Positions 1 through 64,000 of a stretch of DNA of 64,000 nt are shown here, in pieces. Position 1 is the first letter of the stretch. Every line of letters begins with the position of its first letter. The notes under the pieces are model-generated. The model worked only from the letters and a program-made list of their open reading frames with translations. It did not search any database and had not been told where the DNA came from. The DNA comes from Phycisphaerales bacterium. GTDB lineage: Bacteria > Planctomycetota > Phycisphaerae > Phycisphaerales > UBA1924. The DNA is taken from the NCBI GenBank assembly GCA_020847535.1, contig JADLBU010000035.1:50575-114574 (forward strand). The letters run 5' to 3'. Both the position numbers and the translations under genes were made by a program.

Positions 1-2
1 TG

Positions 3-1292
3 CACCTGATGGGCATCTGCTCTGACGCGGGCGTGCATGGCCAGCTCACGCACCTCTTTGCGATCATGCGGCTGTGCAAGAAGCTCGGCCATCCACGCGT
101 GGTGATTCATCTCTTCACCGACGGCCGGGACACCAACCCCTCGTCGGGCGTGGCGTACGTCAAGCAGGTGCAGGATGTGTGCGCCGAAGTGGGCAACGCC
201 CGCATCGGGACGATCGTCGGGCGCTACTGGGCGATGGATCGCGACAACCGCTGGGAACGCATCCACCAGGCGTACTTTGCGCTGACCGCACGCGGGTCCA
301 CCGTCAACGGCCTGCGCACCTTCTCCGACCCGGTCGCCGCCGTGCAGGACTACTACCAGCGCCCGCTTTCGGACACTCAGAAGGGTGACGAGTTCGTTCC
401 CCCGCGCTGGATCGCCCCCTCCCCGCAGCAGGGGCTCTCCATGCGGATCACCGATGGGGATGCGGTGATCTTCTACAACTATCGCGGAGACCGGCCGCGC
501 GAGCTGATCCAGGCGTTCGTCCTGCCCGAGTTCTACGGTCATGTCCCGGCTTCACCGGATTCGGGGGCCCGCGGGTTTGATCGCGGAGAGCCTCTGGACA
601 TCGAGATGATCACGATGACGCGATACTGGGATGCGCTGGATCCCTACGTCTGCGTCGCATTCCCCAAGCCGCCGCGGATGCACAACATCCTCGGGGAGTT
701 CCTGGCCGCGCACAAGGTCACACAGTTCCGCTGCGCCGAGACGGAGAAGTACCCGCACGTCACCTTCTTCTTCAACGATTATCGCGAGGAGCCCTTCCCC
801 GCCGAGAGCCGCGAGATCATCCAGTCCCCCAAGGTGGCCACCTACGACCTCAAGCCCGAGATGTCCGCGGCGGGCGTCTGCGAGGCGGTGCTGCGGCGAA
901 TCAACAGCCCCACCGGGGAGCAGGTGCTGATCATCAACTTCGCCAACGCGGACATGGTCGGCCACACCGGCAGCCTGCCCGCGGCGATCCGGGCCTGCGA
1001 GGTCGTGGATGAGTGCGTCGGCCGCATCGTGGATGCAACACTCGCCAAGGGCGGCTCGGCGATCGTGACCGCCGACCACGGCAATGCCGAGCAGATGTAC
1101 GATCCGGTCACCAACACGTCCCACACCGCGCACACGCTCTACGATGTGCCTTTCATCGTCTGCGGAGCGGCGTTCAAGGGCCGCTCCCTGCGTTCGGGCG
1201 GCCGGCTCGCCGACATCGCCCCAACCCTGCTGGACATGCTGGGCCTCTCCAAGCCCGCCGAGATGACCGGCCGGTCGTTGCTGGTCTCCTGA
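3..1292 (+). CDS. gpmI: 2,3-bisphosphoglycerate-independent phosphoglycerate mutase (5' end outside window)
   Basis: Interconverts 3- and 2-phosphoglycerate in cytoplasmic glycolysis and gluconeogenesis, using two divalent metal ions and a phosphoserine. The frame is open to the window edge, upstream of the ATG at 9, so that ATG is not the start. About 430 residues are visible of a family usually near 510-550, and the N-terminal metal ligands and catalytic serine lie outside the window. Visible family blocks are SDAGVHGQ, FTDGRDTNP, YNYRGDRPRE, NADMVGHTG and TADHGNAEQM; the last two contribute metal ligands. The reading frame is intact to its TGA. The next gene follows on the same strand after about 70 bp. 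The family call is secure; only the start is unknown. Confidence 0.95.
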   Translation, partial: HLMGICSDAGVHGQLTHLFAIMRLCKKLGHPRVVIHLFTDGRDTNPSSGVAYVKQVQDVCAEVGNARIGTIVGRYWAMDRDNRWERIHQAYFALTARGSTVNGLRTFSDPVAAVQDYYQRPLSDTQKGDEFVPPRWIAPSPQQGLSMRITDGDAVIFYNYRGDRPRELIQAFVLPEFYGHVPASPDSGARGFDRGEPLDIEMITMTRYWDALDPYVCVAFPKPPRMHNILGEFLAAHKVTQFRCAETEKYPHVTFFFNDYREEPFPAESREIIQSPKVATYDLKPEMSAAGVCEAVLRRINSPTGEQVLIINFANADMVGHTGSLPAAIRACEVVDECVGRIVDATLAKGGSAIVTADHGNAEQMYDPVTNTSHTAHTLYDVPFIVCGAAFKGRSLRSGGRLADIAPTLLDMLGLSKPAEMTGRSLLVS

Positions 1293-1361
1293 AGATCGAT
1301 ACCGCGTGATTCACACCGACCGGCGCGCATGAGCGCCCGGATCCCGGTACGCTTGTGGCCC

Positions 1362-2045
1362 ATGAAGCCCGCCATCCTTTCATTCGCGATCGGCGCCGCC
1401 GCCACATCGCTCGCCAGCGCCGCCGGGAGCGAAACCACCCCCACCCCCACCCCCACTCCCTTTTCCGCCGTTTCGCCGGCGCTGGATGTTTCTCCCGCGA
1501 CCGTGTCGCTTCAGCCCGCGGCCGAACCCGAAGCCGCGACCACCCAACCACCTCCTGCCGCATCCTCGGCGTTTGGCGCTGAGGGGAGCCAGTGGGGCTC
1601 GATCGGGTACGGAGCAGCGGACAACTTCGAGGACGCGGTAGATCAGTATCTGTACTTCACCTGGTCGACATTCCTGGCGACGGACATCGAGCTGGGGCTC
1701 GAAGGCGGCCTGTGGTACTTCAACCAGCCCGGTGACAACGAGGGCGGGCTGAGCGGCACCGTTCTTTTCCGCTGGCACTTCATCCACAAGGAGACGTGGA
1801 CTGCCTATATCGCCGCGGGTATCGGGGTGCTGATCGCCACGGGCAACGTGCCCGACACCGGCACCAGTTTCGACCTTCTGCCACGTGTGGGCGTGGGCAT
1901 CACCAAGCAGTTGACAGATACCGGCCTGCGGCTGGATTTGGGCCTGCGCTGGCACCACATCTCCAACGCTCGCATCCACGGAGACGACGACAACCCCTCC
2001 CGGGATGGGTTGATGCTGTATGCCGGTCTCACGTTTCCGTTCTAG
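1362..2045 (+). CDS. PagL-like acyloxyacyl hydrolase / outer-membrane beta-barrel
   Basis: Probable outer-membrane lipid A 3-O-deacylase-like protein, 227 aa. I chose the ATG at 1362 rather than 1329 because it gives a clean signal peptide (MKPAILSFAIGAAATSLASA). A Thr-Pro repeat and a Pro/Ala-rich linker (about residues 25-75) follow, then alternating amphipathic strands typical of a small barrel. Near the C-terminus, RWHHISNA (His199, Ser201) matches the PagL-family H-x-S-N signature. I see no obvious equivalent of the catalytic Glu of Pseudomonas PagL, as in many distant members. The protein ends in aromatic FPF, as barrels do. Lipid A as substrate is inferred from the family. The Thr-Pro tract is encoded by a CCACCC-type simple repeat. 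Converges with the response regulator, leaving a 15-bp gap. Confidence 0.75.
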   Translation: MKPAILSFAIGAAATSLASAAGSETTPTPTPTPFSAVSPALDVSPATVSLQPAAEPEAATTQPPPAASSAFGAEGSQWGSIGYGAADNFEDAVDQYLYFTWSTFLATDIELGLEGGLWYFNQPGDNEGGLSGTVLFRWHFIHKETWTAYIAAGIGVLIATGNVPDTGTSFDLLPRVGVGITKQLTDTGLRLDLGLRWHHISNARIHGDDDNPSRDGLMLYAGLTFPF

Positions 2046-2060
2046 GAGATCCTGTCGTTG

Positions 2061-3023
2061 TCACCCCGCAGCGCGGATGACCGTGTCGGTGCCGGTGAGC
2101 TGGGCCAAGGAGGCGACGACGCGGTTGCGGCCTGCGTGCTTGGCTGAATACAGGTTGCGGTCGGCGATCTCGAGGAGTGCTTCGGGCGTCAGGGCGCCCG
2201 TGCCGGCCATCGCAGCGACGCCGATCGAGACTGTGGTCTTGCGTTCGGGGTGCCGCGGCCAACTGAGCTGCTCGAACGCGGCGCGGATGCGCTCGGCGAC
2301 GTTCTTGGCGTCCGTACACGAGGTGTCGGGCATGATGATGCCGAACTCCTCACCGCCGTAGCGGCAGACCGAGTCGGTGTGTCGGCATTCCTTGACCAGG
2401 AGCTTGGCGAGCCCCTGGATCACGGCATCTCCGGCGGGATGGCCGTAGGTGTCGTTGACTGACTTGAAGTTGTCGATGTCCAGGACCGCCAGCGCGAGGT
2501 TGCCTTCGCGCCGCGAGAGGCGGCCGAGTTCTTCTGCCATGCGCGTGTTGAAGAAGATGCGGTTCCAGAGGCCGGTGAGGCCGTCGATCTGGGCCTTGTT
2601 GGCGAGCATGCGGATGAGCCGCTGCATCTTGACCGCGGCCCGCACGCGGACCCTGAGCTCGGTGAGGTCGAAGGGCTTGGTGACGTAATCGACCGCACCC
2701 AGGTCAAACGCCGTGACCTTGTCCTGCGAGCTCTGAAGCCCCGAGAGAACGATGACGGGAACCTGGAGTGTCCGCGGATTCTCCTTGAGGACGCGGAGAA
2801 CCTCGAAGCCATCCATGCCCGGCATGTCCAGGTCCAGCAGGATCACGGTGGGCTGGTGTTCCTCGGCGATCTTCACACCGCCGGCGCCATCGGTGGCTTC
2901 CCGGAACTCGATCTCTTCGGTGCGGAGCCGGGCCCTGAGCAGCCGGTGCACATCGAGCGAGTCATCAATGACCAGCACGAGTGGTTTATAGTCGTCAGAG
3001 GAGTTGATCGTGGTGTCCATCAC
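2061..3023 (-). CDS. Response regulator diguanylate cyclase (REC-GGDEF, PleD-like)
   Basis: Cytoplasmic c-di-GMP synthase controlled by phosphorylation, 320 aa. The REC domain (about residues 15-130) has the acidic pair IDDS, the phospho-acceptor Asp64 in LLDLDMPGMDG and Lys117 in TKPF. The GGDEF domain (about 145-305) has an intact GGEEF active site (223-227). Product inhibition is probably retained, because the RxxD I-site (RHTD, 214-217) lies exactly five residues before GGEEF. The separate histidine phosphotransfer gene lies immediately upstream on the same strand (89-bp gap), so the two probably form a phosphorelay output. No sensor kinase is adjacent, so the input is unknown. With flagellar genes at 15-18 kb, a motility or attachment role is possible but not shown. 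Confidence 0.93.
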   Translation of the reverse strand: MMDTTINSSDDYKPLVLVIDDSLDVHRLLRARLRTEEIEFREATDGAGGVKIAEEHQPTVILLDLDMPGMDGFEVLRVLKENPRTLQVPVIVLSGLQSSQDKVTAFDLGAVDYVTKPFDLTELRVRVRAAVKMQRLIRMLANKAQIDGLTGLWNRIFFNTRMAEELGRLSRREGNLALAVLDIDNFKSVNDTYGHPAGDAVIQGLAKLLVKECRHTDSVCRYGGEEFGIIMPDTSCTDAKNVAERIRAAFEQLSWPRHPERKTTVSIGVAAMAGTGALTPEALLEIADRNLYSAKHAGRNRVVASLAQLTGTDTVIRAAG

Positions 3024-3112
3024 TGCTCGACACTGCCTGCTCGATCATTCCGTACCTGGTCGCCCCGGCCGTCGGTTCACTGTGTTTCGGCGTTACCCCC
3101 GCCCCCAACGTG

Positions 3113-3460
3113 TCATGGGGCCGCACGCACGCTTCGGCACAGCGCCAGGACCTCTTCGACATCACGCCTGACCTGTTCAATGGATGCGACGGCGGCAGAG
3201 CCATCGGCCGCGGATTGCAGCCGGCTCTCCAGTCGACCGGCGGCATCCCCCACCACGCCGAAGCCATACCCCCCCGCCGCTCCCTTGAGCTGGTGGGCCA
3301 GGCGACGGAGCTCATCGAGCCGCTGACCGGCCAGGGCCTGCTCGAAGCCGGCGATCTTGCCGGGCATCTCGGAGGCGAAAATCTGAACCAGCTCCTGCAT
3401 GTCCGGATCGTCGGCGAACTCACTGATGATCGGACGTGAAGGGACTGATGGTTCAGGCAT
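3113..3460 (-). CDS. Histidine phosphotransfer (Hpt) domain protein
   Basis: A stand-alone 115-aa Hpt module, a helical bundle that shuttles a phosphoryl group between response-regulator domains. The signature AHQLKGAAGGYGF is present, with phospho-acceptor His56. The surrounding helices, an acidic stretch (FADDPDMQELVQIF) and a C-terminal helix, match the family, and nothing else is fused. It is upstream of and co-directional with the REC-GGDEF gene, which suggests it feeds that regulator. The upstream hybrid kinase is not in this window. A solo Hpt beside a diguanylate cyclase could also serve as a phosphate sink. Confidence 0.9.
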   Translation of the reverse strand: MPEPSVPSRPIISEFADDPDMQELVQIFASEMPGKIAGFEQALAGQRLDELRRLAHQLKGAAGGYGFGVVGDAAGRLESRLQSAADGSAAVASIEQVRRDVEEVLALCRSVRAAP

Positions 3461-3867
3461 GACTGGGCTCCACGTATCTCATCGGCAACCAGAACCGGGG
3501 GATTCACCCGTACCGCGCATCTGCACCCCACGAGAGCACCACAGGCGGGCGCCACGTGCCTCCCGCGGTCGTGGGCGTGCGTGAAACCGCATTCCTATCT
3601 ACAGACGTACGGCGGACTTATAAAGAAGGTGTTCATCGTTCTGCCACCGGCCGAACCTGTGCCGCAGATCCAAACTTCCGCGGAATCGGCGCATCCTCCC
3701 CAACTGCGCCGGGCGGTACAGAGCGAAGCTGGGTCGCCTGTGAAGTTCGCTGGGGCCTTGAGGGTTGGTGTACGGGGTCGCGTGACGTCTGCACTGTGTT
3801 ACACGCGAGTGCGTGCTGTTCACGTCCGAACAAGTTATCGCATCGCCGCGCGATCTGTCATCAGCGC
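3461..3867. other. Gene-free interval upstream of the Hpt gene
   Basis: No ORF here has family features. The interval must contain the promoter of the minus-strand Hpt/GGDEF pair and any sequence lost from the kdpE remnant to its right. I found no convincing -35/-10 pair, terminator or RNA fold. A TGTTC-N6-GAACA palindrome sits at 3817-3832, far from any plausible start. The long minus-strand ORF 3599-4651 runs through the tRNA gene and is not real. Confidence 0.5.
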
Positions 3868-4024
3868 GGGCTGGGGACCAACCCATGCCCGTGATGTTCA
3901 GTATCTCCGGATGTACGCGGGCCAACTCCGCCAGAAACTGGAATCGAGCGCCGCTCAACCGCAGTTCCTGATCACGGAGCCCGGCGTTGGGTACCGCCTG
4001 AGGTCTCCTGATGAGCTCCTGTAG
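3868..4024 (+). pseudogene. kdpE: kdpE remnant (C-terminal end of the DNA-binding domain)
   Basis: The last ~52 codons of ORF 3581-4024 read as the C-terminus of an OmpR/PhoB-type winged-helix regulator, closest in pattern to KdpE: GWGP, then YLRMYAGQLRQKLE, then FLITEPGVGYRL and a stop. In KdpE this block holds the recognition helix and the final beta-hairpin wing. Everything upstream in the same frame (about 95 codons) is unrelated to a receiver domain or to the first half of a winged helix, so the gene is truncated at its 5' side near 3868. No kdpFABC or kdpD is nearby. The preserved tail reads cleanly, which suggests a relatively recent deletion, or import of a fragment. The tRNA-Val gene lies 100 bp to the right on the other strand. 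Confidence 0.72.
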
Positions 4025-4085
4025 CCACACCGATACGCGGCCGCGCCCATTGTCGGGACAGCCGCGTCCCGAAGGCGATACCCTC

Positions 4086-4119
4086 AAAAAGCAACACCCT
4101 CCGAGGAATCGGAGGGTGT
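4086..4119 (-). terminator. Rho-independent terminator of tRNA-Val
   Basis: Perfect 11-bp inverted repeat (ACACCCTCCGA / TCGGAGGGTGT, four-base loop). Read on the minus strand it is followed by a run of T (AAAAA at 4086-4090 on plus). It starts six bases beyond the tRNA 3' end, as expected for a monocistronic tRNA transcript. Confidence 0.88.
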
Positions 4120-4124
4120 GCCAA

Positions 4125-4198
4125 TGGGCGCAACAGGACTCGAACCTGTGACCTCGGCTATGTGACAGCCGCGCTCTAGCCAACTGAGCTATGCGCCC
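4125..4198 (-). tRNA. tRNA-Val(CAC)
   Basis: A 74-nt cloverleaf on the minus strand. The acceptor stem GGGCGCA pairs with TGCGCCC, with discriminator A. The D arm is GCTCAGTTGGCTAGAGC. The anticodon stem CGGCT/AGCCG encloses the loop GTCACAT, so the anticodon is CAC after U33, reading GUG valine codons. The T arm is ACAGG-TTCGAGT-CCTGT. The terminal CCA is not encoded and must be added after transcription. Flanked downstream by a strong terminator. Confidence 0.95.
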
Positions 4199-4266
4199 GA
4201 GGCCCCAACCGTAGGGATGTTCCAGGCGTCTGTCATCTCCCGTACGGGACGATGGCAATCCCGTCT

Positions 4267-5700
4267 TCACTCGCCCGGATCGGGCGTCGGTATGGGCGAC
4301 CATGGCGGTTTCTCGAGACGAGTGGCGATCAGGTCGCCTTCGGTCCACGCAATCACTTCGCCCTCGCCGGGGGACCATCCGCCCCGGCGATGGTACAGCA
4401 GGATCGCGCCGGCCGGCGGGGAGGCGTTCATGTTGCCCTTGCGATCTCTGGTCGTGCGTGGCCATGCACCGGTTTCCAGGTAGATACGCGCCGCGGGCGC
4501 TCCGGAGAATGCGCCATCCCATACACCATCGGGGGCGTTGGACCCGAGCCAGGCTGTCAGGGCCGGCCACTGCGGATGGATCGGTCGCTGGAAGCGGATG
4601 GGCAGGAGGCTCAGGGCGAGCCCGGTACCGACGGCGGCAACGGGAATCCACCGGTTGGCGCTCGCAACGCTGCGCGAGCGACCCGTGAGCAGCGATGCGG
4701 CGGTGATCGCAAGTCCGGCGTGCATGGGGATCGCATAGCGATCACGCCGATCGGGGAACGCCGTCAGCAGCACGAGCCATGCGAGCGACCACGCAATCCC
4801 GAGCGATCGCAGGCGGCGGCCGCGGGCATCGGGGTGCGGTCTCCAGCAACCGGCGAACCCCAGAATCCCGGCTGCGAGCCACATGGTCCATGCAGCGCCG
4901 GCGTTGGCGATGTAGAACCATGCGGGCTGGGTCTGCCGCTGTCCGCCGATGAGTTCGCCCGAGGCGCGGTCGGCGATCTCCCGGCCGAAGTACTGCGAGA
5001 CGAACGCATCGCCGTGTATCGAGATCATGGAGAGATGCCACGGCAGCGCTACGGCGATCGCGATCACGGGAACCGCACACGACACGATCAAGGCTCGCCT
5101 GCGGTGTGCGCCGGTGGTTGTCGTGACCATCCACAGGCCGAGGATCAGCGGCGCGGCGAGCGCGACGAAGGGCTTGCACATCAGCGCTGACCCGATCGCC
5201 GCGCCCGCGAGCAGCGTTCGCCACCACACCCCGGTGGTCCGGCCGAGAATCGAGACCATCATCCACGCGCCCAGGAGCATGAAGGCGCACTGCCACATAT
5301 CCAGGGATATCTCCCGCGTCCGCCGGAAGAACTCGATATTGATCGCCAGGAGCGCTCCGGCAAGCAACGCCACGCGGCGGCCGTGGATCCTTCGGGCGAT
5401 CCCGGACGCCGCCAGCACACACAGGGCCGCGGCGGCGATCGTCGCGGCGCGGGCTTGCCATGCGCCGATGCCCGCGAGCGACATCCACGTACCCTGGATC
5501 CAGAAGACCAGCGGCGGCTTGTTGAAGTACTCCCGGCCGGGCGCTTCCCAGAGCGTCCACCACTGACCCGTCCGGCACGCCTGGACCCCGATCGCCGCGT
5601 ACCACCCGCTATCACCCCGCATCCAGTCCCCATCCCCCAGGTGCGGGAGGGTGACGGCGAGCAGCACCGTGAGCGGCGCAAGCCAGTGCGCGCAGCGCAT
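4267..5700 (-). CDS. ArnT/PMT-type membrane glycosyltransferase (GT-C fold)
   Basis: Polytopic inner-membrane glycosyltransferase of about 477 aa that probably uses a polyprenyl-phosphate sugar to modify an envelope lipid or protein. The start at 5700 (MRCAHWLAPLTV) is preferred to 5790 because the extra 30 residues are not membrane-like and the short form begins directly with a membrane anchor. The first periplasmic loop has the acidic pair typical of GT-C enzymes (GDGDWM...GDSGWY), followed by the family motif FNKPPLVFWIQG. About ten further hydrophobic segments follow, then a soluble C-terminus. The acceptor cannot be read from sequence: lipid A, as in ArnT, is one option and protein O-glycosylation another. 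Single gene, transcribed away from the divergent protease-like gene. Confidence 0.8.
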   Translation of the reverse strand: MRCAHWLAPLTVLLAVTLPHLGDGDWMRGDSGWYAAIGVQACRTGQWWTLWEAPGREYFNKPPLVFWIQGTWMSLAGIGAWQARAATIAAAALCVLAASGIARRIHGRRVALLAGALLAINIEFFRRTREISLDMWQCAFMLLGAWMMVSILGRTTGVWWRTLLAGAAIGSALMCKPFVALAAPLILGLWMVTTTTGAHRRRALIVSCAVPVIAIAVALPWHLSMISIHGDAFVSQYFGREIADRASGELIGGQRQTQPAWFYIANAGAAWTMWLAAGILGFAGCWRPHPDARGRRLRSLGIAWSLAWLVLLTAFPDRRDRYAIPMHAGLAITAASLLTGRSRSVASANRWIPVAAVGTGLALSLLPIRFQRPIHPQWPALTAWLGSNAPDGVWDGAFSGAPAARIYLETGAWPRTTRDRKGNMNASPPAGAILLYHRRGGWSPGEGEVIAWTEGDLIATRLEKPPWSPIPTPDPGE

Positions 5701-5907
5701 GACCTGCACACATCCAATGCGGTTCGTGGAACGGCCGGCGCTCAAGATTGTGCCCTTGACAACTCCCGCAACAGGGAATCTCCTTAGCAAGGCTCTATTC
5801 AGGCACCAACGCTGCTACCCTAGTGCCCCACGTTGACCCCATGTGTACGCCCACGCGTACGGTACGTGGAACGGATGATCCACGCCAAGTACTTCAAGGA
5901 CAGGAAT

Positions 5908-6759
5908 ATGCGCACAAACACGATCGCCGTCTGGATGTTGGCTGGCCTGGTTGGCCTCGGGACCAGTGGCCTGTGCTCCGCGGCGGTCCCGGCCGGGATC
6001 AGCAGCAGTGCCGACGACTGGAACAAGGTGATGACGGAGCGTTCCGCCTCGCTGGTGACGGTCAAGTTCATCATGAAGTTTGAGCCCGGCTCCCAGGAGC
6101 AGGAGGCCGAGATCAGCGCTGTCGTCATCGACTCCAAGGGCCTGATCTTGTGCTCGAATCTCCAGACAGGCGGCTTCCCCCCGTTGATCCAGGCTCAGAT
6201 GGGTGGCACGACCGCGACTCCCACCAACATCAAGGTGCTCGCAGGGGATGACACCGAGGGTGTTTCCGCCAAGCTGCTCGCCCGCGACAGCGAACTCGAC
6301 CTCGCGTGGATCCAGGTCGATGAATCGGCGGGTAAGACCTTCACCGCTGTCGATTTCGGCACAAGCGTCGTCCCGCAGATCGGCGACACGCTTCTCACGG
6401 TGACCCACATGGGCAAGTTCTTCGATCGAGCACCGGCGATCAAGAGCACCCGGCTGGGTGGCATCACCAAGAAGCCCCGGCGGCTGTACGTGCCCGCGGA
6501 TATGGGGATTTCCAGCGTGCTGGGAATGGCGATCTTCGCGACCGACGGCACGGTGGTCGGATTCACGGCTTTGCAGCTGCCCGAGGCGGAGGATGTCGAG
6601 GGCGGCGCTGGTGGCGGCCGGGAATACATGCAGGCCGTCATTCTGCCGGCCGAGGACATCGTGAAGGCGACCAAGCGGGCGCTGGAGACGGCGGCGTCCG
6701 GCGAGAGCGCCGAGCCCAAGGCCGCCGAGCCTGCGGCGACCGAGCCGGCGCCCAAGTAA
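5908..6759 (+). CDS. Secreted trypsin/HtrA-fold protein lacking catalytic residues
   Basis: A 283-aa exported protein. The ATG at 5908 is chosen because AAGGACAGGA precedes it at good spacing and a signal peptide follows (MRTNTIAVWMLAGLVGLGTSGLCSA). The middle follows the HtrA protease plan: AVVIDSKGLILCSN corresponds to the strand that normally ends in the catalytic His, DSELDLAWIQVD to the catalytic Asp block, and SVLGMAIFATDGTVVGF to the serine loop. The His is absent and GNSGGP is replaced by GISSVLGM, so no triad can form; only the Asp block is retained. There is no PDZ domain, and the C-terminus is an Ala/Glu/Pro-rich tail. It may be a binding or scaffold pseudoprotease; its partner is unknown. 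A strong terminator follows. Confidence 0.7.
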   Translation: MRTNTIAVWMLAGLVGLGTSGLCSAAVPAGISSSADDWNKVMTERSASLVTVKFIMKFEPGSQEQEAEISAVVIDSKGLILCSNLQTGGFPPLIQAQMGGTTATPTNIKVLAGDDTEGVSAKLLARDSELDLAWIQVDESAGKTFTAVDFGTSVVPQIGDTLLTVTHMGKFFDRAPAIKSTRLGGITKKPRRLYVPADMGISSVLGMAIFATDGTVVGFTALQLPEAEDVEGGAGGGREYMQAVILPAEDIVKATKRALETAASGESAEPKAAEPAATEPAPK

Positions 6760-6794
6760 GCGCGGACATGGGATCAAGCGACATCAATGAAAGA

Positions 6795-6822
6795 GGACCG
6801 GCGATTGCTCGCCGGTCCTTTT
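6795..6822 (+). terminator. Rho-independent terminator
   Basis: Perfect 9-bp stem GGACCGGCG / CGCCGGTCC with a six-base loop followed by TTTT. It lies 35 bp after the stop of the pseudoprotease gene. Confidence 0.88.
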
Positions 6823-6990
6823 CGTTGGTTGAGCGCCGTCGGGGGCACACCGCTCGCGCGGAGGCGTTGACGTGAGTCGGGGTGAGTTGGGTGTGCTGGA
6901 AGGAGAGAGGGATGCAAGGTCCAGCGACAATCCAACTGTCTGGGCGCTGATGGCCAACGAAACCGCCGCCCGCCGGAGGCGACAGGCCCT

Positions 6991-7584
6991 TCAGCAGCCG
7001 GCCTCGAACGCGAGCACGAAGGCATCGTAATCGTCTGTATCGACGAAGCCGGACTGGTCAAAGTCGGCCTCGGGGATGCCCTCGATGAACGCCTCGACGA
7101 AGGCGTCGAAGTCATCGGTGTCTACGAATCCCGACTGGTCGAAATCAGACGGGCACAGAATGGTGATCTTCCACCCCATGCGATCGTGGATATCGCACTG
7201 GTAGTAGAGCAGGTCGGGGGCCCCGAACGGCACGGCGAACGTCAGGGTCGCGTTGCCCGTGACGCCGCCGGGATGGCTGACCCCATCGGACCAGATGCCG
7301 GTTCCCGAGCCGATTTCATTGGTCGAGATGTAGAAGGCGTGGATGGGCGACACGTTGTTCAGCTTGAACGTGTAGGTGCGTCCGCGGACCAGCGTGACCA
7401 CCTTGGCCTCGATGCTGTTGATGTACCAGGCCTGCGGGAACCCGCCCTGGTTGGGGTTGTTGACGGTCTTGGAGCCGGTTGTGACACAGAAGTGAGACTC
7501 GGTCGGGGTGCATTGACCCAGGCTGGAATCTGTGTAGGCGCACAGGACAACCGCCGCAGCCGTAAATGACACGCGCGTGAACAT
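6991..7584 (-). CDS. Secreted cupredoxin-like protein with two dockerin/EF-hand repeats
   Basis: About 197 aa, exported. I start at 7584 (MFTRVSFTAAAVVLCAY, a signal peptide). The longer ORF to 7908 adds a translated CCACCC simple repeat and is not credible. A beta-sandwich domain (about 25-150) carries HAFYIST and YYQCDIHDRMGW, which look like the His and the Cys-x2-His-x2-Met ligands of a type-1 copper site. Two near-identical repeats follow (DFDQSGFVDTDDFDAFVEAF type), each an EF-hand calcium loop as in planctomycete GC-type dockerins. This may be an extracellular copper/electron-transfer or copper-binding module anchored by dockerin-like domains. No cohesin gene is visible in the window. 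Divergent from the sigma-factor gene. Confidence 0.75.
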   Translation of the reverse strand: MFTRVSFTAAAVVLCAYTDSSLGQCTPTESHFCVTTGSKTVNNPNQGGFPQAWYINSIEAKVVTLVRGRTYTFKLNNVSPIHAFYISTNEIGSGTGIWSDGVSHPGGVTGNATLTFAVPFGAPDLLYYQCDIHDRMGWKITILCPSDFDQSGFVDTDDFDAFVEAFIEGIPEADFDQSGFVDTDDYDAFVLAFEAGC

Positions 7585-7770
7585 GGATATCTCCGGATCT
7601 GGGGCAGCGACCCAAAGAGCGGCCCAAAGGCGGGCAAGTCGAGGCGCTCCCACAGCGCTGGGGAAGGGAATGCGGCCGCATCCCGCTGCTCGGAAGATGA
7701 ATATCGCCTGTGGGCGGGTTTCTTGCATCTTTGAGCCCCGCAAGCGCATACAGGCCATGCAACCCCGCCG

Positions 7771-7824
7771 CTCCCCACCCCCACCACCCCCACCACCCCC
7801 CACCACCCCCCACCACCCCACCCT
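7771..7824. repeat. CCACCC-type simple repeat in a divergent intergenic region
   Basis: About 54 bp of C-rich DNA with interspersed A (CCACCCCCACCACC pattern). The minus strand has many runs of four to six G and should be able to form G-quadruplexes. It lies in the 322-bp gap between the divergent cupredoxin-dockerin and ECF sigma genes, where promoters for both must be. I see no other clear element in that gap. Confidence 0.8.
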
Positions 7825-7906
7825 GCAGCCACCCCACCCGATCCGGATCGGCATCGTTATCATGACGGGGGGAGGGAATGTGCCGGGGAGTGGTACTGCA
7901 AGGATC

Positions 7907-8566
7907 ATGGCCTCTCAGGACATTCATCTTCCGAACGAGTCTTCCGCTTCCGCCGCGTCGGGTGAACCCTCGGGTTCCCGGACCAGCCGGCTGTCGAAGG
8001 ATGAATTCGCCCGCCAGTTCCGTGACACATGGCGGGTGCTCTGGTGCATCGCCGCCGGTGAAACAGGAGACCGGTCGGCGGCCGATGACATAGTCCAGCA
8101 GGCGGCCGTGATCGCCTTGGAGAGAATGGACGATTTCGATCCGTCAACGAGCTTCCTCGCGTGGATGGCACAGATCGTGCGTTACACCGCCATGAATGAA
8201 GTCCAGAAGGTCCGGCGTCGAAGAACTACTTCGACCGACCCCTCTTCCATGGACACTTCAAGCAATGACATGGCCCGAGCGGCGGGTATTCAGGGGGATA
8301 AAGCCCCTATCTCCAGGTTCGGGCACCTGCTGACAGATCAGAACGTCTTTGATGATCGGTTGCTCGAAGCGCTGCGTACGCTCGACACCGTTGCACGCTC
8401 GTGCCTCCTGCTTCGCATCGTGCTTGATTCGCCGTACAAGGAGATCTCGCTGGTGCTGGGAATCCCTCAGGGAACAGCGATGAGCCATGTCGATCGCGCC
8501 CGCCGCGCGCTTCGCACACACCTGAGCAGCCACGCCGATCCGGGAAAGAGGGGTGCTTCGTCGTGA
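7907..8566 (+). CDS. ECF-type RNA polymerase sigma factor
   Basis: A 219-aa sigma-70 family regulator. The ATG at 7907 follows AAGGA and removes an upstream extension made of simple repeat. Region 2 is recognisable (FRDTWRVLWCIAAG...AADDIVQQAAVIALERMDDFDPSTSFLAWMAQIVRYTAMNE). Region 4 is at the C-terminus (LRTLDTVARSCLLLRIVLDSPYKEISLVLGIPQGTAMSHVDRARRALR). The Ser/Arg-rich linker is as expected. It overlaps the next gene by 4 bp (GTGA), so the membrane protein downstream is probably its anti-sigma factor. The regulon is unknown. Confidence 0.88.
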   Translation: MASQDIHLPNESSASAASGEPSGSRTSRLSKDEFARQFRDTWRVLWCIAAGETGDRSAADDIVQQAAVIALERMDDFDPSTSFLAWMAQIVRYTAMNEVQKVRRRRTTSTDPSSMDTSSNDMARAAGIQGDKAPISRFGHLLTDQNVFDDRLLEALRTLDTVARSCLLLRIVLDSPYKEISLVLGIPQGTAMSHVDRARRALRTHLSSHADPGKRGASS

Positions 8567-9390
8567 CCCACCCCCACATCCACCGCCTGCCGGACAATCT
8601 CCCGGGGCTGATCGATGCCTACCTCGACGGCCGGCTCAACGACCAGCAGCGCTCTGAGCTGGAAAGGCTCGCCCGCGCCAATCCCAGCATCGCACGAGAA
8701 CTCGATGACGCCCGGCTCGCCGATGAGCGGCTGCGGAAGATGTTCACGCTGCCCCGGTCCTCGGAACTGATCCCCAAGGAACTCCAGGCGCCAACGCCGA
8801 TCCCCTTCCACGCCCAGCCCACAGCGCCAGCCGCCGCGAGCGCCATCGCTGCTGCGAGGGTGAGTACCTCCCGCCGGCCGCTCATCTACGCCGCCGCGGC
8901 CGCCCTTCTGCTGGCGCTGGGCGCGGGGATCTATTTCATCAATCGCTCCCCTTCAACCGGGCCGGCCAAGGCCGCCCCGAGTGATGCGCTGACGCCCGGA
9001 GACCTGTACGCGACACTGCTCAAACGCAAGTTCAAGCCGGCCTTCATCTGCGAGAACGATGAGCAGTTCGCCAAGTTCCTGGGAGACCGGTTCGGTTCGG
9101 GCGCGGTGCTCGCCTCCGCCGAGGGTGTCGAGATCCTCGGGTGGGCCTATGCCGATGGAATGGTCGGAGAGGCAACCGCGGTCATCATGACCAAGGTCGA
9201 TGGTGCTGAAACGATCCTGGTCGTTGATGAGAAGAAGTTTGATCGCCCGCAAGCCGCACCGCCCGCCGAGCTCAAGATGTTCCGCTCGGAGTGCAACGGG
9301 CTGGTGTTCTACGAGATCACACCGCTCCCCGAGGCTCGCCTGACCCCGCTCATCAAGGCCGCTCCTCCACTCTACCTGCGGACCGACTGA
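8563..9390 (+). CDS. Membrane protein, probable anti-sigma factor
   Basis: A 275-aa single-pass protein with a GTG start, translationally coupled to the sigma gene. The N-terminus (residues about 8-50: LPGLIDAYLDGRLNDQQRSELERLARANPSIARELDD) resembles the cytoplasmic helix bundle of anti-sigma factors, without the zinc-binding HxxxCxxC. A Pro/Ala linker leads to one membrane segment (about 106-128, LIYAAAAALLLALGAGIYFI). The roughly 140-residue extracytoplasmic domain has no family I recognise. Position and architecture support sequestration of the sigma factor in response to an envelope signal. The signal itself cannot be inferred. Confidence 0.65.
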   Translation: MTHPHIHRLPDNLPGLIDAYLDGRLNDQQRSELERLARANPSIARELDDARLADERLRKMFTLPRSSELIPKELQAPTPIPFHAQPTAPAAASAIAAARVSTSRRPLIYAAAAALLLALGAGIYFINRSPSTGPAKAAPSDALTPGDLYATLLKRKFKPAFICENDEQFAKFLGDRFGSGAVLASAEGVEILGWAYADGMVGEATAVIMTKVDGAETILVVDEKKFDRPQAAPPAELKMFRSECNGLVFYEITPLPEARLTPLIKAAPPLYLRTD

Positions 9391-9545
9391 TTCACCCTGC
9401 GGATGGATTGAATCGGGCCGCTCCAGGCGCCCGGCACAACGCACCCCTCTGCAATTCGGTTTATCCCGTACGATGCAACAGGCCATCGCCGGCTGGAGCG
9501 GTTGTTCCCCGTCCGGCCGTTCGTGATTGAAGCTGGGAGCTGTGC

Positions 9546-10937
9546 GTGAAGATCACCTTCTGGGGCGCTGCTGGCGAGGTCACCGGCTCCTGCTACATCG
9601 TCGAGACCGATCGCGTGCGCGTGATGGTCGATTGCGGCATCCACCAGGGGTATCCCGAAGCCGAGGCGCTCAATCGCAGGCTCCCCTGGAAGCAGACGAT
9701 GCACCTGGATGCCATCGTCCTCAGCCACGCGCACCTCGACCATTCCGGAAGGCTGCCGCTGCTGCTTCCGCTGCCCGGCAACGCCAGGATCCACGCTACT
9801 CCGCAGACGATCGCGCTGACCGACATCCTCCTTCTGGATTCGGCCCGCCTCCAGCAGAACGATGCCGTGCATCACAACCGCCGCCGCCAGCGGGCCGGGA
9901 AGGCTCCCATCGCACCGCTGTACACGGTTGAGCAAGCCGCGCAGGTCATCGCGCGGATGAACCCCATCCCGTACGACCAGCCCACCCAGGTCGCCGATGG
10001 CATCGCCATCCGCTTCGTCGATGCGGGGCACATCATCGGTTCTGCAAGCATCGAGATGAAGGTGCGGGAGGGCGGCACGACCAAGACCATCGTCTTCTCG
10101 GCGGACATCGGCGTTCCGGGCTCGCCATTGCTGAGAGATCCGACAACGCTCGAACACGCCGATGTCCTGCTGCTGGAATCAACCTACGGGAATCGGGACC
10201 ACCGCGCCCTGCCTGAGACACTCGATGCCCTCACCGACATTCTTCTGGAAGCCGAACGCGACCAGGAGAAGGTGCTGATCCCTTCGTTTGCCGTGGGCCG
10301 CGCCCAGAACCTCATGTACCACATCGCCGGGCTTCACCGCGAGGGCCGGATCCGTGCCCTGCCGGTCTACCTCGACAGCCCGATGGCGATCGCCGCGAGC
10401 AACCTGTACCTCGCGAACACCGGCATCATGGATGAAGAGACGCTGGCGCTGGTCAAGGCCAAGCAGGATGTCCTGAAAGTCCCGGGGATGTCCTACTGCA
10501 CGAGCGCGGAGGAATCCAAGCGGCTCAACGATGTCAAGGGAGCCATGGTCATCATCGCCGGATCGGGGATGTGCAACGGCGGTCGCATCGTGCACCACCT
10601 GCGCCACAACCTCTGGCGCCAGGGAGTCCACGTCGTCTTCGTCGGCTTCCAGGGCCAGGGGACGCTGGGTCGCCACCTGATCAACCGGCCGCGAACGGTG
10701 CGGATCTTTGGTGAGCAGGTCGCCGTCAATGCGCAGCTCCACACGCTGGGCGGGCTCTCCGCGCACGCGGGGCAGTCGACGCTCGTGGAGTGGGCAAGAC
10801 CGCTCGCCAAGGACAAGCCGCGAGTCTTCCTGACGCATGGCGAAGAGACCCCGCGGATGGCCCTCGCCGATCGGCTGCGCAAGGACTTGGGCATGGAATC
10901 CACCCGGCCGATGCGCGGGCAGTCCTTCGACTTGTAA
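9546..10937 (+). CDS. Metallo-beta-lactamase/beta-CASP ribonuclease
   Basis: A 463-aa cytoplasmic zinc-dependent RNase of the CPSF73/YSH1-like group. The MBL core has the HxHxDH motif (LSHAHLDHSG, His61-His66), further metal ligands (DAGHIIGSA) and an Asp in FSADIG. The beta-CASP insert follows, with IAGSGMCNGGRIVHHL. The C-terminus contains the typical LGGLSAHAGQSTLVEW block. Such enzymes act in RNA maturation or decay. Bacterial members of this size, distinct from RNase J, are common in planctomycetes, but substrates are poorly known. It stands alone between the anti-sigma gene and a PEP-CTERM protein. Confidence 0.9.
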   Translation: MKITFWGAAGEVTGSCYIVETDRVRVMVDCGIHQGYPEAEALNRRLPWKQTMHLDAIVLSHAHLDHSGRLPLLLPLPGNARIHATPQTIALTDILLLDSARLQQNDAVHHNRRRQRAGKAPIAPLYTVEQAAQVIARMNPIPYDQPTQVADGIAIRFVDAGHIIGSASIEMKVREGGTTKTIVFSADIGVPGSPLLRDPTTLEHADVLLLESTYGNRDHRALPETLDALTDILLEAERDQEKVLIPSFAVGRAQNLMYHIAGLHREGRIRALPVYLDSPMAIAASNLYLANTGIMDEETLALVKAKQDVLKVPGMSYCTSAEESKRLNDVKGAMVIIAGSGMCNGGRIVHHLRHNLWRQGVHVVFVGFQGQGTLGRHLINRPRTVRIFGEQVAVNAQLHTLGGLSAHAGQSTLVEWARPLAKDKPRVFLTHGEETPRMALADRLRKDLGMESTRPMRGQSFDL

Positions 10938-11079
10938 CGGGGCCGATCCCACCCCGCAGGGGTCCCTGCCGGCATCGAAGCCGTGAAATCGCAACCGGGA
11001 GCAGCAAGATCCTGCCGGAACATCGGCACTCTCCATGAACCCACGGCCGACGGCCGCGGCGTGCAAAGGGAGACCGGCC

Positions 11080-11823
11080 ATGAATCTGTTGCGCAGCCCG
11101 AACCGACTGTTTCGCTCCGGCCCGCTGGTGATCGGTCTTGTCATCGGAGCGCTGCCATGCTGCGTCTACGCCGGGGTGCTGCAAGGCTCGGGGAACCACC
11201 TTCCGCTGTCCAGTCCGATCCAGGTGTCGGCCCCCGGTCAGGCGCCGACATTGAGCAACATCGTGCATCCGACCAGCTTTGACGGCACGTGGTCCTCGCC
11301 CGTGCTTCCTGCGTGGGTCGGGACTTTTCACGCCAGCGGCCCCGTCACCGACAATCAGAACCTGGGCTTCACGACCTTCAATTTCACCACGCTCCCCATG
11401 GGCCGACTGCCGATCGGAACGCTGATGGTGTTTGGGGATGTCGATGCAGGCTCCATGGGGGGAGAGAAGATCATCCTCGACGCCTGGGGCGGCGGCTTCC
11501 CGTTGAATCTGCCGTGGCTCGACGAGCCCTCCTACGTGTGGGGCAACGGTCGCAACGGCGGAGATCCAAGCGTGCTCGACATGCCAAGCTGGGACTTCGA
11601 CCCGACCACCGGGCGATACATCATCGATGGCGACTCGGTGACGGGGTTCAATCCCACCATCTCGTTCGCCCTGCGGACCAACTCGTTGATTGACAAGATC
11701 AGGATTCAGAAGATGTCGACGTTCAATGCCGTCGGTTTCCTCGCGCCGGTACCAGGACCGGGTGCCACGGCACTCGGGCTCACCGCAGGCCTGCTCGCCA
11801 TCAGCCGCCGTCGGGATCGCTGA
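11080..11823 (+). CDS. PEP-CTERM-like secreted protein
   Basis: A 247-aa exported protein of unknown function. The ATG at 11080 follows AAAGGGAG and gives a signal peptide (GPLVIGLVIGALPCCVYA). The body is beta-rich and Gly/Pro/Thr-rich (FNFTTLPMGRLPIGTLMVFGDVD), resembling surface proteins of this phylum. It ends with VPGPGATALGLTAGLLAISRRRDR, a PEP-CTERM-type sorting tail: short Pro motif, hydrophobic helix, Arg cluster. That implies export followed by exosortase-type processing; no exosortase gene is in the window. A long hairpin follows. Confidence 0.72.
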   Translation: MNLLRSPNRLFRSGPLVIGLVIGALPCCVYAGVLQGSGNHLPLSSPIQVSAPGQAPTLSNIVHPTSFDGTWSSPVLPAWVGTFHASGPVTDNQNLGFTTFNFTTLPMGRLPIGTLMVFGDVDAGSMGGEKIILDAWGGGFPLNLPWLDEPSYVWGNGRNGGDPSVLDMPSWDFDPTTGRYIIDGDSVTGFNPTISFALRTNSLIDKIRIQKMSTFNAVGFLAPVPGPGATALGLTAGLLAISRRRDR

Positions 11824-11862
11824 CCCGGGGAGACTTCCGACCACCATGGACCCATCAACAAG

Positions 11863-11894
11863 CGCGGCGGCCTCGTAAGGACGAGGCCGCCGCG
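11863..11894. terminator. Long perfect hairpin between convergent genes
   Basis: A 14-bp perfect stem (CGCGGCGGCCTCGT / ACGAGGCCGCCGCG) with loop AAGG, followed on plus by AAACGTTT rather than a long T run. It lies between the ends of the PEP-CTERM gene and htpX and probably terminates transcription from both sides. Confidence 0.75.
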
Positions 11895-11920
11895 AAACGT
11901 TTCATACCTACGAGTGAGAA

Positions 11921-12754
11921 TCAGCGTCCGTACAGCAGCGCCCTCACCCGCTGCTCCGTCGGCGGGTGGCTCGCGAACAGGTTCACAAGGCTCCCGCCCG
12001 CGAACGGCTCGACGATGAAGAGGCTGTTCTGCGCGGGGTTGGGCTGCACCAGCGGGACTCGCCGCGCGTAGGCATCCAGCTTCTGAAGGGCGCTGACGAG
12101 TCCCTCGGGAGAGCCCGCGATCATGGCCCCATCGGCATCGGCGACGAATTCGCGTGATCGCGAGATCATCGCCTTGATGAGGGCAGCGCCCACGGCGGCG
12201 ATGATGAACGTGATCATCGAGACCAGCGGGTTGCTCCCCTCGCGGTTGCCGCCGCCGAACAGCATCCCCCACTGGGCGATGTAGGCGAGCACGCCGGCGA
12301 TGGTCGCCGCGATGCAACTGATGAGCGTGTCACGATTCTTGATGTGCGCAAGCTCGTGGGCGATCACGCCGCGCATCTCCTCTTCGGAAAGCACTTGCAG
12401 CGCCCCCTGCGTGACAGCGATCGCCGCCATGCGCGGAGATCGGCCGGTCGCGAAGGCGTTGGGCGCTTCGTGCGGGCAGACGTACACTCGCGGCATGGGC
12501 AGCCCGGCGCGCTGGCGCAGCTCATCGACGATCCGGTAGAGCTGGCCGCCCGTCTGGGCGTTGACCTCCCGGCCCTGCATCGCCGCGATCGCGATCTTGT
12601 CGGAGAAGAACCACGCAACCAGGTTCATGACACCGCCGAAGATCAGGGCGATCGTCATGCCCTGCCGGCCATACTGAGCGCCGACGAGCAGGAAGATGCC
12701 CATCAACCCGCCCATCAGCAAGACGGTTTTGAAGTTGTTGAGAAGCCTCACCAT
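11921..12754 (-). CDS. htpX: Membrane zinc metalloprotease HtpX (M48)
   Basis: A 277-aa inner-membrane protease that degrades misfolded or damaged membrane proteins. Two N-terminal membrane segments (about 8-27 and 33-51) precede the active site HELAH (His133, Glu134, His137). A second pair of membrane helices (IAATIAGVLAYIAQWGMLFGG and LVSMITFIIAAVGAALI) follows. The third zinc ligand is the Glu in SREFVADADGA. The length is normal and the C-terminus ends with the usual SHPPTEQRVRAL block. It is transcribed toward the shared terminator. Stress regulation is known for the family, but no operator is visible here. Confidence 0.95.
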   Translation of the reverse strand: MVRLLNNFKTVLLMGGLMGIFLLVGAQYGRQGMTIALIFGGVMNLVAWFFSDKIAIAAMQGREVNAQTGGQLYRIVDELRQRAGLPMPRVYVCPHEAPNAFATGRSPRMAAIAVTQGALQVLSEEEMRGVIAHELAHIKNRDTLISCIAATIAGVLAYIAQWGMLFGGGNREGSNPLVSMITFIIAAVGAALIKAMISRSREFVADADGAMIAGSPEGLVSALQKLDAYARRVPLVQPNPAQNSLFIVEPFAGGSLVNLFASHPPTEQRVRALLYGR

Positions 12755-13111
12755 CTGACCAAACTCCTAATCGTGGACCTGAATGTGCCCGCGGAATAAG
12801 GACGCTTTCACGGCGAGCGCCCATCATGGATCCCATCATGCATACGACGGGCCAACCCCTCGTGTTGGGATCCCGCATGAACCCCTGCCAAGGCCATTCT
12901 CGCGAGCCCACGGCATTCATAACCCCGTGCGGACCACAAATGAGGCTGCCACCTCATATGGACTTCTTTCTCCAAACTGCCATTCTGACCGCCGAAATGA
13001 ACGGGATTTGATGTCTGTGGGGTTTATGCACGGAGGGGATCGCCCGATTCTCCTTATCAGACGATGCATACTCCCCCGCGTCGGGTAGACTGAAAGTGGT
13101 GGTAGTCGGGG
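12755..13111. other. Gene-free interval between htpX and the 3D-domain gene
   Basis: Divergent promoter region for htpX (left) and the 3D-domain gene (right), with somewhat lower GC than its neighbours. No ORF is supported. I see no clean sigma-70 pair. The right end leads into the possible structured leader at 13112-13204. Confidence 0.5.
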
Positions 13112-13204
13112 GTGCCGTGCCAGCCTGCGTGTAGGGAAGGACAGGGAAGCAGGCTCGCCAGCGTCGTAGGTGGAACAGGTCGGGACGCTGCATACCGGCG
13201 GCAC
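13112..13204 (+). ncRNA. Possible structured leader RNA (three-way junction) of the 3D-domain gene
   Basis: Three perfect nested or adjacent helices can be drawn. P1 is GTGCCG (13112-13117) with CGGCAC (13199-13204). P2 is AGCCTGC (13122-13128) with GCAGGCT (13149-13155). P3 is CAGCGTC (13159-13165) with GACGCTG (13184-13190). P2 and P3 both lie inside P1 and carry purine-rich loops of 18-20 nt. The ribosome binding site GGTGGAG begins two bases after P1 ends. The fold does not match the ydaO, cobalamin or c-di-GMP riboswitch patterns I know. It could be a regulatory leader or a chance GC-rich fold; covariation would decide. Confidence 0.4.
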
Positions 13205-13221
13205 AGGTGGAGCAAATTCAG

Positions 13222-13947
13222 ATGCAGATGCCCAATCGCGGTATTGGCGCTACCAAGCGTCAGCTTCGTATCCGCCGAAACACTCTCGAGACCGGCGCCT
13301 TTGTGCTTGCCGCCCTCTTGGCCGCAAGCACCGCCGTGCTCGCCAAGGAAGCCCGCCATGGGCTCCCCTCGCTGGCCGCAGTCTCCATGCCCGAGCATTC
13401 GGGCACGGTCACGCCCGCGGAACAGCCGGCGGGCGATTTGGGATCGTCCATCGAAGCCGATACGACCGCAACCGCATCCATCGAGCTTGCCTCATCCATC
13501 GACGCTGAACCCGGAGCCGCGCAGCCGGTCATCCGCGAGATGGCCGCAAGTAGTGATCCCGAGGTCCGCTGGTTCAACGGCCGGCCCGTGCGTCCCAAGA
13601 AGTACATCACGATGACCGTGACGGCCTATTCGCCCGATGCCCGCTCGTGCGCCGGCTCGGATGATGGCATCACCGCGACCCTACACGATGTCACGACCAA
13701 CGCGCACCGCCTGGTCGCCGCCGATCCCCGTATCCTCAAGTACGGCAGCATGCTCACCGTGCCCGGTTACGACAGCGACATGATCGTGCCGGTGCTCGAT
13801 TGCGGCGGCAAGATCAAGGGCTCGCGCCTGGATGTCCTCTTCCCGACCCACGAGCAGGCCAGGGCCTGGGGCGTGCGGAAGCTGCAGGTCACGGTGTGGG
13901 AATACGCCGATGGCAAGCCGACGATCGACCCGCGCAAGCTGCGTTGA
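13222..13947 (+). CDS. 3D-domain (Asp-Asp-Asp) cell-wall protein
   Basis: About 241 aa with an N-terminal signal anchor (residues about 22-43), a low-complexity Ala/Glu/Thr-rich linker (about 60-125) and a C-terminal 3D domain. That domain carries MTVTAYSPDARSCAGSDDGIT, VAADPRILKYGSMLTVPGY and VLDCGGKIKGSRLDV, the double-psi barrel with conserved aspartates seen in MltA-type lytic transglycosylases and Rpf/YocH proteins. It probably cleaves or remodels peptidoglycan in the periplasm. The ATG at 13222 is preferred because GGTGGAG lies nine bases upstream; the GTG at 13207 falls within that site. A possible structured RNA leader precedes it. Confidence 0.8.
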   Translation: MQMPNRGIGATKRQLRIRRNTLETGAFVLAALLAASTAVLAKEARHGLPSLAAVSMPEHSGTVTPAEQPAGDLGSSIEADTTATASIELASSIDAEPGAAQPVIREMAASSDPEVRWFNGRPVRPKKYITMTVTAYSPDARSCAGSDDGITATLHDVTTNAHRLVAADPRILKYGSMLTVPGYDSDMIVPVLDCGGKIKGSRLDVLFPTHEQARAWGVRKLQVTVWEYADGKPTIDPRKLR

Positions 13948-13974
13948 ACCTCTTCCGCCGATCGTTCCGCATTC

Positions 13975-14595
13975 TCAAGCCTGATTCGGTTTGACGGACG
14001 TGGCTTCAAAGGCCTTGACGGTGTAGTGAACACCGACGCTCAGGCAGACCAGAAACCCGACACCGGCTAGAAGCAGCACAACCATTCCGGTTTGCTGCGC
14101 CAGCCACGGCGCGTTGCGGAACTTGTAGAGCACCGCGAGGATCCCCAGAGCTGCTCCGCCCAACAGCATGCCGCGGACGAAGAGCCACCAGGCTCTGCGA
14201 TCCGTTCCCAGCGCCAGGCGTACCGCGCACCACGCGATCCCCAGCGATATCAGGATGCGTGCGCCAAGCCACCAGATCATGTCGATCTGCCCGACCGGCC
14301 CACCCTGCACCCCCAGGCGATGATCGGGGATGCTCAGAAAGCCCAGGACCGATCCGCAGAAGATGGTCCCGGCGATGCATCCGAGCCCCAACCCGGTCAG
14401 GTCATCCCATCGCCGGATCGCGTACAGGATCCCCAGCACGATCGGGACGATCTCGACCATCTCAAACCCGAAGAGGAACCACGCCGGCTTGGTCGTGGCG
14501 ATGAACACCAGCGCGAGCGTCCCCGCGGCCATGAGGCCCGTCAGGGCCGAACAGAGCCCCACAGTTATCCGGAGTCGTTTGTCGGTTTCGGCCAT
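13975..14595 (-). CDS. Polytopic membrane protein of unknown function
   Basis: A 206-aa protein with about six hydrophobic helices (for example LCSALTGLMAAGTLALVFIA, MVEIVPIVLGILYAI, LGLGCIAGTIFCGSVLGFL, ILISLGIAWCAVRLAL, MLLGGAALGILAVLY and MVVLLLAGVGFLVCLSVGV). No enzymatic motif, binding signature or named family is recognisable. The short hydrophilic tail is VKAFEATSVKPNQA. It lies convergent with the 3D-domain gene and divergent from fliD, and shares no obvious operon. Confidence 0.65.
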   Translation of the reverse strand: MAETDKRLRITVGLCSALTGLMAAGTLALVFIATTKPAWFLFGFEMVEIVPIVLGILYAIRRWDDLTGLGLGCIAGTIFCGSVLGFLSIPDHRLGVQGGPVGQIDMIWWLGARILISLGIAWCAVRLALGTDRRAWWLFVRGMLLGGAALGILAVLYKFRNAPWLAQQTGMVVLLLAGVGFLVCLSVGVHYTVKAFEATSVKPNQA

Positions 14596-14931
14596 GCGGC
14601 GGTGGTTCCTTGGCTACCCCTGAAACGCTACCAACTCTCCGGTAACGCCGATGATTCCCGGACCGTAGGTCCCAGTGGGATTTCCAGGTCCGATGGGACC
14701 AACAGCATCGACCCGAAGGGTCCGCAAGATGACCTGCGGGGTTCCAGGAGTCGCCCGATCATGCCAATCGGCAATTCCTGCGCAATCTCCCTGGGCATAA
14801 GGGTTGCGGACGGGGGGAGAATCGGTCGATAGATAGGTACGCCAAGCCTCACCGGATGCGCGGTCATTGTGCGCTGTGGAGGCTGGTTGGGGGCCGATCA
14901 GGGAAGTTCGGCCGGGTCCAAGGAGCGGTTC
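14596..14931. other. Divergent promoter region upstream of fliD
   Basis: Holds the promoters of the membrane-protein gene (minus) and fliD (plus). A GGTCCCA/TGGGACC inverted repeat lies near 14668-14701. GCCGAT, as in flagellar sigma-28 -10 elements, occurs twice, but with no TAAA at the right spacing. The fliD ribosome binding site AAGGAG lies just before 14932. Confidence 0.45.
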
Positions 14932-17832
14932 ATGAGCGGGATCAGTTCATCCATCGGACCATTCAGCGGGATCAACAGCGGCCAACTCATCGAGCAGTTG
15001 CTCGCCCTCGAAGCCCGCCCGGTTCGGATCGCCCAGGGGCGACTCAGCCAGCTCCAGCTCCAGCAGACCGCGATCCTGGACATCAACTCGCGCCTGGCGA
15101 GCCTGCGGGATGCGGCGGCCGCGTTCCGGACCGCCAAGACGTTCAACATGACGACGGCGACGTCGAGCAACGACAAGGTCCTGACAGCGACCTCGACGAC
15201 AGCGGCCCAGCCCGGCACGTACCAGTTCATCGTGGACCGGCTGGTGACGACCCAGCAGATGCTCAGCCGCGGCTTTGCGGACAAGAGCTCTACCGGCCTG
15301 GGGGCAAGCCAGTTCACATTCGAGTCATCACAGGCCCGCCTCGATCGGGATGTGGCCCTGAGCGATTTGAACCACGGCAACGGCGTCTCTCGCGGCAAGA
15401 TCATCCTGACCGAGGGAACCAAGACCGCGACCATCGACCTTTCGAAGGCCGCGACCGTCTCCGAGGTGCTGGATGCGATCAACGGCAACGGAGTGGTCGA
15501 TGTGAAGGCCTCGGTGCAGGATGGCAAGCTGGTTCTCAAGCACCAGACCGGGCTTGCGTTCAGCGTGTCCAACGCCTCCGGCTACACGACCGCCGAGAGC
15601 CTGGGGATCGCCGGAACCTCGACGGGCGGCGGCGTCCTGACCGGCTCGACGGTCTACTCGCTCTCCGGCGCGACGACCCTGGGAGCGCTCAACGACGGGA
15701 ACGGCGTGGCGATCACAAGCGTCGCCGGCACCGGCGCGTACAACCTGAGCGTCAAGGTCACGATCGCGGGCAACACGACGGATGTGAAGGTCAACCTCGG
15801 CGAGATCTTCGAGACCGTCGATAACAAGCAGGTGGTGAAGGAGACGACCGTCTCGACCGTGGCGGGCGTCATCAAGCGGATGAACGATGCGCTGGATACG
15901 GCGGGCTTCACGCAGGTGCGGGCACGGATCTCTTCCGACGGCTCCCGGCTCGAGATGAGCGACAGCTCGGGCACGGTGACCGACATCCAGTTCGCCGAGA
16001 ACGCCACGCTCAACGACAACACCGCCGCCGAGCTTGGGCTGATGAGCGGCTCCTACGGCGCCGGGGTATTCACCGCGGCCAAGGTCTTCGCGGGCCTGAA
16101 CACCACGCTCGCAAACCGTCTCAACGGCGGCGCCGGGATCGCCGGCGACGGCGTCTTCAACATCACAGCTCGCGACGGCACGAGTTTCACGACCACCATC
16201 GACACCGACGGCACGCTCACGCAGATCGCCGAGCAGCTCCAGACGGCTTCGGGCACCGGCGCCAACGGCAAGCCACGCATCAGCGTCTCGGTCAACTCCA
16301 AGGGCACCGGCCTTCTGGTCACCGACAACACCGGCCTGACAACCTCCAACCTCATCATCCAGGGGACCGACGGCGTGGATACCGCCGACTCCCTGGGCAT
16401 CTCGACCGGCGCGATCGGCGTCGCCAGCGCCACCCACCAGGGCGACAACCTCCAGCACGCGTATATCTCCCGCTCCACGCTCCTCTCGTCGCTCAACGGC
16501 GGCAAGGGAGTCGGGACCGGCAAGTTCCGCCTGACCGATGGATTCGGGGTGACGGCGGTCGTCGACATCGGGGAGGACACCAAGAACTTCGGGCAGTTGA
16601 TCGACGAGATCAACTCGCAGGCCAGCGCCAAGAACCTCAAGCTCAAGGCCAGGATCAACGCCAACGGGGACGGCATCGTCATCGAAGAGAATGTCGGCAC
16701 CGGCCCGAAGGGGACGCTCAAGCTCAAGATCACCGACGAGACTGGCACGGTTGCAGGCGGCCTGAAAATCTCGGGCGAGGCGACCGGCCTCAACGCCGAC
16801 AACAAGATCGACGGCTCCTTCGAGCGTGTCGTGAAGTTCAGCGCCAGCGACACGCTGGAGGCCATCTCCAAGAAGATCAACGAGGCCGGCGCGGGGCTGA
16901 CGACCTCGATCATCAAGGATGGATCGGGCGCAGCGCCCTATCGCCTGTCGTTCGCGGCGACCACATCCGGGCGCGCGGGCCGCGTGCTGATCGACACCAA
17001 CGGCTTTGAACTCTCCCTCAACACGATGGAGAAGGGGGACGACTCCCGCGTCTTCTTCGGCTCGACCGACCCGGCCAAGGCGGTGCTGCTCAGCGGTGCA
17101 TCCAACACCCTCGACAGCGTGCTCCCCGGCGTCACCATCGACCTCAAGTCCGCCGATCCATCCCCGGTCGCCCTCACAATCGTCAGCGACTCATCGGGCA
17201 TCGAGGCCAAGGTCAACGACTTCATCACAACCTTCAATTCGCTGATCGAACGGATCGACCAGCAGCAGAGCTACAACGCCGACACCCGCGCCAAGGGGCC
17301 GCTCCTCGGAGATGGCACCACCAACTCGCTCCGGGTCGCCATGTTCAACACCATGCAGGCCCCCTCGCACAACATCACCGGCCGTTATCGTCGGCTCGCC
17401 GAGGTCGGCGTCGAGATCGGCAGCGGCGGCAAGCTCACCCTCGACACAGAAAAGTTCCGGGCCGCGCTCGCCGAGGATGCCAAGTCCGTCGAAGCCCTCT
17501 TCACCGCTCGCGTCCAGGACACCACCACCACCATCGACCTGGGCAACGGCATCACCGCGACCGATCCCAACGCCGCGGCGAGCTTCAGCTCACTCGGTGT
17601 CGTCGGCCAGCTCGAGGAGCTCGCCAAGCGATACATCGACCCCTCCAGCGGCCAGTGGACCGCCAAGAAGAAGGCCACCGACACCCTGATCGCCTCCCAG
17701 AACAAGCAGATCACCGGGATGAACGACCGGCTGGAAGCCCGCCGGGGCATCCTCCAGGCGCAGTTCCAGCGGATGGAGAAGGCGATCGCCCAGCTCCAGC
17801 AGCAGCAGTCGGCCCTGTCATCACTGGGCTGA
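14932..17832 (+). CDS. fliD: Flagellar filament cap protein FliD (very long)
   Basis: Forms the distal cap that folds flagellin subunits into the growing filament. The start at 14932 follows AAGGAGCGG and gives the typical N-terminus MSGISSSIGPFSGINSGQLIEQLLALEARPV. FliD_N spans about residues 8-110, and the terminal coiled-coil FliD_C about 700-960 (KVNDFITTFNSLIERIDQQQSYN ... EKAIAQLQQQQSALSSLG). Between them lies a long series of flagellin-hook-like repeats built around DLNHGNGVSRGKI, ALNDGNGVAITSV and SLNGGKGVGTGKF, each a G-x-G-V turn after a beta hairpin. At 966 aa it is nearly twice the usual 400-600, and the extra length is in the exposed middle. fliS follows after 61 bp. Confidence 0.93.
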   Translation: MSGISSSIGPFSGINSGQLIEQLLALEARPVRIAQGRLSQLQLQQTAILDINSRLASLRDAAAAFRTAKTFNMTTATSSNDKVLTATSTTAAQPGTYQFIVDRLVTTQQMLSRGFADKSSTGLGASQFTFESSQARLDRDVALSDLNHGNGVSRGKIILTEGTKTATIDLSKAATVSEVLDAINGNGVVDVKASVQDGKLVLKHQTGLAFSVSNASGYTTAESLGIAGTSTGGGVLTGSTVYSLSGATTLGALNDGNGVAITSVAGTGAYNLSVKVTIAGNTTDVKVNLGEIFETVDNKQVVKETTVSTVAGVIKRMNDALDTAGFTQVRARISSDGSRLEMSDSSGTVTDIQFAENATLNDNTAAELGLMSGSYGAGVFTAAKVFAGLNTTLANRLNGGAGIAGDGVFNITARDGTSFTTTIDTDGTLTQIAEQLQTASGTGANGKPRISVSVNSKGTGLLVTDNTGLTTSNLIIQGTDGVDTADSLGISTGAIGVASATHQGDNLQHAYISRSTLLSSLNGGKGVGTGKFRLTDGFGVTAVVDIGEDTKNFGQLIDEINSQASAKNLKLKARINANGDGIVIEENVGTGPKGTLKLKITDETGTVAGGLKISGEATGLNADNKIDGSFERVVKFSASDTLEAISKKINEAGAGLTTSIIKDGSGAAPYRLSFAATTSGRAGRVLIDTNGFELSLNTMEKGDDSRVFFGSTDPAKAVLLSGASNTLDSVLPGVTIDLKSADPSPVALTIVSDSSGIEAKVNDFITTFNSLIERIDQQQSYNADTRAKGPLLGDGTTNSLRVAMFNTMQAPSHNITGRYRRLAEVGVEIGSGGKLTLDTEKFRAALAEDAKSVEALFTARVQDTTTTIDLGNGITATDPNAAASFSSLGVVGQLEELAKRYIDPSSGQWTAKKKATDTLIASQNKQITGMNDRLEARRGILQAQFQRMEKAIAQLQQQQSALSSLG

Positions 17833-17893
17833 GCCAACTCAAGACTCCACCGGCTGAAGAGCCGGGATCCCGCAACCGATAGCTCCCGTCAGA

Positions 17894-18328
17894 ATGACCA
17901 CTACCGCCGCCGCCAACGCCTACCTCCGCACCAAGGTCATGACCGCCTCCCCGCAGGAGCTGCGGTTGATGCTGCTGGAGGCGGCGATCAAGTTCGCTCG
18001 GCAGGGCCGCGAAGGGCTCGCCACCCGCAACTACGAGCAGATGTTCAACGGCCTGTCGCAGTCCCGGAACATCATCACGGAGCTGATCGTGACGGTCCGG
18101 CCTGAGCCCGATCCCAACCTAGCGGAGAAGGTTCGGAGTCTGTACGCATTCATCTACAGCCAGTTGGTCGAAACGAGCGTCTCCAAGAGCCTCACGCACT
18201 GTGATGATGCCATACGCCTGCTCGAATTCGAGCGAGAGACCTGGATGATGCTGATGAGCAAAGCCTCCCAGGAGCGGTCCGAGACGGGGCTCGACGCCTC
18301 CCCCAGCGCTGTAGCACGCAGCGCCTGA
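17894..18328 (+). CDS. fliS: Flagellin export chaperone FliS
   Basis: A 144-aa cytoplasmic four-helix chaperone that binds the flagellin C-terminus and prevents premature polymerisation before type III export. Family landmarks are the N-terminal ANAYLRTKVMTASPQELRLMLLEAAIKFARQG, the central RNIITELIVTV with SLYAFIYSQLVE, and the final helix around DDAIRLLEFERETWMML. Length is normal. It directly follows fliD, the common order. The flagellin gene itself is outside the window. Confidence 0.93.
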   Translation: MTTTAAANAYLRTKVMTASPQELRLMLLEAAIKFARQGREGLATRNYEQMFNGLSQSRNIITELIVTVRPEPDPNLAEKVRSLYAFIYSQLVETSVSKSLTHCDDAIRLLEFERETWMMLMSKASQERSETGLDASPSAVARSA

Positions 18329-18485
18329 CCGGAACCCATCAGAAGAGTTTGACCTCCAACGGCCGATCTTCGTTGCCCGGGCTGCAATGAACGGGAATCC
18401 CGGGCGTTATGATCTTATCGGGGCCCGTTGGGGATATTCTGCGCCGGTTGGGGAACGTCAAAAAGGTCATTGGAAGGAGCTTCTG

Positions 18486-19778
18486 ATGCGCTCTGTGCTG
18501 GGAATGAGGACGCGGTTTGGTGCGGCAGCGATCGCCGGTGTGGTTGGTCTGGTGACCTGTCTGGCTTCGCCGGCGCTCGCCCAGGGCGGCGGACGCGGAG
18601 GCCAGGGCGGGGGTCCCGGCGGCGGCATGCGGGGGATGATGGGGGACATGTTCTCCTCGCCGGTCACCACGCGCGAGATCGACCTGTTCACGCAGGTTGC
18701 CGGCCTGACCACCGATCAGAAGGACACCGCCAAGACCCTGCTGGAGGGGTACCAGGAGCAGTTCCGCGCCAAGTCCGCCAAGGTCCAGAAGGAAATGGAG
18801 AAGGTGCGGGAGAAGTTCCAGGACACCCGCGATCCCAGCGTCTGGCAGGACATGCGCGGCTCCATGCAGACCTTCCGCGCCGAGCGCAAGACGATGGAGG
18901 AGCAGTTCTTCAGCGACTTCAAGGCGATCCTGACCAAGGAGCAGGTCGAGCGCTGGCCGCTGATCGAGCGCGCGCATCGGCGCTCGCGCACCATGAGCCG
19001 GGGCATGATCTCCGGTGAGCGCGTGGATCTGGTCGAGATCATGGAATCATCCAAGTTCCCCGCCGAGGTGCAGGCGACCGTGCTCCCGGCTCTCTCGGAG
19101 TATGAGGAATCACTGGACCGTGAGTTGATCACCCGGAACCAGGCATACGACGAGGTGGCCGAGGCATTCTCGCAGGGCTCCCCCCAGGATGGGTTCGCCA
19201 AGGCGCAGGATCTGATGGTCAAGGGCCGGGATGCGAGCATGCGGGTGCGCGAGCTCAACCGCAAGTACGCCCGCCAGATCTCCGACTCACTGCCGGAAGA
19301 GTACAAGACGCCGTTTGACGACTCGGTCAAGCGCGCCAGCTACCCCGATGTCTATCGCAGCACCGATGCCGACCGGATGATCGCGGCCGCCGAGAAGTTC
19401 ACGGATCTCGACCAGGCCCAGAAGGACAGCCTCACCGCCCTTCGCGAGAACCGCGCCCGCACGCTTGCCGGCATCAACGAGAAGCTCGCGGCGGCGATCA
19501 CCGAGCGCGAGGAGAAGTTCGACCCGCGCCAGATGGGTCAGCGATTCGGCGGAGGCCGCGGCGGCAACGCCGGACGCGGAGGCGGTGGCCAGGGCAACAA
19601 CGCCGACGATCCGATCGGCGCCCTGCGTCGGGAGCGCCGCGAGCTGGACAACGCCGCCGAGGAGAGCCTCAAGAAGATCCTGACCAAGGAGCAGGTCGGG
19701 CGACTTCCCGAGGACGATGACAGCGGCGGAGATCGCCGCGGGGGTCAGCGCCGGGGCAACACGAACCAGGAGATCTGA
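18486..19778 (+). CDS. Secreted helical LTxxQ (Spy/CpxP-like) repeat protein
   Basis: A 430-aa exported protein. The ATG at 18486 follows GGAAGGAG and gives a signal peptide ending CLASPALA-Q. Gly-rich segments (about 34-50 and 355-380) frame a long alpha-helical, highly charged body with heptad-like patterning. LTxxQ-type motifs recur (LTTDQKDTAKTLLEGY, LTKEQVERWPLIE, LTKEQVGRLPED), the signature of periplasmic Spy/CpxP chaperones, but the protein is about three times their length. A periplasmic chaperone or metal-stress function is inferred by analogy only. It may be co-transcribed with fliDS (157-bp gap), and it ends at a strong terminator. Confidence 0.7.
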   Translation: MRSVLGMRTRFGAAAIAGVVGLVTCLASPALAQGGGRGGQGGGPGGGMRGMMGDMFSSPVTTREIDLFTQVAGLTTDQKDTAKTLLEGYQEQFRAKSAKVQKEMEKVREKFQDTRDPSVWQDMRGSMQTFRAERKTMEEQFFSDFKAILTKEQVERWPLIERAHRRSRTMSRGMISGERVDLVEIMESSKFPAEVQATVLPALSEYEESLDRELITRNQAYDEVAEAFSQGSPQDGFAKAQDLMVKGRDASMRVRELNRKYARQISDSLPEEYKTPFDDSVKRASYPDVYRSTDADRMIAAAEKFTDLDQAQKDSLTALRENRARTLAGINEKLAAAITEREEKFDPRQMGQRFGGGRGGNAGRGGGGQGNNADDPIGALRRERRELDNAAEESLKKILTKEQVGRLPEDDDSGGDRRGGQRRGNTNQEI

Positions 19779-19803
19779 CCAGTTCGAATCACGGTGATCG
19801 ACG

Positions 19804-19834
19804 ACGGGCGGGATAAAGATCCCGCCCGTATTTC
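19804..19834 (+). terminator. Rho-independent terminator
   Basis: Perfect 11-bp stem ACGGGCGGGAT / ATCCCGCCCGT with loop AAAG, then ATTTCATT. It lies 25 bp after the LTxxQ-protein stop and ends just before the 3' end of the convergent threonine dehydratase gene. Confidence 0.85.
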
Positions 19835-19864
19835 ATTGACACTTCAGCGTAAGGGTGTCGCGAC

Positions 19865-21097
19865 TCAACCACGGCCGGGAACCACAGCACACGAAAGCAC
19901 GCGGATGCCGTGATCCTGCAGAGAGCGATGGAGATCGGCGATGTGAGCGGCATCACGCGTCTCGACCGTGCAGACGACGCGGACGGTGGAGATGTCAGCG
20001 CCGCCGAAGGCGCGGTCGTGGTCGATGTGCTTGACGCTGGCTCCGGCGGCAGCGATCGCGGCCGCCAGGTCGGCCAGCCCGCCAGGGCGATCCGAGATCA
20101 CCGCCGTGAACTGCGTGAGCCGGCCGCCGGTGACCATGCCGTGCTCGATCACGCGGCCCATGATGGTCATGTCGATATTGCCGCCGGCGAGCACGAGGAC
20201 GACCCGCTTGCCGGCCAGGTTCTTGAGCTTGCCGGCGATGAACGCAGCCAGGGGCACAGCGCCAGCGCCCTCGACGATGCCCTTCTCGAGCTCGGCGAGC
20301 CTGAGGATAGCCAGCGCGATGTCTTCCTCCTCGACCAGTTCCACGCGATCGGTACGGTCCCTGGCGAGCGCAAATGCGCGAGCCCCGACTTCGGGCACCG
20401 CCAGGCCATCGGCAAGCGTGGGTCGCGGCTCGACGCGCACGGGCTTGCCCGCGGCGAGCGAGGCCTTGAACGTGCTGGCCCGCGCCGGCTCAACGCCGAC
20501 GATCTGCGTCCGCGGGTTTGCCGTCTTGACGGCCAGGGCGATCCCGGCGAGCAGGCCCCCACCACCGATAGGGACGATGATGGCATCTGGATCGGGAACT
20601 TGCTCGAGAATCTCGAGGGCGATGGTGCCTTGCCCGGCGATCACCTCGGGCCCGTCGAAGCCGTGAATGTAGCTCTGGCCCTCCGTGGCGGCGATCGAAT
20701 CGGCGAGCCTCTTGGCCTCGGCGATGTTGGCGCCTTCAAGTATGACCTTGGCGCCCAGCTCTCGACACCTGGACTGCTTGATGAGCGGGGCAAAGGTCGG
20801 CATCACGACGTTGACGGGGATTGAGAGTTCCCTTCCGTGGTACGCGAGCGCCAGGGCGTGGTTGCCCGCGGAGGCGGCGATCACTCCTTTGGCCCGGCGA
20901 TCATCGGGGAGCAGCATGAGCGCATTGCGCGCGCCGCGCTCCTTGAAGCTCCCAGTCGCCTGGAGGAACTCGAGCTTGCTGTAGATCTCGCATCCGCAGA
21001 GCTGCGAGAGCGCCTGGGAACGCTCGCAGGGGGATGAATAGATCCCAGCGGCGATCCGTTTGCGAGCGGCAAGGATGTGATCGAAGGTGACATCCAC
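19865..21097 (-). CDS. ilvA: Threonine dehydratase (biosynthetic type with ACT domain)
   Basis: PLP enzyme, about 410 aa, converting threonine to 2-oxobutyrate, the first step to isoleucine. I use the GTG at 21097 (VDVTFDHILAARKRI); the ORF's earlier residues are not conserved-looking and run through an intergenic hairpin. The PLP lysine is Lys52 in TGSFKERGARNAL. The glycine-rich phosphate loop IVPIGGGGLLAGIA and the late GGNIDM block are present. The last ~75 residues form one ACT-like domain (TAVISDRPGGLADLAAAIAAAGASVKHI), so isoleucine or valine control is possible. It is the last gene of the aspartate-family operon, 121 bp after the trifunctional gene, and draws on the threonine branch supplied by that enzyme. 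Confidence 0.9.
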   Translation of the reverse strand: MDVTFDHILAARKRIAAGIYSSPCERSQALSQLCGCEIYSKLEFLQATGSFKERGARNALMLLPDDRRAKGVIAASAGNHALALAYHGRELSIPVNVVMPTFAPLIKQSRCRELGAKVILEGANIAEAKRLADSIAATEGQSYIHGFDGPEVIAGQGTIALEILEQVPDPDAIIVPIGGGGLLAGIALAVKTANPRTQIVGVEPARASTFKASLAAGKPVRVEPRPTLADGLAVPEVGARAFALARDRTDRVELVEEEDIALAILRLAELEKGIVEGAGAVPLAAFIAGKLKNLAGKRVVLVLAGGNIDMTIMGRVIEHGMVTGGRLTQFTAVISDRPGGLADLAAAIAAAGASVKHIDHDRAFGGADISTVRVVCTVETRDAAHIADLHRSLQDHGIRVLSCAVVPGRG

Positions 21098-21148
21098 TCG
21101 GGCGAGTGTAGACGCGTGCGATGCCGATCCGTTCCATCGCAAAGGGCA

Positions 21149-21189
21149 GCCGGGCGTGGAGCGGGTTGAGAGCCCGCCCCACGCCCGGC
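21149..21189 (-). promoter_or_regulatory. Intercistronic GC-rich hairpin between the fusion gene and ilvA
   Basis: An 11-bp stem GCCGGGCGTGG / CCACGCCCGGC, extended inward by GCGGG/CCCGC across a bulge. In the transcribed minus direction no T run follows, so it is unlikely to be a simple terminator. It could stabilise or process the mRNA, or reduce readthrough into ilvA. Confidence 0.5.
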
Positions 21190-21218
21190 AAAGGGGAGGA
21201 AACTTGAGGAACAATGAA

Positions 21219-24056
21219 TCAGGCGATCACGACCGCCCCGAGCAGATCGGCGATCTGTATCGCGTTGGTCGCGGCCCCCTTGCGGAGCTGGTCCCCGCAG
21301 GCGAGCAGGCACCAGGAATCGCACTCGACCCCGGGACCGATCTTCGCGGCCGGATCCTGGCGCAGACGGCCGACCAGGACATCATCTCTGCCGGTTGCCC
21401 GCAGCGGCGTCGGGAAGCTGTTGCCGCCGCGATCGTCCACGATCGTGACCCCTGGCGCTTCGCTGAACGCCTCGCGGACCTGGGCCTCGGTCACCGGGCG
21501 GCTGAGGCGCACGGTGATCGCCTGTGTGTGGGCCCGCACCACCGGCACGCGAACGCATGTCGGCGTGATCGGCAGATCGGGATCGTTCCAGATCTTGCGG
21601 ACCTCATCGATGATCTTCTGCTCTTCGATGTTCAGTCCGGTCTGGGGATCGACCGCCGAATCGTGGCTGAAGACGTTGAATGCACACGGCTCCCGGAAGA
21701 ACGAGGGCGCCGGCTCGTGGCCCTCAAGCACTCGCCGCGTCTGGGAGCGGAGCTCATCGATGGCGCCCAGACCAGCGCCGCTGACGGCTTGGTAGGTCGC
21801 GACGATGAGCGACTCGACGCCGAAGGCCCGGCGCAGCGGATTGACCGCCGCACAGAGGATGACCGCCGAGCAGTTGGGGTTGGCGATCAGGCGCGGGCCG
21901 GTGGAACCCTCCGAAAGCTCCGAGCCGTTGATCTCGGGGACGATGAGAGGAATCTCGGGATCAAGCCGGAACGCTGAGGAATTGTCCACGACGTTTGCCC
22001 CGGCCCGGATCGCCGCCGGAGCGAACTTGCGAGCGATATCGGCGCTGGCCGCGAAGATCGCCAGGTTACTCCCCTTGAACGAATCCTCCTTGAGCGCCTG
22101 CACCAGCAGTTGCTCGGCGCCGTACGCCAGCGTGGTGCCGGCGGAATTCTCCGAAGCGAGCGCGACGATCGATGCGCTGGGAACTCCGCGGGAATGGAGG
22201 ATCCGCAGCGCCTCGCGCCCGACCGCGCCGGTGGCGCCGACGACGGCGATCCGCGGGGCGGGTCCGGACTTGAGTTCAAAGCTCACAACTTCCTGCGTGT
22301 TCGCGTGGGGGATTGCAGAGGCCGGCGAACAGACGGCCGGGAGTGTCGAACGGGTGAGACGACGAAGCTCCAGGAGATCGGCGAGCACGCTCTGGGCCGT
22401 CGGCCAGCGGCCTGCGCCCGTGCCGCGATGCGTGGAGGTCGATCCGTCAGAACATCGAATCACCAGGGCGTTCTCCGGACCACGCAGTGCGGCGAGCGGA
22501 TTGGGGGCTGAGAGCAGGCGCGGCTCGATCGATCCGACGATGCCCTCCGGTGTACGGCGAGCCGCGGCGACCAGGCGGATGACCTGATCGGTTCGCCGCT
22601 GGTCGAGCAGTTCCTGCACCGTCGCCTCGGAGATGCCGGTGCGCTGGAATTCGCGCCAGTCCACGCACTCTCCGAATGCGTGGAATGCAAGGATCGCGAG
22701 CTTCTGAGCCGCATCGATCCCTTCCAGGTCCGTTGAGGGGTCGGCCTCGGCGAACCCCTTGTCCTGGGCGAGCTTGACCGACTCGGCGAACGTGCGTCCC
22801 AGCGTCACCTGCTCAAGGATGAAGCTGGTGGTGCCGTTGATGACGCCCTCGACGCTGTCGATGAGGCGGTTTGAACCGGTCTCGCGGACGATCGCCTGCA
22901 CCGCCTCGACCAGCGGCGCTGCGCCGCCGACTGCCGCGGAATACCGCAGAGAGCCGCCGGTCCTGGATGCCAGATCTCGCAGCTCCGTACCGTGCTGGGC
23001 AATCAGGGCCTTGTTGGCGGTCACGATGTGCTTGCCGGCGCTGAGTGCAGCGCGGACGGCGTGATAGGCGGTGTCCACGCCTCCGAGCAGCTCGACGACG
23101 ACATCGTCCCCGCCGGCCTGGGCAGCGCGGAGGGCCGAACCAGTGAGCAGATCGGAGGAAATTGTCTGGGAACGCGTGCGGGCCGGATCGCGGACGGCGA
23201 TCCTGGTGATCGCAAAGTCCGATCCCAGCGGCTGAAGCAAGTCATGCACACCGCCGCCGACCGTACCGGCTCCCAGAAGGGCGATGCGGAGAGGTGAAGG
23301 GGCCTGTGTCGCCGTATAGAACTCATCGGGACCCGCTCCGACCAGCGAGACATCCCCGCGCTGGAAGGCACCGACTTCGAAAGTCAGGCTGCGATCCCGG
23401 GCGAGCCGGACGGCCTTGTGCTGGATAACGCCGCCATCAAGCGTCAGCGCGGTGCTCCAGGAGATCGTGCGGAATCGCTTCGCCGGCGGGCCGGGGAGCG
23501 CCGGATCCCGGTCGTAGAGGCCATCGACATCCTTGATGAGCCGGCAGCGATCGGCGCCAAGCTCGGCGGCGAGGAAGAGGGCGGTCAGGTCCGACCCGCC
23601 GCGGCCCAGCAGCGTGAACTGGTTGTCATCATCGACACCGACGAAGCCGGGGACGATGACGACAGGGGCTTCGTCGAGCGCCTTCTCGATGACCCGGCGA
23701 TCGATCGAGGCCGGATCGGCATCGATGCCAGCGCCGCGCGTGCGGAGCTGGATCGCCTGCGGACCAAGCACGCGAGCCGAGATGCCCGCCCGTGCGAACG
23801 CCAGCGACAGGAGCGAAGCGGTGGTGAACTCACCGGTCGCCAAGAGCAGGGCGCACGCCTTGTCATCGGTGGCATCGGTATACGAGCGTGCCTGGTTGAG
23901 CAAGCGATCGGTCGTGCCCTCGAAGGCCGAGACCACGATGACAACGCGGGATCCCTCGCGGACCCAGCGGTAGGCCTCGTGGACGCCCTGGCGGAGATCC
24001 TCCTCGTTGCGGAGGACCGAGCCGCCGAACTTCAGTACGGTCAGCGGGTAGCGCAC
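21219..24056 (-). CDS. Trifunctional aspartate kinase - homoserine dehydrogenase - aspartate semialdehyde dehydrogenase
   Basis: A single uninterrupted 945-aa frame with three enzymes. Aspartate kinase is residues about 1-250: KFGGS (9-13), LGRGGSD (150-156) and KDVDGLYDRDP. Homoserine dehydrogenase is about 255-570: GAGTVGGG (262-269), TANKA, VINGTTSFIL and GFAEADPSTDLEGIDAAQK. Aspartate semialdehyde dehydrogenase is about 601-945: GATGAVG (607-613), VDNSSAFR, catalytic Cys729 in NPNCS, TYQAVSGAG, His843 in RAHTQ and GAATNAIQIADLLG. All key residues I can check are present. Together they take aspartate to homoserine. The ACT domains that normally follow aspartate kinase or homoserine dehydrogenase are missing: domain 2 begins directly after domain 1. 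It overlaps the upstream cystathionine gamma-synthase gene by 16 bp, so translation is probably coupled. I know bifunctional ThrA-type fusions but no described enzyme of this composition. Confidence 0.93.
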   Translation of the reverse strand: MRYPLTVLKFGGSVLRNEEDLRQGVHEAYRWVREGSRVVIVVSAFEGTTDRLLNQARSYTDATDDKACALLLATGEFTTASLLSLAFARAGISARVLGPQAIQLRTRGAGIDADPASIDRRVIEKALDEAPVVIVPGFVGVDDDNQFTLLGRGGSDLTALFLAAELGADRCRLIKDVDGLYDRDPALPGPPAKRFRTISWSTALTLDGGVIQHKAVRLARDRSLTFEVGAFQRGDVSLVGAGPDEFYTATQAPSPLRIALLGAGTVGGGVHDLLQPLGSDFAITRIAVRDPARTRSQTISSDLLTGSALRAAQAGGDDVVVELLGGVDTAYHAVRAALSAGKHIVTANKALIAQHGTELRDLASRTGGSLRYSAAVGGAAPLVEAVQAIVRETGSNRLIDSVEGVINGTTSFILEQVTLGRTFAESVKLAQDKGFAEADPSTDLEGIDAAQKLAILAFHAFGECVDWREFQRTGISEATVQELLDQRRTDQVIRLVAAARRTPEGIVGSIEPRLLSAPNPLAALRGPENALVIRCSDGSTSTHRGTGAGRWPTAQSVLADLLELRRLTRSTLPAVCSPASAIPHANTQEVVSFELKSGPAPRIAVVGATGAVGREALRILHSRGVPSASIVALASENSAGTTLAYGAEQLLVQALKEDSFKGSNLAIFAASADIARKFAPAAIRAGANVVDNSSAFRLDPEIPLIVPEINGSELSEGSTGPRLIANPNCSAVILCAAVNPLRRAFGVESLIVATYQAVSGAGLGAIDELRSQTRRVLEGHEPAPSFFREPCAFNVFSHDSAVDPQTGLNIEEQKIIDEVRKIWNDPDLPITPTCVRVPVVRAHTQAITVRLSRPVTEAQVREAFSEAPGVTIVDDRGGNSFPTPLRATGRDDVLVGRLRQDPAAKIGPGVECDSWCLLACGDQLRKGAATNAIQIADLLGAVVIA

Positions 24057-25339
24057 GCGACACCTCCCTTGGAGCCGGTGGCAATGGGGCCGGTAGCAAT
24101 GGTTTCGGTTGAGTTGGCGGTTTCCTGAGCGGCGGCCGCGATCGCCTGCTCGAGATCGGCGATGATGTCCGCAGGATCCTCGATACCGACGGAGAGACGG
24201 ATCAGGCCATCGGTGAGACCGACGCGCTCACGCTGCTCGCGGGGGACATCGGCGTGCGTCATGCTCGCCGGGTGCGTCAGAAGCGTTTCGACGCTGCCGA
24301 CGTGCTCGACGAGCCGGCAGAGCTTGGCGGAGTTGAGGAGCTTGATGCCCGCGGGAGTACCGCCCTTGATTTCGAAGGAAATCACACCGCCGTGGAGGCC
24401 GCCGATGTGCTGACGCTCGGCGATCTCGCGCTGGGGGAAGTCCTTCAGACCTGGGTAGTACACGGTCTCGATCTGAGGGTGACTGGCGAGCCATTCGGCG
24501 ATTCTTTGGGCGTTGCGCGACTGCTCCTTGAGCCGCAGGGGCAGGGTCTTGAGCCCCTGGATCGTGAGGAATGCGTTGAAGGGGGCCTGGATGTTGCCGG
24601 TGCACTTGCGGATCCAGCGGAGGCGCTCGATGAGCTTTTCATCGCGGCTGGTGACGGCACCGCCCAGCGAAGTTGAGTGGCCTTCGATGTGCTTGGTCGT
24701 CGAGTAGACGGTGACATCAGCGCCCAGATCCAACGGGCGCTGGAGGGCGGGCGTCAGGAACGTGTTGTCGACGATCAGAGTCACACCCGCGGCCTTGGTG
24801 ATGCGGGCGACACCCTGGATGTCCGTCAGCTTGAGCGTCGGGTTCGCCGGGGTTTCGATGAAGACCAGCTTGGTGCGCGGGGTGACCGCCGCGGCGATCT
24901 GGGCGATGTCGCTGGAATCAACGAAGGTCGCCGAGATGCCCAGCTCGCTGAGGACCTGCCGGAAGAGCCGCACGGTGCCGCCGTAGATGGCATCGGCGAT
25001 CACGGCGTGGTCACCGGCCCGCAGCAGCGTCAGGAAGAGCGCGGTCTCGGCGGCGAGCCCGGTCCCGAAGCAGACCGATGGAGGCGCATCTTCGAGGGCG
25101 CCCAACACGGCTTCGAGCTGGTCGACGGTTGGGTTTCCGACCCGTGAATACGTCGGGCCATCGCACTCCCCCACCGCCCGCTGGGTGTAGGTCGTGGACT
25201 GGACGATCGGGGTAATGAGCGGGCCCGTCGGGCGACGCTTGTCGAGCGGGCCGTGGAGGGCGATCGTGCTCGCCGAGAGCGCCTTGGCAGCGCCGGTACG
25301 GGTTGAGCAGGAGGTGGTCGGGTTCTTGGAAGTGGACAT
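24041..25339 (-). CDS. metB: Cystathionine gamma-synthase / O-acylhomoserine sulfhydrylase family PLP enzyme
   Basis: A 432-aa Cys/Met-metabolism PLP enzyme. The PLP lysine is Lys216 in YSTTKHIEGHS. Other family blocks are TYSRVGNPTVDQLE, ETPANPTLKLTDI, the cofactor-binding DAIYGGT and the C-terminal SVGIEDPADIIADLEQA. It probably condenses an activated homoserine with cysteine (to cystathionine) or with sulfide; the sequence does not settle which, and cystathionine gamma-lyase is a weaker alternative. The ATG at 25339 lies at the base of a hairpin that hides its GAGG ribosome binding site. A SAM-type riboswitch and a promoter lie upstream. It is the first gene of the operon, followed with overlap by the fusion enzyme that makes homoserine. 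Control by SAM supports a methionine-synthesis role. Confidence 0.85.
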   Translation of the reverse strand: MSTSKNPTTSCSTRTGAAKALSASTIALHGPLDKRRPTGPLITPIVQSTTYTQRAVGECDGPTYSRVGNPTVDQLEAVLGALEDAPPSVCFGTGLAAETALFLTLLRAGDHAVIADAIYGGTVRLFRQVLSELGISATFVDSSDIAQIAAAVTPRTKLVFIETPANPTLKLTDIQGVARITKAAGVTLIVDNTFLTPALQRPLDLGADVTVYSTTKHIEGHSTSLGGAVTSRDEKLIERLRWIRKCTGNIQAPFNAFLTIQGLKTLPLRLKEQSRNAQRIAEWLASHPQIETVYYPGLKDFPQREIAERQHIGGLHGGVISFEIKGGTPAGIKLLNSAKLCRLVEHVGSVETLLTHPASMTHADVPREQRERVGLTDGLIRLSVGIEDPADIIADLEQAIAAAAQETANSTETIATGPIATGSKGGVACATR

Positions 25340-25359
25340 GCCGTGAATCCTCACGGCAT
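25338..25359 (-). promoter_or_regulatory. Hairpin sequestering the RBS and start codon of the operon
   Basis: On the minus strand ATGCCGTGA / TCACGGCAT form a perfect 9-bp stem with a GGAT tetraloop. The Shine-Dalgarno GAGG straddles the loop, and the first two bases of the ATG start codon (25339-25338) close the stem. When folded, initiation should be blocked. Confidence 0.75.
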
Positions 25360-25386
25360 CAAGAAGCGGCCCTGATAAGCGGGGAT

Positions 25387-25411
25387 GACACCGAACACCG
25401 GTGTCTTTTTT
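25387..25411 (+). terminator. Terminator-like hairpin reading rightward, opposite to the operon
   Basis: 7-bp stem GACACCG / CGGTGTC with a five-base loop followed by TTTTTT on the plus strand. It lies inside the minus-strand 5' UTR, where the T run becomes an A run before the hairpin. So it is not the riboswitch terminator; it could stop antisense transcripts entering the leader. Confidence 0.5.
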
Positions 25412-25442
25412 GCTGGCTCCCCATTGCCCTGAAGGCCGGTGA

Positions 25443-25576
25443 AGCCCGCCGCATCTTGCCCTGGAATCCCAGGACCCCCCGCATGGGGTTTGGCCTCGGC
25501 ACCGCGACCTGGTCGTTGAAACCGGCTCGGTTGCCGCCCGGGTGAATGGCCTCCCGGGTCTCTTGATGCTGGGGAA
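25443..25576 (-). ncRNA. SAM riboswitch, SAM-I/IV clan
   Basis: On the minus strand the conserved SAM-clan core can be followed: AGCATCAAGAG, CGGCAACC (25536-25529), GGTGCC (25503-25498) and CAAGATGC. P1 is GCATC (25569-25565) with GATGC (25455-25451). P2 is CCCGGG with CCCGGG, and its loop GGCC (25548-25551) can pseudoknot with GGCC (25492-25495) after P3. P3 is closed by AACCG/CGGT. Small hairpins CCCC-GCAT-GGGG and CCTGG-CCAGG follow. The SAM-I kink-turn in P2 is absent, and the CAAG-x-GC 3' end resembles SAM-IV and the SAM-I/IV variant class. Its position before cystathionine gamma-synthase fits methionine control. Confidence 0.8.
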
Positions 25577-25604
25577 AGGATAGACGGGGTTGGACGCCAG
25601 TCAA
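25577..25604 (-). promoter_or_regulatory. Sigma-70 promoter of the aspartate-family operon
   Basis: On the minus strand TTGACT (25604-25599), a 16-bp spacer and TATCCT (25582-25577). Transcription would start about seven bases later, right at the 5' edge of the SAM aptamer. Confidence 0.75.
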
Positions 25605-25768
25605 GAGGGGGGTGTGGATGGTGTCCGACGTGAGGCTTCGACGGTTGTTTCCGCTCCAAGGGAGCGATGGGATGTAGCCACGGGTGAAGGTCGCTCTCGC
25701 GACCAAACTCGTGGTACGAGGATGCACATCAGTACTGCCCCGCAGTGTGCAGAGGATGCGTCTTCCCT

Positions 25769-25870
25769 CCGCTCCTCCGGAGCGGTCGTACTTGATCGGC
25801 CGGCCACCACGGGTCTCGCTCGCGTTGCTCGCTCCACCCCTGGCTACAGCCCTCGGCTCCTCCGGAGCCG
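25769..25870. repeat. REP-like element with two hairpins
   Basis: Two 7-bp hairpins with the same TCC loop (CCGCTCC-TCC-GGAGCGG at 25769-25785 and CGGCTCC-TCC-GGAGCCG at 25854-25870) flank a stretch containing TCGCTC, CGCTCCACCCC and TGGCTAC. The order of motifs resembles the REP copies around the transposase at 59.8-60.5 kb, though diverged. It sits in the gene-free 25605-26085 interval; I see nothing else there except the RBS of the next gene and scattered, unsupported ORFs. Confidence 0.5.
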
Positions 25871-26085
25871 CTTCATTTGTGTGGCTCTTGAGCTTCGCTG
25901 CGCTCTTTGAGATTGAAGTCCATCTGCTTTTGCCGTCGAGTGCGTGAGGCATGACCGGCCTGCCGCGTTGTACGCATAGAGGCGCAGCATCGACCGGACA
26001 GATGCATCGCCGGAGGCAATCTCGCCTCAAGCACGCAAGACACGCGTGCTCTCCATTCACGCGTCCGGAGAATCACGAGGAATCC

Positions 26086-27024
26086 ATGCCCTGCCAGCGA
26101 GATATCGTGGCGATTCGTCTCATTGCCGCCGGAACCCTGCTCTGTGCGATCTGCGGACAGGCCGCGGCACAGCGATACGTCGACTCATCAGGCACGATCC
26201 GCAACTACACTACCGGCGGCGTCAGCGGTGGTGGTTTCTACGGCCTGCTCGCCATGGCGTTCGATTCGGTCGCCAACCCCACAACCGACCTGCATGAGTT
26301 CACGCGTCTCTATAAGGAGCCGCCCTTCGGAGACTTCACAGACCCCGTCTCACGCAACGGCAATGCGTTCAGATCCAAGGCACTCGCGGCGATCGAGACG
26401 TTTGCACGCCTGGCCCCCGACGGCACAAACCTCGCCGATGGCTGGAACAGCAACTTCAGTTCAGCGCAGGTGATCCGCCGCGGACCCGCCGCCGGCGCGG
26501 AGAGCGCGAGCGCTCAATCACGCGTCGCGGATCCCAACTACTACACCGTGGCCAACGGGGAGACATCAGTCACTTTTTCATTGCTTTTCTCGGCCGGAAC
26601 CCACCTGGATGCGGCCTTTGGCGGCGCCGGGGAGATGTCGTGGGCCTCCATCACCGGCAACCAGGGCACCGATCTCCTGGATGCGTACTTGCCCGAAGGG
26701 GGCAGCCTCTTCAACTACGCCTGGTCTGCAAACTCCCTGAACCCCAGCGCCAGCACCTTCACGTTCTCGAGCAATCCCGCCCTGGGGCTTGATGATGTCG
26801 GGATCGCCAGCGCCTTCCTCGCCAACCTCACCAGTGTCGATGGCGAGTTCACGCTCATCAACGACTTCATGATCCAGGGCGTCGTCGATGCCGAGGAGGG
26901 GATGAACTACGAGTTCGGAGGCCTGACCGATTACAACGCCGCCGCATCCGTAGTGCCCGCACCCGGGTGCATCGCGGCGATCTTCATCGGGGCCGCCGCC
27001 GGGATGCATCGCCGCCGCCGCTGA
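26086..27024 (+). CDS. PEP-CTERM-like secreted protein
   Basis: A 312-aa exported protein of unknown function. The ATG at 26086 follows ACGAGGAATCC and starts a signal peptide (IAAGTLLCAICGQAAAQ). The body is beta-rich, with Gly/Asn/Thr-rich stretches (GGVSGGGFYGLLAMAFDSV, EMSWASITGNQGTDLLDAYLP). The C-terminus VVPAPGCIAAIFIGAAAGMHRRRR is a PEP-CTERM-type sorting signal. No enzymatic motif is seen. It is probably a surface or matrix protein. It stands alone, 94 bp from the convergent DUF1294 gene. Confidence 0.7.
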   Translation: MPCQRDIVAIRLIAAGTLLCAICGQAAAQRYVDSSGTIRNYTTGGVSGGGFYGLLAMAFDSVANPTTDLHEFTRLYKEPPFGDFTDPVSRNGNAFRSKALAAIETFARLAPDGTNLADGWNSNFSSAQVIRRGPAAGAESASAQSRVADPNYYTVANGETSVTFSLLFSAGTHLDAAFGGAGEMSWASITGNQGTDLLDAYLPEGGSLFNYAWSANSLNPSASTFTFSSNPALGLDDVGIASAFLANLTSVDGEFTLINDFMIQGVVDAEEGMNYEFGGLTDYNAAASVVPAPGCIAAIFIGAAAGMHRRRR

Positions 27025-27118
27025 GTCGATCTCAACTCCCGCATACCCGCATGGGCGAACCGAGCGCGGCGACGGCTGCGCTTCGCCCATGCGCGATGTT
27101 TCCTGATTGCCTCTGGAC

Positions 27119-27385
27119 TCATCGTTTGAGCACGATGATCCATGCCATGATGTGAAGCGCGGCGATTCCGAGGGTCACCGCCAGGAACCACCACTTGCGG
27201 TTCTTGTGTCTGGCCAGCGTGATCGCCGCGATCGCTCCCGGCCAGCCGCCAGCCATTTCGAATGTGTGCAGCGTGCGTTCAGGGATGCGGCGATGACCGC
27301 GCACGGCGCGGGACTTGTCCGCGACAAACGCGATGAAGGTCACCGCGCTCGCCAAGCCATACCAGATGAGTGCGAATTTGAGCAT
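27119..27385 (-). CDS. DUF1294 small membrane protein
   Basis: An 88-aa inner-membrane protein with two or three hydrophobic helices. It matches the DUF1294 pattern: FVADKSRAVRGHRRIPERTLHTFEMAGGWPGA and RHKNRKWWF, followed by a final membrane helix. Family function is unknown; members are sometimes fused to cold-shock domains, which this one is not. It lies downstream of dapF on the same strand (24-bp gap), so it may be the last gene of the FecCD-dapF transcript. Confidence 0.85.
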   Translation of the reverse strand: MLKFALIWYGLASAVTFIAFVADKSRAVRGHRRIPERTLHTFEMAGGWPGAIAAITLARHKNRKWWFLAVTLGIAALHIMAWIIVLKR

Positions 27386-27409
27386 GGAATCAAGCCACTT
27401 GGACCCACA

Positions 27410-28363
27410 TCACGGGATCTTCACGGACCCTCGGAACACCTCGGCCGCCGGGCCGGTCATGTAGACACCCGCCGGCCGTCCAGCCGTCGCTTCACGCTGC
27501 CAAGCGATCCGGAGATCGCCGCCTGGGAGCCGCAGGATCGCCTCATCGGCCAGCCGGCCGGTCAGCGCCCCGGCAACCAGCACCGCGCATGCCCCGGTTC
27601 CGCACGCCGATGTCGCCCCCGCCCCTCGCTCCCAGGTCCGCATGGATCCGGCGATGTTCGTGCGGACCTCCACGAAATGGATGTTGGTCCTTTCGGGGAA
27701 CGCGGGCAGAGTCTCGATTACCGGCCCGAGGGTTTCGAGCGGGACCATGCGGACATCGCGGACGAATACAACGGCGTGCGGATTGCCCATCGAGATGCAC
27801 GTAACCGAGGGCTCGCTTCCCGACGCAACCAGCGGCTCAACCTGCCGCATCACATCCATCAACGCCTCATCCTGACATCCTTGCGCAAGCATCGACAGCG
27901 GCAGATCGATGACCCGATCTCGCATCGCCCGCACCGGGATCCCGGGTGCGTGCAGGATGGGCTCACCCATGTTGACCGTCACCGAATCCACGCTTCCATC
28001 CGCAGCGCGGGAGCACGAGACTTCAAGACACCCGCGGCCGGTCTGTATCCGCATCTGCGAGCGCTGCCACGAGCGATGCTCGATCATGTACTTGGCGATA
28101 CAGCGGATGCCGTTGCCGCACATCTGAGCCTCGGAGCCATCGGAGTTGAAGATCCGCATCCCCAGGTCCGCCGATGCCGCGGCGGTGCTCTCGTTGGCGG
28201 GGCAAATCACCAGGATGCCATCAGCGCCGATGCCGGTGCGGCGATCGCACCAGGCGGCGGTGAACCGCGGCCAGGGGAGCTGGATTCGCGAGGGATCATC
28301 GAGCGCATCGACGATGATGAAGTCGTTGCCCAGGCCGTGATACTTGAAGAAGTCGAGCATCAT
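27410..28363 (-). CDS. dapF: Diaminopimelate epimerase
   Basis: Cofactor-independent racemase, 317 aa, converting LL- to meso-diaminopimelate for lysine and peptidoglycan synthesis. The two catalytic cysteines lie in MCGNGIRCIAKY and GAGATSACGTGACAVL, and the N-terminal FFKYHGLGNDFIIVD block is typical. Length is slightly above the usual ~275 because of inserts near residues 65 and 120-150. Its start overlaps the stop of the FecCD permease gene by 4 bp (ATGA), so it is translated by coupling, although the two functions are unrelated. Together with anmK/murQ it supports a DAP-type peptidoglycan wall. Confidence 0.95.
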   Translation of the reverse strand: MMLDFFKYHGLGNDFIIVDALDDPSRIQLPWPRFTAAWCDRRTGIGADGILVICPANESTAAASADLGMRIFNSDGSEAQMCGNGIRCIAKYMIEHRSWQRSQMRIQTGRGCLEVSCSRAADGSVDSVTVNMGEPILHAPGIPVRAMRDRVIDLPLSMLAQGCQDEALMDVMRQVEPLVASGSEPSVTCISMGNPHAVVFVRDVRMVPLETLGPVIETLPAFPERTNIHFVEVRTNIAGSMRTWERGAGATSACGTGACAVLVAGALTGRLADEAILRLPGGDLRIAWQREATAGRPAGVYMTGPAAEVFRGSVKIP

Positions 28364-29373
28364 CCGAATCGCCCCCGGTCCCGGAGCAGGAGGATCAGGA
28401 GGGGACCCCCGATCAGGCTTGTCAACACGCCTATCGGCAGGCGACCGGAGCGGAGTTCAACCGCCCGCACGAGCGTATCGGCCCCGACCACCAGTGCAGC
28501 GCCCGCGAGCGCGGCGCCGAGGATCAGCCTCCGATGACCGGGCCCGGCGAACATACGGATCAGGTGCGGGCAGATGAGGCCGATGAAAGCCACCGGCCCC
28601 GCGAGAACGACGCTCGCCGCGGCGAGCACGCCCGAGGCGATGAACAGGAACGTGCGCAATGCACCCAGCGGCACACCCAGGGAGCGGGCTTCATCATCTC
28701 CCAATGAAGCTGCATCCATCCAGGGCCCCAGACGCCAGGCGGCAATCCCCAGGATGAGCACGATCAACCCGACGAGGGCGATCTGTCGCCAGGTGACATC
28801 GTCACCGATCGCTCCCAGCAGCCAGCGGGAAGCGGACACCCCGCGATCGGGGAGCAGGTGCTGGACAAAGACGGTGGCGCTGGCGGCGAGCACGCCGACA
28901 ATGACTCCCACCAGGAGCAGCGAAGCCGGTTCGATGAACCCCCGCCGTTGGCTGAGGAGGTACGTGATGAACAGGGCTCCCAAGGCACCCATCAGTGCCG
29001 GCGGGCCGGTCAGCGCCAGACCGACCTCTGAGATCTGTCCCGAAGTCACATACCGCAGGTATGAGGCCAGCACCACCCCCAGCCCCGCTCCGGATGCCAT
29101 TCCCAGCAGATCCGGAGAGGCCAGCGGGTTGCGGAAGAGGCACTGAAGACACGCCCCGGCGATCGCCAAGGCTGCTCCGACCACGATCCCGGTCGCCGCC
29201 CGCTGGGCCCGAAGCTCGATCACCGGATCCTTGAAGAAGGTCATTCCCCCGGTCGCGGAGAGCCGTGGCCCGGCCGATGCCGGGACCGAGCCACCGACCG
29301 AAATCCTGCTGAAAACGGCCGTGAGCAGCAGGATCAGGCAGATGGGGATGGCAAAGGCGGCCTTGGGACGCAC
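28360..29373 (-). CDS. FecCD-family ABC transporter permease
   Basis: A 337-aa inner-membrane permease of the BtuC/FhuB/FecD family that moves siderophore-iron, heme or cobalamin. About ten hydrophobic segments are visible, with family blocks RAATGIVVGAALAIAGACLQCLFRNPLASPDLLG, LLVGVIVGVLAAS, ARSLGVPLG and GPVAFIGLICPHLIRMFAGPGHR (the coupling-helix region for the ATPase). No ATPase or periplasmic binding-protein gene is adjacent in the window, so the partners are encoded elsewhere. It is translationally coupled to dapF downstream. Substrate cannot be assigned from this sequence. Confidence 0.88.
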   Translation of the reverse strand: MRPKAAFAIPICLILLLTAVFSRISVGGSVPASAGPRLSATGGMTFFKDPVIELRAQRAATGIVVGAALAIAGACLQCLFRNPLASPDLLGMASGAGLGVVLASYLRYVTSGQISEVGLALTGPPALMGALGALFITYLLSQRRGFIEPASLLLVGVIVGVLAASATVFVQHLLPDRGVSASRWLLGAIGDDVTWRQIALVGLIVLILGIAAWRLGPWMDAASLGDDEARSLGVPLGALRTFLFIASGVLAAASVVLAGPVAFIGLICPHLIRMFAGPGHRRLILGAALAGAALVVGADTLVRAVELRSGRLPIGVLTSLIGGPLLILLLRDRGRFG

Positions 29374-29511
29374 GGACAGAGGCTACGGCACGGCCGGTTG
29401 GATCGCCACCCCCACTTCATCCGCCCGCCACCCCGCAGGCCGATCAACCCAGCGGATCGACGTTCGCCCCCGGCCCGCATAAACTAGCTCCCCCTTCCGG
29501 AGATTTTCCGC

Positions 29512-29955
29512 GTGGCCAAGAAGACCTTTCGCTGCCGAATCGTCACCCCATCCGCGAGCCTGCTCGATGAGGCGGTGACGTACGCCTCCGTTCCGGCGTG
29601 GGATGGCCTGATCGGGTTCCTGCCGGGCCGGGCGCCCATCCTCGCCAAGCTGGGCGTCGGGGAGCTGCATGTTCGCCTCGGAGATGAGAAGGGTGCCGGT
29701 GGTGAGCGGTCATATGCCGTCGATGGCGGTGTCGTCCAGATGCAGGATGACACCCTGACGGTCCTGGCCGAATACGCTGCGCCCGCCGAGCTGATCACTC
29801 CCAACGAGGCCGAGGCAGAGCTCAAGTCTGTGCTCGCCAAGACCCCCTCCGGCGAGGGCCCCGCCAAGATGATCTCGCAGGAACGCCTGAACCGGGAACG
29901 CCAGCGGGCCCGCGTCAAGGTCAGGCTTGCCAAGCCCGGCAACAGCACGGTCTGA
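29512..29955 (+). CDS. atpC: ATP synthase epsilon subunit (solitary)
   Basis: A 147-aa subunit of the F1 central stalk. It couples rotation to catalysis and can inhibit ATP hydrolysis. GTG start. The N-terminal beta-sandwich has FRCRIVTPSASLLDEAVTYASVPAWDGLIGFLPGRAPILAKLGVGEL and YAVDGGVVQMQDDTLTVLAE, and a C-terminal helical hairpin follows (ITPNEAEAELKSVL ... RQRARVKVRLA). The other ATP synthase genes are not nearby, whereas atpC normally follows atpD. So the operon is split here, or this is an extra copy. The next gene begins 67 bp later. Confidence 0.9.
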   Translation: MAKKTFRCRIVTPSASLLDEAVTYASVPAWDGLIGFLPGRAPILAKLGVGELHVRLGDEKGAGGERSYAVDGGVVQMQDDTLTVLAEYAAPAELITPNEAEAELKSVLAKTPSGEGPAKMISQERLNRERQRARVKVRLAKPGNSTV

Positions 29956-30022
29956 GCCTCAATCTCGCCCCCTCCCGAACCCTTGCTACATCGACCCGCC
30001 GATTCCGGCTACGCTCCGGCCC

Positions 30023-32896
30023 GTGGGAGCGATCGATCGCCATTTCCTGGGCTGGTCCACACCCATCGTTGAATCCGCCGCGGCATGGCTCGCGGACCGC
30101 TTCGGCCGTGCGCACGGCGGCATCGATCTGACCGGGGTTCACATCGTCGTGCCCGGCTCGCGCTTCGGTCGGCACCTGATGGAGCGGCTGGTCCGACTCC
30201 GCAGCGCTGTCATCGGCGAAGCCCGAACCCTAGAAGGCTTTGTCCACACTGCCCTCCCGCCACCGCCAGCACGGCCGGCCTCTCCCTGGATCCGCAGGAT
30301 CGCATGGATGCAGGCCCAGAATCGCATCGAGGATCAGCATCGAACAGCTCTATGGCCAGCGGAAGTGGATGAATCGGTTGCGCGGGCGATCTCGATGGCC
30401 CAGGGCATCGATGACCTCGCCCGGCGGCTGGCGTGGGAAGGTCTGACGTTCTCCGATATCGGGAAGGCAGTGATCGCCCGGGAATTGCCGGATCGCGGGC
30501 GCTGGGATGCACTGACGCGTCTTGCCGAGGAGTATGACGCTCAACTCCGGGAGCATGGATTGATCGATGATGCGCTGTGGGCGATCGAGTCGGCCTGGCA
30601 GCCCGGATCGCTCGCCGGCGAGGTTGTTCTCATCGGCATCCTCGAAGTGCCGGGGATCGTGCGGCGAATCCTGGCAGCGCCCGGGATGCGGACCCACGCC
30701 CTGATCGCCGCCCCAGCCACCGAAGAACATTTGTTCGATAGCCACGGCGCAGCAGAGGCGGCGGCATGGCAGGATCGTCTGCCCGACATCCCGAGCGACC
30801 GGATCAGGATCGTCGCCGACCCCGACGAGCAGGCGCAGGCAGCGCTTGTAACCGCCGGAAGCGCTGAAGGATGGGGCCCGTTGACGCCCGGGGAGGTCGT
30901 CATCGGCGCGCCCGATGATGAGGTCGCGTTCTCGATCCAGCAGCTCGCAGAATCGCTCGCGCCGCCGACCGATGGGCGATCCCCCATGCGGATCCGCGCT
31001 GCCGCGGGGGTTCCCGCCAATCGCAGCGCACCCGGCAGACTCCTGGCGCTGATCGCCGATTTTCTGGCCGATCCCGAGTTTCCGCAGTTCGCGCGGATCC
31101 TGCGGCATCGGGATGCCGAACGCTTCGTGCGGGAACACGCGCGGCATGCCGGACGTGCGGAGAACCCAGTACCCCCACTCCTGGGAGATGAAACCGACCT
31201 GCCGGGAGTCCTGGATCAGTACGCATCTGATCACATCCACGGTGTCGTCGATGGCCGGTGGCTGGGAGGCAACGATTCAGGCCGGCGCGCAATCCGAACC
31301 GTGCTGGACTCAATCTACCGCGGAATCACCGCGATGCTCGGGGAACTGTGGCTGCACGATCGCCCGGCCCCCGCACGACCGCTGGCGAACTGGGCCGAGG
31401 CCGTCGTAGCGCTGGTGCGGGCTGTCTTTGATGGCTCGGCCGATGAATCCACCCGGCGTGCGAGCGACATCATCGAGCAGATCGCCGCCGGGCTGGCCGA
31501 TGCCCGTTCGCTGAGTGCTCAGCCGCTCATCAGCCCCGGAGCGGCGATCCGGCTGGTGCTCTCGGATCTGGGCACCCATTCGATCCCACCGCCGCAGGAT
31601 GATGCGGCGATCGAGGTGGTGGGATGGCTGGAAGCGGTCCACGATCCCGCTCCGTCGTTGATATTGACCGGGATGAACCAGGGATCGGTACCGCGCGGCT
31701 CATCGGGCGATGCGATCATCCCTCAGCGGCTGCGCGTCGCGCTTGGGATCTCGACACGCGAATCGACGCTGGCCCGGGATGCGTGCCTGTTGATGCAGGC
31801 CATCTCGTGCCGCACACGCGTTCTTCTGCTCGCGGGCCGCCAATCCCGGGATGGGACGCGTTTGTGGCCATCCCGGCTGCTCCTGGGGAACGATGACCGT
31901 TCGGCGATCGGCGGGCTGCGACAGTTTCTGACCAAGCACTCAGCGCCGTTGGCGGTGACCCCGCGGCTCGCAAGCCGCACGATCGATGCCCCGCCGTTTG
32001 AACTGTTGCCGCTGGGACACGCGGAGCCCGTGCGGGCGGTGAGCATCACATCCTTCAAGCGGTACCTGGAAAGCCCGTACGCGTTCTACATCCAGCACGT
32101 GCTGGGGCTTGAAGAGATGCAGGCCGAGCAACTGGAGATGGAGGGTTCGCACTTCGGGATCTTCATCCACAAGGTGCTCAACTCGTTCGCCGTTGGTCCG
32201 GCCCGCAGCAGCACCGATGCAGTGCAGATCGAGGCCGAGGTCTTGCGCTCACTGGAGGCCGTGGTTGCCGAGGATGTCGGCCCAGACCCTCCCACCGCCG
32301 TTGCGGTGCAGCTGGAGCAGGCAATCCACAGGCTCAAGGGTTTCGCACGCTGGCAGGCCGAGCACGCCGCGGCGGGCTGGAGAATTCTTCACACAGAGTG
32401 GAAGCCATCCAAGCCCGTGAAACTCTCCGTGGATGGTCAGTCATTCGAGCTGCGCGGCCGCATCGACAGGATCGACATCAAACCCGGCGATGGGACGACA
32501 ACGCTGGCCTTGATCGACTACAAGACCGGCGAATCCGCGGGAGATCCCGAGGATGCCTACGACCGCAAGCAGGGTATCTGGATCGACCTGCAGCTCCCGC
32601 TCTACAAGGTGCTCGCCGCCGAGTTGATCACGAGACACAACGCCGATGCCATCGAGCTCGGCTACGTGGTCCTTCCCAAGGATGGCAAGGTCGAGCTTGC
32701 CACCGCTTCGTGGAACGATACAGAGCTGGCCGCGGCGATGCATGCGGCTCACGAGATCCTCCGCGGGATTGTGAGCGGCAACTGGCGACATCGCGGCCCC
32801 GCACCGGTTGAAAGCGGCCCGCTCGCGGCGTTGTGCGGAATCTCCATCCTGCTCCCGGGAGCAATGGGGTCTGCGAACCAGGGCAAGGTGCGCTGA
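30023..32896 (+). CDS. addB: AddB-like PD-(D/E)XK nuclease / inactivated helicase
   Basis: About 957 aa. I use the GTG at 30023 (VGAIDRHFLGW), since the ORF's first residues overlap atpC. Subunit B of an AddAB-type double-strand-break resection complex. The N-terminal two-thirds is a superfamily-1-like helicase fold with no Walker A (VHIVVPGSRFGRHLMERL where GxxGxGKT would be), typical of AddB. The C-terminal RecB-type nuclease shows SITSFKRYLESPYAFYIQHVL, the entry His in HFGIFIHKVL, then RGRIDRID, LIDYKTGE and DLQLPLYK. I do not see the four-cysteine iron-sulfur cluster of Bacillus AddB. It is followed after 3 bp by the AddA-like gene, so the pair is an operon. Confidence 0.85.
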   Translation: MGAIDRHFLGWSTPIVESAAAWLADRFGRAHGGIDLTGVHIVVPGSRFGRHLMERLVRLRSAVIGEARTLEGFVHTALPPPPARPASPWIRRIAWMQAQNRIEDQHRTALWPAEVDESVARAISMAQGIDDLARRLAWEGLTFSDIGKAVIARELPDRGRWDALTRLAEEYDAQLREHGLIDDALWAIESAWQPGSLAGEVVLIGILEVPGIVRRILAAPGMRTHALIAAPATEEHLFDSHGAAEAAAWQDRLPDIPSDRIRIVADPDEQAQAALVTAGSAEGWGPLTPGEVVIGAPDDEVAFSIQQLAESLAPPTDGRSPMRIRAAAGVPANRSAPGRLLALIADFLADPEFPQFARILRHRDAERFVREHARHAGRAENPVPPLLGDETDLPGVLDQYASDHIHGVVDGRWLGGNDSGRRAIRTVLDSIYRGITAMLGELWLHDRPAPARPLANWAEAVVALVRAVFDGSADESTRRASDIIEQIAAGLADARSLSAQPLISPGAAIRLVLSDLGTHSIPPPQDDAAIEVVGWLEAVHDPAPSLILTGMNQGSVPRGSSGDAIIPQRLRVALGISTRESTLARDACLLMQAISCRTRVLLLAGRQSRDGTRLWPSRLLLGNDDRSAIGGLRQFLTKHSAPLAVTPRLASRTIDAPPFELLPLGHAEPVRAVSITSFKRYLESPYAFYIQHVLGLEEMQAEQLEMEGSHFGIFIHKVLNSFAVGPARSSTDAVQIEAEVLRSLEAVVAEDVGPDPPTAVAVQLEQAIHRLKGFARWQAEHAAAGWRILHTEWKPSKPVKLSVDGQSFELRGRIDRIDIKPGDGTTTLALIDYKTGESAGDPEDAYDRKQGIWIDLQLPLYKVLAAELITRHNADAIELGYVVLPKDGKVELATASWNDTELAAAMHAAHEILRGIVSGNWRHRGPAPVESGPLAALCGISILLPGAMGSANQGKVR

Positions 32897-32899
32897 TCC

Positions 32900-35800
32900 A
32901 TGCACATCAGAGCCCACGGAATCCTCGCATCGGCCGGCACCGGCAAGACACACGCGCTCACCAACGAGCTGATCGGCCTGTTGGTTCGCGGGCATGCACC
33001 GCAATCGATCTTCGCGGCGACCTTCACCAGGACGGCGGCGGCAGAGATCCTCGAGCGGATCCTTCACCGGGTGTGTGAGGCCGCCGAGAGCCCACGATCG
33101 CTGAAAGAACTGGCGAACGCGATCCAGGCGCCGGAACTGACGGCCCAGGATTGCACGCGGCTGGCCGGAACCCTTGCTCGTTCGCTCGATCGTTTGTCGG
33201 TCGTGACGCTCGATTCCTTCATGCACGGGATCGCCGCTGCGTTCGCCGTCGAGCTGGGGCTGCCCCCCGGATGGAGGATCGCCGGTGAGGATGAGGACCG
33301 CCAGGTCCGCCGCGCGGCGATCTCACGCGTGCTGCGCGAGGGTGGACGACAGACAATCCTGCCGCTCTTGCGGATGCTCAAGAAGTCCGAGGGTGTCCGG
33401 TCGGTGCGGGAATCGATCGCGAACGTCGTCAACGCCGTGCATGATGTCCACCTCAGCGCTGGGGAGGGCGCCTGGACATCCGTACAGCCCGCGGGAGGCG
33501 TTCTCGACGAGGCTGTCATTCAAGGGATCATCGAGCAGTTGCGGACGTGCGCCCTGCCCCTCACCAAGTCGGGCACTCCCGACAAACGCTGGCAGAAGAG
33601 TCACGATCAATCGATCAAGCTAGCGCTGGCGAACAACTGGGATGAGTTCCTCAAGAAGGGACTGGGCAAGGCCGCCGATGAGGGCACGTTCTCGGGTGGA
33701 GAGTTCCCCGCCGAGCTCTTGCAGCACTACGCAGCGCTGGCACGGCACGCCAAGTCTCTCCTGGTCGCCGAACTCTCCGCTCAGAATCTCGCCGCATCAC
33801 GCCTGGTCGCCCGCTTCGATGCCGCGTACCGCGGGCTCAAGCAGGAACGCGGCGGGCTGCGCTTCGATGATCTCCCCCGGCTGCTGCTGGTCGATGAGCT
33901 GATGCACATCCGGGATGAGCTTTACTACCGCCTGGATGCCCGCATTGAGCACATCCTGCTCGATGAATTCCAGGACACCTCGATCCTTCAGTTCCGCGTC
34001 ATCGAGCCCCTGCTCGCGGAGATCGTCTCGGATGAGACGCGCCCGCGATCGCTTTTCTATGTCGGGGATGCCAAGCAGTCGCTCTTCGGCTGGCGCGATG
34101 CCGAGCCACGGCTGCTGGGCCGGGTGTCGGAGCTTTGGCCGCAGATCGACACCAGCCAGCTGGCGGCAAGCTACCGCTCAAGCCCCGAGATCATCGAGAC
34201 CGTCAACACCGTGTTCACGGGGCTCGAAGGCAACCCGGCGATGAGCACGGATGCCGCGAGCCTCGCGGCACGCGAGTGGTCGCTCCTGTTCTCCCGGCAC
34301 ACCTGCGCTGACCGCGCCGCCAAGCTCCCGGGCAAAGTCGTGCTGCGTGAGTATCCAGAAGCACCCGACGATGCCGACAAAGAGATGCTCGCGAGCTGGC
34401 GCTGCGAGTACATCGCCGAGCGGATCGCCGAGCTGCACCGCAAGGCGCCCGGCCGGACGATCGCGGTCCTGCTTCGCTCCAAGAAATCTGTCCCGCGCCT
34501 GCTGATGGCGCTCGCGGATGCAGGCATCACCGCCGCCGAGGAGGGGGGAAGCCCGCTCACGCAGTCTCCCGCGGTCGCGGCGTGCATGTCGCTGCTCAAG
34601 CTCGCCGAACACCCCGGGGACACGATTGCGGCATTCCATGTCGCTTCGACCGCCCTGGGAGCGCTGACCAGGCTCGGCAAGCACATCACGCCCGAGACCT
34701 GCACGGCGGTCGCCGGTTCGGTACGAGATGACATCACACGCGATGGGCTCGCCGCCGTTGTCAGCGCCTGGGCCCGCTGGCTGCACCCGGCGTGCGGCTC
34801 GATGGACCAGGTTCGCCTGATGCAGATGGTGGAGGCGGCCGAGGACTATGACGCTCGCGGTGGAGTCGGGATCGGCGCGTTCCTGGAGCTGCTCGAGACA
34901 ACCAAGCGGCCGACCGGAGCGGCGGCGAGTGTTCGGGTGATGACCATCCACGCCGCCAAGGGCCTGGAATTCGATGCGGTGGTCGTGCCGGAGTTGGATG
35001 GCAAGGTTCCGGCGTATATGCCCGAGGTCGTTTTCTCACGCGATGACCTGATGGGACCGATCTCGCGCATCAGCCTCTACGGCAACCAGACGCTCCAGGC
35101 CTCCTGTCCGATGCTCGCCGAGCTGACGCAGGAGCGGATGACGCGTGAGATTCGCGAGGCTCTGTGCCTGCTGTACGTCGCGATGACGAGGGCCAAGCGA
35201 TACCTGGAACTCATCGTTTTCCAGCCGCCGAAGGGCGCTACTGCGTTCAGGCTCTCGCGGATCCTGCGTCACGCGCTTGCGGAATCCGCAGCCCCAGCGC
35301 CCGACGGCACGCTGTGGTCGCGCGGGGTTGAGAATTGGGATGCACTGGTCGAGGGTGAAGAGCCGCCTACAGCGCCCGCGACCGGGGGCACGCCGCGAAC
35401 CATCAGCGTGGGCCTTGCGCCCGATGCCGCTCGGCGGCGCAGCACCACACCCAGCAGGCTCGCCGAGATGCTGGGACGTGAGGGGGATGGAGGGCGTGGG
35501 GAACATGGGATCGAAGGACCGCTCGATGCGCCAGCTCTGCTGATGGCGCGCAGGCGAACCGCTCGCGGCCTTGGCATCGGTGTGCATGCCTGCCTGGAGG
35601 AGATCCGCTGGCTGGAAGAGGATGCCCCCACCGATGTCCAGTTGCAACGCATCATCGCGGCGGCGGAGGTTCCCTTGGGAGTCGATCCCGGGCGCGTGAT
35701 TGATGTGTTTCGCCGCATGCTCGACCTGCCGCAGATCACGGCACTGCTCAGCAAGAACCGCTACCTGCACAACGCCGATCCGGAAACGACGATCGACCTT

Positions 35801-36142
35801 TATCGGGAGCTGGCGATCCAGGGAATGCAGTCTGGGCGCATCCAGCGCGGCCGAATCGATCGCCTCGTTTTGATCCGCAGCGGTGTTCGTGCCATCGGCG
35901 CTGAGATCATCGACTGGAAGACCGATGGCCTGTCCGGCATCGATGCCGATGACCAATCCACGCCGCTCTCCGATGCCGATCTGGCCGCCAAGGCGGAGGC
36001 CTATCGCCCGCAGGTGGATTCCTATCGCCGAGCCGTGGCCCTGATGTTCGGCCTGGACCCGGCGGTGATCAAGGCGAGCCTCGTCATGGTCGGCTCTGGG
36101 CAGATCGCGATCATCTCGAACGCCGCCGATCCCCCCGCGTGA
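32900..36142 (+). CDS. addA: AddA-like UvrD helicase-nuclease
   Basis: A 1080-aa ATP-dependent helicase/exonuclease subunit that unwinds and resects DNA ends for RecA. Walker A is ASAGTGKTHALTNEL at the N-terminus. Motif Ia is FAATFTRTAAAEI, Walker B is ILLDEFQDTS, motif III is FYVGDAKQSLFGWRDAEP, motif V is VRVMTIHAAKGLEFDAVVVPEL and motif VI is LLYVAMTRAKRYLEL. The C-terminal nuclease has GLGIGVHACLEEI, GRIDRLVLI, EIIDWKTD and YRPQVDSYRRAV. All catalytic motifs appear intact, so this is the active motor and second nuclease. It is translationally adjacent to the AddB-like gene. anmK follows 31 bp later but is unrelated. Confidence 0.9.
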   Translation: MHIRAHGILASAGTGKTHALTNELIGLLVRGHAPQSIFAATFTRTAAAEILERILHRVCEAAESPRSLKELANAIQAPELTAQDCTRLAGTLARSLDRLSVVTLDSFMHGIAAAFAVELGLPPGWRIAGEDEDRQVRRAAISRVLREGGRQTILPLLRMLKKSEGVRSVRESIANVVNAVHDVHLSAGEGAWTSVQPAGGVLDEAVIQGIIEQLRTCALPLTKSGTPDKRWQKSHDQSIKLALANNWDEFLKKGLGKAADEGTFSGGEFPAELLQHYAALARHAKSLLVAELSAQNLAASRLVARFDAAYRGLKQERGGLRFDDLPRLLLVDELMHIRDELYYRLDARIEHILLDEFQDTSILQFRVIEPLLAEIVSDETRPRSLFYVGDAKQSLFGWRDAEPRLLGRVSELWPQIDTSQLAASYRSSPEIIETVNTVFTGLEGNPAMSTDAASLAAREWSLLFSRHTCADRAAKLPGKVVLREYPEAPDDADKEMLASWRCEYIAERIAELHRKAPGRTIAVLLRSKKSVPRLLMALADAGITAAEEGGSPLTQSPAVAACMSLLKLAEHPGDTIAAFHVASTALGALTRLGKHITPETCTAVAGSVRDDITRDGLAAVVSAWARWLHPACGSMDQVRLMQMVEAAEDYDARGGVGIGAFLELLETTKRPTGAAASVRVMTIHAAKGLEFDAVVVPELDGKVPAYMPEVVFSRDDLMGPISRISLYGNQTLQASCPMLAELTQERMTREIREALCLLYVAMTRAKRYLELIVFQPPKGATAFRLSRILRHALAESAAPAPDGTLWSRGVENWDALVEGEEPPTAPATGGTPRTISVGLAPDAARRRSTTPSRLAEMLGREGDGGRGEHGIEGPLDAPALLMARRRTARGLGIGVHACLEEIRWLEEDAPTDVQLQRIIAAAEVPLGVDPGRVIDVFRRMLDLPQITALLSKNRYLHNADPETTIDLYRELAIQGMQSGRIQRGRIDRLVLIRSGVRAIGAEIIDWKTDGLSGIDADDQSTPLSDADLAAKAEAYRPQVDSYRRAVALMFGLDPAVIKASLVMVGSGQIAIISNAADPPA

Positions 36143-36173
36143 ACGCGCCACGGGTCGTACGCTGGTACAAGCG

Positions 36174-37358
36174 ATGCCCCCCGCCACCCCCACCACACCC
36201 ACAACTTCCCGACTGATCGCCGGCTGCATGACCGGCACCAGCATCGATGGGATCGACGCCGCCCTGATCGAAGTCACCGGCCGGGGTCTGGGGATCTCGG
36301 TGCGAATGCTCACCGGCATCTCCAAGCCTCTGGGAGGCTTGGCAAGCGATCTCCGCAAGCTCGCCGACCAGCAGCCCCTTCCCGCTCGCCGGATCACCGA
36401 GCTGATGTGGGAGCTTGGTGAGCTGCACGCAACCGTGATCGCCGAACTGGCCCGCAGCGCACCGCCAGGCCGCTCGATCGATCTGGCGTGCGTGCATGGC
36501 CAGACCGTGTACCACGGCCCACGCAGAACCTGGCAACTGATCCAACCTGCGCCGATCCTCGATCGCATCCAATCCCCGGTCGTCTTCGATCTCCGCGCCG
36601 CCGACATCGCCGCCGGAGGCCAGGGCGCACCCCTGACGCCGATCGCCGACTGGATCCTCTTCCGCGATCCCCGGGTCCCCCGCGCGATCGTCAATCTCGG
36701 CGGCTTCTGCAACATCACACTCTTGCCCGCCGGCGATACCAAGGCATCACTCTCGGCCGTGCGTGGACGAGATGTCTGCGCCTGCAACCAGCTCCTCGAT
36801 GGGCTTGCGCGAATCAGACTGGGCCGCAAGTTTGATGAGGATGGTGCGATCGCCGCGACCGGCAAGGTCATCCCCGCGGCGATGTCCGCGCTGAAGCAAA
36901 TCCTCGAACAGCAATCGGCGGGTGGGCGATCGCTGGGAACCGGGGATGAACTCAGCTCCTGGATCAGCGCCACCGCAGCGCAGCCGGGGGCCGATGTCGT
37001 GCGGACCGCGTGCGAGGCGATCGGTCAGACGATCGGTACCGCGATCGGCAGGCCCGCCGGCAATCCGTCCATATCGCGCGAGGTCATGCTCGCCGGCGGA
37101 GGCATCAACAACCGCACACTTGTCGATGCCATCCGCGCGGCAAGCCACGCGGGAGATGCGGCGATCCGTGTGATCGCAAGCGATGATGCGGGCATTCCTG
37201 CCTCCTATCGCGAAGCGATCGGATTCGCCGTGCTGGGGGCTCTCTGCCAGGATCGCATGCCCATCACTCTGCCGGAAATCACCGGATGCCGCGCACCCGC
37301 CCCCATTTCCGGCGCGTGGGTGTTTCCCTCCAACCCGCAGCCGCCCAGCTCGCGATAG
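36174..37358 (+). CDS. anmK: Anhydro-N-acetylmuramic acid kinase
   Basis: A 394-aa cytoplasmic kinase of peptidoglycan recycling. It opens the 1,6-anhydro ring of anhydro-MurNAc and phosphorylates it to MurNAc-6-phosphate. Family blocks are IAGCMTGTSIDGIDAALIE, DLACVHGQTVYHGP (catalytic Asp region), FDLRAADIAAGGQGAPLTPI, NLGGFCNITLL and the C-terminal MLAGGGINNRTLVDAIR. Length is normal. It lies 9 bp before murQ, whose product consumes its product. Recycling implies lytic transglycosylase activity in this organism. Confidence 0.93.
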   Translation: MPPATPTTPTTSRLIAGCMTGTSIDGIDAALIEVTGRGLGISVRMLTGISKPLGGLASDLRKLADQQPLPARRITELMWELGELHATVIAELARSAPPGRSIDLACVHGQTVYHGPRRTWQLIQPAPILDRIQSPVVFDLRAADIAAGGQGAPLTPIADWILFRDPRVPRAIVNLGGFCNITLLPAGDTKASLSAVRGRDVCACNQLLDGLARIRLGRKFDEDGAIAATGKVIPAAMSALKQILEQQSAGGRSLGTGDELSSWISATAAQPGADVVRTACEAIGQTIGTAIGRPAGNPSISREVMLAGGGINNRTLVDAIRAASHAGDAAIRVIASDDAGIPASYREAIGFAVLGALCQDRMPITLPEITGCRAPAPISGAWVFPSNPQPPSSR

Positions 37359-37367
37359 TCCAACCCA

Positions 37368-38324
37368 ATGCCGCCAGAAACCATGACCTCAACACCCTCA
37401 TCTCCATCTTCTCCCCTCCCCCCCGATCGCTCTCACCTGCTCACCGAGCACCGCAACTCGGCCTCGATGAATCTCCACACGCTCTCCTCGCGCGAGATCG
37501 TGGATCTCATCCAGGAGGAGGATCGCGAGGTCTTCCGGGCAATGAAGCGGTCCCGGCACTTGGTCGCCAGGCTGATCGCCGCCGCCGAGCCAGGATTCAT
37601 CGCCGGCGGCAGGCTGATCTATGTCGGCGCGGGCACCAGCGGACGCCTGGGTGTGCTTGATGCTTCTGAAGCCCCGCCGACGTTCTGCGTCGAGCCCGGC
37701 AAGATCGTGGGCATGATCGCGGGCGGTGATTCAGCCCTGCGCAAGTCCAGCGAAGGCAAGGAGGACGATCCGCGCGGCGCGTGGGATGAACTGACCGCCC
37801 TTAGCCTGACCGCGCACGACACCGTCATCGGGATCGCCGCCGGCGGCACCACACCCTACCCGCGCGGCGCGATGGAGTTCTGCAAGACACAGCTCCCCGA
37901 AGATCGCCGGCCGATCACCGCGATGATCGCCTGCGTCAACATCGAACCCCCGCCCCACACCGACCACCTGATCATCCTCAAGACCGGCCCCGAGGTGCTG
38001 ACCGGCTCGACCAGAATGAAAGCCGGCACCGCGACCAAGATGACGCTCAACACGATTTCCACGACGCTGATGATCAGGTCAGGCCGCGTCTACGAGAACC
38101 TGATGGTCGATGTCCGCGCCAGCAACGACAAGCTCCGGGACCGCGCTGCCCGAATCATCGCCACGCTGACCGGCCTTGATCGCCAGGAGAGCTTCTCGCT
38201 GCTCGACAGCGCCGGCGGCGCTGTCAAGACCGCCATCGTCATGCACCGCAACGGCGTCGATCGCAGGAAAGCCGAGTCCATGCTCGCCGCCGCCGATCAA
38301 CGCCTGGATCGGCTGCCGGAGTGA
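37368..38324 (+). CDS. murQ: N-acetylmuramic acid 6-phosphate etherase
   Basis: A 318-aa SIS-fold enzyme that cleaves the lactyl ether of MurNAc-6-P to GlcNAc-6-P and D-lactate. Motifs are TEHRNSASMNLHTLSSREIVDLI, the sugar-binding IYVGAGTSGRLGVLDASEAPPTF, MIAGGDSALRKSSEGKEDD (catalytic Glu region) and TRMKAGTATKMTLNTIST. Residues about 1-22 are Ser/Pro-rich and not conserved, and a second ATG at 37383 is an equally possible start. It is co-transcribed with anmK, so two consecutive recycling steps sit side by side. The downstream GlcNAc-6-P enzymes are not in the window. Confidence 0.94.
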   Translation: MPPETMTSTPSSPSSPLPPDRSHLLTEHRNSASMNLHTLSSREIVDLIQEEDREVFRAMKRSRHLVARLIAAAEPGFIAGGRLIYVGAGTSGRLGVLDASEAPPTFCVEPGKIVGMIAGGDSALRKSSEGKEDDPRGAWDELTALSLTAHDTVIGIAAGGTTPYPRGAMEFCKTQLPEDRRPITAMIACVNIEPPPHTDHLIILKTGPEVLTGSTRMKAGTATKMTLNTISTTLMIRSGRVYENLMVDVRASNDKLRDRAARIIATLTGLDRQESFSLLDSAGGAVKTAIVMHRNGVDRRKAESMLAAADQRLDRLPE

Positions 38325-38363
38325 TTCACCGCGGCCATCCCGCCGCGGTATACTCGCGCACTC

Positions 38364-39767
38364 ATGACCTCGGAATCACTGACCGGCACCGAGTCGTTCC
38401 GCATGCGAGCCCAGCGCGGGGAACAGGGTCGGATGGCGATCATGGTGGTGATGTTCCTGGCTGTTCTCACCATGATTGTGCTCCGCCGCGCGACCGGCGG
38501 GACAACGGTGAGCGGCACGGCCACGTTCATTCCGATGATCTGCGTCATGGCCGCGGGGATCCTCTTCGAATCCATCGCGTTCTTCACGGTCTGGTCCGCC
38601 AATCGCCGCGGCGTGTTGCTCCCGCTGTGGCGATTCAACGCCAACGCCGTCGTGGAACTGGCGATCCCGGTCGCGGCGCTGGTGATCCCGCAGGAGTACT
38701 CGCCCCGGGGAGACTACAGCGCGCTCTCCGGCCCGTCGCTATTGCTCCTTCCGCTCGTGATCCTGACATCGGTGCTGCGGCTCAAACCGCGGGTCACTCT
38801 GCTCACCGGCATCGGCGCAGCCCTTGCGCACTGCGCCCTGTCGATCCGTGTCATCGTGCGGGATGACCTCGATCCGCACCACATCCCCGTCGTCCTCACC
38901 TACAGCGTCGCCCTTCTGCTCATCGCGATCGCGGCCTGGTTCGTCGCCCGCCAGGTCAAGCGGCATGTGATCGAGACCGTGGAGGAAGCGACCCTCCGTG
39001 AGCGCACCGGCCAGAAGCTCTCGCTCGTCGAGCGCGATCTGAATATCGCCCGGGATATACAGATGGGCCTGCTTCCCTCTGAGCCGCCGAACCTCCCGGG
39101 CTTCGACATCGCAGGGCTCAACCGCCCCGCCGAGCAGACCGGTGGCGACTTTTACGACTGGCAGATGCTCCCCGACGGGCGCCTGCTGGCGATCATGGCC
39201 GATGTCACCGGCCACGGCATCGGCCCGGCGCTGGTGATGGCCGTCTGCCGGGCGTACTCCCGGGCCTCAGCGCTGCTGGATCCCAACCCCGCATCGCTGT
39301 TGGCCCGCCTCAACGCGCTGTTGTACGCGGACCTCCAGCAAGGGCGATTCATCACGCTGGCGATGGCGATGACCTCGGCCGACGGAAGGCTTGATCTGAT
39401 CTCGGCCGGTCATGGCCCCACCCTTCTGTGGCGTGCAAAGGAGCGGAGAATCGAGCAGTTTGCCGGGGATGGCATCCCGCTGGCGATCACACCCGATGAG
39501 CAGTACGGACCGGTGCGTGAGCTCGTCCTCGAGCCCGGCGATGTGCTGGTCATGCTGACCGATGGGGTCTTCGAATGGCCCGACCACAACCGCCGGCAGT
39601 TCGGCATCGAGCGCATCGCCGATCTGCTCAGCCGCGTCGCCGATCAAAGCTCAACCCAGATCATCGAAGAGATCAACAGCGCCGTCACCACGTTCGTCGC
39701 CGGCGCTCCCCAGGTCGATGATTTCACGATCCTGGCGCTCAAGCGGCTGGCAACCTCGACTACCTGA
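38364..39767 (+). CDS. Membrane PP2C-type (RsbU/SpoIIE) serine phosphatase
   Basis: 467 aa. About six N-terminal membrane helices (residues about 22-200, such as IMVVMFLAVLTMIVL and VVLTYSVALLLIAIAAWFVA) lead through a short coiled linker (LSLVERDLNIARDIQMGLLP) to a PP2C domain. Metal-binding aspartates are visible in GGDFYDW, MADVTGHGIGPAL, MLTDGVFEW and QVDDFTILAL. It probably dephosphorylates an anti-sigma-antagonist (STAS) protein in a partner-switching pathway in response to a membrane signal. No STAS or kinase gene is adjacent. Its last 8 bp overlap the convergent PGPGW gene. Confidence 0.88.
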   Translation: MTSESLTGTESFRMRAQRGEQGRMAIMVVMFLAVLTMIVLRRATGGTTVSGTATFIPMICVMAAGILFESIAFFTVWSANRRGVLLPLWRFNANAVVELAIPVAALVIPQEYSPRGDYSALSGPSLLLLPLVILTSVLRLKPRVTLLTGIGAALAHCALSIRVIVRDDLDPHHIPVVLTYSVALLLIAIAAWFVARQVKRHVIETVEEATLRERTGQKLSLVERDLNIARDIQMGLLPSEPPNLPGFDIAGLNRPAEQTGGDFYDWQMLPDGRLLAIMADVTGHGIGPALVMAVCRAYSRASALLDPNPASLLARLNALLYADLQQGRFITLAMAMTSADGRLDLISAGHGPTLLWRAKERRIEQFAGDGIPLAITPDEQYGPVRELVLEPGDVLVMLTDGVFEWPDHNRRQFGIERIADLLSRVADQSSTQIIEEINSAVTTFVAGAPQVDDFTILALKRLATSTT

Positions 39768-40209
39768 GCGGCCCCCCCGGCGATGTGTGCGGCGCGGTCT
39801 TACCCGTCACGAACGGCGGAGCGCCCCGCCGCCTTCGGATCCAGCCCAGGGCATTCATCACCGGTCGGTGCGAGACCAGCCAGCGCTCCACACGGTACTT
39901 GCCGGGGAATTCAACCAGCATCAGACCTACGAGGATCCCGATGATGCCCGGTCCGGGCAGGACCAGCATCGCGAGCCCGGCGAGCAGGAGGATCCATCCG
40001 GCGATATTGCGTGCGATCCGCACCGGCCAGCGCCATGTGGGATGCTCCACGGCCCATGGGGAAGGGGGCCTTTTGTTGTGCGAGAAATAGTCAGCGGGTA
40101 TGCGGGCGACGATGAGGGGGGTGAGCAGCACGCAGAGAATCAGCGTGCCGACCGAGATGCCGGAGAGCCAGATGAGGGCTGTGCGGTGTTCCTGAAGCCA
40201 TTCAACCAC
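39760..40209 (-). CDS. PGPGW-family small membrane protein
   Basis: A 149-aa integral membrane protein with one N-terminal helix (LIWLSGISVGTLILCVLLTPLIV) and a second hydrophobic hairpin centred on LAMLVLPGPGIIGILVGLMLV. The PGPG turn is the hallmark of the PGPGW (TIGR02611-like) family, with the final Trp replaced by Ile. The Arg-rich segment between RVERWLVSHRPVMNALGWIRRRR and the end is cytoplasmic by charge. Family function is unknown. It is convergent with the phosphatase gene. Confidence 0.75.
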   Translation of the reverse strand: MVEWLQEHRTALIWLSGISVGTLILCVLLTPLIVARIPADYFSHNKRPPSPWAVEHPTWRWPVRIARNIAGWILLLAGLAMLVLPGPGIIGILVGLMLVEFPGKYRVERWLVSHRPVMNALGWIRRRRGAPPFVTGKTAPHTSPGGPLR

Positions 40210-40287
40210 CGCGAAGAATATGGATGTCCGACATGAAGGGTGGATGAACAGCGCACCTGCGCTCCATATCCACTACGCTAGCGGTCC

Positions 40288-41277
40288 ATGCACCGCATCC
40301 TTCACATCGGCGTCGGGCCCCTCGGGCACCGCATCATCACCGAGATCGTCGAACGCGGCGTCGGGCGAATCGTCGCCGCCGTCGATTCCTCACCCATGCT
40401 CTCCGGGGAGCCGCTCGGCAAGGTCTGCCCCGCCGTGAAGGATGCGGTCACGATCTCCCCATCCGTAGATTCCATCCGCGACTGGGATGCGATCGACTGC
40501 ATGGTCATCACCACCAGCTCCGACCTGCGCCTCTGCGAGCCCACCATCCGCGCCGGCCTCGAACACGGCAAGCCCATCGTCAGCACCTGCGAAGAGCTTA
40601 TCTATCCCTGGCTCCGCCATCAGCAGCTCGCCGATCGCCTCCACCAGCTCGCCCTCAAGACCGGCGGCCGCGTCCTCGGCACGGGCGTCAACCCCGGCTT
40701 CATCATGGATGCCCTTCCCGTCTTCGCATCCGGTGTCTGCCGATCCGTGCGCGGGGTCCACATCGAACGAATCCAGGATGCATCCTCCCGCCGCGTCCCC
40801 TTCCAGAAGAAAATCGGCGCGGGCCTCGACACCGAGCACTTCGACAAGCGGGTCGCCGATGGCAGCCTCCGCCACGTCGGCCTCGGGGAGAGCCTCCACT
40901 TCCTCGCCCACTACCTCGGTCTGCCCAAGATCGAAGCCTGGGATGAGAACATCGAGCCCGTGTTCGCCGATCGGGAACTCTCCTGCGCCCTGGGGCCTAT
41001 CCGCAAGGGCATGGTCGCCGGCGTCCGGCAGGTCGCCAAGGGCTACGCCGGTGAGCGATGCATCGCCTCCCTGGAATTCCAGGCGGCGATCGGCCAGCCC
41101 GATCCGTGCGACCGGATCGTCCTCGATGGTGAGCCCCCGATCGACCTGACGATCAAGGGCGGTGTCCACGGGGATGTCGCCACCTCGGCGATCATCGTGA
41201 ATTCGATTCCCCGGATCATCGAGGCCGCCCCCGGCCTGCACACGATGGCGACCATCTCCACGGTCAGATGCCGGTAG
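40288..41277 (+). CDS. 2,4-diaminopentanoate dehydrogenase / DapB-like oxidoreductase
   Basis: A 329-aa NAD(P)-dependent dehydrogenase. The Rossmann start is MHRILHIGVGPLGHRIITEIV. DWDAIDCMVITTSS, TCEELIYPW and GTGVNPGFIMDALPV match the family of clostridial Ord (2,4-diaminopentanoate dehydrogenase), related to dihydrodipicolinate reductase. The C-terminal domain has the expected KGGVHGDVATSAIIVNSIPRI. In ornithine fermentation such enzymes convert 2,4-diaminopentanoate to 2-amino-4-oxopentanoate, but the rest of that pathway (OrtA/OrtB, aminomutase) is absent here. The next gene is an alpha-oxoamine synthase, which makes aminoketones, so the pair may act on one aminoketone/diamine. That pairing is inference. 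Confidence 0.75.
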   Translation: MHRILHIGVGPLGHRIITEIVERGVGRIVAAVDSSPMLSGEPLGKVCPAVKDAVTISPSVDSIRDWDAIDCMVITTSSDLRLCEPTIRAGLEHGKPIVSTCEELIYPWLRHQQLADRLHQLALKTGGRVLGTGVNPGFIMDALPVFASGVCRSVRGVHIERIQDASSRRVPFQKKIGAGLDTEHFDKRVADGSLRHVGLGESLHFLAHYLGLPKIEAWDENIEPVFADRELSCALGPIRKGMVAGVRQVAKGYAGERCIASLEFQAAIGQPDPCDRIVLDGEPPIDLTIKGGVHGDVATSAIIVNSIPRIIEAAPGLHTMATISTVRCR

Positions 41278-41501
41278 CGCGGGTAGTCGGGGAAAGGACG
41301 AGCCAGAGTTCGGGTTGTCCTGGGTGCTGAGTCATCGCGGCTGCGCCGTGCGCACCACCATGCGCCCCTCCTTCCCACGGCAACCATCAAAGCCCAGGAC
41401 TCCAAGATCCACGACGATTCCCTGCCCATTCTTCCGATCCTTCCGACCGCTCCAGCCGATATTCGCCCTGCCACGCCCGCACTACGATCACGGAACCCGA
41501 C

Positions 41502-42668
41502 ATGCCCCGAATCCCCATCCAGGCCAATACCGCCTCCACCATCACCGTCGATGGCCGGGAGCTGATCGCCTTCGGCGGCTGCAACTACCTGGGCCTGGGT
41601 CATCACCCCGATGTGAAGAACGCGATCGTGCGGGCGATGGGGTTCCTGGGCGTCACTACCTCGGCCTCCCGCGAAACCAGCGGCAACACCCTGGAGCACG
41701 AATACCTCGAATCGGAACTCGCCGGCTTCCTTGGGATGCAAGCCGCGATCCTGATGCCCGAGGGGTACACCGCCAACCTCGCGCTCGCCCAGGCGCTTGG
41801 CTCGCCCGCCGCCGCTCGCGGCGACGATCCCGGCATCGCCGTCATCGATGAGAAGTCCCACCGCAGCATCCGCAACGCCGTCGAGGCCGCCGGCTTCGTG
41901 ATCGCCGACTACGAGCATCTCAACGCCGCCGACGCCCTGCGTGCGATCCGCCAGCACATCGCCGCCCGACCCGGTCGTCGCATCTGTCTCTGGACCGATG
42001 GCATCTTCGCCGCCGACGGCTCGATCGCCCCCCTCCCCGAACTGCTCGCCGCTCTTCCCGCTTTCAACTCGGCGATCATCGTCGATGATTGCCACGGCTT
42101 CTGCGTCCTGGGCGCCCGCGGCCGCGGCGCCTGCGAGCACTTCAACCTGCGGGATCCCCGCATCATCTGGACCAGTACGCTCGCCAAGGGCCTGGGCTGC
42201 TACGGCGGGGCGATCGCCGGCTCCAGGGAACTCATCGACCTGGTCCGCTTCGAGGCCGGCATCTACAAGGGCACCACACCGGTCCCGCCGATCCTCGCCC
42301 ACGCCGCCCGAGAGGCCCTCCGCATCATCGATCGGGAGCCACACCTCATCCAGAGGCTCGAAGCCAATATCCGCCGAATCCGCCGCTCGCTCGCGGCAAT
42401 GGGGCTGCCCGTCATCGACACGCCGTCCCCCGTCATGACCTTCGTGCTTGATTCCCCCGCTCGCATGCGTGCCCTCTACGACCACCTGCTATCGGGCGGC
42501 GTTTTCATCCCGCTGATCGACTACCCCAACGGCCCCGCCCCCCTCTATTTCCGCCTCTCCGTGTGCGCGATGCACACCCCCGCCCAGATCGACTATCTCC
42601 TCCGCGTGCTCGAATCCTCGCTTGCCAGGACTGCCTCCCCGGCGTGTGCTCCCAGGGTCGCCGGATAG
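41502..42668 (+). CDS. Alpha-oxoamine synthase family PLP enzyme (BioF/KBL/SPT-like)
   Basis: A 388-aa PLP-dependent acyl-CoA:amino-acid condensing enzyme. Family landmarks are IAFGGCNYLGLGHHPDV, TTSASRETSGNTLEHEYLESELAGFLG, the aspartate-containing VDDCHGFCVLGARGRG, and the PLP lysine in TSTLAKGLGCYGGAIAGS. The C-terminal GGVFIPLIDYPNGPAPLYFRLSVCAMHT is typical. It could be 8-amino-7-oxononanoate synthase, 2-amino-3-ketobutyrate ligase or a serine-palmitoyltransferase-like enzyme; the sequence and neighbours do not decide. No biotin genes or threonine dehydrogenase are nearby. It lies 224 bp behind the diaminopentanoate dehydrogenase-like gene on the same strand. Confidence 0.82.
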   Translation: MPRIPIQANTASTITVDGRELIAFGGCNYLGLGHHPDVKNAIVRAMGFLGVTTSASRETSGNTLEHEYLESELAGFLGMQAAILMPEGYTANLALAQALGSPAAARGDDPGIAVIDEKSHRSIRNAVEAAGFVIADYEHLNAADALRAIRQHIAARPGRRICLWTDGIFAADGSIAPLPELLAALPAFNSAIIVDDCHGFCVLGARGRGACEHFNLRDPRIIWTSTLAKGLGCYGGAIAGSRELIDLVRFEAGIYKGTTPVPPILAHAAREALRIIDREPHLIQRLEANIRRIRRSLAAMGLPVIDTPSPVMTFVLDSPARMRALYDHLLSGGVFIPLIDYPNGPAPLYFRLSVCAMHTPAQIDYLLRVLESSLARTASPACAPRVAG

Positions 42669-42806
42669 GCGATCCCGAGATCAATCACGCATCGGAGTGA
42701 ATCCAAAGACCGCATTCCGTCGCACCTATCATTGAGCCAGGTGGAAAGGCGGCTCGCAACCCAGCCGGCGATCTACGCCCGCTGCACCCGCGCCGGGGGA
42801 TGACCG

Positions 42807-44801
42807 ATGAACGTACGGAAGCGACTGTTCTCCAGACCCGGCGTCCTGGCCTTTCTGTTCGCGGTGCTCGTCGGTGTTGCCGGTTGGCCGATGGCCTACG
42901 CGGGCGATGCCCCGGCGGCCGCGCCACAATCGGCGCCCATCTCCATTCCCGCCGCCCGCCAGGCCACCAACATCGCCATCATCACCATCAACGGCCACAT
43001 CTCCGATGTGACCGCCAAGAGCGTCGCCCGTCGCCTCAAGCTCGCCGAGCGCGCCGGCGCCGATGCCGTTGTCTTCGAGATCCACTCCACCAGCGGAGCC
43101 CTTGGCGCAGCCCTGGACATCTGCAACACCATCAAGCAGTCCGCGATCTCCAACACCGTCGCTTGGATCAACACCACCGCCTCGTCCACGGGCGCGACGA
43201 TCGCCCTTGCGTGCCGGGAAATCATCACAAGCGATCCGGCGACTCTGGGGGATGCGCTGCCCGTCGGCCTCGACAGGCTGGGCAACATCGTCCCGATGCG
43301 TGATCGCGATCGGGAGCGGGCAACCGCCTCGCTCCTTGCCGAGGTCGTCGATTCGGCCCGGCGCCGCGGCCACGATGAGTATCTCGTCCAAGGGCTGGTC
43401 GCCCTGGGTGTCGAGCTCTGGCTGGTCGAGAACCACCAGACCGGCCAGCGCCTGTGCATCAACCGCGCTGAGTACCAGGAACTCTTCGGCACGCCCCCAG
43501 CGCCGCTCCGGCCGCGGCTCATTTCCGCGCCACCGCCTGTTCCGCTCAAGTCACGCGCCGGTTCGCAGTCACAAGCCGGTCCCACCCCCTCGGGAACAAC
43601 CGGCACACCTCCATCACCCGACACATCCACCAATCCGGCATCATCGCCTTCAACCGACCAGACCACACCATCTGCGGCGCCTTCCGCCGATCCTGCACAG
43701 GCGCCAGCCAACCCCGACGGCACACCCACAACTGTCGAGCAGCCCAACGCCGAGCAAACCCCTCCGCCAAGCTCGGGCACGCCCGATCCCATCGACTTCA
43801 AGCCTGCCGCCCCGAGGCTCAGCGGGATGTCCAAGGAAGTCTCGCTGATCCAGGACCGCTCCAGCCAGCGTCCCATCATCGCCGCCGACCAGCGCGGCCA
43901 GTGGAAGCTTGTCGAATACATCAGCGATGGCAATGGTCCCTACACCCTCCGCGCCGATGACCTGCTCCACTTCGGCTTATCCGCCGGCATCGTCCGCGGT
44001 GATGACCAACTCGTCAAGTTCTTCGGCGCAGGCCATCAGCGCCGACTCGATCAGAACTGGTCCGAAACCCTCGTCGTCGTCCTGACCACGCAGTGGGCCC
44101 GCGGCCTCCTGATCGCCATCTTCCTGATCGCCATGGTCATGGAGATGCTCCACCCCGGCGTTGTGCTCCCCGGCACCGTCGCCGCCGTCGCCTTGATCCT
44201 GCTCATCACCCCGCCCCTGCTCATCGGGATGGCAAACTGGTGGGAGATCGCCGCGATCGGAGTTGGAATCGGCCTGCTGGGCGTCGAAGTCCTCATCCTT
44301 CCCGGATTCGGCGTGCCCGGAGTCCTGGGGCTCTTGCTGCTGTTTGTCGGGTTGATCGGCACTTTCGTCGGCCAGGGGGGCGGCCTGTTCCCCAACAGCC
44401 CCGAGACCCGCTCCGAGCTCATGGGTGGCCTGGTCACGGTGCTGACCGCCTTCGTTTCAGCAGGGTTTGGGATCTACTTCATCACCCGCAACCTGCAATC
44501 CATCCCCCTCCTGAACCAGATGGTCCTCAAGCCGGTAGGGATGGAGGACGATGAAGCGCCGACCATGTTTGAGGCCATCCCCATGCCCGCCCCGGGACTC
44601 GCCATCGGCGACACCGGCGTCTCGATCACCCCGCTGCGGACCGCCGGCAAGGCACAGTTCGGTGACCGGGTCATCGACGTCTCCAGTTCGCTGGGGTACA
44701 TTGATGCCGGCACCCGGCTGCGAATCGTCAGCTCCGATGCCTTCCACACCGTCGTCGAACCCATCCCCCACGCCTCCGCCAAGCCGGGGCAAAACGCCTA
44801 G
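42807..44801 (+). CDS. nfeD: Long-form NfeD (ClpP-like membrane serine protease)
   Basis: 664 aa. A signal peptide (LAFLFAVLVGVAGWPMAYA) is followed by a ClpP/S49-like domain (about 50-240) with INGHISDVTAKSVARRLKLAE and TTASSTGATIALAC, whose central Ser aligns with the catalytic Ser of archaeal 1510-N. An extremely Pro/Ser/Thr-rich linker (about 250-345) follows, then a membrane region (about 430-560: LLIAIFLIAMVMEMLHPGVVLPGTVAAVALILLI). A C-terminal OB-like domain carries VSITPLRTAGKAQFGDRVIDV. NfeD proteins partner with flotillin-like FloA in membrane microdomains and may cleave it or its clients. It is first of a four-gene set ending in FloA. Confidence 0.88.
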   Translation: MNVRKRLFSRPGVLAFLFAVLVGVAGWPMAYAGDAPAAAPQSAPISIPAARQATNIAIITINGHISDVTAKSVARRLKLAERAGADAVVFEIHSTSGALGAALDICNTIKQSAISNTVAWINTTASSTGATIALACREIITSDPATLGDALPVGLDRLGNIVPMRDRDRERATASLLAEVVDSARRRGHDEYLVQGLVALGVELWLVENHQTGQRLCINRAEYQELFGTPPAPLRPRLISAPPPVPLKSRAGSQSQAGPTPSGTTGTPPSPDTSTNPASSPSTDQTTPSAAPSADPAQAPANPDGTPTTVEQPNAEQTPPPSSGTPDPIDFKPAAPRLSGMSKEVSLIQDRSSQRPIIAADQRGQWKLVEYISDGNGPYTLRADDLLHFGLSAGIVRGDDQLVKFFGAGHQRRLDQNWSETLVVVLTTQWARGLLIAIFLIAMVMEMLHPGVVLPGTVAAVALILLITPPLLIGMANWWEIAAIGVGIGLLGVEVLILPGFGVPGVLGLLLLFVGLIGTFVGQGGGLFPNSPETRSELMGGLVTVLTAFVSAGFGIYFITRNLQSIPLLNQMVLKPVGMEDDEAPTMFEAIPMPAPGLAIGDTGVSITPLRTAGKAQFGDRVIDVSSSLGYIDAGTRLRIVSSDAFHTVVEPIPHASAKPGQNA

Positions 44802-44831
44802 TGAAGTCGAATCGGACCTCGGGAACCATTG

Positions 44832-45347
44832 ATGGATAACAGCCTTCTAGTCTGGGGTCTGGCGCTGCTCGCGGTCGCCGCGTTGCTGCTGGTTGTCGAG
44901 CTTTTCATCCCGTCCGCCGGGATGATCGCCACGATGTCGATCCTTTCGGCGATCGGCGGCCTCGTATGTCTCTGGAGATACGATGCCCTCTGGGGTGCGA
45001 TCGGCACCCTGGGCACGATGATCGCCGGCCCTCTCATCTTCTTCCAGGGCCTCAAGATCTGGCGACAAACCCCGCTGGGCAGAAAAATGGTGGGGGAACC
45101 CACCGAGGAAGAAATCGAAGCCCGCCGCGCCCAGGAAGAGCGCGAAGCCCGGGAGCTGCTTGCCCTGATCGGCTCTGAGGGCGAGGCCGTCACAGACCTC
45201 CGCCCGGTCGGCGTGGTCCGCATCAAGGGCAAGCGCTTCGATGCCCTCTCCGAGACGATCCTCATCCCCGCGGGCTCCAAGGTGCGCGTCACCGTCGCCG
45301 AGCCCAACCAGATCAAGGTACGGCCGGTCGATGATCACCGGGCCTGA
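44832..45347 (+). CDS. Short NfeD-like membrane protein
   Basis: About 171 aa. The ATG at 44832 is used instead of the preceding TTG. Two or three membrane helices (LLVWGLALLAVAALLLVVELFIPSAGM and IGTLGTMIAGPLIFF) precede a charged coiled segment (TEEEIEARRAQEEREARELL) and a C-terminal OB-like domain (GSEGEAVTDLRPVGVVRIKGKRFDAL). This matches truncated NfeD (NfeD1b) proteins that lack the protease. It probably works with the full NfeD and FloA. It overlaps the next gene by 17 bp. Confidence 0.85.
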   Translation: MDNSLLVWGLALLAVAALLLVVELFIPSAGMIATMSILSAIGGLVCLWRYDALWGAIGTLGTMIAGPLIFFQGLKIWRQTPLGRKMVGEPTEEEIEARRAQEEREARELLALIGSEGEAVTDLRPVGVVRIKGKRFDALSETILIPAGSKVRVTVAEPNQIKVRPVDDHRA

Positions 45348-45864
45348 TCCCAGACCCGTATCGAGCAGTCCGGATCGACACGTTCCCCCGGCCAACAGCG
45401 CGATCGACGGAGGTGGCATTTCCTTGGGTCCAGTCGGCGCTTTCCTGATCCTCGGCGGCTGCCTCGCGGGCCTGATGTTGCTCCTGCTGCTGGCCACAGC
45501 CATCTCGCTGTGGATGCAGTCCAGGATCGCCGGCGCCCCCGTCTCCATCCCCAAGATCCTCTCCCTCCAGCTCAAGCAGATCAATCCGCGCCAGGCGATC
45601 TCCGCCGCGAGCCTCGCACGCCGTCAAGGGCTGGATATCCCGATTGACTCAATCATCGCCCACGCCAAAGCCAAGGGCAGGCCCGGACGCGTCGTCAGCA
45701 GCCTCGTGCTCGCCAAGGGCGCGGAGATTCCATTCTCCTGGGAAGCCGCCGCGCGAATGGACCTTGCCGGTCAAGACCCCGTCGCGTTCATTCAAGGCCA
45801 ATGGCCGACAACCCCTGCAGCAGCCCCGCCGGTCGATCCCGCAAACCCGCCACACGCCGCATAG
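45331..45864 (+). CDS. Short FloA paralogue (N-terminal part only)
   Basis: A 177-aa membrane protein starting at the ATG at 45331 inside the end of the short NfeD gene. After a polar N-terminus and one membrane helix ([25 protein letters not shown]), residues about 75-160 parallel the first part of Flo[35 protein letters not shown] and the stretch through [24 protein letters not shown] match FloA's [18 protein letters not shown] through [19 protein letters not shown]. It stops before FloA's main SPFH beta-core and coiled coil, and ends in a Pro/Ala tail. The gene is intact, not frameshifted, so it looks like a stable derived paralogue that might cap or modulate FloA oligomers. Confidence 0.7.
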
Positions 45865-45977
45865 CGCTGCGGAATGAGGCTTCTGCTGCGACACGCGGAT
45901 TCCCACGCATCCATCCCGATGCCCGTATACTGCCGCTCGCGGGGCACGCCCCGCGTGCTGCAAGGGACAGATCCTCC

Positions 45978-46988
45978 ATGGAAAAACTCATCATCGCCCT
46001 GATTGTCGTCGGCATCCTGATCGGACTGGTCTTCTTCTTCGCGATCTTCCAGTTCCTCAACCTCTGGATCCAGGCCTATTTCTCCAACGCAAGCGTCGGC
46101 CTCTTCGAGATCGTCGCGATGCGACTCCGAAAGGTCGATGTCCGCCAGGTGGTCGCCGCCCGCATCCGCGCTGTCCAGGCCGGCCTTGACATCTCGACCA
46201 ACCAGATCCAGACCCACTACCTCGCGGGCGGAGACATCCGCCGAGTCATCTCGGCGATGATCGCCGCACGCGGCGCCAAGATCAACCTCCCCTGGGGCGT
46301 CGCCACGGCGATCGACCTTGCAGGCCGCGACATCTTCGAGGCTGTTCAGACCAGCGTGAACCCGCGCGTCATCGACTGCCCCAACCCCTCGGGCCCCCGC
46401 CCCACCATCGATGCGGTCGCCAAGGATGGCATCCAGCTCAAGGCCAAGGCCCGCGTCACCGTCCGCACCAACCTCGAACGCCTCGTCGGCGGCGCCACCG
46501 AGGAGACCATCATCGCCCGCGTCGGCCAGGGCATCGTCTCCACCATCGGCTCGGCCCACGACCACAAGATGGTCCTCGAAAACCCCGACGACATCTCCAA
46601 GAAGGTCATGGCCTCCGGCCTTGATGCTGGCACCTCGTTCGAGATCCTCTCGATCGACATCGCCGACATCGATGTCGGTGATAACATCGGCGCCAAGCTC
46701 CAGGCCGATCAGGCCAACGCCGACAAGCAACGCTTCCAGGCCGAGGCCGAGAAGCGCCGAGCCCTCGCGCTCGCCACCGAGCAGGAAAACAAGGCCAAGA
46801 TTGAGGAGAACAAGGCCAAGCTCGTGCTCGCCGAGGCCGAGGTTCCCCAGGCGATCGCCGAGGCCTTCCGCAAAGGCAACCTGGGCATCATGGACTACCA
46901 GCGCCTGCGCAACATGCAGGCAGATACGGCGATGCGATCATCGATCGCCGGGGATGGCGGCCAGAGCGGTTCCCGCAGCGGGTTGTAA
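45978..46988 (+). CDS. floA: Flotillin-like protein FloA
   Basis: A 336-aa membrane-microdomain scaffold. An N-terminal hairpin membrane anchor ([28 protein letters not shown]) precedes the FloA/SPFH core ([20 protein letters not shown]-type block, [42 protein letters not shown]). A charged Ala/Glu-rich coiled coil ([35 protein letters not shown]) leads to the C-terminal [21 protein letters not shown]. Length and order are normal. A TATACT hexamer lies about 47 bp upstream, so it may have its own promoter, though its -35 is weak. It is the last gene of the NfeD/FloA cluster. Confidence 0.93.
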
Positions 46989-47152
46989 ACCGTGCCAGGT
47001 CGCCGATGTCGTTGGATTGCTCAGGCCCAAGGCGCTATTTCAATTGCTGCGGCAGAATGCAGCAATATCAATCGCGCCGATCGCAGGGTCAACTTGCGTA
47101 TCCCTCTGCCGCGCTCGTCCACCCGTTGCCCATTCCCCGCTCCGAACCGTCC

Positions 47153-48280
47153 TCACCCCTTCGCCGCCTTGTAGAACGGCATCGGCACAACCTTCCCCTC
47201 GAGCTCCGCTCGGCCCGTATCCACCGTCAGCAGAGTCCCCACCGACATCAGGTCTCGGTCGACAACGCCCATGGCGATCACCTTGTCGAGCGTCGGCGCC
47301 AGGCACCCGCTGGTCACCACACCCACCTCGCGGCCACCGCTCTTGATCACGTTCCCCTGCCGCGCTGCCCGCTTGCCGTCGATCTCGATCCCCACCAGCT
47401 TGCGCTTGGGCCCACCCTCGGCGGCCGTCTTCTCCAGGGCATCCTGGCCGACGAACCGCTCACCCTTCTCCTGGTTGTGCTTGTCCAGCGAAATCGCAAA
47501 GTCCACACCGCACGACAGCGCGTTGATCTCCTCCCCAAGCTCGTGCCCGTACAAGGGCATCGCCGCCTCCATCCGCAGCGTGTCGCGAGCCCCCAGACCC
47601 ACCGGCTTGATCGCCGCGTTGGGATCCTTGGCATTCACATCCTTCAGGAGCAGCTTCATCGCCATCTCGACCGCACCCGCCGGCAGAATCACCTCCACCC
47701 CATCCTCACCCGTATACCCCGTACGGCTGACGACCAGCTTCATGATCACCAGGTTTTTGATCGCAAACCGGTACCGCTTGAGCGTCGGGATCTCCTTCGA
47801 GACCTTGGACACCAGGTCCATCACCTTCGGTCCCTGCAGCGCCACCATCGCCGTGGACATCGTCTGGTCGTCGATCTTGACCACCAGGTCACACGACGAC
47901 CTCACTTGGTCGAAGTGCCCCAGCAGCTTCTCCCGGTTCGAGGCGTTCACCACCACCGTGAACTCGTCCTCATCCATTCGGTAGACGATCACATCGTCGC
48001 GCACCCCCCCCTGGGCGTTGCACACCAGGGAGTACCGGCACTGCCCGGCCTGCATGTCGCTGATCCGGCGGGAGCAGAGCCTCTCCAGGAACCGCCGGGC
48101 ATGCCGCCCATGCACCTTCACCCGCCCCATGTGGGAGACATCAAACAGCCCCCCGCTGGTCCGGCACTGTTTGTGCTCCTCGATGATGCTCCCGTACCGG
48201 ATGGGCATCTCCCAGCCCGCGAAATCGACCATCTGGGCGCCGGCGTCGGTGTGGAATCGGTAGAGCGGGGTCCGGTGCAA
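47153..48280 (-). CDS. gcvT: Glycine cleavage system T protein (aminomethyltransferase)
   Basis: Tetrahydrofolate-dependent enzyme, about 375 aa, that releases ammonia from aminomethyl-lipoyl GcvH and forms methylene-THF. Blocks are RTPLYRFHTDAGAQMVDFAGWEMPIRYGSIIEEH, the folate-site Asp in GGVRDDVIVYRM, SRTGYTGEDGVEVILPAG and GLGARDTLRMEAAMPLYGHEL. Two starts compete: a TTG at 48280 preceded by AGGAG at six bases, used here, and a GTG at 48316 with no visible RBS. GcvH and GcvP are not adjacent. I looked upstream for a glycine riboswitch and saw none. Confidence 0.93.
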   Translation of the reverse strand: MHRTPLYRFHTDAGAQMVDFAGWEMPIRYGSIIEEHKQCRTSGGLFDVSHMGRVKVHGRHARRFLERLCSRRISDMQAGQCRYSLVCNAQGGVRDDVIVYRMDEDEFTVVVNASNREKLLGHFDQVRSSCDLVVKIDDQTMSTAMVALQGPKVMDLVSKVSKEIPTLKRYRFAIKNLVIMKLVVSRTGYTGEDGVEVILPAGAVEMAMKLLLKDVNAKDPNAAIKPVGLGARDTLRMEAAMPLYGHELGEEINALSCGVDFAISLDKHNQEKGERFVGQDALEKTAAEGGPKRKLVGIEIDGKRAARQGNVIKSGGREVGVVTSGCLAPTLDKVIAMGVVDRDLMSVGTLLTVDTGRAELEGKVVPMPFYKAAKG

Positions 48281-48492
48281 GGGGGTCTCCTGAGCCAACG
48301 GGTTCGCGATAGACACACACAGCCCGGGCGAGCCGCTCGCGGGTTGGAGCGGCTGGGCCGATAAGTTTGCAAGCGTAGACCCGGAAATTCAACCTGCCGC
48401 GTGAGTACCTCAGGTTTACCCGCGTTAATGGCCATACAGGGCTTCCATTCGGGACCCCCGGCAGTTCAAATACCTGGATAGGGAGAGGACCA

Positions 48493-49383
48493 ATGACCAC
48501 CAGCAACCCCCGTACCCCCAGCACCACCAAATCCGCGATCCTTGCTATCCTGCTCGCCGCCTGCGGCCTGGTCGTCGCCCCGGCAATCGCCGCCGAGGTC
48601 AGCTTCTCACTGGACATCACCAAGTTCGGCAAGGTCTTGAACAGCGGCAACCAGTGCGGCCCGACCTCCACCGCCAACTCGTTCGCCTTCCTCCAGAACG
48701 CCTACCCCAACGTCTACAAGGACGACAACCGCATCATCCGTGACAAGGATGGGGCGATCACCGACGATGTCGCCAAGACCCGCGATGCCCTCGCCGGCGG
48801 CTGGGGCGACAAGACCGGCGGCAAGGCCGGCATGGGCACCAACGGCACCCAGCTCAAGCCCTGGTGGGAAACCAAGGTCGCCTGGCTCGAGAACTGGGCC
48901 CCCGGCAAGACCCGCTACGACGCCCAGATGTTCAACGAGCCCGATTCCAAGAACTGGACCAAGGGCGGGGGCATCGAGTCCATGTACCCCACCTTCACCT
49001 TCATGTGGGATGCCCTCAACCACGGCGCCGACATCGAGCTGAACATCATCAACAAGGGCTTCACCAAGGCCCACGCCGTGACCCTGGTCGGGATGACCTT
49101 CGACGACAAGAACGACAACAAGAAATGGGATGATGGCGAATCGCTCAAGATGCGCTTCATCGACCCCAACGATCCCAAGCAGGAGAAGGCCGACAACGTC
49201 CAGCCCCGCGAACTCTCCGTCGGCAAGGATGGCCGCTTCGAGTTCACCTGGTGGCAGGACAAGGACACGTATTACATCGACAGCGCACTCACCGAGACCC
49301 CCGTGCCCGGCCCCGGATCATGGCTGCTCCTGGGATCGGCCGGAGGGCTCTGCGCCTACCGCCGCCGTCGGGCGATCGCGTAA
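48493..49383 (+). CDS. C39-like cysteine-peptidase-fold protein with PEP-CTERM tail
   Basis: A 296-aa secreted protein with ATG and upstream AGGGAGAGGACC. Signal peptide ILAILLAACGLVVAPAIA. The N-terminal NQCGPTSTANSFAFLQ matches the Cys-box of papain-like C39 domains, and KAHAVTLVGMTFDDKND matches the His-box, so a Cys-His active site is plausible. EF-hand-like acidic stretches (DDKNDNKKWDDGE) lie after it. The protein ends with VPGPGSWLLLGSAGGLCAYRRRRAIA, a PEP-CTERM sorting tail. It may be a surface-anchored peptidase or an inactive binding domain. A terminator follows. Confidence 0.68.
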   Translation: MTTSNPRTPSTTKSAILAILLAACGLVVAPAIAAEVSFSLDITKFGKVLNSGNQCGPTSTANSFAFLQNAYPNVYKDDNRIIRDKDGAITDDVAKTRDALAGGWGDKTGGKAGMGTNGTQLKPWWETKVAWLENWAPGKTRYDAQMFNEPDSKNWTKGGGIESMYPTFTFMWDALNHGADIELNIINKGFTKAHAVTLVGMTFDDKNDNKKWDDGESLKMRFIDPNDPKQEKADNVQPRELSVGKDGRFEFTWWQDKDTYYIDSALTETPVPGPGSWLLLGSAGGLCAYRRRRAIA

Positions 49384-49432
49384 GACTCTCGGCTGGTTAC
49401 TCAGACGCATACTCCTCACTATTGAAAGCAAA

Positions 49433-49466
49433 CCCCGGCGAGCCCCGCTCACCGGGGCTTGTTTTT
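49433..49466 (+). terminator. Rho-independent terminator
   Basis: CCCCGGCGAGC / GCTCACCGGGG form an 11-bp stem with a single mismatch and a CCC loop, followed by CTTGTTTTT. It lies 50 bp after the C39-like gene. Confidence 0.85.
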
Positions 49467-49623
49467 GGTGCGATGCGCATCTGACGGCGCGATGCTCCCT
49501 ATATGGCAGAGTTCTTGACCGGTTCTCGCCGAGAGTGCGTTCGACCGTTGCCAGGGCATTCATGCCTTGGAAATCGCCTCTCGTTGCACCCCGCCCGGGA
49601 GGGCGGACGAAACATCCACGTCC

Positions 49624-51225
49624 CTATTTCGATGATCCTCCGCTCAGCGCTGACTCCACCGACCGGTACTCCTCCGGCAACCTCCACACCGCAAGCTTGA
49701 AACTCACCCCCTTCGCACCCGCACCCGAGATCCCGCCCGACTGAAACACCGCCGCCACGACAAGCCCATCATCCGAAAACGAAACGCTCCGAGGCGCATA
49801 GCAATCAGCCGGATGATGCAGGTGCGCGAGCCACTTCTTCTCGAGAATATCCCGCACCCACACACTCCGTTGCCTTGGCAAGAGCAGCAGCTTGCCATCG
49901 TGCCGCATCGCGAGCCCATAGGGCGGGCTCGGCTCATCCAACATCAGATCTCCCACGGCTGCCAGCGACGCAGTCTCAAACACTTTTACCGAGTACCCGT
50001 GGTGCTGCGTCAGGAACATCATCGAGCCATCCCCGTTGAACACCGGGGGACCGTGCGTGCTCACCTCTTCGCCATAGCTGTTGAAGGCAACCTGGTTCCC
50101 GGATGCATCCAGCACCGCCACGACATACGTCTTGCTGTGAAACACCTCACTGAAACCGGGATACCGAAGGAACCGCGGGGGCTCGCCGGGCACTCGCATG
50201 AAGTGGCGGGGCGAGGGATTGCTGCCGGCTGTATACGCGCCGGCCGATGCAAGCGTTCGGCGCTTGCCTCTTTGCCATTCCCATTCCACGAGGTCGGTTC
50301 GCGTAGACACGGCGTCCTGCGCGCAAATGTACACCAGCCGCTCATCCGCTGAATGACCGGCGATGTAGTGCGCTGTCAGGCTCGATGCCCTCGCATCCGC
50401 CAGCGATGCCAGCACGCGACCATCCTCCACCGAAACCAGATCGACCCCGGCGTTGCCCGATGTCACATACACCGCATTGGCGCTTCGATTGATCGCCATC
50501 GGCCAATACGTCCGCCTCGCCCTCGTCGCGATGACCCTTCGTGTTGCTCCGGACTGAAGGTCCAGCTCCAGCAGCAGATCCCCCTTACCCGCCGCATTCG
50601 TGATCGTCGTGATCCTCAACAGCTCCCCAAGCCCCAGGAGCCGCATCGATCCCCATCGGCCTCCTGGAAACGGCTCCGAAAAGCGCTTTCGCCCGTCAGT
50701 GCCGTACCACACGCATGCTGCCACAACAAGCAAAAGAAGCGTCACCGGCGCTGCGATCCGCCGCCACATCCGCCGACCCGCCACCGGCGGCCTGCGAGCC
50801 AGCTCGCTGCCGCATTCCGGACAGCGCTCGACAGCCGCGCCCCTGGCGCCCCCCGCACCCGCCGGGGCGGTCAGGTCGTAATGGCACTTGCGGCAATATC
50901 GTCTATCCGGCAACCCCCGCCGCTTCGCCGCTCGCCAGATCCACACCACCAGCACCACCACCGCCATGCCCCCCGCGATGTTCACCATGAACCACCGCTG
51001 GGCGTTCAGCAGCCACCCGACATCCACCACGCGCGCCTCCACGAGCGCATAGATGCTCATCCCATCCCCCGAAACGATCGCCGAATGCAGATCCGGCCCC
51101 TCCGGGAGTTCCTTCACATACAGCGGCAGGATATTGGCGACTCGCTGATCGCCGCCACCCGATGAAGGCGCTGGCGGTGACACGTCAGGAGAGACTGGCT
51201 GTTCGGCGACCGGCTGCACGCCCAT
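49624..51225 (-). CDS. Zinc-ribbon membrane protein with propeller-like domain
   Basis: 533 aa, no recognised family. The N-terminus (about 1-80) is followed by a membrane helix (MVNIAGGMAVVVLVVWIW), then a zinc ribbon built from CRKCHYDLTAP and CPECGSELARR, then a second membrane helix (IAAPVTLLLLVVAACVWYG). The remaining ~350 residues contain repeated beta-strand patterns with phrases such as AVYVTSGNAGVDLVSVEDGRVLASL, YVVAVLDASGNQVAFNSYG and VSFSDDGLVVAAVFQ, like a WD40/YVTN-type propeller. The CRKCxYDL zinc ribbon is common in planctomycete membrane proteins. Function is unknown; a surface sensor or scaffold is one possibility. Confidence 0.65.
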   Translation of the reverse strand: MGVQPVAEQPVSPDVSPPAPSSGGGDQRVANILPLYVKELPEGPDLHSAIVSGDGMSIYALVEARVVDVGWLLNAQRWFMVNIAGGMAVVVLVVWIWRAAKRRGLPDRRYCRKCHYDLTAPAGAGGARGAAVERCPECGSELARRPPVAGRRMWRRIAAPVTLLLLVVAACVWYGTDGRKRFSEPFPGGRWGSMRLLGLGELLRITTITNAAGKGDLLLELDLQSGATRRVIATRARRTYWPMAINRSANAVYVTSGNAGVDLVSVEDGRVLASLADARASSLTAHYIAGHSADERLVYICAQDAVSTRTDLVEWEWQRGKRRTLASAGAYTAGSNPSPRHFMRVPGEPPRFLRYPGFSEVFHSKTYVVAVLDASGNQVAFNSYGEEVSTHGPPVFNGDGSMMFLTQHHGYSVKVFETASLAAVGDLMLDEPSPPYGLAMRHDGKLLLLPRQRSVWVRDILEKKWLAHLHHPADCYAPRSVSFSDDGLVVAAVFQSGGISGAGAKGVSFKLAVWRLPEEYRSVESALSGGSSK

Positions 51226-51264
51226 GCTACTTCCAACGCCCAGTCAATGTTCGGAGCACAATGC

Positions 51265-51359
51265 TCGGAGCCCACGACTTCAGTCGTGGGTCGCGAGACT
51301 GACGCACGCGTGTGGCGTTCCAACCCTCACCCACCGCCGGCTAAAGCCGACGGCTCCGA
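51265..51359. repeat. Palindromic REP/BIME-like element
   Basis: A 95-bp element bounded by perfect 7-bp terminal inverted repeats (TCGGAGC at 51265-51271, GCTCCGA at 51353-51359). Inside are two hairpins: CCCACGACT/AGTCGTGGG (51271-51290) and CCGCCGGCT/AGCCGACGG (51334-51353, one mismatch). It lies between two minus-strand genes and carries no ORF. Its sequence differs from the REP copies at 59.8 and 60.5 kb, so it would belong to another family. Confidence 0.7.
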
Positions 51360-51372
51360 CAAACGCATTACA

Positions 51373-54300
51373 TCACACCGGATTCGCCACAACCACCGGT
51401 ATCGCAACCCCATTCCCATGAGCATCCAAGGGCTCCCCGCCGCGTTCCCCCCGCGCTGCCCTGCGCGCCTCGATCTTCGAGTGATCCCTGGCGATCAGCA
51501 CATACACCGAAGGCACCACGAACAGCGTGAACAGCGTGCTGATCGTCATCCCCGACACCAGCACAATGCCGATGCTGTTCCGCGCCTCAGCCCCCGCGCC
51601 CGTCACCAGCACCAGCGGGAAGTGCCCGAACACGGTCGCCGCCGAGGTCATCAGGATCGGTCGCAGGCGCGTCACCGCCGCCTCCCGCGCCGCGGCGAGC
51701 TTGGTCATTCCCTGCTCCTGCAGCGTGTTGGCGAACTGGACGATCAGAATGCCGTTCTTGGCGACCAGCCCCACCAGCGTAATCAGCCCCACCTGCGAGT
51801 AGATGTTGATCGTCGTCAACTTCAGGAACGTGAACACCAGCGCCCCAGAGATCGCCAGCGGCACCGAGCCCAGAAGCACGATCAACGGATCCCGGAAGCT
51901 CGCGAACTGCGCGGCGAGCACCAGGTAGATCAGCCCCAGCGCAAAGCCCAGCGTGACGGCAAGCGAAGAGCCCTCGGTCCGGATCTGCCGGCTCTCACCG
52001 GCGTAATCGATCGAATATCCCGGCGGCATGATCTTGCGCGCCTCGGCCTCCAGCCAGTCCAGCGCCTCGGCCTTGGTCACCCCCGGCGCCACCACACCCT
52101 GGATCTTCACGCTGTTGCGCTGCTGGAACCTGTTGAGTGATCGCGGAGCGCTCACCGTCTCCAGCGTCACGAAGCTCGACACCGACACCAGCCCGCCCTC
52201 GGGCGTCCTGACCTTCATCTGCAGCAGCTGCTCGGGCGTCGCACGATCGCGGTCCTCCACCTGCGGGATCACCTTGTAGCTGCGGCCATCGTAATTGAAC
52301 CTGTTGACGTAGTTCCCCGAGAGCAGCACGGCGAGATCGCGGCCGACGGTCGCCAGGTCCAAGCCCATGTCGGCGACCTTCTGCTTATCGACGATGATCT
52401 TGGTCTGCGGAAGGTCGATCTTCAGGTCCGGATCGACGTACATGAACTTCTTGTCCGGTGACATGAACGCCGTCATCACCAGCTGATCCGAGATCCTGGC
52501 GATCTCCGACGCCTCACCGTTCGAGCTCAGCACCAGCTCCACATCGAAGTTGGTCGCCCCCGGCAAGGGCGGCGGCAGCACGGGAATCACCCGCAGCCCC
52601 TGGATCGCCGACACCGCCCCGAACGCCGCCGGCTGGATCTCCTTGGTCGTGCGTTCCCGGTCCTGCCAGTTCACCGCCTGCATCCCCCCGAAACCGTTGT
52701 TCAGGAACAAGAGCTGCCAGACGTTCTTGGTCTCGGGGAATTGCCGCAGCGCCTCGTGCAGCGGCTCGGCCGACCTGGTCGTGTAGTCCAGCGATGAATC
52801 CGGCGCGGCCTGCAGGATGAAGAAGATCCCGCCCTCATCCTCCGTCGGTGCAAGCTCCTTCGACGACAGCATGTACAGCGGAGCCGCCGCCGCACCGATC
52901 AGGATCGCCGCGATCGCCATCGTCCAGCGCAGATCCAGCGTCCAGTCCAGCGCCCGGGCGTACATCGCCTTGAAGCCATCGAATACGCGGTTGACTACCC
53001 GCGTGAACCACCCCTCGTGCCCGTGTGCAGGCACCAGCCCCGCGCTCATCACCGGCGAGAGCGTCAACGCCACGATCCCCGAGACCACGACTGCGGCCGC
53101 CAGCGTGAACGCGAACTCCTTGAACAGAACGCCCGTCAGACCACCCTGGAACCCGATCGGCGCGTACACCGCCGCCAGCGTGATCGTCATCGAGATCACC
53201 GGGCTCAATAACTCCCTTGCCCCCTGGATCGCCGCATCGAACCGGCTCTTGCCCTCGCGCACGTGCCGCTCGACGTTCTCCACCATCACGATCGCATCAT
53301 CCACCACCAGCCCCACCGACAGCACGATCGCCAGGATCGTCAGCAGGTTCAGGCTGAACCCGAACAGGAGCATCGCGATGCACGCCCCCACCAGCGACAC
53401 CGGCATGGCGATCAGGGGCACCAGCACCGTCCGCAGCGATCCCATGAACAGGAACACCACCAGCGCGACGATGCCGATCGTCTCGGCAAGCGTCTTGCCG
53501 ATCTCACGCAGCGCGTGGTCCATGTAGAACGTGCCGTCGTAGGCGATCAGCACATCGGTCCCCGCCGCGAGCGTGGGCTGGATGATCCCCATCGCCTTCC
53601 GCAGCCGCGCGGCGACCTCCAGCTCGTTGGCGGTCGGCAGCGGCCACACGGCCAGGTACACCGCCTGCTTGCCGTTGAACCCGCACTCGATCGTGCGTTC
53701 CTCGCTCCCCAGCTCGACGCGGGCGATATCCCCCAGCCGTACCACCGACTGATCCCGCTCGCGCACCACCAGCTGCCGGAACTCCTCGGCCGTGTGCAGA
53801 TCGGTGTCGGTCAACAGGTCGATCTGGACATCCCGTCCCTTCGCCTGCCCCACCGATGCCAGGAAGTTGTTCCGCTGGAGCGCCGTCTCCACCTCCTGCG
53901 GCATCACATCCAGCGCCATCATCCGCTCGGCATCCAGCCAGATGCGCATCGCCATCTGGCTGCCGCCCAGGATCTCAACCCGCTGCACACCCTCCACCGT
54001 GCTCAATTGCGGCTGGATCTCGCGCGAGAGATACTCCGTCAGCTCCGTCAGTCCAAGCTTCGTGCTCGTGCAGCTCAGGTAAAACGTCGCGTGCGGCTTG
54101 TCCGTCCGGGTAATCTCGATCGATGGCGCTTCAGACTCCGGCGGCAGGTCGCTCCGCACCTGGTTCAGCCGCGCGCTGATTTCCGCCAGCGCATCGGTGC
54201 TCCGGTGGTTCAGCCGCAGACGCACCGTGATCTCGCTCACCCCAGCCGTGCTCTTGCTCTCGATGTAGTCCACCCCATCGATCGCCGACACCACCCGCTC

Positions 54301-54510
54301 GATCGGCGTCGTGATGAACCCGCGCACCGTCTCGGCGCTCGCCCCGATGTACGCCGTCCGGATCACCACCGAGCTCGATTCGATCCGCGGGTACTGACGG
54401 ATCGGCAGGCTCCCGATCGATCTCCAGCCCACCGCCAGGATGATCAGGTTCACCACGACCGCCAGCACCGGCCGACGAATGAAGATGTCCGTAAATGAAT
54501 TGCTCGCCAT
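51373..54510 (-). CDS. RND multidrug efflux permease (HAE1/AcrB type)
   Basis: About 1045 aa. Inner-membrane proton-driven pump of a tripartite efflux system. Twelve membrane helices in the usual 1+5, 1+5 arrangement surround two large periplasmic domains. Visible blocks are FIRRPVLAVVVNLIILAVGW, the GLVVDDAIVMVENVERH motif in helix 4 that carries the proton-relay aspartates, and GLIYLVLAAQFASFRDPLIVLLGSVPLAI. The C-terminal GIVLVSGMTISTLFTLFVVPSVYVLIAR is also present. The ATG at 54510 is used rather than the GTG just before it. Its adaptor is encoded upstream on the same strand. The outer-membrane channel is not in the window. Substrate unknown. Confidence 0.94.
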   Translation of the reverse strand: MASNSFTDIFIRRPVLAVVVNLIILAVGWRSIGSLPIRQYPRIESSSVVIRTAYIGASAETVRGFITTPIERVVSAIDGVDYIESKSTAGVSEITVRLRLNHRSTDALAEISARLNQVRSDLPPESEAPSIEITRTDKPHATFYLSCTSTKLGLTELTEYLSREIQPQLSTVEGVQRVEILGGSQMAMRIWLDAERMMALDVMPQEVETALQRNNFLASVGQAKGRDVQIDLLTDTDLHTAEEFRQLVVRERDQSVVRLGDIARVELGSEERTIECGFNGKQAVYLAVWPLPTANELEVAARLRKAMGIIQPTLAAGTDVLIAYDGTFYMDHALREIGKTLAETIGIVALVVFLFMGSLRTVLVPLIAMPVSLVGACIAMLLFGFSLNLLTILAIVLSVGLVVDDAIVMVENVERHVREGKSRFDAAIQGARELLSPVISMTITLAAVYAPIGFQGGLTGVLFKEFAFTLAAAVVVSGIVALTLSPVMSAGLVPAHGHEGWFTRVVNRVFDGFKAMYARALDWTLDLRWTMAIAAILIGAAAAPLYMLSSKELAPTEDEGGIFFILQAAPDSSLDYTTRSAEPLHEALRQFPETKNVWQLLFLNNGFGGMQAVNWQDRERTTKEIQPAAFGAVSAIQGLRVIPVLPPPLPGATNFDVELVLSSNGEASEIARISDQLVMTAFMSPDKKFMYVDPDLKIDLPQTKIIVDKQKVADMGLDLATVGRDLAVLLSGNYVNRFNYDGRSYKVIPQVEDRDRATPEQLLQMKVRTPEGGLVSVSSFVTLETVSAPRSLNRFQQRNSVKIQGVVAPGVTKAEALDWLEAEARKIMPPGYSIDYAGESRQIRTEGSSLAVTLGFALGLIYLVLAAQFASFRDPLIVLLGSVPLAISGALVFTFLKLTTINIYSQVGLITLVGLVAKNGILIVQFANTLQEQGMTKLAAAREAAVTRLRPILMTSAATVFGHFPLVLVTGAGAEARNSIGIVLVSGMTISTLFTLFVVPSVYVLIARDHSKIEARRAARGERGGEPLDAHGNGVAIPVVVANPV

Positions 54511-54524
54511 CACAGCTCTTCAAA

Positions 54525-54556
54525 GACCCTCCCCGAGGGAGGGGTTGGGGAGGGTC
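54525..54556 (-). promoter_or_regulatory. Hairpin between the RND adaptor and permease genes
   Basis: Perfect 10-bp stem GACCCTCCCC / GGGGAGGGTC with a 12-nt loop in the 105-bp intercistronic gap. It ends about 14 bp before the permease start, with only TTTG following. It could attenuate the permease or shield the upstream message. Confidence 0.45.
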
Positions 54557-54615
54557 GCTTTCATCTATCCCACGTCTCAACCACCTCGACCGCCATCATC
54601 CGCCGCTGCCGCAGT

Positions 54616-55884
54616 TCACCCCGCGCCGCCGTCACCCTTCTCCGACGTCTTGGCCGTCTCCTTCCCAGCCTCCCCGCCCGGCGCTCCGGCCTGCGGCTGC
54701 CGACCACCCGGCGGTGTTGCATTCACCAGCGAATTCTCGTGAAGCTTGAACGAGCCGCCACCGGCGATCCTCTCGCCGACGCTCAGCCCCTCCATCACGA
54801 TCACATCTTCACCGATCGACGCCCCCAGCTTCACGAACTTCTGATTCGCGCGCAGCGCGGGAGGCTCGACATCCTTCGCCTCCGTCAGCGCGAACACGTG
54901 ATCCCCGTACGATGCCCGCCGCACCGCCGTCCGCGGGATCACCGTGTACTCACGCGACTCGCCCACCGGCACCGCGACATCTACATACATCCCCGGCCGC
55001 AGCTTGCCGCCCGGGTTGTCCACGATCCCGCGCACCCGGATGTTCCTCGTCGTCGAGTCCGCAACCGCATCCAGCGCCACCACATCGATCCGCACCGGCG
55101 CAGCGCTCAGGACAGCCGCCTGCGCCATCACCGCATCCCCGGGCTTGACCCTGAATGCCTGCTCCTGCGGGAGCGCGAAGTCCAGGTAGATCCGCTCCGA
55201 CACCGACTGGAGCCCCACGACGCCCGTGCCCTCCTTCAGATACTGCCCCGGATGGACATTCCGCAGCCCGACCCGCGCCTTGAAGGGCGCTCGCAGCGTC
55301 TTCTTGGCGATCATCGACTTCACCTGCGCGATCCGGGCGACAGCCTGCTCAGCCTCCGCCTTGGCTTTGTCAACGCGTGCATTGCCCCCCTCCAGCTCCG
55401 ATCGTGCCTTGTCCAGGTCCGCGACCGGCACCACCCGCGCCTCGCTGGCCTGCGACATCCGCTTGTAGTTGGCATCCGCCCAACCAAGGTCCGCCTCGGC
55501 GGTCCGCACCGCCGCCTCGGCGACCCGCTTGCTCGCCTCCGCCGCGGCCAGATCCGCATCCTCGGTCGTCGTATCCAGCGTCACCAGCACCTGCCCGGCC
55601 TCGACCACCGCTCCCGATTCAAACAGGACTTCCTTCACCGTCCCCGCGACCTCGTTGCTCATGCTCACCGACTGCAGCGCGATCACCGTTCCCGACAGCT
55701 CGGCCGTCGGTCTCCACGAAACCGTCTTTGCCTCCACCACCACGACCGATTCACGCATCTCCGGCATCGGGGGCTCGGCCGCCGCCTTCCGGATCGAGTC
55801 GTACTTCCACCACGCCAGCCCGCCGCCGGCCGCCAGCAAACCGCCAAGCACCAGCGCGGCCTTGAGCAATGTCTTGATGTTCAT
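54616..55884 (-). CDS. RND efflux periplasmic adaptor (membrane fusion protein)
   Basis: About 422 aa. The ATG at 55884 opens directly onto an N-terminal anchor (LLKAALVLGGLLAAGGGLAWW); the longer ORF adds a Gly/Arg-rich stretch unlikely to be translated. The barrel-sandwich halves appear as VSMSNEVAGTVKEVLFESGAVVEAGQVLVTLDT and KKTLRAPFKARVGLRNVHPGQYLKEG. They flank a long alpha-hairpin (TTEDADLAAAEASKRVAEAAVRTAE...KAKAEAEQAVARIAQVK). Beta-barrel and membrane-proximal domains follow. It bridges the downstream permease to an outer-membrane channel and is the first gene of that operon. Confidence 0.92.
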   Translation of the reverse strand: MNIKTLLKAALVLGGLLAAGGGLAWWKYDSIRKAAAEPPMPEMRESVVVVEAKTVSWRPTAELSGTVIALQSVSMSNEVAGTVKEVLFESGAVVEAGQVLVTLDTTTEDADLAAAEASKRVAEAAVRTAEADLGWADANYKRMSQASEARVVPVADLDKARSELEGGNARVDKAKAEAEQAVARIAQVKSMIAKKTLRAPFKARVGLRNVHPGQYLKEGTGVVGLQSVSERIYLDFALPQEQAFRVKPGDAVMAQAAVLSAAPVRIDVVALDAVADSTTRNIRVRGIVDNPGGKLRPGMYVDVAVPVGESREYTVIPRTAVRRASYGDHVFALTEAKDVEPPALRANQKFVKLGASIGEDVIVMEGLSVGERIAGGGSFKLHENSLVNATPPGGRQPQAGAPGGEAGKETAKTSEKGDGGAG

Positions 55885-56081
55885 CCGTATATCCGTCCGC
55901 GTGTTGTCACCAGGGGAGGTACCCGGGCCCCGACCGCATCCGTCGCCGACCCGACCCCCACGACCCCCCGCGCCCGTACTAGTCTCACCGTGAAATGCGC
56001 CCGTCTCACGCACGCGAGGTGCATGAGTCCAATCCTACGTGTCCAGAACCGCCGCCGCGCAGGCACGTGACAACGCGAGCG

Positions 56082-57887
56082 TCACGAATCCCGCCAGCGC
56101 TGAGCGATCGGCATGCGCCGACCCCCGCCGAACGCCACGCCCGTGACCTTCAGCCCGATCGCGGCCTGCTTGCGCTTGTACTCCGAAAGATCGATCATCC
56201 GGGCGATCTTCCGCACCAGTGCCTCATCCAGGCCCGTCTGGCGGGAGATGGTAGGCACGGATTGATGACTTTCGATATATCGGGCGATGATCTCATCCAG
56301 AACTTCATACGGCGGCAGGGTGTCCTGGTCCGTCTGGTTGGGCCGCAATTCCGCCGAAGGCGGCTTGTCGATGCTCGATCCCGGGATCGGCGGGCGATCA
56401 AACCCCGCCGCCGCGAAGTGGGCGTTCACCCATCGCGAGATCCCGTACACCCGCTGCTTGGTGATGTCGCTCAGGACCGCCAGCCCCCCGTTCATGTCAC
56501 CGTACAGCGTCGCATACCCCACCGCCATCTCGCTCTTGTTCCCAGTCGTCAGCACGATTCCGCCCGATCGGTTCGAGATCGCCATCAGCACCACGCCGCG
56601 CGCCCGGGATTGCAGGTTCTCCTCCGTCAGGTCCGGGATCGCCGCTCCCAGCTTCGACCATCCCTGCGAGTGGAACGACTCATCCAGACACTCGCGCAAC
56701 CCCGCGATCGGCGCTTCGATCGGAACCGTGATGAGCCGAATCCCCAGGTTGCTCGCCAGCAGCTGCGCATCGGTCCGCGAATGCTCCGATGAGTACGGCC
56801 CCGGCATGCTCACGCCGAGCACGTGCTCCTTGCCCAGGGCGGCAACCGCCAGCACCGCCGTCAGAGCTGAATCAATCCCCCCCGACAGCCCGATGATCGC
56901 CGTCTTGAACCCCGTCTTGTGGCAGTAGTCCCGAATCCCCAGCACCAGCGCTCGATAGACAAGATCCTCCTCGCACACCGCCAGGAGCGGATCCGAAGGA
57001 AGCGATGCCTCGGCTTTCGTTTGTGAGGCCCTCTGCTTTCCTGACTGCGCAAGCACCGCAGCTGGAATGTCCACCGTCACCATGTGCTCGACAAAGCCGA
57101 TCGCCGCCGCGATCAGATGACCACCCGAACCCAGCACCGCCGAATGCCCATCAAAGATCAGGTCATCGTTCCCGCCGACCTGATTGACCGAGGCCACGAA
57201 CATCCCATGCGTGCTCGCGTGACTCCGCAGGATCTCCCGGTGACGCGCCCCCTTGCCGATCACAAACGGACTGGCGCTGGGCACCACGAGCACATGGGCG
57301 CCCGCCACCGCGACCTCCGCGACCGGATCCGCCGCGTCTCGGTATCTGGAGCTGAACCCCGCATCCTGCCCCTTCCACAGATCCTCGCAGATCGCCAACC
57401 CCACCCGCACGCTGCCGCCGGCCCTCACCGGCACATCCACCACGCACGACCGATCCCCGGGCTCGAAGTACCGATCCTCATCGAAGATGTCGTACGTCGG
57501 CAACAGCCGCTTGTCGTAGCGAGCCAGCCGCGCCCCATCGCGCAGCACCACCAGCGAATTCGTGATCCTTCTCGCCCCACCACCGCCGCCGCCGCCCCCA
57601 CCCCCACTCCCACTCCCACTCCCCTCGGAGAACATCGGGAGCCCGACGATCGCCGTCAACCCCCTCGGCAACTCCCCGGCGAGCCGATCCACCGCCCGCG
57701 CGCACGCCTCCACGAACCCCTCGCGGGCGAGCAGATCCTTGGGCGGATACCCGCACACGCACAGCTCGGGAAACACGACCACATCCGCCCCCGCATCGCT
57801 CGCCAGCCCGGCGAACCGGGCGATCAGCGCTGCGTTGGCATCAACATCCCCCACCGTCGGGTTGATCTGGGCAATGGCAAGCCGCAC
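56082..57887 (-). CDS. nadE: Glutamine-dependent NAD+ synthetase
   Basis: About 601 aa. Converts nicotinate adenine dinucleotide to NAD using glutamine-derived ammonia. The N-terminal nitrilase-type glutaminase has VRLAIAQINPTVGD, catalytic Glu in VFPELCVCGYPPKDLL, a Lys in ARYDKRLLPTYDIFDE and Cys in AICEDLWKG. The synthetase domain has the ATP-binding GLSGGIDSALTAVLAV and the late TGNKSEMAVGYATLYGDMNGG. I start at the GTG at 57887, where the family similarity begins; a further ATG at 57920 would overlap polX's start. A Ser/Gly tract of about 20 residues interrupts a loop after MFSE, encoded by a C-rich simple repeat. Transcribed divergently from polX. Confidence 0.94.
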   Translation of the reverse strand: MRLAIAQINPTVGDVDANAALIARFAGLASDAGADVVVFPELCVCGYPPKDLLAREGFVEACARAVDRLAGELPRGLTAIVGLPMFSEGSGSGSGGGGGGGGGGARRITNSLVVLRDGARLARYDKRLLPTYDIFDEDRYFEPGDRSCVVDVPVRAGGSVRVGLAICEDLWKGQDAGFSSRYRDAADPVAEVAVAGAHVLVVPSASPFVIGKGARHREILRSHASTHGMFVASVNQVGGNDDLIFDGHSAVLGSGGHLIAAAIGFVEHMVTVDIPAAVLAQSGKQRASQTKAEASLPSDPLLAVCEEDLVYRALVLGIRDYCHKTGFKTAIIGLSGGIDSALTAVLAVAALGKEHVLGVSMPGPYSSEHSRTDAQLLASNLGIRLITVPIEAPIAGLRECLDESFHSQGWSKLGAAIPDLTEENLQSRARGVVLMAISNRSGGIVLTTGNKSEMAVGYATLYGDMNGGLAVLSDITKQRVYGISRWVNAHFAAAGFDRPPIPGSSIDKPPSAELRPNQTDQDTLPPYEVLDEIIARYIESHQSVPTISRQTGLDEALVRKIARMIDLSEYKRKQAAIGLKVTGVAFGGGRRMPIAQRWRDS

Positions 57888-57918
57888 GCGCGATCGTATC
57901 CCGCCTCTATCATCCGAC

Positions 57919-59766
57919 ATGTCCGCCAACGAAGCCCTCGCCGCCCGCCTTCACGAGATGTCGCAGCTCATGGATCTCCTGGGCATCGATTCCTTCCGCT
58001 CCAGCGCCCACGCACGCGCTGCCCGGGCGATCGAATCCCAGTCAACGGACATCGCCCTGCTCGCCTCCGACCGCAAGGCCCTGCTCGCCGTCGAGGGCAT
58101 CGGCCCCAAGATGGCCGACAAGATCATCGAGTTCTGCAAGGATGGCAAGATCAAGGAGCATGCCGAACTCCTCGAGCAGGTCCCCCAGGGCCTCCTCCAG
58201 CTCCTCGATATCCCCGGCCTGGGCCCCAAGACCATCCGCATCATGTGGCAAGATGGGAAAGTCACCGACCTGGCCGGCCTCGAAAAATCGATCGCCGATG
58301 GCTCCATCCTGTCCCTCCCGCGCATGGGCGCCAAGAGCGTCGAGAAGATCAAGCAGTCGATCGCGTTCATCAAGCAGCAGGGCGGCGCCGGCGGGGATGG
58401 CGCTGCACCCAAGCGCCTCTGGATCGGCGTCGCACAGCCGATCGCCGATCGCGTGGTCGCTCTCCTCCAGAAGGCCGGCGATCCGGGACTCAAGGTCGCT
58501 TTCGCAGGCTCCCTCCGCCGCGGCAAGGAGACCATCGGAGACATCGACATCCTCGCCGCCCCGCGAACCCCCGATGAAGCCGGCCGCATCATGACCGCTT
58601 TCTGCAAGATGCCCGGCATCATCGGCGTGCTGGTCTCAGGAGATGTCAAAGCCTCCGTCCGCGTCGGCCTCGAAGGCGAGTTCGGCCGCTGGGGCAACGA
58701 GACTGTCGGCTCAGGTGGTGGGATTCAGATGGACTTGAAGATGGTTCCGCCCGACTCGTGGGGGGCGGCGATGATGTACTTCACCGGCTCCAAGGAGCAC
58801 AACATCGCCATGCGTGAACGCGCCCGCAAGCGCGGCCTCACGCTCACCGACTACGGCCTCTTCCCCGAGGATGATCCCGACAAGAAGCTCGGGCCCCCCC
58901 ACTCCCGCGGCATCAAGTCGATCTGCCCCGCCGATACCGAGGAGGCTCTCTTCAAAGCCCTCGAAGTCGCCTACGCCCACCCCGAAACCCGCGAAGACCT
59001 GGGTGAGATCGGCTGGAAGCAGACGCCGCACCTCATCGAGCTCCCCGACATCAAGGCCGAGCTCCACGCACACACCACCGCCAGCGATGGCCGCATGTCC
59101 ATCGAGGAGCTCGCCGAGAACGCCAAGGCCCGCGGCTTCCACACGATCGCCGTCACCGACCACTCGCAGTCATCAGCCGTCGCCGGCGGCCTCAAGGTCG
59201 ATCGCCTCCTCGAGCACATCGAGAACATCCGCAAGGCCAGCGCAAAAGTGAAAGGCATCACCATCCTCGCCGGCTCCGAGGTCGACATCCTCGCCGATGG
59301 CCAGCTCGACTACCCCGACGACATCCTCGCCAAGCTCGACATCGTGGTCGCCAGTCCCCACGCCGGCCTCTCCCAGGATCCCATCACCGCCACCGCTCGC
59401 CTCCTCCGCGCCATCGAGAACCCCTACATCCACATCCTCGGCCACCCCACCGGCCGCCAGATCAACAAGCGCCCCGGCCTCTCCCCCGACATGGCCAAGC
59501 TCTACGCCGCAGCGAAACTCCACAACGTCGCGTTAGAGATCAACACCCACTGGATCCGCCTCGACCTCCGCGACATCCACATCCGAGGCGCGATGGAAGC
59601 CGGCTGCCTGCTGGCGATCGACAGCGATGTCCACGAAACCGTCGACTTCGACAACCTGCGCTACGGCATCCTCACCGCCCGCCGAGGCGGCGTCACACCG
59701 GATCGCTGCATCAACACGTGGGATTCCAGGAAACTGCATGCGTGGCTCAATCGCAAACGCAAGTAG
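57919..59766 (+). CDS. polX: PolX-family DNA polymerase / 3'-5' exonuclease
   Basis: 615 aa. Family-X polymerase that fills short gaps in base-excision or end-joining repair, fused to a PHP nuclease. Helix-hairpin-helix repeats (AVEGIGPKMADKIIEF, DIPGLGPKTIRIMW) precede the palm, with AGSLRRGKETIGDIDILAA and the third Asp in GGIQMDLKMV. The PHP domain (about 375-610) has ELHAHTTASDGR, AVTDHSQS, LAGSEVDILADG and DSDVHE, giving the metal-binding set. Start at 57919 (MSANEALAARLHEMSQLMDLLG), since upstream residues belong to the opposite strand's nadE. Only about 31 bp separate the two starts. Confidence 0.93.
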   Translation: MSANEALAARLHEMSQLMDLLGIDSFRSSAHARAARAIESQSTDIALLASDRKALLAVEGIGPKMADKIIEFCKDGKIKEHAELLEQVPQGLLQLLDIPGLGPKTIRIMWQDGKVTDLAGLEKSIADGSILSLPRMGAKSVEKIKQSIAFIKQQGGAGGDGAAPKRLWIGVAQPIADRVVALLQKAGDPGLKVAFAGSLRRGKETIGDIDILAAPRTPDEAGRIMTAFCKMPGIIGVLVSGDVKASVRVGLEGEFGRWGNETVGSGGGIQMDLKMVPPDSWGAAMMYFTGSKEHNIAMRERARKRGLTLTDYGLFPEDDPDKKLGPPHSRGIKSICPADTEEALFKALEVAYAHPETREDLGEIGWKQTPHLIELPDIKAELHAHTTASDGRMSIEELAENAKARGFHTIAVTDHSQSSAVAGGLKVDRLLEHIENIRKASAKVKGITILAGSEVDILADGQLDYPDDILAKLDIVVASPHAGLSQDPITATARLLRAIENPYIHILGHPTGRQINKRPGLSPDMAKLYAAAKLHNVALEINTHWIRLDLRDIHIRGAMEAGCLLAIDSDVHETVDFDNLRYGILTARRGGVTPDRCINTWDSRKLHAWLNRKRK

Positions 59767-59810
59767 CGCCTGGGAAGCCGAAGGCCCTTGAAGTCATACC
59801 TCTGCCTCTG

Positions 59811-60539
59811 GAGGCCGAAGGCCTCAACGTACATAGCCGGGGGTGGAGCGCAGCGACACCCCCGGAAAGCGCACCTGGGCCTTGCGCCCTGAAGGGGTGC
59901 TCATCGTTTGCCACCGATATGTACACGAGGCTACCCAACAACGCGACGATCGACACTCGTCTTGCCGCACCCGATTGAAACTTGTTTGGTACCTTGCTCG
60001 CATGGCCTCCACCCTCACCAGCATCCTTCTCCACATCACATTCTCCACCAAAGACCGACAACCACTGATCACGGAGCCCATCGAACCCGATCTCTACGCC
60101 TACATCGGCGGCATCTGCCGCCGCATGGATTCTCCGCTACGCGCAATGGGTGGCACGGTTGATCATGTCCATATGCTGGTCAGCCTCGCCAAGACCGCAG
60201 CGCTCTCCGAACTGATGCTCAACATCAAGCGCGATTCATCGAAATGGATGAAGGAACGCATTCCCACATTCGGCTGGCAGGATGGTTACTTTGCGTTCTC
60301 GATCGGGGCATCGGGAGAGAATGGCTTGCGCAGATACATCGCGAGCCAAAGAGACCATCACGCAACCATCGACTACAAGGACGAGATCCGGATGTTTCTC
60401 CGCAAGTACGGCATCGAGTGGGATGAGCGATATGTCTGGGACTAACGACGACCCCTTCAGGGTCGCGGTATCTGCCGCCACGCTCCGTGGGTGTCGCTGC
60501 GCTCCATCCCCGGCTACGAACGATGAGGCCTTCGGCCTC
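59811..60539 (+). mobile_element. REP-associated tyrosine transposase element with inverted REP copies
   Basis: Two 51-bp copies in opposite orientation (59811-59861 and 60489-60539) match at 47 of 51 positions. Each starts with the palindrome GAGGCCGAAGGCCTC, then TAGCCGGGG and GGAGCGCAGCGACACCC. Internal to both is CCCTGAAGGGG. They bracket a single IS200-like transposase gene, the arrangement called RAYT/BIME. The left copy abuts polX (45 bp after its stop) and the right copy abuts the top6B stop (21 bp). Confidence 0.85.
60002..60445 (+). CDS. tnpA: IS200-like (REP-associated) tyrosine transposase
   Basis: A 147-aa HUH-type Y1 transposase. The ATG at 60002 opens the domain (MASTLTSILLHITFSTKDRQPL); the ORF's extra N-terminal residues come from the REP region and are rejected. 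The HUH motif is DHVHMLV, and the catalytic Tyr is in RRYIASQRDHHATIDYKDEIRMFLRKYGIEWDERYVWD. This compact form, with YxxxQxxHH and a short C-terminus, fits IS200/IS605 TnpA. The gene is complete and may be active. It is framed by inverted REP copies, so it is the probable agent spreading them. No tnpB/IscB partner is seen. Confidence 0.92.
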   Translation: MASTLTSILLHITFSTKDRQPLITEPIEPDLYAYIGGICRRMDSPLRAMGGTVDHVHMLVSLAKTAALSELMLNIKRDSSKWMKERIPTFGWQDGYFAFSIGASGENGLRRYIASQRDHHATIDYKDEIRMFLRKYGIEWDERYVWD

Positions 60540-60560
60540 AAACGCGAACAGACCACTGCC

Positions 60561-63044
60561 TCACCCAAACAACTTCGGCCCATCCTCCACCGGCACCAGC
60601 TTCCCATTCACCAACCGCATCTTCGGCTTAGGCTTTCCGCCCGCCTTGCCCCCCGACTTCGCATCACCCTTGCTCTCCGCCGCCGGCTCCGCCGCCTTCG
60701 CAACCTTCCCCGCGATCAGCTTCGACGGCTTCCCAGCACCCGCCGACTTCATCCCCACGCTCGCCGCCTGCGCCCTGGCCTTCTCGCTCCCCCTCCGAGC
60801 CTCCTGCGCTGCATTTTTCTTCCCGCGAGCCGGACTCTCATCCTCCTCATCCCGCATCGCCGCCACCTTCAGCGCAGCCGACTCCGCCTGCGAAAACTCC
60901 AACTCAGGCGCATCCGCATCCAGATCAATGCCGCTCTTGCCGCGACCACCACGCCCGCTCGCCTTGGCTTTCCGATCCCTGCCTTCACCGATGCCTGATG
61001 CCTGATGCCCGATGCCTTCTCCTCCCCCACCAGTGCCCAATGCCCGATGCCCAGTGCTTTCTGGCATCTGCTCGACAATGATCACCCCATCCTGATCCGC
61101 CGGATCCTCATCCCCATCCCGGATCGCCTTCCCATCCTCATCCAATTGCAGATCCGCGATCGCCGTCTTCTCCTTCGCCTGCGCCAAAAGCGCCTCGTAG
61201 AACTTCTTCCCATCCACCCCCGTGATCGCGCTCGCCGCCTTCGCAATCTCACCGATGTACTTCTGGAACACATCGCGCCGCTCGCTCTCGCGCCGCATCT
61301 TCGCCCGCTTCTTCAGATACGTCCCCAGCTTGCGCCCGCACTCCATCAGCGCCAGCTTCATCTCCTTGCGGATCTCGTCATAGTCCGCGATCGCCTCCTT
61401 GCTCTCGCTCGTGAACGGCACCCACACGCTCGCCATATGGATCATGATCACCAAGGGCCCCACCGGCGCGCTCCCCCGCGGCTGCTGCAGGTCGTAGTTC
61501 CGCCAGTTGGTATCCGCAACCGCCTTGAACGATGAGCACGCCGACTGCTGGAAGAGCAACGGCACCCTGTTCGCAAACCGGATCACCCGGCACGCATCAT
61601 CCGCCGCCAGCTCCCCGCCGAACGCGATCGCCGCCTCGATCTGGAACGGCCGACCGCGATAGATCTCCGCCTCGCGCGAGCTCGCCGCGTAAAACTCCGC
61701 CCGCACACCCTTGAGCATGCCGGCGAGCAGCTGCCGCACCCCGATGGGCGCCAGGCAGTCCGTCGGCGGCGGGGGCAGCCTCGCCTCCTGGAACTCCTTG
61801 AACAGCTTCTCCGCCAGCGGCGGATCGATATCCGAAACCTTCGTCCGGCTCGTGACATCGATCTTGTCGCAGAAGCTCGATGCCGTCTGCGCGGAGATCC
61901 GGCTGAACTGCTCCTGCAGGAAGTTGTAGAGCGTCCCCCCACCCTTGTTCGCCGCCTCAAAGTCCTTGAGCATCTGCAGCAGAATGCCGAGCTCGATCCC
62001 CTTGGGATGCGGCTGAATCTCCTTGGTCTCCGGCGGCAATTCATTCACCCCGCGCGGGAAGATCGTGACCCCGTTGCTCTCCGTCGTCACCGCCGGTTGC
62101 GGCGCAGGTTCAGGAGTCGGCGCGGCAACCACCTCGCCATCCTCACCCTTGGTCGCGATCTCCGCCTTCCTGCTCTTCTTGACCGGCAGAAGTTCTTCCT
62201 CCTCCGCAGCGCTCTCGCGCGAAGGCGGCACGAACACAAACCGCGCGTGCGGATTGGCGATCGCCGTCAGCTCCAAGAACTCATCAACCGACCCCCGACC
62301 CTTCTGGTATCGCCCCTCCAGCTCGATGCTCACGCTCGTCCCCGTCGGGAACGAATCGGCGGCGAGCAGTTGGCCCTCCCGCGCCAGCTCCTTGGTCCCC
62401 GCCGAGAGCCCCGAGATCCGCCGCGGCGGGAAGTCATCCGTCTCGGTGTCCTCGGTCACCTCCGCGCGGTTGGTCTTGGTATTCATCGCCAGCTCGATAT
62501 GGTGAGCCGGCGCTTTGGCCGAAGGCTTGGTGTGAATCACCATCGGCTTGCCCGTGGTGATCAACCCGTACATACCCGCCGCCGAGATGCCGATCCCCTG
62601 CTGCCCGCGCGACATCTTCAAGCGGTGGAACTTCGATCCGTACAGCAATCGCCCGAAGATGTTCTCCACCTGCTTGCGCACGATCCCCGGGCCGTTGTCC
62701 ACGATCGTCACCCGATACCTGGAGCTCTTTGCGGTCGCCGGCCGGTCCGGCTGCAGATCCTCGATCGCCACCACCAGGTCCGGCAATATCCCCGCCTCCT
62801 CGCAGGCATCCAGCGAGTTGTCCACCGCCTCCTTCACCGTCGTGAGCAGCGCCTTGCGCGGGTTGTCGAACCCCAGCAGGTGGCGGTTCTTGGCGAAGAA
62901 CTCGGAAACGGAAATATCCCGCTGCTTCGCCGCCATCGTCTCGGCGGTGGCTCGCGGTGCGGTTCGAGGTATTTTCTTTGTCACGGTGTCGCTGGCAAGA
63001 GAAGTGGCGGATCCGGGTTCGGCAAGCAGCGTGCCCTGGCTCAT
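60561..63044 (-). CDS. top6B: DNA topoisomerase VI subunit B
   Basis: 827 aa. ATPase subunit of a type IIB topoisomerase that passes one duplex through another. The GHKL ATPase fold (about 45-260) has KEAVDNSLDACEEAG, VTIVDNGPGI and SRGQQGIGISAAGMYGL. The helical and transducer domains contain GVRQLLAGMLKGVRAEFYAASSRE and MASVWVPFTSESKEAIADY, which holds the ATP-sensing Lys. The C-terminus beyond about 670 is a low-complexity Ala/Lys/Gly tail with an in-frame copy of a GATGCC-type repeat. The family is mainly archaeal and plant, with sporadic bacterial examples. The A subunit (Spo11-like), usually adjacent, is not in the window. Confidence 0.93.
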   Translation of the reverse strand: MSQGTLLAEPGSATSLASDTVTKKIPRTAPRATAETMAAKQRDISVSEFFAKNRHLLGFDNPRKALLTTVKEAVDNSLDACEEAGILPDLVVAIEDLQPDRPATAKSSRYRVTIVDNGPGIVRKQVENIFGRLLYGSKFHRLKMSRGQQGIGISAAGMYGLITTGKPMVIHTKPSAKAPAHHIELAMNTKTNRAEVTEDTETDDFPPRRISGLSAGTKELAREGQLLAADSFPTGTSVSIELEGRYQKGRGSVDEFLELTAIANPHARFVFVPPSRESAAEEEELLPVKKSRKAEIATKGEDGEVVAAPTPEPAPQPAVTTESNGVTIFPRGVNELPPETKEIQPHPKGIELGILLQMLKDFEAANKGGGTLYNFLQEQFSRISAQTASSFCDKIDVTSRTKVSDIDPPLAEKLFKEFQEARLPPPPTDCLAPIGVRQLLAGMLKGVRAEFYAASSREAEIYRGRPFQIEAAIAFGGELAADDACRVIRFANRVPLLFQQSACSSFKAVADTNWRNYDLQQPRGSAPVGPLVIMIHMASVWVPFTSESKEAIADYDEIRKEMKLALMECGRKLGTYLKKRAKMRRESERRDVFQKYIGEIAKAASAITGVDGKKFYEALLAQAKEKTAIADLQLDEDGKAIRDGDEDPADQDGVIIVEQMPESTGHRALGTGGGGEGIGHQASGIGEGRDRKAKASGRGGRGKSGIDLDADAPELEFSQAESAALKVAAMRDEEDESPARGKKNAAQEARRGSEKARAQAASVGMKSAGAGKPSKLIAGKVAKAAEPAAESKGDAKSGGKAGGKPKPKMRLVNGKLVPVEDGPKLFG
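60989..61057. repeat. GATGCC/AGTGCC short-unit repeat inside the top6B coding region
   Basis: Tandem units GATGCCTGATGCCTGATGCC and, after a spacer, AGTGCCCAATGCCCGATGCC. On the minus frame they translate to GHRALGTG and GIGHQASGIGEG. They sit in the disordered C-terminal linker and keep the frame. The unit looks like an intergenic repeat that has entered a coding region. Confidence 0.7.
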
Positions 63045-63206
63045 TGTTCGCCCTCCATGGCGAGTTCAATTCCTCGGCTGTCAAGGCCAAGTGTACCCCA
63101 CAAGAGGCCAGGGTTGGACCGAGCACGGTTTTGCGGCAATGAAACAACGCCCGCCATGCTGGCGAGCGCTGGTGTCTTATCCAAAGCCCATGGGAACCAG
63201 ATGTCG

Positions 63207-63756
63207 CTACGGCTTGGTCAGCGCATCCATCGGCTCTGCCTCGCCCAGCGTGCGCGAAACCCACGAGTTGGGGTTGTTGATGTGGTAGAGTCGCCAGGTG
63301 TTGAAGAGCAGGGAGTCCGCAGCGCCGACGTAGTTGTCGCCGTTCAGATCCCCATGCACCCAGTTGCATCCGGACTGGCCTTGATAGTCAGCGTAGGCGG
63401 CGTTGAAATCGGATTGATCAGTCGAGTTGACCGCGCCATCCCCGTTGAAATCTGCGCGGTTGGCGAGCGTGCCGAAGTCGTAGACCCGCTTCATGAACTC
63501 GATCAGGTCCACGGCGGTGGAGGATGGCGGGTTCGCGCTGATGCTGCCGACGCCCTGGCAACCCAGAACGAACCCGCGCTGGGTCCAGGCGAGCACGTCG
63601 GCCATGTGATCGATTTGGAAGTAGATGGTGTCCGAGTGCTCTACCACCACCATAAGTTCCGTCTTGTCGGCCTCCGACGACACATCCCAGTCTTTGTTGA
63701 TGTCGCAATTCCGCATGTAATCTCGAAAGGCGATTGCAGGAGCGTGACGCACTCGA
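63207..63756 (-). pseudogene. Dockerin-type EF-hand secreted protein, 5' part removed by an IS3-family insertion
   Basis: About 180 codons remain. The frame ends with two EF-hand/dockerin-like units (ADFNGDGAVNSTDQSDFNAAYADY and GDLNGDNYVGAADSLLFNTW) and a polar tail. Upstream is a segment with VVEHSDTIYFQIDHMADVLAWTQRGFVLGCQGV and one more partial calcium loop (CDINKDWDV). The ORF's apparent start at 63794 lies inside the IS end; the native sequence begins at 63756, directly at the TGACCTGACCC terminus. No signal peptide remains. The rest of the gene should lie beyond the IS, outside the window, unless lost. Confidence 0.75.
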
Positions 63757-64000
63757 TGACCTGACCCATTTTCCGTTGACCGACTTCTATCCAATGTTAC
63801 GTTCCTCGAACTGCTGGGGGCTGAGGTATCCGAGAGCGGCGTGGAGCCGCTGCCGGTTGTAGAACATCTCGATGTACTCGAAGATCGCGGCTCGGGCCTG
63901 GGCCTTGGTGGTGAAATGCTCGTGGTGGACCATCTCGGTCTTGAGCTTGCCCCAGAACGACTCGACGACGGCGTTGTCGTAGCAATCGCCGGTGCGGCTC
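63757..64000 (-). mobile_element. IS3-family insertion sequence, one end (continues beyond window)
   Basis: Begins with a probable terminal inverted repeat TGACCTGACCC at 63757. Thirty bases inside is the stop of an IS3-type orfB. The element runs off the window edge, so the other terminus and the target duplication cannot be seen. Confidence 0.8.
63787..64000 (-). CDS. IS3-family transposase OrfB, C-terminal part
   Basis: DDE integrase-type transposase, cut by the window edge: 71 codons to a TAG. The frame, not listed in the ORF track because it has no start codon here, reads [20 protein letters not shown] with the catalytic Glu, then [40 protein letters not shown] and PQQFEE. The YNRxRLHxALGY block is the hallmark of IS3-family OrfB. 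The listed ORF 63797-63985 is its out-of-frame shadow. Confidence 0.93.

Follow-up and report, generated by a model that had tools for sequence, protein, structure and literature searches.

A single gene on the reverse strand of the window (the whole 64,000-nt stretch of DNA analyzed here; gene at 21219..24056) encodes aspartate kinase (AK), homoserine dehydrogenase (HSD), and aspartate-semialdehyde dehydrogenase (ASD) as one 945-aa polypeptide with a GTG start. The presence of three enzyme families in a single 945-codon fusion gene is real and far beyond chance, and intact orthologous fusions occur in two further genomes of the same genus of uncultured Phycisphaerales as the host, G339 (70% identity) and G276 (66%). 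The best explanation, which we hold to be highly probable, is that one chain takes aspartate to homoserine, that it is the only detected source of the three activities in its host, and that it arose through a single stop-loss.

Reading frame, domains, and motifs

The frame (21219-24056, minus strand) runs through 945 codons with 0 internal stops. GTG24056 has no other in-frame start between it and the upstream stop codon, and a strong ribosome-binding site, AAGGGAGG, lies ahead of it. The beginning of the fusion gene and the 3' end of the metB-like gene upstream share 16 nt, and third-position GC stays high through the linker within the fusion.

The original prediction had placed the three enzymes on this frame, in an order corresponding to pathway steps 1-3-2, and had quoted motifs for each. 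All of those motifs are found in the frame, and a Pfam search recovered five domains, every one above cut-off, at positions that bear out the proposed order: AA_kinase (residues 5-211; 130 bits vs a cut-off of 24.9), NAD_binding_3 (residues 262-372; 55.6 bits vs 24), Homoserine_dh (residues 389-562; 148 bits vs 22.9), Semialdhyde_dh (residues 602-715; 100 bits), and Semialdhyde_dhC (residues 739-905; 137 bits). With domain extents set by NCBIfam and PDB alignments, and with Pfam matches and motifs in agreement, the chain divides into an AK domain lacking C-terminal ACT domains (residues 1-245; 23322..24056, minus strand), an HSD domain lacking a C-terminal ACT domain (residues 255-566; 22359..23294, minus strand), and an ASD domain (residues 601-941; 21234..22256, minus strand). 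Among NCBIfam models, the fusion exceeds the cut-offs of two ASD equivalogs (NF011456, 357 bits vs 223; TIGR01296, 327.7 bits vs 324.2) and of the HSD subfamily model PRK06349 (281 vs 205). Full-length aspartokinase models remain below cut-off (TIGR00657, 133.5 vs 208.7; TIGR00656, 147.6 vs 402), as expected if those models span the ACT region, which this protein lacks, and models of the ThrA/MetL type are likewise below cut-off (NF006959, 166 vs 726; NF007003, 124 vs 582). The AK domain can nevertheless be aligned to the solved aspartokinases 5yei and 3aaw.

At the level of individual residues, the AK domain contains KFGGS (9-13), LLATGE (71-76), GRGGSD (151-156), and KDVDG (175-179), and the HSD domain contains GAGTVGGG (262-269), ANK (347-349), NGTT (407-410), and EADP (437-440), as well as the D and K in DLEGIDAAQK. 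The active-site residues of the ASD domain (Cys729, Gln756, Lys814, Arg841, and His843) are invariant among aligned relatives and match those of PDB enzymes. We take the catalytic roles of the quoted AK, HSD, and ASD motif residues to be those known from these enzymes, and on the strength of such conservation all three domains are expected to be active. The kinase domain would then convert aspartate to aspartyl phosphate, the tethered ASD domain would convert aspartyl phosphate to aspartate semialdehyde, and the HSD domain would convert the semialdehyde to homoserine. These would be ordinary active sites, three on a single chain, with the benefit of the fusion lying in co-production and nearness. 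The protein is presumably not cut after translation, in which case the fusion would set a 1:1:1 ratio of the enzymes and hold them near one another.

Neighboring genes, linker, and fate of the intermediates

The fusion gene is part of a one-strand series that reads, in order, FecCD-type permease, dapF, metB-like gene, fusion, and ilvA. Directly upstream, the metB-like gene (24041..25354, minus strand) encodes a PLP enzyme of the cystathionine gamma-synthase/O-acylhomoserine sulfhydrylase type; downstream, ilvA (19865..21214, minus strand), encoding threonine ammonia-lyase with a C-terminal ACT domain, starts 4 nt after the fusion gene. In each of the seven relatives examined, a metB-like gene comes before the fusion or before the corresponding AK-HSD gene, and ilvA also follows the fusion in G339, while none was found in the 15 kb around the fusion of G276. 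The metB–fusion–ilvA cluster would direct homoserine into the methionine and threonine/isoleucine branches. An Rfam scan of the window matched one tRNA only, and thus gave no riboswitch before the metB-like gene.

Farther upstream of the metB-like gene, dapF (27410..28363, minus strand; TIGR00652, 266 bits vs 114.65) encodes diaminopimelate epimerase and shares 4 nt with the FecCD-type permease gene (28360..29373, minus strand); G276 and G339 likewise have dapF close to the fusion. Given the proximity of dapF, the semialdehyde likely also feeds diaminopimelate synthesis. No dapA scored above cut-off in the three fusion genomes, and 31 of the 163 genomes sampled from the family have one. The single DHDPS-family gene of the host (G000:C126:69044-69889; L078 1456-2394) was rejected as a true DapA at 159 bits vs a cut-off of 206; it follows an FAD-dependent oxidoreductase-like gene and may encode a catabolic enzyme. 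Elsewhere in the window (40288-42668, plus strand), a 2,4-diaminopentanoate dehydrogenase-like gene (DAP_DH_C; NF040740, 212 vs 400 bits) precedes a BioF/serine palmitoyltransferase-like gene, and neither reaches its equivalog cut-off.

An AlphaFold2 model of the fusion, computed from a shallow alignment of 12 sequences, contains three folded units (mean pLDDT 83, pTM 0.60), and in structure searches it matched solved ASD structures best, then HSD, and then an aspartate kinase. The short joint between AK and HSD is predicted with a pLDDT of about 80-86. The linker between HSD and ASD (residues 567-600; 22257..22358, minus strand), delimited by species comparison and predicted structure, falls below 50 at residues 571-599 and is predicted to be disordered; parts of the ASD domain, among them segments close to the active site (756-763, 789-799, and 835-839), also have low pLDDT in this 12-sequence model. 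Among the three fusions, identity is 75-81% in AK, 59-63% in HSD, and 70-74% in ASD, and in the linker it is 21-33%, with frame-preserving indels. The model thus suggests that AK and HSD form one unit, to which ASD is attached by a flexible tether of approximately 30 residues, an architecture offering nearness and a fixed ratio but no visible tunnel.

This picture bears on the proposal in the original prediction that intermediates might be channeled between neighboring domains. Aspartyl phosphate and aspartate semialdehyde are reactive intermediates, which counts in favor of their being passed between active sites shielded from the medium, as does the placement of three consecutive steps on one chain holding the only copies in the genome. 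However, AK and ASD, which catalyze steps one and two, are not neighbors in sequence order; the tether of ASD is predicted to be disordered and is poorly conserved, differing among the three genomes in sequence as well as length; and the nearby true dapF suggests that semialdehyde is needed for diaminopimelate too, albeit with the above-noted lack of dapA matches in the three genomes. The channeling proposal therefore did not find support, and we consider it rather unlikely. A broader version, in which the protein is a self-contained, ACT-free homoserine synthase that serves its host as sole enzyme for the three steps, channels their intermediates, and is subject to some other control replacing ACT-based end-product inhibition, strikes us as doubtful. 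The group provides a natural test of channeling, because in close relatives these enzymes occur as two separate proteins.

The same poorly conserved, putatively disordered linker might instead mean that the frame is read through and the working enzymes are nonetheless separate, either because ASD is made by internal initiation or because proteases cut the linker. In the host, a weak in-frame GTG at codon 591 (22284-22286) is the only candidate start near the ASD domain; it stands 10 codons ahead of that domain, with the purine stretch AGGAAG just before it, and relatives do have AK-HSD and ASD as two proteins. Against this, the start of the fusion itself has a much stronger ribosome-binding site than GTG591, the start candidates in the G276 linker are at other positions, and the G339 stretch that connects HSD to the ASD fold is free of ATG, GTG, and TTG, which leaves the fusion as the only route to ASD there. 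Separate working enzymes are accordingly quite improbable, and we favor a single intact chain.

Sole copies and missing ACT domains

Whole-genome family searches of the host (4.94 Mb, 91% complete, 134 contigs) found one true member each of AK, HSD, and ASD, all in the fusion gene. Homoserine_dh has one match in the whole genome, and a search with the full-length fusion protein returned only itself. A candidate second aspartate kinase on contig C50 proved to be PyrH, beside a gene that is frr-like by sequence, and a second, weaker Semialdhyde_dhC match is probably ArgC. As the assembly is 91% complete in 134 contigs, it may have failed to capture a further copy of one of the enzymes.

One might still ask whether one of the fused domains is a noncatalytic remnant kept for assembly or regulation, HSD being the least conserved of the three (59-63% vs 70-81%); yet ANK, NGTT, EADP, and DLEGIDAAQK are all kept in HSD, and with no other HSD, AK, or ASD gene detected each domain would be needed for methionine and threonine synthesis, making a remnant very improbable indeed.

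Aspartokinases normally carry ACT domains, and the control that end products exert on the aspartate pathway through them is a textbook example. A Pfam scan found no ACT domain in the fusion. The original prediction had overlooked this loss of both regulatory regions, along with the single-copy status of the three enzymes and the side-by-side genes of relatives. Nor was there an ACT_9 match above cut-off anywhere in the host genome, whereas all 14 control genomes gave one. Two neighboring sub-threshold ACT_9 matches of 16-17 bits (G000:C20:16799-17164; L076 and L077) may reflect either a stand-alone ACT-like protein or chance. The ACT-less form extends beyond the fusions: in the 32 other tree sequences, nearly all from the same family, AK-HSD is 541-581 aa as aligned and ACT-less. 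Set against the 819 positions of the ThrA model, these lengths indicate that the ACT-less form is normal for the family and predates the fusion. Most of the family may, judging from sequence, do without classical feedback on aspartokinase, and control of the fusion would be exerted other than by the usual Lys/Thr-binding ACT domains. We regard this ACT-free control as the more puzzling side of the fusion: how is flux controlled in a lineage that has single copies of the three enzymes, joined in one polypeptide, and in which no ACT domain of the aspartokinase type can be detected? A feedback-insensitive enzyme of this kind might possibly be of use for amino-acid production.

Origin within the genus and relation to known systems

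To place the fusion among its relatives, we drew on overlapping samples of 163 genomes from the family, 400 from the order, 298 from the class, and 392 from the phylum. The family search included no members of the genus other than the host, G276, and G339, and no further intact fusion appeared outside the genus in any of the four samples; at the E 1e-130 threshold of the phylum search, a much more diverged fusion could escape. Elsewhere in the family, AK-HSD is encoded on its own, and asd often follows it immediately: in many relatives asd lies just downstream in another frame, and in several about one gene lies between the two. Apparent full-length fusions in G264, G282, and G504 were rejected because stops at the junction (two TGA in G264, one TGA in G282, and TAA followed immediately by ATG in G504) mark them as adjacent genes in one frame. 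In G358, G352, and G353, AK-HSD sits within a long frame, but these were also set aside, as the extra length proved to be upstream open frame and not ASD. Other arrangements were noted along the way. In G225, G270, and G388 (L015, L021, and L054), a short ACT-less kinase is directly upstream of asd with no HSD between; in G333 (L074 4882-10118), AK-HSD is flanked by two metB-like genes, the second of which lies between AK-HSD and asd, and this same second gene may account for the gap of about one gene in other relatives.

With stops alone between two in-frame genes in G264, G282, and G504, one base error could in principle have joined such a pair in the host; but the same open frame without a stop in three separately assembled genomes that are 65-70% identical, the differences among their linkers in both sequence and length, and the absence from G339 of a common start codon from which ASD alone could be translated leave an assembly or sequencing artefact a vanishingly small chance. 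The search for the same architecture in other genomes, which had been proposed at the outset, thus yielded an uninterrupted frame in both G276 and G339, and these two further assemblies rule out the feared sequencing error hiding a stop or frameshift.

The three fused sequences form one clade in both the AK-HSD tree (support 100/100) and the ASD tree (100/99). From these comparisons, the simplest account appears to be one event at the root of a single genus, either a stop-loss or a short deletion, that joined two adjacent genes. In the ancestor of the genus, an ACT-less AK-HSD gene would have lost its stop and run into the asd gene directly downstream, a small evolutionary step given that the two genes stand side by side in relatives.

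The original prediction had recognized no characterized enzyme with this architecture, and indeed the openly accessible literature (subscription journals lying mostly outside its scope) yielded no earlier description of a natural AK-HSD-ASD protein. What is new is the domain combination, which is apparently undescribed; each of the three enzymes is already known. Artificial fusions in the aspartate pathway were reportedly made by others around 2002 to test channeling.

Among single enzymes, the HSD of Thermus thermophilus (PDB 2ejw) is a short chain of 332 aa that aligns over the whole HSD domain of the fusion, but it stands alone. Bacterial Asd enzymes (PDB 2yv3, 2qz9, and 2gyy) share full-length homology and all catalytic residues with the ASD domain; to our knowledge the bacterial Asd enzymes are free-standing, whereas here ASD forms the C-terminal third of a longer chain. 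ThrA and MetL of Enterobacteria have AK followed by HSD on one chain, as here, with an HSD of the same superfamily. ThrA has ACT regions between AK and HSD, and the ThrA/MetL order is accordingly AK-ACT-HSD, whereas the present AK-HSD portion spans approximately 566 residues with no ACT domain and with ASD added C-terminally.

In a survey of 58 proteobacteria, AK-HSD fusions were found in gamma-proteobacteria only and asd was always single (Fondi and colleagues, 2007; PMC1885841); Xanthomonadaceae have a fusion of aspartokinase with diaminopimelate decarboxylase, AK-LysA (PMC1885841). The latter is also a natural fusion of AK to an enzyme of the aspartate-family pathway, but the two activities it unites are the first and the last of lysine synthesis, whereas the fusion described here joins consecutive steps to homoserine. 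Finally, other genera of the same family (for example, G264, G352, G353, G090, and G307) have an ACT-less AK-HSD with an adjacent asd, that is, the same domains in the same order, with a metB-like neighbor in those examined and with AK-HSD and ASD 45-62% identical to the fusion; there they are two genes, parted by stops or by frame, and here they are one.

Follow-up and report, generated by a model that had tools for sequence, protein, structure and literature searches.

The window, by which we mean the whole stretch of 64,000 nucleotides that was analysed, comes from a Phycisphaerales planctomycete and carries the gene for the B subunit of DNA topoisomerase VI (top6B). A preliminary description, made from the letters of the window, pointed out that no A-subunit gene accompanies it and proposed that either the A gene has moved or the B subunit works on its own or with a different partner. 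The question is therefore whether this bacterium has an orphan B subunit or a complete enzyme whose genes lie apart. We are confident that the latter is correct: top6B encodes the B subunit of an ordinary topoisomerase VI, an intact Top6A is encoded on another contig of the same genome (C104), and the two genes were separated in or before the genus.

Identity and surroundings of top6B

The top6B reading frame is a real ORF that encodes a full-length protein, in which the GHKL ATPase, H2TH and transducer domains are all present (Table 1). The protein matches the Topo VI B transducer domain of Pfam (E 3e-56) as well as HATPase_c, scores 591.6 bits against the NCBIfam equivalog PRK04184 (cut-off 274), and aligns to the solved structures of the B subunits of Methanosarcina mazei (2q2e chain B, E 7.5e-124) and Saccharolobus shibatae (2zbk_B, E 1.7e-71). 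The original recognition of a topoisomerase VI B subunit with ATPase and transducer motifs is thus upheld. Across 67 genomes, the residues of the ATPase motifs (among them KEAVDN, DNGPGI, and RGQQGIG) show no variation except a single V/I exchange, and the transducer residue Lys549 shows none at all. A Spo11-type or B-like meiotic complex, in which the B-like subunit lacks H2TH, was considered and does not fit, as the H2TH region here aligns to both 2q2e_B and 2zbk_B. An anti-phage defence nuclease related to topoisomerase VI was likewise considered and rejected, as neither subunit gave a PADLOC match to a known defence family. An AlphaFold model of Top6B has a mean pLDDT of only 53, with low values in the transducer domain too; it was considered poor and was not used to judge disorder of the tail.

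Table 1. Features of top6B and its neighbourhood (positions in the window)
Feature	Position	Strand	Remarks
top6B, DNA topoisomerase VI subunit B	60561..63044	-	827 aa
GHKL (Bergerat) ATPase domain	62226..62945	-	residues about 34-273; boundaries from alignment to 2q2e
ATPase motifs			KEAVDNSLDACE (71-82), VDNGPGI (115-121), SRGQQGIGISAA (145-156)
H2TH region	61770..62066	-	residues about 327-425; alignment to 2q2e_B and 2zbk_B
Transducer domain	61281..61769	-	residues 426-588; Pfam PF09239
TSESKEAIAD motif			residues 545-554, including Lys549, inside the transducer domain
C-terminal low-complexity tail	60564..61127	-	residues about 640-827; ends ...RLVNGKLVPVEDGPKLFG
IS200/IS605-like (Y1) transposase ORF	59843..60445	+	downstream of top6B
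Left arm of 56-nt inverted repeat	59811..59866	+	frames the Y1 transposase; arms 91% complementary
Right arm of 56-nt inverted repeat	60484..60539	+	frames the Y1 transposase
Multi-copy IS3-family element (part)	63757..64000	.	rve domain read on the - strand

The archaeal enzymes (M. mazei, 2Q2E; S. shibatae, 2ZBK) and the one encoded here have in common the two subunits, the order of the domains, and the catalytic residues. In contrast to archaeal topoisomerase VI, however, (i) the subunit genes of this genome are not adjacent; (ii) its Top6B carries an insert between the ATPase domain and the H2TH region (about residues 279-320); and (iii) its Top6B ends in a long low-complexity tail, whereas that of M. 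mazei has an Ig-like domain. Topo VIII and Mini-A represent other type IIB systems. Unlike these, both subunits of the present genome are full-length topoisomerase VI subunits according to curated models.

Downstream, an IS200/REP-type Y1 element (59811-60539) is inserted between top6B and polX, which are convergent (top6B on the minus and polX on the plus strand), and the order first described, a transposase followed by polX on the other strand, is accordingly correct. This IS200-like element was not found beside top6B in the genus mates G294 and G295, and it is rejected as the cause of the split because the two genes are split in both genus mates without it. Upstream of top6B, 956 bp are visible before contig C35 breaks off; the right end of the window is the end of this contig and falls inside a copy of the IS3 element. 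The upstream region also holds a dockerin type I repeat ORF (63207-63794, minus strand).

The A subunit and its separation from top6B

A search of the whole genome with the Top6A/Spo11 N-terminal domain returned exactly one match, on contig C104. This gene, top6A, is an intact ORF of 413 aa (C104:1098-2339) with all three Top6A/Spo11 Pfam domains; its product scores 522.7 bits against the NCBIfam equivalog PRK04342 and aligns to the S. shibatae Top6A (2zbk chain A) with an E-value of 7.4e-78. Homology to Spo11/Top6A identifies Tyr141 (LRGVFYK) as the catalytic tyrosine and Glu241, Asp293, and Asp295 as the acidic residues of the Toprim domain; all four are invariant across the 67 genomes. With Top6B as the query, its own genome yielded no second Top6B, just two weak matches of ~30 residues to the tail. 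The assembly thus contains one A and one B gene, in a draft of 134 contigs (91% complete) in whose gaps a second top6A or a ParC gene could sit.

Since the genome-wide search places the A gene on C104 only, there is no top6A anywhere on C35, and the observation that none stands beside top6B holds within the 956 bp seen on the upstream side. At the level of the genome, on the other hand, the B subunit is not without its A subunit. Of the options first put forward, a moved A gene was the right one, although it is more exact to say that the two genes have become separated. Neither a top6A just beyond the IS element nor a standard adjacent pair elsewhere was found, yet the missing partner is present.

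The two subunits also share a history. Pairwise distances among the 67 genomes are correlated between A and B (Mantel r 0.715, a value reached in 0 of 2000 permutations), and for Top6A as for Top6B the nearest relatives come from one and the same pair of genus mates, G294 and G295. Each of the three sampled members of the genus has a TPR/iron-trafficking-domain gene immediately upstream of top6A.

The frequency of such separation was examined in 294 Planctomycetota genomes by means of profile hits for the Top6B transducer domain and for Top6A above the cut-off. The transducer domain was detected in 136 genomes, 133 of which also had Top6A. In 111 of these 133 genomes the two genes are no more than 3 kb apart and share a strand without exception; non-adjacency is nevertheless not unusual in the phylum (22/133). 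In six of these genomes the genes are further apart on one contig, at distances of 3.5 kb to 1.27 Mb, and in the other 16 they are on different contigs, although broken assemblies perhaps account for some of these cases. Three genomes that consist of a single contig have the genes 482 kb (G127), 714 kb (G167), and 1.27 Mb (G287) apart. Among closer relatives, about 15 of 53 two-gene genomes, counted by eye from two tables, have them on different contigs, at least about 5 kb apart, or inverted. The genome studied here has its subunit genes on different contigs, adjacency being usual for topoisomerase VI, not defining. For gyrase, also a two-subunit topoisomerase, a split operon has been described in the Thermotogales, among other lineages (PMC9348778). 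The split arrangement is recurrent, and the finding is essentially ordinary.

A Top6B gene is also present in G228 (30 contigs, 95% complete; L018, L252, G228:C13), in which no Top6A was detectable anywhere, even with a same-family Top6A as the query. If that genome is complete, its B subunit is more likely to be a true orphan than the one in the window.

In the relatives, the gene order is mostly top6B followed by an adjacent top6A. In G295, top6A and top6B are on one contig and one strand, 30 kb apart, and in G294 they are on two contigs with longer flanks. As both genus mates are split, the separation predates the species from which the window comes. Conserved synteny around the pair was also sought in order to date the split; little is conserved outside the pair, so that the informative features are just the link between the TPR gene and top6A and, when different genera are compared, a beta-lactamase-family gene in the vicinity of top6A.

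It could be argued that the two genes are really close neighbours and that repeats at the contig ends have broken the assembly between them, given that the right end of C35 is 956 bp away from top6B, that the left end of C104 is 1.1 kb away from top6A, and that both of these ends are in multi-copy mobile DNA. The left end of C104, however, has no match to C35, which, by the usual criterion of overlapping contig ends, means that the two do not adjoin directly. Such a junction would also imply a divergent order, unlike the B-then-A order of the relatives, and the arrangements in G295 and G294 (30 kb apart on one contig; separate contigs with longer flanks) speak against it as well. An assembly artefact is thus unlikely. 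C104 also has a palindromic element of ~97 bp (L001:119-217) with inverted ends AGAGACTGTTTCAGAAC...GTTCTGAAACAGTCTCT, a MITE-like repeat that occurs genome-wide in some 40 copies of similar sequence (identity about 88-100%).

It is very improbable that C104, with its top6A, was binned in error from another planctomycete. Binning errors do occur, and this is a draft genome of many contigs; against this, the GC content of C104 matches that of the window (65.0% vs. 65.2%), tetranucleotide distances between the two are close to those within the window, the far end of C104 reaches into the IS that C35 also carries, and the estimated contamination is low (0.5%). The closest relatives shared by top6A and top6B (G294 and G295), and the TPR gene conserved beside top6A in the genus, point the same way. 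Hardly any weight is left for a B subunit that, for want of an A subunit, works by itself or with a non-canonical partner: top6A is absent from the contig of top6B, but the genome does contain this gene, in one intact copy that encodes every catalytic residue, co-diverges with top6B, and has a neighbourhood conserved across the genus, leaving this part of the preliminary description unsupported.

For the two-contig topoisomerase VI preferred here, the separation would be the product of an ordinary rearrangement in or before the genus. Top6A and Top6B, expressed separately, most likely still assemble into an ordinary A2B2 type IIB topoisomerase whose two subunits happen to be encoded apart. A topoisomerase VI complex of this kind would be expected to pass double strands in an ATP-dependent manner and to make breaks with a 2-nt stagger. 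The B subunit would bind ATP and capture the transported duplex, and the A subunit would cleave the gate duplex via Tyr141 with a Toprim-bound metal.

Type IIA enzymes and the probable role of topoisomerase VI

The genome encodes one type IIA A subunit, which has a GyrA-box-like sequence (QGRGGKG) and indicates that gyrase is present; ParC was not found in the draft assembly (91% complete). Among 21 other sampled genomes of the same class, the 16 with topoisomerase VI each have a single type IIA A subunit, and of those without it four have two and one (G172) has one. G172 (98% complete), a family-mate from a genus with topoisomerase VI, lacks both this enzyme and any further type IIA A subunit and has gyrase alone. 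Across the phylum, a single type IIA A subunit was counted in 115 genomes with topoisomerase VI and two or more in 17; for the genomes without it, the corresponding numbers are 71 and 84 (Fisher p 8e-14, for genomes that are not independent of each other and with second type IIA matches that are not necessarily ParC). Topoisomerase VI and a second type IIA enzyme show a strong tendency not to occur together, but with 17 exceptions this anti-association is not exclusive.

These results are in line with a published description of planctomycete topoisomerase VI alongside gyrase and without topoisomerase IV, whose authors argue for its ability to act as the decatenase (Allen and Maxwell, 2024; PMC11302465). 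The Planctomycetota treated there (Pirellula, Anaerohalosphaera, Sedimentisphaera, and others) likewise have gyrase and no topoisomerase IV; what sets the present genome apart from them is that its subunit genes are separated and that its Top6B has the tail with the tip conserved in Phycisphaerales. The main text of that paper does not name Phycisphaerales, and within the collection of papers searched none was found that contains both Phycisphaer- and topoisomerase VI. With gyrase present and ParC not found, decatenation, which is elsewhere done by topoisomerase IV, is most likely the work of topoisomerase VI in this bacterium, and the enzyme probably acts as a decatenase in place of topoisomerase IV.

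The C-terminal tail of Top6B

Top6B of the window extends about 190 residues beyond the shared core. Such tails in Phycisphaerales have a high content of Ala, Lys, Pro, and Arg and are variable in sequence, but their tip is conserved. The dipeptide LF is the exact C-terminus in 44 of 67 Phycisphaerales Top6B proteins and lies no more than 10 residues from the end in 64 of them, usually in the form (D/E)xPxLF. From the composition of the tail, LF is expected at a fixed position with a frequency of about 0.0008, a figure that is no p-value, since the sequences are related. In contrast, Top6B from the sampled planctomycetes of other orders and classes lacks the LF tip and ends near the core or has an unrelated end.

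In a few order-mates, Top6B carries QxxLF, which is the pattern of sliding-clamp-binding motifs. The single-stranded DNA-binding protein (SSB) of the genome ends in EDDIPF, similar in style to the Top6B tip. A putative docking function for the tip is a guess. It is conceivable, though we hold it rather doubtful, that the topoisomerase VI of Phycisphaerales, in replacing topoisomerase IV, is steered to a hub of DNA metabolism by a docking peptide at the tip of a long, flexible Top6B tail.

These data remove a false orphan, as a complete topoisomerase VI is present in the genome, and they indicate that, in planctomycetes, the presence of this enzyme is poorly judged by whether its genes are adjacent. 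The pattern across the phylum (about 290 genomes) supports the idea that topoisomerase VI can substitute for topoisomerase IV, and the conserved tip of Top6B offers a specific, testable starting point for understanding the possible recruitment of such an enzyme.
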